Translations under genes and position numbers: made by a program
Origin: a bacterium
GTDB lineage: Bacteria > Blakebacterota > Blakebacteria > Blakebacterales > Blakebacteraceae
DNA length: 12,499 bases
Direction of reading: 5' to 3'
Assembly: GCA_025774205.1 (NCBI GenBank)
Contig: JALGWK010000141.1
Span: forward strand, 1 to 12,499
Notes under the pieces: generated by a model
Told to the model about the DNA's origin: nothing
Database searches by the model: none
What the model saw: the letters and a program-made list of their open reading frames with translations, nothing else
Part shown: piece by piece, positions 1-12,499 of the stretch
Layout of the letters: every line of letters begins with the position of its first letter
Numbering within the stretch: position 1 is the first letter of the stretch

Positions 1-897
1 GCCTTCTTCCTCGCGCAGGGAGACCGATACTACGTGGTCGCTTTTACGCTCACTGAAGGTGCAGGCGTCGATCGCGTTCGAGATCAGATTGGCCAGGCAG
101 GTGTGGATCCCCTCCTCATCGAGGGGTGCAGGCACGATCCCAGCCTCGATATGCACGTTCAGGTAGATTCCCGATTGCGCGGCCCGTTCCGCGTAGAGTT
201 CCACCACCTCTGCAACCGGACGGGCAGGATCAATCATCGAGACTGTGGCTTCCCGACCCCGAGCGAAATCGAGGAACTCTTTCACGAACTGGGAGATCCG
301 GGTTACGTTCTCCTCCACCATCAACCAGCCGCGGGCGATTCTCTCGTCGTCTGCCTGCTCGATACCGGTGTTGACTGCATAGAGTCCGCCCTCGAGTCCC
401 ATGAGCACGTTCTTGATCCCATGAGCGATACCGGCCACGGTTTCCCCCACCGCGGCCAGGCGCTGGGCCTCCCGTTTCTCATGCTCGAGCCGCTTCACCT
501 GGGTGATGTCGGTGGACATCTCGATGACGTATGGAATAGTTCCGTCCGGCTGCACGATGGGGACCATCTGCACCAGATAATGCGACTTGCCGCCATGACG
601 ATAGGTGCCCTCTTCCTCTCTGGTCCGAACCTTGCCATCGGCGAAGGTCTCTGAGGCCGCGCATCGCTTGCACCGTTCCGACCGACCTTTGTAGACCTCG
701 AAACACTCACGCCCCTTCCACTCCCCATACTCCTCGGTGAAGCGCTGATTCCCCTCGACGATCCGGTAGTCGGGACTGATCACACTGATGGAGACAGGGA
801 CCTCGTCGAACAGGTGCTGCCGGAGCCATTCCCGACTTGCTGCATCGAGCATGTCATTGCCAGACCTGTCTCCTCCTGATCCGGTATCCGGTGTCAT
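1..897 (-). CDS. PAS-domain sensor histidine kinase, 3' end beyond the window
   Basis: The frame is open from the ATG at 897 to the left edge, giving 299 residues of a cytosolic-looking kinase with no membrane segment. Residues 25-135 form a PAS domain containing a cysteine set (C65, C76, C79). A short coiled linker and a HisKA-type helix follow, with the phosphoacceptor in AGIAHGIKN (H159). An N-box (HTCLANLISNAIDAC, about 265-279) then starts the ATPase domain; the later G boxes lie outside the window. The start sits 17 bases after the stop of the cytochrome fusion gene, with a purine-rich GAAAGGAA upstream, so it is the last visible gene of the hmc-like operon. Regulators also close the known hmc operon (rrf1, rrf2). 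No receiver-domain partner is visible; it may lie further left. The signal is unknown, but the cysteines suggest a redox or metal-cluster cue (inference). Confidence 0.9.
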   Translation of the reverse strand, partial: MTPDTGSGGDRSGNDMLDAASREWLRQHLFDEVPVSISVISPDYRIVEGNQRFTEEYGEWKGRECFEVYKGRSERCKRCAASETFADGKVRTREEEGTYRHGGKSHYLVQMVPIVQPDGTIPYVIEMSTDITQVKRLEHEKREAQRLAAVGETVAGIAHGIKNVLMGLEGGLYAVNTGIEQADDERIARGWLMVEENVTRISQFVKEFLDFARGREATVSMIDPARPVAEVVELYAERAAQSGIYLNVHIEAGIVPAPLDEEGIHTCLANLISNAIDACTFSERKSDHVVSVSLREEEG

Positions 898-914
898 GAT
901 GGCATCAGTTCCTT

Positions 915-2864
915 TCAATGCCCGTCTCCATTCTGGACAATCAGACGGGAGGTATTCCTGACGGGAGCCATCTCCTCAAGCATCGGGCCATAGTCGGCAT
1001 CGTGGCACGCGTCACACCGCTCGAGGAGGTCTGCGAACCGTCCCGGTTCCTCCCGGGCTCTCCGTTTGTGACAGGTGACGCAGAGATCGTGCATCGCATC
1101 CATGTACCCGGGCGCGTCCTGCCAGCGGGGATCGGGACGTTTGATGATGACGCTGGTTGCTTCAGGATTCAGGTGACACTCGACGCATGCAGTGGAGGTC
1201 TCGGAATCCTTGACCTCTCGTCCGTCAGGGTGACACTCGGTACAGCCATCGTTGCCATTGAGCTTCTGCACATGCAGGGTGTGATCGAAGAGCGATACCG
1301 GTTCGTACATGTCCCGATGACACTCGAAACATGCAGAGTTGAGGTCATAGGGAAGATCGAGATGGTGACACAATCGGCAGGAATCATCCCCCCCCTCCCG
1401 ATCGACATGGCCGGCATGGTTGAAGAGAACGAGCGTTTCATTCCGGTTTCCATTGATGGCGAAAAGCGGTATCGGGCTCTCGGCGCTCAGAGGCCGATCT
1501 CCCGGCTCACACATCTCAAGAGCGTGGAAATCCCCGGCCTGACGGGCGACGGAGAATCCCTCCACCATCCGTGGGGTTGAGACCGGTGTCCGTACCGGTT
1601 CGGCACCACTGACCGGCAGGAAGAACAGGGCCGCTACCGCGGCCATGAGGGCCACCAGTGAGTACCGTCGGGGTGAAGCCTGTTCACTCGGCATCAGATC
1701 GTGCAGTGTCGCCGCGTCATGGCTCGGCTTCCCCGGTTTGACGTGGGCCGGTTCGTCATAGACCTTCAGGTGCTCGACAAAGAAGATGAAGACCAGGATA
1801 CAGCAGGAGACGATTCCAACACTCACGGCGATCTCCGCCCAGCTCGGGAAATATCCCCACCCCTCGGGCCGGGCGAAGGCGACGATACTCATATCGAGCC
1901 GGTAGCCGATCATGCCCAGGATGGTGAGACCGGCACAGATCGCCATCCCGGTGATGGAGGAGCGCACCCGACGGAAAAGCAGGAGCGTTGCCGGCAGGAT
2001 CGCGGCCATGCCGAGTTCGAAAAAGAAGAGGAAACTCTGCCACGAACCATCGAACGCCAACCCCAGATCGCCACGGAGAGTGAGATCTCCCAGACGCAGG
2101 ATCACATAGAACCAGAGCACGACTGAGGCGGCGATCCCCATGCCCGGCAGGAGGTCCTTCCTGACTTTGTGATCGAAGAACCAGGACGTCAGCAGCCCTT
2201 CCAGGACCACCATCATCAGACCGAGGCCGATCGCCGAGATGAAGTAGAAGATATAGATGATGGAGGAGTACCAGAGCGGGTGCAGTCTTGCAGGTGAAAT
2301 CAGAAAGAGCGAACCGAGCGAAGACTGATGCAGTGTCGAGAGGACAATGCCGGCGATCACCAGGGGAATGGTGATCTTCCTCAGGAATTTCAGGAACCGC
2401 TGGAATATCGGACGACCAAAGAGGGGATGCTCAAGAACCACCGGCGCGAATTCGAGGGAGAGTACCGTCAGGTAGAGCATCACGCAGACGGCCACTTCGA
2501 ACAGCACCGAGTGATGCTGCCAGTAGATCATGGGATGCCAGATGTTCCACGGCAGGCCCAGATCGTAGAGGAGTCCCACCGCGACGGCAAAATACCCCAG
2601 CAGGGCGGTCAGGATTGCCGGGCGCACGCACGACCGGTATTTTTCAAGACCGAAGATGTATACGGTCGCGGCCATGACGAATCCGCCAGCGGCCAGCGCC
2701 ACTCCCGCCATCACGTCGAATCCGATCCACAAACCCCACGGCGACACATCTGACAGATTCGTGACCGCGCCAAGCCCCCGGGTGAACCGGACCATCGAGA
2801 CAGCTGCCAGAACCCCCACGGACGCCCACAGGAACGATTTCAGGATCGTCAGTCGATTAAGCAT
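915..2864 (-). CDS. hmcC: Fusion of NrfD/HmcC-type membrane subunit with hexaheme cytochrome c
   Basis: The protein has 649 residues. Residues 1-370 are a polytopic NrfD/HmcC-like domain of about ten hydrophobic segments, the family that exchanges electrons with quinones or relays them across the membrane. A hydrophilic linker (371-400) leads to an extra hydrophobic segment (402-418) ending in VSGAEP, which resembles a Sec signal/anchor. Residues 430-649 carry six CxxCH heme-c motifs (C496, C512, C541, C560, C595, C617). LFNHAGH and LFDHTLH stretches are typical of multiheme class III/Hmc-type cytochromes. If the first domain ends in the cytoplasm, the extra segment would place the hemes in the periplasm. 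In the classical Hmc complex the cytochrome (HmcA) and HmcC are separate proteins. The start overlaps the stop of the ferredoxin gene by 8 bases, which suggests translational coupling. The domain calls are firm; the electron partner is inferred. Confidence 0.93.
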   Translation of the reverse strand: MLNRLTILKSFLWASVGVLAAVSMVRFTRGLGAVTNLSDVSPWGLWIGFDVMAGVALAAGGFVMAATVYIFGLEKYRSCVRPAILTALLGYFAVAVGLLYDLGLPWNIWHPMIYWQHHSVLFEVAVCVMLYLTVLSLEFAPVVLEHPLFGRPIFQRFLKFLRKITIPLVIAGIVLSTLHQSSLGSLFLISPARLHPLWYSSIIYIFYFISAIGLGLMMVVLEGLLTSWFFDHKVRKDLLPGMGIAASVVLWFYVILRLGDLTLRGDLGLAFDGSWQSFLFFFELGMAAILPATLLLFRRVRSSITGMAICAGLTILGMIGYRLDMSIVAFARPEGWGYFPSWAEIAVSVGIVSCCILVFIFFVEHLKVYDEPAHVKPGKPSHDAATLHDLMPSEQASPRRYSLVALMAAVAALFFLPVSGAEPVRTPVSTPRMVEGFSVARQAGDFHALEMCEPGDRPLSAESPIPLFAINGNRNETLVLFNHAGHVDREGGDDSCRLCHHLDLPYDLNSACFECHRDMYEPVSLFDHTLHVQKLNGNDGCTECHPDGREVKDSETSTACVECHLNPEATSVIIKRPDPRWQDAPGYMDAMHDLCVTCHKRRAREEPGRFADLLERCDACHDADYGPMLEEMAPVRNTSRLIVQNGDGH

Positions 2865-3627
2865 TGGTCTCTTCGTCCTCCCTCGAGGAAAGCTTCATGC
2901 GGCGGTTGATCACCCAGAACGCGCCGCTCATGAAGGCGCCCATTCCAAGGATCATCGGCGGTACCTTGCTCAGAGACTGCCAGGTCAGATCAGGTAGTGC
3001 CTCGGTGCCCAGATCCGGTTTCCAGGAGAGGAAATCGAGCGGGATATCGGAGATATACAGGACCGAGGTCCCGCCTATTTCATGTTCCCCGAATATCCGG
3101 TCGATGTATGTGTCGGGATCGCCCGCGATACGCCGATCGGCCTCAGCCAGCAGGTCGGGGCGGCTTCCAAAGACCGTTGCCTCCTGAGGGCAGGCTTTCA
3201 CACACGCCGGGATCCCGCCTTCGATGAGCAGGTGATGACACATGGTGCATTTGTGCACAAACGGTATTGCCCGGTCCCAGTCGTAGCGGGGGATCCCGTA
3301 CGGACAGGCGAGCATGCAGTAGCGACATCCCATGCACCGATCTGCGTCGTAGATCACCGGTCCCTCGGGCGTCTTCTGCATGGCGCCCACCAGACAGGCA
3401 CTCACGCAGGCCGGTTCAAGGCAGTGACGACACTGCTGCAGGACGAAGTGGTCCTCCGGCCGACGGTGCACCGTACAGTTTCGCGTGGCTGAGAGGGCAT
3501 CGATCGCGCCCTGTCCGCGCCACGGCCGATCCTTGCCGAGACCGTTCTCTTCCTTGCACGCAGCGACGCATTCTTCACAGCCGACGCAGCGGGTCGTATC
3601 GATGAGGATCGCTGGAGAGTCAATCAT
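2857..3627 (-). CDS. hmcB: HmcB-like ferredoxin subunit, four [4Fe-4S] clusters, C-terminal membrane anchor
   Basis: The protein has 256 residues with four cysteine quartets: C14/17/20/24, C66/69/74/78, C98/101/104/108 and C127/130/142/146. This is the pattern of the DMSO-reductase B/HmcB/NrfC ferredoxins that wire electrons between a membrane subunit and a soluble partner. There is no N-terminal signal peptide. A single hydrophobic helix (about 223-240, flanked by NRR) near the C-terminus would tether it to the membrane, and its side of the membrane is not obvious. CTMCHH at 127-132 happens to match a heme-c motif, but it lies in the fourth cluster and the protein lacks an export signal. The start codon forms an ATGA overlap with the stop of the cytochrome b gene, and its end overlaps the NrfD-cytochrome fusion, so it sits in the middle of a coupled operon. 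Confidence 0.93.
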   Translation of the reverse strand: MIDSPAILIDTTRCVGCEECVAACKEENGLGKDRPWRGQGAIDALSATRNCTVHRRPEDHFVLQQCRHCLEPACVSACLVGAMQKTPEGPVIYDADRCMGCRYCMLACPYGIPRYDWDRAIPFVHKCTMCHHLLIEGGIPACVKACPQEATVFGSRPDLLAEADRRIAGDPDTYIDRIFGEHEIGGTSVLYISDIPLDFLSWKPDLGTEALPDLTWQSLSKVPPMILGMGAFMSGAFWVINRRMKLSSREDEETNA

Positions 3628-4331
3628 ATCGGTTCATTCGCTTTCCCGAGGGCTTCACCCACCCTGCGTCCCGATTCAGGAGGGAAGTGCCAGGCGAGTT
3701 CTGAGATGATCTGGGTGCCCGGCAGGAGCACCATGTGACTGATCTTGGTCAGCGGGATCAGGAAGAGGAGGAGATCACCGCTCATTACGTGGAGGAACAG
3801 CATGAACTGGTGTGAGAAGGGGTTCCAGGCCGGGTGCATCACCAGGAATCCCGTGGCGAAGGGTATCGCGACGATCAGCGGCATCGCAAAGTCCTGGAAC
3901 CGGCTCAGTTTCCGTGAGGCCTTGAAAACGATCCGCTGGATTACGATCGTGACGGCCGCTATGACCGCGATGATGGTCAAGGCCGTGGAGAGTCCGTTGG
4001 GCAGGGCCGGCCAGCCGAAGCCGAGGCTCTGCTTCCAGAGCGCTATGTGCCCGGCCAGGAAGATCGGCACAAGGATGACCGCAATGTGGAAGATGAGCGT
4101 GTTCAGGCCGAAGAGCAGCCGGTTCTTCAGACCTTGAGTCAGGAACATCCAGCCGAGTGAAGCGCGCACAACCTGACGCACGGGGATGGTTTTGTCGCCG
4201 GCCCGGTTCCAGGTGCGAACGATCCCCCACAGGGTGATGGCCACATGGCGACCCAGTCCGAGTACCAGGAAGGCCAGCCCCGCCCAGAAGACAGGCCCTC
4301 GCAGCCATTGAAGCAGAACGTCTATCGTCAT
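3624..4331 (-). CDS. hmcE: HmcE-like cytochrome b (NarI-type) membrane subunit
   Basis: The protein has 235 residues from the ATG at 4331. About five hydrophobic helices can be seen (roughly 13-35, 77-97, 113-135, 147-166, 177-205). Histidines in or near helices (H29, H82, H95, H181, H199) could ligate b hemes, as in the NarI/HmcE/DsrM family of quinone-reactive subunits. A GTG in the same frame at 4340 is possible, but an ideal AGGAGG about ten bases upstream of 4331 favours the ATG. The gene begins five bases after the stop of the HmcF-like gene and ends in an ATGA overlap with the ferredoxin gene. Expected role: passing electrons between the membrane quinone pool and the HmcF-like iron-sulfur protein. 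Family assignment is by architecture and neighbours; the exact heme ligands are inferred. Confidence 0.85.
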   Translation of the reverse strand: MTIDVLLQWLRGPVFWAGLAFLVLGLGRHVAITLWGIVRTWNRAGDKTIPVRQVVRASLGWMFLTQGLKNRLLFGLNTLIFHIAVILVPIFLAGHIALWKQSLGFGWPALPNGLSTALTIIAVIAAVTIVIQRIVFKASRKLSRFQDFAMPLIVAIPFATGFLVMHPAWNPFSHQFMLFLHVMSGDLLLFLIPLTKISHMVLLPGTQIISELAWHFPPESGRRVGEALGKANEPI

Positions 4332-4336
4332 CGCAC

Positions 4337-5224
4337 TCACTCCTCCTCTCCGGCAGTCCCGGGTTCCGGGTCACCATCGTCCCCACCCGGGACCGGGACT
4401 CCGAAGTCGATCACCTCGAGCAGCAGGTCGTGCAGCCCGACGACCCGGACCTCCTCCAGATCGTTGTCCTCGCAGATCTCCTTGAGCTGTTTCTTGCAGT
4501 TCGCGCAGGGAGAGACGAGAAGGTGCGCGCCGGTGGCGCGGATCTGGTCCGCTTTGCGCTTGCCCATGGGTCCGGTACGGAATTTCCGGATCTCGTCGAT
4601 CGAAACCGTCCCCCCGCCCCCCCCACAGCAGTAGTTCTCTGTACGGTTCGGCGTCATTTCGACAAAGTCCTCGCAGATCGCTTTCAGGATCTCACGGGGT
4701 TCTTCGGTTATCCTGCCGCTTCGCGCGATATTGCACGGGTCGTGGTAGGTGACCCGCTCCTTGATCTTCTCCGGTTTGAGCGGTATCTCGCCGGCCATGA
4801 GTTTCTCATGAGCGTACTGGAGACAGTTGATCACAGGAGGCGCGTCGGGACCGCAGAAGGTCGGGACATACCAGGCGGAACGGGTCGCGTGGCCGCATTC
4901 ACCGACCAGTATTTTATCCCCGTTCAGACGGTGGACCTCGGTGACGACATTGTTGACGATGCGCTCCATCATCCGGTCGCTGTAGAACAGCCCGTAGTTG
5001 ATGCCGTCGTAGTTCCCGGTCCCGATCGTCCACGATCCGCCGGTCACATGCATCACGGCGGCGTTGCCCATCAGGGTGTCCGCCTCGAGCAGGTAGTCTG
5101 ACACGGCCGGGAAGAACACGAACTCAGCGTCCTCGATATCGAAGGGGAAGGTGATCTTCACGCCATAGATCTCCTCGAGTTCTTCCTCGAGAAACTCACA
5201 GGTGTCCTTGAGCGCCGGCACCGG
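4337..5224 (-). CDS. hmcF: HmcF/HdrD-like CCG-domain iron-sulfur protein, downstream part (after frameshift)
   Basis: This is the C-terminal 295 residues of the protein whose N-terminal half is at 5158-5697. It contains the cysteine-rich CCG chemistry of HdrD/HmcF/DsrK: GECGHA (C110 of this part), HDPCNIARSG (C164), NYCCGGGGG (C199/C200) and PCANCKK (C240, C243). These motifs bind a noncubane [4Fe-4S] cluster in heterodisulfide reductase. The first in-frame ATG is at 5341, but residues between 5341 and about 5224 are an out-of-frame shadow of the upstream half, so real coding begins near PVPALKD at 5224. No start or ribosome site is visible there. Expected role: the cytosolic terminus of the Hmc-like complex, acting on a thiol/disulfide or similar two-electron partner. 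It is followed five bases later by the cytochrome b gene. Confidence 0.85.
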   Translation of the reverse strand, partial: PVPALKDTCEFLEEELEEIYGVKITFPFDIEDAEFVFFPAVSDYLLEADTLMGNAAVMHVTGGSWTIGTGNYDGINYGLFYSDRMMERIVNNVVTEVHRLNGDKILVGECGHATRSAWYVPTFCGPDAPPVINCLQYAHEKLMAGEIPLKPEKIKERVTYHDPCNIARSGRITEEPREILKAICEDFVEMTPNRTENYCCGGGGGTVSIDEIRKFRTGPMGKRKADQIRATGAHLLVSPCANCKKQLKEICEDNDLEEVRVVGLHDLLLEVIDFGVPVPGGDDGDPEPGTAGEEE

Positions 5225-5697
5225 AGCAGCGCTTTCGGGATCACGTCGATCTCGGAGAGGAGGTACCGGGCCAGATGGGTGACCAGGCCGTGGTCGATAC
5301 CGAGCGGACAGAAGGCCTTGCACCTCCGGCAGGCCGTGCACCGGTAATATTCGTCAGCCATCTCATCGAGGTAATCATCGGTCAGGATGAAGCCTCTGGT
5401 GAGCCGTGCCTTCAGGATCCCCGACTGGGTGAAATATCTGCGATAGACACGCAGAAGGAGTTCGGAACGGTGACAGGGGATGTCACGTTCTTCCTGAGTG
5501 GCCTCATACAGCTGACACGCTGACGCGCAACGGCCGCATTTGGTGCTCAGGCGCGAGTATATGTCCAGTGCCGAGCTGTAGTTGCCATGCTCCAGCACGG
5601 CCGCGAACGCCACAAGGAACTTTCGCGGTCTGTCCGTGACATCGAGGGCTTTCTGTTCCACATAGTAGCTGTATGTATCCCTGGTTGTAGTACCCAC
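5158..5697 (-). CDS. hmcF: HmcF/HdrD-like iron-sulfur protein, upstream part (ends in frameshift)
   Basis: This N-terminal half carries a two-[4Fe-4S] ferredoxin domain: C54/57/61 with C75, and C120/123/126/130, counted from the GTG at 5697. Sense coding runs to PKALL at 5226-5224, then degenerates into about 22 unrelated residues before a stop at 5158. A -1 shift at CTCCGG joins it to the CCG half at 4337-5224. The same frame stays open upstream to an ATG at 5814, but that part overlaps the NifX-like gene in another frame. The GTG at 5697, 13 bases after that gene's stop and near GAGGG, is the better start. Homologues as I remember them have about 20 extra residues at the join, so a small deletion is likelier than a programmed slip; no slippery heptamer is obvious. 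Confidence 0.8.
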   Translation of the reverse strand: MGTTTRDTYSYYVEQKALDVTDRPRKFLVAFAAVLEHGNYSSALDIYSRLSTKCGRCASACQLYEATQEERDIPCHRSELLLRVYRRYFTQSGILKARLTRGFILTDDYLDEMADEYYRCTACRRCKAFCPLGIDHGLVTHLARYLLSEIDVIPKALLRCRRSRTPVSFSRKNSRRSMA

Positions 5698-5710
5698 TGA
5701 TCGACATCCC

Positions 5711-6010
5711 TCATTTCGATGGCAGTAATGGGAAATCCGGGCCGGGTGGTGAGGCATCCTCGTGTCCCGAAACGAGCTGTCCCCTGAGGTAGAGCTCCAG
5801 GAGTGAGTCAACACTCCCCGCTACCCAGGAGATCACCTCGATCCCGCTCCCCCGGAGGCACTCCTCCAGTACGTCCTGGACACCACCGCAGATTATGGTA
5901 CCGACTCCCTGATCCCTGAGCAGACGGATCCTGTCGAACGGTTCCTTGCTCCGAAGCGGGAAGTCGACCTGGTTTGTGACATGCCCTTCGGTGACGGTGT
6001 AGATCGTCAT
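5711..6010 (-). CDS. Small NifX/NifB-type (iron-molybdenum cofactor-binding fold) protein
   Basis: The protein has 99 residues from the only ATG. RIRLLRDQGVGTIICGGV and the later GIEVISWVAGSVDSLLE match the dinitrogenase iron-molybdenum cofactor-biosynthesis (NifX-like) fold, which is also common as stand-alone proteins beside redox and hydrogenase genes where no nitrogenase is present. It is the first gene of the hmc-like operon, 13 bases before the HmcF-like start. Its role here is unknown; binding or insertion of an iron-sulfur cluster, or regulation, would fit. Oddly, the frame upstream of the ATG (6011-6058) reads AISGEDVAPCVGHCAL, which looks like the missing first beta strand of this family, yet no start codon lies in front of it. 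The ribosome site before the ATG is poor. The true N-terminus is therefore uncertain. Confidence 0.75.
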   Translation of the reverse strand: MTIYTVTEGHVTNQVDFPLRSKEPFDRIRLLRDQGVGTIICGGVQDVLEECLRGSGIEVISWVAGSVDSLLELYLRGQLVSGHEDASPPGPDFPLLPSK

Positions 6011-6056
6011 CAGGGCGCAATGACCTACACAGGGGGCAACGTCTTCTCCCGATATC

Positions 6057-6071
6057 GCAAAATGTGGGCCA
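6057..6071 (-). promoter_or_regulatory. Sigma-54 (-24/-12) promoter for the hmc-like operon
   Basis: The minus strand reads TGGCCCACATTTTGC: GG and GC separated by exactly ten bases, with the TTGC core of sigma-54 promoters. Transcription would start near 6045, leaving a leader of about 35 bases before the ATG at 6010. Two dyads centred about 126 and 159 bases upstream of that start are well placed for a sigma-54 activator, and such an activator is encoded immediately upstream. Caveat: this stretch overlaps a possible 5' extension of the NifX-like gene. Confidence 0.65.
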
Positions 6072-6162
6072 CTCCGGGAAACACCCTTATGATGGAGTTA
6101 ATTACTTATCAGACAATGGATTACAGAAGAAGAACTGATGTGTTCATGGATATATAGGATAT

Positions 6163-6180
6163 TATTTCAATAATGAAACA
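6163..6180. promoter_or_regulatory. Proximal activator-binding dyad (candidate UAS)
   Basis: Read on the minus strand the site is TGTTTCATTATTGAAATA. It is an imperfect 7-4-7 dyad with one mismatch from TGTTTCA-N4-TGAAACA. It lies 33 bp (about three helical turns) from the perfect copy at 6196-6213 and about 126 bases upstream of the predicted sigma-54 start site. The likely ligand is the Fis-type HTH of the neighbouring activator (inference). Confidence 0.55.
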
Positions 6181-6195
6181 TAATGAGTGTTTCAT

Positions 6196-6213
6196 TGTTT
6201 CATCGATGAAACA
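6196..6213. promoter_or_regulatory. Distal activator-binding dyad (candidate UAS), perfect palindrome
   Basis: TGTTTCATCGATGAAACA is a perfect 18-bp palindrome, extending to 22 bp (6194-6215) with its outer bases. It touches the stop codon of the sigma-54 activator gene and lies about 159 bases upstream of the predicted hmc-side start. An additional TGTTTCA half-site precedes it at 6188-6194, which pairs with AATGAAACA at 6172-6180 as a second inverted arrangement. It could also fold as a hairpin at the end of the activator transcript, but no T-tract follows, so an operator is preferred. Confidence 0.6.
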
Positions 6214-6214
6214 A

Positions 6215-7579
6215 TTACTGCTGTATAGTAAAGTCTTCCGGATTGATATCGTGCTTCTTGATTTTCCGCCACAGCGTCGTTCTGCTGATGCCCAGTTCCT
6301 CCGCCGTTCGGCCCTGATGTCCATTATTGCGGCTGAGAGCGATCTGAATTGTGTGCGCCTCTCCCAGCTGCAGCTGGGATACAGAATCCTCGTTAACAAT
6401 CCGGGACAGAGAACCCCGATGCAGCTTGAGATCTTCCGGCAGGTGCCGGATCTCGATGAATCCGTTGTGACAGAGGACAAAGCAGTATTCGATAATGTTC
6501 TCCAGCTCGCGGGCATTACCGGGGAACTCGTAACGCATCAGGATCTCCATGACCTCGGGTGTGACACCCTGGATCCGCTTTCCCCGCTTGGCGTTGAAGC
6601 GCTGAATGAAATGCTCGATGAGATAGGGTATGTCCTGACGACGCACCGCCAGACGGAAGTAGAGATCGTCCCGGAATTGCCCTCGGCTCACCATATCGGG
6701 TAGGTCCCGGTTGGTCGCCGCCACGATGCGGACGTTTGCCGGGAGAGGCTCAATGCCACCGAGAGGTTCATACTGACGTTCCTGGAGCAGGCGGAGCAGT
6801 TTGGCCTGTGTTTCCAGTGGCAGGTCTCCGATCTCGTCGAAGAAGACGGTTCCACCCTCGGCCAGGGCGATGCGGCCCGGTTTGTCATTTTTGGCGTCAG
6901 TGAAGGCACCCTTCTTGTATCCGAAGAGTTCCGATTCAAAGAGATTGGCGGGCAGGGTCCCGCAATTCACCACCACATACGGCTGCTTGCCGCGGGGACT
7001 GAGATTGTGAGTCGCTCGTGCCAGAAGCTCTTTGCCCGAACCACTCGGCCCCTCAATCAGAACGGTGCTCTCACTGGTTGCGATGTCGGGCAGGATGGCA
7101 AAGATCTTCTGGAAGGCCTCGCTCTTGCCGATAATGTCCTCAAATGTATACTGGCTCTGTATCTCCCTGCGGAGCTGCTCGATCTGGCCCAGATCCCGGA
7201 AGGTCTCAACCGCGCCGAGGAGGGTTCCATCCTCGTCATGCAGTACCGCGGTGCTGATGCTGATGGGGATAGCTTTCCCCCGCTGATTCAGGATCCGGGC
7301 TGGCAGATCGATGACCTCCTGCCCTGTTTCGAGCGACTTCCGGATCGCGCAGCCCTCCTCACAGATGTTCGCGTGGAAGACATCGCAGCACTTCTTCCCG
7401 ATGGCCCGATCGGCGGACACCCCGGTGATCCGCTCAGCCGCCCTGTTGAATGAGGTGATCTTCCAGTCATTGTCGACCGTGAACACCCCGTCGGCTACGC
7501 AACGGAGGACCGACTCGAAAAATTGAGCCTGGCTGCTCGTCGATGAAGCGCTCGAATCCATCCTCTGTTCATCTGCCAT
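6215..7579 (-). CDS. Sigma-54-dependent transcriptional activator (PAS-AAA+-Fis HTH)
   Basis: The protein has 454 residues from the ATG at 7579. A GTG nine bases upstream is also open, but GGGTGA is better spaced to the ATG. An N-terminal PAS domain (about 18-130) holds a cysteine cluster (C64, C65, C73, C77). The AAA+ domain has Walker A GPSGSGKE (177-184), a GAFTDA version of the GAFTGA sigma-54 contact loop (224-229), Walker B GGTVFFDE (243-250) and FRDDLYFRL with the likely arginine fingers. A Fis-type HTH (about 423-443) closes it. No receiver domain is present, so control is by the PAS ligand or redox state rather than phosphorylation. Oddly, FRLAVRRQDIP lacks the VxLPPLRER stretch nearly always found between these blocks, an in-frame gap of about ten residues. 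It lies between two sigma-54 promoters and probably drives both. Confidence 0.92.
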   Translation of the reverse strand: MADEQRMDSSASSTSSQAQFFESVLRCVADGVFTVDNDWKITSFNRAAERITGVSADRAIGKKCCDVFHANICEEGCAIRKSLETGQEVIDLPARILNQRGKAIPISISTAVLHDEDGTLLGAVETFRDLGQIEQLRREIQSQYTFEDIIGKSEAFQKIFAILPDIATSESTVLIEGPSGSGKELLARATHNLSPRGKQPYVVVNCGTLPANLFESELFGYKKGAFTDAKNDKPGRIALAEGGTVFFDEIGDLPLETQAKLLRLLQERQYEPLGGIEPLPANVRIVAATNRDLPDMVSRGQFRDDLYFRLAVRRQDIPYLIEHFIQRFNAKRGKRIQGVTPEVMEILMRYEFPGNARELENIIEYCFVLCHNGFIEIRHLPEDLKLHRGSLSRIVNEDSVSQLQLGEAHTIQIALSRNNGHQGRTAEELGISRTTLWRKIKKHDINPEDFTIQQ

Positions 7580-7675
7580 GATGCTCACCCGAATACTGTT
7601 TCACAGACGTGCAATATCAGTTCAAGGGTACAGATTGGTTACCCTGCTGACAATCAAAGTCCATCGCGGTCGTTA

Positions 7676-7692
7676 TTGGCCCGATGTTTGCA
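7676..7692 (+). promoter_or_regulatory. Sigma-54 (-24/-12) promoter facing the hydrogenase side
   Basis: TTGGCCCGATGTTTGCA differs from the sigma-54 consensus YTGGCACG-N4-TTGCW at one position and has the exact GG-N10-GC spacing. The start site would be near 7703, ahead of the microprotein at 7748. Upstream, a TGTTTCA half-site at 7597-7603 (about 103 bases before the start) resembles half of the hmc-side dyads. A weak dyad AGGGTA-N9-TACCCT (7625-7645) lies between them. Whether the transcript continues into the hydrogenase genes 980 bases away is not visible; I see no clear terminator in between. Confidence 0.65.
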
Positions 7693-7747
7693 TGTATCTG
7701 TTAGTGAACATACCGTTCCAACTCTGTACAACCAGGGAGAAAGAATC

Positions 7748-7843
7748 ATGTGTGTACTCCTGGTCGTGGTCAGTTTCATCCTCATAGCGACGCTGAGTTG
7801 GTGCATTCAGACGAGGCGGGCGGGTGATCGCCCAGGACGGTGA
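7748..7843 (+). CDS. Predicted 31-residue single-pass membrane microprotein
   Basis: The ATG at 7748 has a good ribosome site (AGGGAGAAAG) and lies about 45 bases after the predicted sigma-54 start. The peptide begins MCVLLVVVSFILIATLSWC, a single hydrophobic helix (2-19), followed by a basic tail (QTRRAGDRPGR) that would face the cytoplasm. No family is recognised. The frame may be interrupted: the next frame continues from about 7824 to 7919 with a convincing acidic tail, so the original product may have been about 57 residues. Small helices of this kind can serve as membrane anchors or regulators of larger complexes, but no function can be assigned. Confidence 0.5.
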   Translation: MCVLLVVVSFILIATLSWCIQTRRAGDRPGR

Positions 7844-7919
7844 TGAATTGCCGACCGCCTTTGGTGATCTCCTGGGTGATGATGAGTGGGAGAGGCTCAG
7901 GCGTGATTTAATCTCATAG
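7824..7919 (+). CDS. Acidic 31-codon ORF overlapping the microprotein (second ORF or frameshifted tail)
   Basis: From a GTG at 7824 this frame encodes 31 residues, including DELPTAFGDLLGDDEWERL, and ends at 7919. The composition looks like protein rather than a shadow frame. It overlaps the end of the membrane microprotein by 20 bases, and a GGGCG/CGCCC hairpin (7818-7833) covers the overlap. Either it is a coupled second small ORF or the cytoplasmic tail of the microprotein separated by a one-base indel. The evidence is limited to reading-frame appearance. Confidence 0.3.
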   Translation: MIAQDGDELPTAFGDLLGDDEWERLRRDLIS

Positions 7920-7975
7920 TCGATACCGGTTCTATATTGAATATGGTATGCAGTTCAATACGGGGTGGAAGGCCA

Positions 7976-8517
7976 ATGGAGACGTTCAACGAAGCCAGGG
8001 AGTTCGTGAAGAACGCTCAGACGCGAGGCACGAATCTCTGGCGGTGCTCAAGGCTGCTTCTATCGATAAGCCTATTGTCGACATCATTGCCGGTTTCGCC
8101 ACCCTTCCTCACTGCTTCACCCTCCAGTGCTGCTCTGGTCACTTCATCCATACTTCTGAACAGAATCCTCACACCATCGAGCCTATCCCGCCCGGACATA
8201 GTGGTATGGTGAGGTACCGGATCGCCTACATCGCCTTCTGCATTGAGAACAGCGCTCGAGGGAAAACCTTCCGGCATTCACTATCGCAGGTACCCGCAGT
8301 TGCCCCCGGTTACGTTCAATTCGGATCTGCGGATTGGTTCTGGAAAAGCCAGGTCAATTCCTACGCTCTTCAGGTGATGCCCGACGCCCACCAATGCAAG
8401 GACGAGACGATCCTGGATACCAGCGAGGCACTAAAAACCAAGGAGTCCAGAGGACTATTCTTCAGGGAGATGAGAACATTATTGGCCTCGGAACTCAACC
8501 AATATGCGGGGTGCTGA
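7976..8517 (+). pseudogene. Conserved-looking protein of unknown function, frameshifted near its 5' end
   Basis: Two frames must be joined. From the ATG at 7976, behind GGGGTGGAAGG, comes METFNEAREFVKNAQTRG. The sensible sequence then continues in the next frame as HESLAVLKAASIDKPIVDII from about 8032 to the stop at 8515-8517. One missing base near 8030 explains this. The second frame is also open back to an ATG at 7948, giving a 189-residue alternative (7948-8517) with a less protein-like start and no ribosome site. Later stretches such as CFTLQCCSGHF, RYRIAYIAFCIENSARGK and YVQFGSADWFW read like a real folded protein rich in aromatic and cysteine residues. The CSGH motif faintly recalls the TYW3 tRNA-modification family (SCSGR), but I would not assign it. 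No membrane segment. Base composition is less GC-biased than in the flanking operons. Confidence 0.5.
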
Positions 8518-8683
8518 CACGTGTGTGAGAGAACTGGTGGGCAGTTCAAAGTCCATTACTCTGAACGGTATCCTGTATCGCTTTCCAGCAGGATTCCAGG
8601 AACGTATATTTCAACCGGGTGCTCACCCATTCACGGTTCCTTTAGTGAAAGCAAACTCGTTCCTGGTTTGAGAGGGCACCATC

Positions 8684-9535
8684 ATGCAGGTAGTCTACCG
8701 GCAGCAGCTTACCCAGGAAATAGAAGAGCTCAAGAAGGAATACGGCTCTGACCGTTCAGCGTTGATGCCTATCCTCCATGCGATGCAGGAGCGGTACCGT
8801 TTCATCCCCGACCGCGCCCTCCAGACGGTGGCACACGCGCTCGACATCCACCCGGCCGAAGTCGCGGCGGTGGCGAGTTTCTACAGCTTCTTCGAAACGC
8901 AGGAGAAACTCGGCAAGTACGTCATCCGTCTCTGTCAGACGATCTCCTGCGACATGGCGGCCAAGGACAATGTGGCCCGCCAGCTCGAGAACGAACTGGG
9001 CATCAGGTTCGGTGAAACGACCAACGACGGGATGTTCACCCTGCGATACACCAACTGCCTCGGTCTATGCGATCAGGGTCCGGCGATGCTTGTGAATGAG
9101 CGGCTCTTCGCGAAGGTCACTCCGGAGAAGGTTCATCGCATCCTCAAGGATGCGAGGCGGGATTTCTTCATCCCATCGAACGTGCGCCGGCACGGTCCGC
9201 TTCTCGATCACGGGATCGAACCGGTCGAAGCCCTCAGGACGGCTCTGGATCGACAGCCAACGGAGATCATCGCCGCCATTGATACCGCCATGCTGAAGGG
9301 ACGAGGCGGGGCGGGCTTCCCGACCGCTCTCAAATGGCAACTCGCGGCCGAGGATCCGGATGAGCAGAAGTACGTGGTCTGGCGGGCTTCCCGACCGCTC
9401 TCAAATGGCAACTCGCGGCCGAGGATCCGGATGAGCAGAAGTACGTGGTCTGTAACGCTGATGAAGGCGAGCCGGGCACCTTCAAGGATCGCTATCTCCT
9501 GTCGGAACATTTCGAGACCGTGCTGGATGGGATGA
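8684..9535 (+). CDS. NuoE-NuoF (HndA-HndC type) fusion, N-terminal part, broken by a 71-bp duplication
   Basis: Start ATG at 8684 with GAGAGGG seven bases upstream. Residues 1-155 are a NuoE/HndA thioredoxin-like [2Fe-2S] domain with ligands C84, C89, C125 and C129. Without a stop, the frame runs into the beginning of a NuoF/HndC domain: GRGGAGFPTALKW (206-218) is the nucleotide/FMN-binding glycine-rich loop. After KYVV (232) a tandem duplication shifts the frame, and the remaining 51 residues to 9535 are meaningless. Deleting one 71-bp copy gives a single 560-residue NuoE-NuoF protein ending at 10437. Role: the diaphorase arm of an NAD(P)-linked, possibly electron-bifurcating, [FeFe] hydrogenase. 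The 166 bases upstream hold a small hairpin (GGGTG-CT-CACCC, 8617-8628) but no clear -24/-12 element. Confidence 0.88.
   Translation: MQVVYRQQLTQEIEELKKEYGSDRSALMPILHAMQERYRFIPDRALQTVAHALDIHPAEVAAVASFYSFFETQEKLGKYVIRLCQTISCDMAAKDNVARQLENELGIRFGETTNDGMFTLRYTNCLGLCDQGPAMLVNERLFAKVTPEKVHRILKDARRDFFIPSNVRRHGPLLDHGIEPVEALRTALDRQPTEIIAAIDTAMLKGRGGAGFPTALKWQLAAEDPDEQKYVVWRASRPLSNGNSRPRIRMSRSTWSVTLMKASRAPSRIAISCRNISRPCWMG
9310..9452 (+). repeat. Perfect 71-bp tandem duplication inside the NuoE-NuoF gene
   Basis: Bases 9310-9381 are identical to 9381-9452 (offset 71). Because 71 is not a multiple of three, it moves the reading frame from that of 8684 to that of 9445. The perfect identity means a very recent event or an unmerged overlap of 71 bases between two contigs. 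Confidence 0.95.
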
Positions 9536-10437
9536 CGATCGCCGCCCGGGCTATCGGCGCCGGGCAGGGCTATATCTACCTGCGGATCGAGTACCTCTAC
9601 CTGAAAGAGACCCTGACGGAGGCGATCACCCGGCGCAGGGAATCGGGACTTCTCGGAGAGAGTATCCTCGGGAAGGAAGACTTCTCCTTCGATATCGATA
9701 TCCGTATGGGCGCGGGAAGTTATGTCTGCGGCGAGGAGACAGCGCTGATCCAGTCACTCGAGGGGGAGCGCGGTGAGCCGCGCAACCGACCGCCTTTCCC
9801 CGTGGATACCGGGTTCTTCGGGCATCCCACCATCGTCAACAACGTCGAGACCTTCCTCGACGCGGCGCTGATCATCGCCAGGGGACCGGAGTGGTTCCTC
9901 GAACACGGGACCGACACATCGAAGGGTACCAAGCTGTTCAGTATCTCAGGTGACTGTGAGAGACCGGGGATATACGAACTCCCCTACGGCACCTCGATCC
10001 ATGATCTGCTGAAAGAGGTTGGAGCCGAGGACGCCAAGGCGGTCCAGATCGGCGGAGCGGCAGGTCGCTGTGTGGCCCGGGAGCGATTCGACCGCTCCCT
10101 CGGTTTCGAGGATCTGTCGACCGGCGGATCGATCATCGTCTTCGGCCCGGAGACCGATATGCTCGCCGTCGCCAGAAACTTCTCCGATTTCTTCATCGAA
10201 GAGTCGTGCGGCCAGTGCACACCCTGCCGGATCGGCAACGTGAAGATCCGGGAAGGGATCACCCTGCTCGAAGAGGGACGCTGCTCCTCGGCCTACCTTG
10301 AGGAACTGATCAAACTCGGCGATACCATGCGTCTGGTCTCCAAATGCGGATTGGGCCAGACGGGAGGCAACGCTTTCAGGACGATCGCCAAGGCCTTCAC
10401 CGACGAGATCCTCGGCCGCGTGCCGAAATCCGATTAA
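9445..10437 (+). CDS. NuoF (HndC type) diaphorase domain, C-terminal part of the split fusion
   Basis: This is the downstream part of the NuoE-NuoF fusion. The GTG at 9445 is an internal valine codon of the intact gene rather than a likely start, and there is no ribosome site. It contains CNADEGEPGTFKDR (3-16), GAGSYVCGEETALIQSLEG (89-107) and PRNRPPFP, which line the FMN/NAD(P)H pocket. A [4Fe-4S] site follows: SCGQCTPCR (C255, C258, C261) with C301 in SKCGLGQT. It stops soon after this cluster, so it lacks both the N-terminal [2Fe-2S] domain and the C-terminal two-cluster ferredoxin found in many HydB subunits. The stop overlaps the ribosome site of the hydrogenase gene ten bases downstream. 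Confidence 0.9.
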   Translation: MVCNADEGEPGTFKDRYLLSEHFETVLDGMTIAARAIGAGQGYIYLRIEYLYLKETLTEAITRRRESGLLGESILGKEDFSFDIDIRMGAGSYVCGEETALIQSLEGERGEPRNRPPFPVDTGFFGHPTIVNNVETFLDAALIIARGPEWFLEHGTDTSKGTKLFSISGDCERPGIYELPYGTSIHDLLKEVGAEDAKAVQIGGAAGRCVARERFDRSLGFEDLSTGGSIIVFGPETDMLAVARNFSDFFIEESCGQCTPCRIGNVKIREGITLLEEGRCSSAYLEELIKLGDTMRLVSKCGLGQTGGNAFRTIAKAFTDEILGRVPKSD

Positions 10438-10446
10438 GGAACGACC

Positions 10447-12375
10447 ATGTGCAGCGACAGCCAGAAAGCTCCCGATCCCGGTCGCGCTCCACGCAGCGAG
10501 ATGATCAGTGATTACCGGCGGCGCACCGATGACGCCACCCTGCAGTCCATGGTCAGGGCGACTATCGACGGCATCGGGATCGAAGTGCCGTTCGGCACAA
10601 CGATCCTCGACGCGGCCAGGATGATCGGCGTGACGATCCCGACCCTCTGCCAGCATGACAACCTGTGCATCGCGGGAGTCTGCCGCATCTGCGTTGTCGA
10701 GGTCGATGGTGAACGGACCCTGCATGCCTCCTGCTCCTATCCCATCACCAGATCGATCGATATCAGGACGCATACGCAGAAGATCCGCCAGGCCCGGCGG
10801 CACATTCTCGAACTGATGCTGTCGGAGCATGTCGGGGAGTGTTACGCCTGCTGCCGGAACGGTCACTGCGAACTGCAGAAGCTGGCGTCCGATTATGGGA
10901 TCGACTCCTACCGGTTCGGTCACCGGACCGAAGAGCGGTACGGTCGGGACGATTCAAGCCCCTCGCTGGTGCGTGATATGGACAAGTGCATCCTCTGCCG
11001 TCGGTGTGTGAGGGCGTGTATCGATCTTCAGGAGGTGGGTGTCTACAACGTCTTCGACCGCGGGAACGATACCCGGGTCACCACCTTCATGGACCGTCCC
11101 ATGTGGGAGGTAATCTGCATCAACTGCGGTCAGTGCATCAATCACTGCCCCACCGGAGCGCTCCATTCGAAAGATATGAGTGATGATATCTGGGACGCTA
11201 TCGATGACCCCACGAAACATGTGGTGATCCAGACGGCTCCGGCGCCACGCGCCTCGATCGGCGAGTGCTTCGGTCTCGAGGCGGGGACGCCGGTCACCTT
11301 CCAGCTCAATACCGCGATCAGGCACTGCGGTTTCGACCGGGTTTTCGATACCAATTTCGCGGCCGACCTGACCATTATGGAGGAAGGGGCCGAACTCCTT
11401 CAGCGGCTCTATCGGACTCTGGCGAAAGGGGAGGAGGCACCCCTGCCGCTCTTCACCTCCTGCTCGCCGGGGTGGGTCAAGTACCTCGAGTATTTCTATC
11501 CTGAGATGATCCCGCACCTGTCGTCGGCGAAGAGTCCGCAGCAGATGTTCGGGGCGGTGATCAAGACCTGGTACGCAGAACAGAACGGCATCGATCCATT
11601 CGATATCGTCACGGTCTCCCTGATGCCCTGCACCGCCAAGAAATTCGAGTGCAACCGGCCCGAGTTCAACGACTCCGGCTACAAGGACGTCGATTACGTG
11701 CTCACCACCCGCGAGATGGCCCAGATGATCATGGAGGTGGGGGTGAACCTGCCCGACATGCCCGAATCGGATTACGACGATCCCTTCGGAACGGCCACCG
11801 GATCGGGGGTGGTCTTCGGTGCCACCGGGGGAGTGATGGAATCGGCGATCCGGACCGTCTACGAACTGGTCACGGGTGAGTCGGTCGAAAGCATCTTCGA
11901 CTACCTGCGGATCGAACCGGTGCGTGGATTCGAGGGGATCAGGTACGCCGAACTCGAGATCCCCACCACTACTGTGGTGCCCGAACTGTTGAAGAGGGTC
12001 GTTCCCGACTTCGACTGGCTGGCGGGTACCACGCTCAAGGTGGCGGTGGCGCATGGCACCGCCAATGCCAAGCGGGTACTGGAGAGTATTCGGAGTGGCG
12101 GTGAGTTCGCTGATTGTCACTTCATCGAGTTCATGGCCTGTGTCGGCGGTTGTCTGGGAGGGGGCGGTCAGCCCATTCCGACCAGCCGGGCGATCCTCGA
12201 GGCAAGAGCGCGAGGCATCTATCAGGAGGATGAGCGTTCCGCGGTACGGAAGTCATTCGAGAATCCGGCGGTTGTGCAGCTCTACCGTGATTTCCTGACT
12301 GAAGGCCCCCTGGGCGACAGGAGCCACGAATTACTGCACACCGGGTACACAGTCCGCACCAAACTGATGGTCTGA
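10447..12375 (+). CDS. hndD: [FeFe] hydrogenase catalytic subunit, NAD(P)-linked type (HndD/HydA)
   Basis: The protein has 642 residues, with AAGGAA five bases before the ATG. The first 34 residues are a polar extension; the recognised protein starts near MVRATIDG (35). Domain order: [2Fe-2S] ferredoxin (C68, C79, C82, C96); His-Cys3 [4Fe-4S] (H128, C132, C135, C141); two [4Fe-4S] clusters (C181/184/187/191 and C224/227/230/234); then the H-cluster domain. Its three signatures are TSCSPGW (337-343), MPCTAKKFE (393-401) and FMACVGGCLGGGGQP (562-576). This is the M3 architecture of cytosolic bifurcating or NAD(P)-coupled hydrogenases, working with the NuoE-NuoF fusion just upstream. The first signature has Ser where TSCCPxW enzymes have the second Cys. 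No signal peptide. The gene appears intact. Confidence 0.96.
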   Translation: MCSDSQKAPDPGRAPRSEMISDYRRRTDDATLQSMVRATIDGIGIEVPFGTTILDAARMIGVTIPTLCQHDNLCIAGVCRICVVEVDGERTLHASCSYPITRSIDIRTHTQKIRQARRHILELMLSEHVGECYACCRNGHCELQKLASDYGIDSYRFGHRTEERYGRDDSSPSLVRDMDKCILCRRCVRACIDLQEVGVYNVFDRGNDTRVTTFMDRPMWEVICINCGQCINHCPTGALHSKDMSDDIWDAIDDPTKHVVIQTAPAPRASIGECFGLEAGTPVTFQLNTAIRHCGFDRVFDTNFAADLTIMEEGAELLQRLYRTLAKGEEAPLPLFTSCSPGWVKYLEYFYPEMIPHLSSAKSPQQMFGAVIKTWYAEQNGIDPFDIVTVSLMPCTAKKFECNRPEFNDSGYKDVDYVLTTREMAQMIMEVGVNLPDMPESDYDDPFGTATGSGVVFGATGGVMESAIRTVYELVTGESVESIFDYLRIEPVRGFEGIRYAELEIPTTTVVPELLKRVVPDFDWLAGTTLKVAVAHGTANAKRVLESIRSGGEFADCHFIEFMACVGGCLGGGGQPIPTSRAILEARARGIYQEDERSAVRKSFENPAVVQLYRDFLTEGPLGDRSHELLHTGYTVRTKLMV

Positions 12376-12426
12376 ACGGACGCGGACCTGATCCGATGTC
12401 GCAAGGCCCGAACAGGAACCCGGAAG

Positions 12427-12499
12427 ATGATACCTCGAGATGAGATCGTCAGCTGGCTCAGGGAGACCGATCCCTCACGACTCGATTCACTGTGGTCTG
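12427..12499 (+). CDS. hydE: Probable [FeFe] hydrogenase maturase HydE, 5' end only
   Basis: Only 24 codons are visible: MIPRDEIVSWLRETDPSRLD and four more residues. An AGGA nine bases upstream supports the ATG. A start of the form R-D/E-E-I-x3-L-x-E-x-D-P-x2-L is typical of HydE and related BioB-like radical SAM proteins, and a position 51 bases after a [FeFe] hydrogenase gene fits a maturase. The radical SAM CxxxCxxC motif lies beyond the edge, so the call rests on a short N-terminus and context. A competing 15-codon ORF from the ATG at 12396 has no protein-like features. Confidence 0.5.
   Translation, partial: MIPRDEIVSWLRETDPSRLDSLWS

Follow-up and report, generated by a model that had tools for sequence, protein, structure and literature searches.

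The closest described systems to the locus analysed here come from Desulfovibrio vulgaris. The DVU3142-Ohc regulon places the gene for a one-component sigma-54 activator beside the operon of a transmembrane electron-transfer complex, with conserved activator sites and a -24/-12 promoter predicted by comparative genomics (PMC4641369). The same Desulfovibrio survey describes TGT-N9/11/12-ACA motif groups, a DVU2956 site with three conserved half-sites shown by EMSA, and activators whose alike binding domains need not share motifs (PMC4641369). The orp operons of D. vulgaris likewise have a one-component activator, DVU2106, and palindromic sites upstream of sigma-54 promoters, with IHF acting between the sites and the promoter (PMC3897727). 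We consider it very probable that a spacer in the window (the whole stretch of DNA that was analysed, 12,499 nucleotides) is the cis-regulatory unit of another such local one-component sigma-54 regulon, in which the adjacent PAS-AAA-Fis activator would bind an array of half-sites and open the promoter of an Hmc/Tmc-like operon.

The genes concerned lie on the minus strand in the order activator, gap, PF02579 protein, HmcF-like, TmcC/HmcE-like, HmcB-like, HmcC/NrfD-cytochrome fusion and histidine kinase. The activator, by its Pfam domains a PAS-AAA(sigma54)-Fis enhancer-binding protein, is encoded at 6215..7588, with a true start that may be the ATG at 7579. It combines an AAA+ sigma-54 interaction domain (PF00158, E 1e-63), whose loop reads GAFTDA, with a C-terminal Fis-type helix-turn-helix (PF02954, E 3.5e-12), whose recognition helix is S435-R436-T-T-L-W (SRTTLWR). 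The GAFTDA loop is a variant of the GAFTGA type and is listed as functional (PMC4641369). Among the activators of the same genome that have a readable helix, it alone carries SRTTLWR. The first operon gene (5711..6010) encodes a PF02579 (NifX/ORP-like) protein, which in NCBIfam matches the C-terminal (ORP) part of MrpORP best. It is followed by an HmcF/DsrK/TmcB-like Fe-S protein in two pieces, an N-terminal part (5158..5814) and a C-terminal part with a CCG domain (4337..5341), a TmcC/HmcE-like membrane subunit (3624..4340), an HmcB-like ferredoxin subunit (2857..3627), an HmcC/NrfD-like membrane subunit fused to a multihaem cytochrome c domain (915..2864) and a PAS sensor histidine kinase that is incomplete at the window edge (1..918) and that most relatives keep at the end of the operon. 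Scores fall below the Hmc equivalog cut-offs for HmcB (261 vs 420 bits), HmcC (318 vs 550), HmcE (115 vs 275) and HmcF (162, for the C-terminal part only, vs 750), and HmcA has a weak match only, on the cytochrome domain of the HmcC fusion. The complex is therefore a relative of the Hmc/Tmc type rather than Hmc itself.

The gap between activator and operon is 204 bp long, and within it lies a 51-bp composite upstream activating sequence of five half-sites (6163..6213, minus), which in the direction of the operon reads TGTTTCA-N4-TGAAACA-N1-TGAAACA-N7-TGTTTCA-N4-TGAAATA. A sequence-only reading of this DNA had proposed a complete sigma-54 control unit here, made of a GG-N10-GC promoter and two dyads. 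Its coordinates and geometry hold: the distal dyad is perfect (6196-6213, minus, TGTTTCATCGATGAAACA, 0 mismatches), the proximal dyad has one mismatch (6163-6180, minus, TATTTCAATAATGAAACA), their centres are 33 bp apart, and from an expected +1 near 6046 they lie at about -126 and -159, the whole array spanning about -117 to -167. The control unit is borne out in its promoter, its array and the presence of RpoN in the genome (PF04552, 208.8 bits, over the cut-off), while its enhancer has to be redrawn as an array of five half-sites, not two dyads only. The additional half-site (6188-6194; TGAAACA on the minus strand, TGTTTCA on the plus strand) was absent from that reading and is retained in the compared syntenic TGTTTCA-type loci, including L035 and L037/L080, where the distal dyad is degenerate in its right half.

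At one mismatch or fewer, TGTTTCA-N4-TGAAACA has two sites in the 3.09-Mb genome, both in this spacer, and a reversed-pattern control gave no match in the genome at the same threshold. A wider regulon was considered and set aside: beyond the two spacer dyads no site with one mismatch or fewer occurs elsewhere in this genome; stray single sites are present in other genomes. At three mismatches or fewer, two dyads occur in the window where 0.28 would be expected, and 5 of 200 shuffled sequences yield as many; the core of three half-sites, TGAAACA-N7-TGTTTCA-N4-TGAAAYA, to which the one at 6188-6194 belongs, has exactly one match and appears in none of 200 shuffles. The promoter (6056-6071, minus, TGGCCCACATTTTGCG, TGGCCC-N5-TTGC, GG-N10-GC) is by its match alone within chance in the window, where six such elements occur at two mismatches or fewer against 4.0 expected, and this would suit a reading in which chance repeats happen to stand beside a chance GG-N10-GC match. 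To that reading we assign a negligible probability, given that the sites are unique in the genome, that the three-half-site pattern is found in no shuffle, and that conservation in relatives already refutes chance. A significant -24/-12 element is present in the same spacer at all eight close-clade loci (the window and seven relatives tested; combined p about 1e-9) and between the array and the first gene at 22 of 27 more distant, sister-clade loci. It is this conserved position across loci, not the strength of the match in the window, that supports the promoter call. The activator sites, unique in the genome and conserved, also fall within the range of about 80-200 bp upstream that is seen in sigma-54-dependent regulons. 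Between the array and the promoter there is a weak IHF-like site (6107..6119, plus, TATCAGACAATGG; one mismatch, shuffle P 0.21, not significant alone).

A second sigma-54-like match, at 7677-7692 (plus, TGGCCCGATGTTTGCA), is the best of the window and was set aside, as it is not conserved in the sister species (L033). It is oriented towards a 31-residue membrane ORF at 7748, not towards the activator, and this ORF looks like the beginning of a transporter-like ORF at the equivalent place in L033.

Relatives were gathered by a genome scan with the HmcC-cytochrome protein and by activator searches, which gave about 110 distinct activator loci. The sister species has half-sites at the identical five offsets, 0/11/19/33/44; L150 and L076/L079 show the same offsets wherever half-sites survive, L035 retains 0/19/33/44, and in L080 (the L037 locus) the spacing is off by one base. 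The array spacing recurs in the sister species and in three more distant genomes, and the order activator, dyad array, promoter, operon is preserved at the sister locus and at more distant syntenic loci. Syntenic relatives had been named beforehand as the place where the interpretation could fail; both the dyads and the -24/-12 element are present there, and the interpretation is not refuted. The same activator and operon are also found in about 28 genomes of a neighbouring phylum, with arrays of TGTTGCA/TGCAACA in which the spacing is altered and repeated half-sites are still kept.

The array also abuts the end of the activator gene. The distal dyad extends to a 22-bp perfect palindrome (6194-6215), which shares one base with the TAA stop codon of the activator (6217-6215), and it is in this one-base overlap that the dyad touches the stop codon, as had been noted earlier. 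This abutment recurs, since in several relatives (L149, L150, L151 and L080) the TGA stop codon itself opens a half-site. Palindromic repeats that begin at a stop codon might act as RNA, terminating or attenuating transcription where the activator gene ends, which we regard as highly improbable: the dyads coincide with no terminator-like site, Rfam gave no match, the half-sites form an array that includes a direct repeat and keeps a 33-bp register, the TGTTGCA clade changes the spacing and not the repetition of half-sites, and the array of L044 stands between divergent genes instead of following the activator.

Counting an array as present where at least two exact half-sites cluster upstream of the operon, we find it at 12 of 12 operon loci with an adjacent activator and at none of about 24 operon loci that lack an activator nearby and have usable upstream sequence. 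Across the loci compared, the array goes with the activator and not with the operon. The activator at L144 is a paralog (47% identical) that shares the SRTTLWR helix; the operon after it is another one, headed by a PF02579 protein, and TGTTTCA repeats followed by TGGCACGGAGCTTGCT are again present. These observations bear on whether the dyads are instead the operator of another DNA-binding regulator that controls the redox operon, with the adjacent activator as a bystander. In favour of such a regulator, the operon carries its own histidine kinase, which must have a partner; we nevertheless hold this reading to be unlikely, as the array is missing from operons without an adjacent activator, accompanies a paralogous activator at another operon, and has a variable base that tracks one recognition-helix residue of the activator (residue 435, considered below). 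Co-occurrence, the L144 paralog and the covariation of residue 435 together argue for the earlier assignment of the dyads to the adjacent PAS-AAA-Fis activator as its binding motif.

Other activator paralogs have GTCGCA half-sites. Paralogous activators with the helix HKSTLFR occur with GTCGCA dyads at L009, L097, L134, L135, L136 and L140, and a PF02579-like gene was detected just downstream of the HKSTLFR activators at L009, L097, L134, L135 and L140; judged by these features, HKSTLFR activators with GTCGCA dyads are a family of similar local regulons. The lineage with the helix SRNTLWR (L044, L092, L154 and L155) has mixed sites (TGTTGCA...TGAAACA, TGAGACA...TGTCTC) upstream of the activator, which in L044 is divergent from the operon. 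Near the activator start in the window there is one half-site, at about 7598-7604, and clearer upstream sites are limited to some relatives (L080, L144 and L131); autoregulation of the activator is not claimed on this basis.

The variable base of the half-site covaries with a single position of the recognition helix. Among the 422 aligned activator columns, column 435 alone separates the half-site classes completely: counting only activators with a clear array, Ser is found at 435 in 8/8 of the TGTTTCA type and in 0/44 of the others (36 TGTTGCA and 8 GTCGCA), which have His, Asp, Glu or Asn. Ser435 (codon at 6284..6286, minus) and Arg436 align with Asn84 and Arg85 of Fis. The crystal structures of Fis with DNA show Arg85 reading a conserved G at +/-7 and Asn84 turned towards the base at +/-4, where it clashes with a bottom-strand thymine (PMC4784862). 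The variable base of GTT[T/G]CA is exactly three positions inward of the invariant G and so corresponds to the base that Asn84 of Fis faces. Residue 435 is probably the amino acid that reads the variable base. The covariation supports such a code and does not prove it, because relatedness leaves two independent Ser/His contrasts only in a tree built without the helix, for which a sign test is not significant. The TGTTTCA-type loci L080 and L144 also contain some TGTTGCA half-sites, and several Ser-type proteins (e.g. L010, L138, L139 and L173) have no clear array.

A broader proposal, on which we see the balance as even, is that in the family of activators with a three-cysteine PAS domain, which spans several phyla and often stands beside PF02579-led redox operons, the residue before the helix-starting Arg/Lys (Ser versus His/Asp/Glu/Asn) determines the fourth base in GTT[T/G]CA, with enhancer and activator having co-evolved and being re-targetable by one substitution. 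The match between activator and DNA would be reduced to one candidate residue and is thus testable by a single mutation. For most sigma-54 activators the binding sites are, to our knowledge, unknown. This family yields a motif, an operon as its target and, as the candidate for specificity, one residue consistent with the Fis-DNA structures, so that prediction of a motif from protein sequence becomes testable.

For the regulon as a whole, we infer that the activator would bind the five-half-site array through its Fis-type helix (Ser435-Arg436), oligomerise on it, which is the standard route for sigma-54 activators, make contact by looping with the sigma-54 RNA polymerase on the -24/-12 element, and open the promoter of the Hmc/Tmc-like redox operon downstream of it at the expense of ATP. 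IHF may aid the looping, as it does for orp in D. vulgaris (PMC3897727), with the caveat that the site here is not significant. The PAS domain would be switched on first, probably through three conserved cysteines that respond to redox, metal or thiol state. These residues, Cys67/76/80 (C-x8-C-x3-C; window about 7349-7390, minus), are found in 84 of 85 aligned family activators from several phyla, the remaining row being gapped. Their conservation suggests a redox, metal or thiol signal, and C-x8-C-x3-C is a possible metal or Fe-S site; what the domain senses is a matter of speculation. The tie that the sequence-only reading drew between the redox complex and the PAS signal accordingly keeps its conjectural standing and gains one new support, these cysteines. 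The histidine kinase of the operon likewise has a cysteine-rich PAS domain. With the proposed regulon, an Hmc/Tmc-like electron-transfer complex of uncultured lineages would gain a regulator that probably senses redox state or metal.

Comparison with L033 also reveals damage in the contig. Relative to the sister locus, it is without 30 bp in the AAA+ domain of the activator (window 6644; 10 conserved residues), 52 bp immediately after the -12 element (window 6053), 49 bp in the HmcF-like gene (window 5225) and 87 bp at about 2880. The second of these deletions removes the RBS, the start codon and the first codons of the first operon gene, which is intact in L033 as a 120-aa form, and the third damages the frame and splits the HmcF-like protein. 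An exact 71-bp tandem duplication at about 9310-9455 breaks the frame of a NuoF-like gene that belongs to an NADH-dependent [FeFe] hydrogenase (group A6) cluster. Deletions and a duplication in a 527-contig draft genome point to assembly error, which is probably the source of the indels; they could also reflect decay of the locus, and this copy may be inactive if the sequence is right. The damage leaves the dyads and the promoter unaffected, both being shared by the sister locus, and it is the sister locus that should be used for statements on the leader of the transcript and on how active the copy is.

Given the regulons already known at the level of prediction, namely DVU3142-Ohc, the TGT-N9/11/12-ACA groups and the three-half-site EMSA site, the locus would be a further one-component sigma-54 regulon. 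It is likened to DVU3142-Ohc by arrangement, not by motif, and differs in that the gene order there is divergent and the complex is another one, OhcBAC (PMC4641369). The window dyad has the form TGT-N12-ACA and thus falls under the Desulfovibrio motif groups, while the text of PMC4641369 has neither the full TGTTTCA half-site nor the register of five half-sites nor the link between residue and base; the register, the motif and the link were likewise not found in the open-access papers searched. The likeness to DVU2106-orp lies in the loop and the layout: the activators share the GAFTDA variant (Table 1 of PMC4641369), and the window operon opens with a PF02579 gene that best matches the ORP part of MrpORP. 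The orp operons differ in being divergent and negatively autoregulated, and the window has no significant counterpart of their IHF site (PMC3897727). With Fis itself the correspondence is at the level of residues, as GISRTTLWRK of the activator aligns with GINRGTLRKK, the conserved G being read by Arg and the adjacent residue facing the base 3 bp further in (PMC4784862). Fis recognises DNA by its shape and has little sequence specificity (PMC4784862), whereas in the activator of the window the adjacent residue appears to set specificity.
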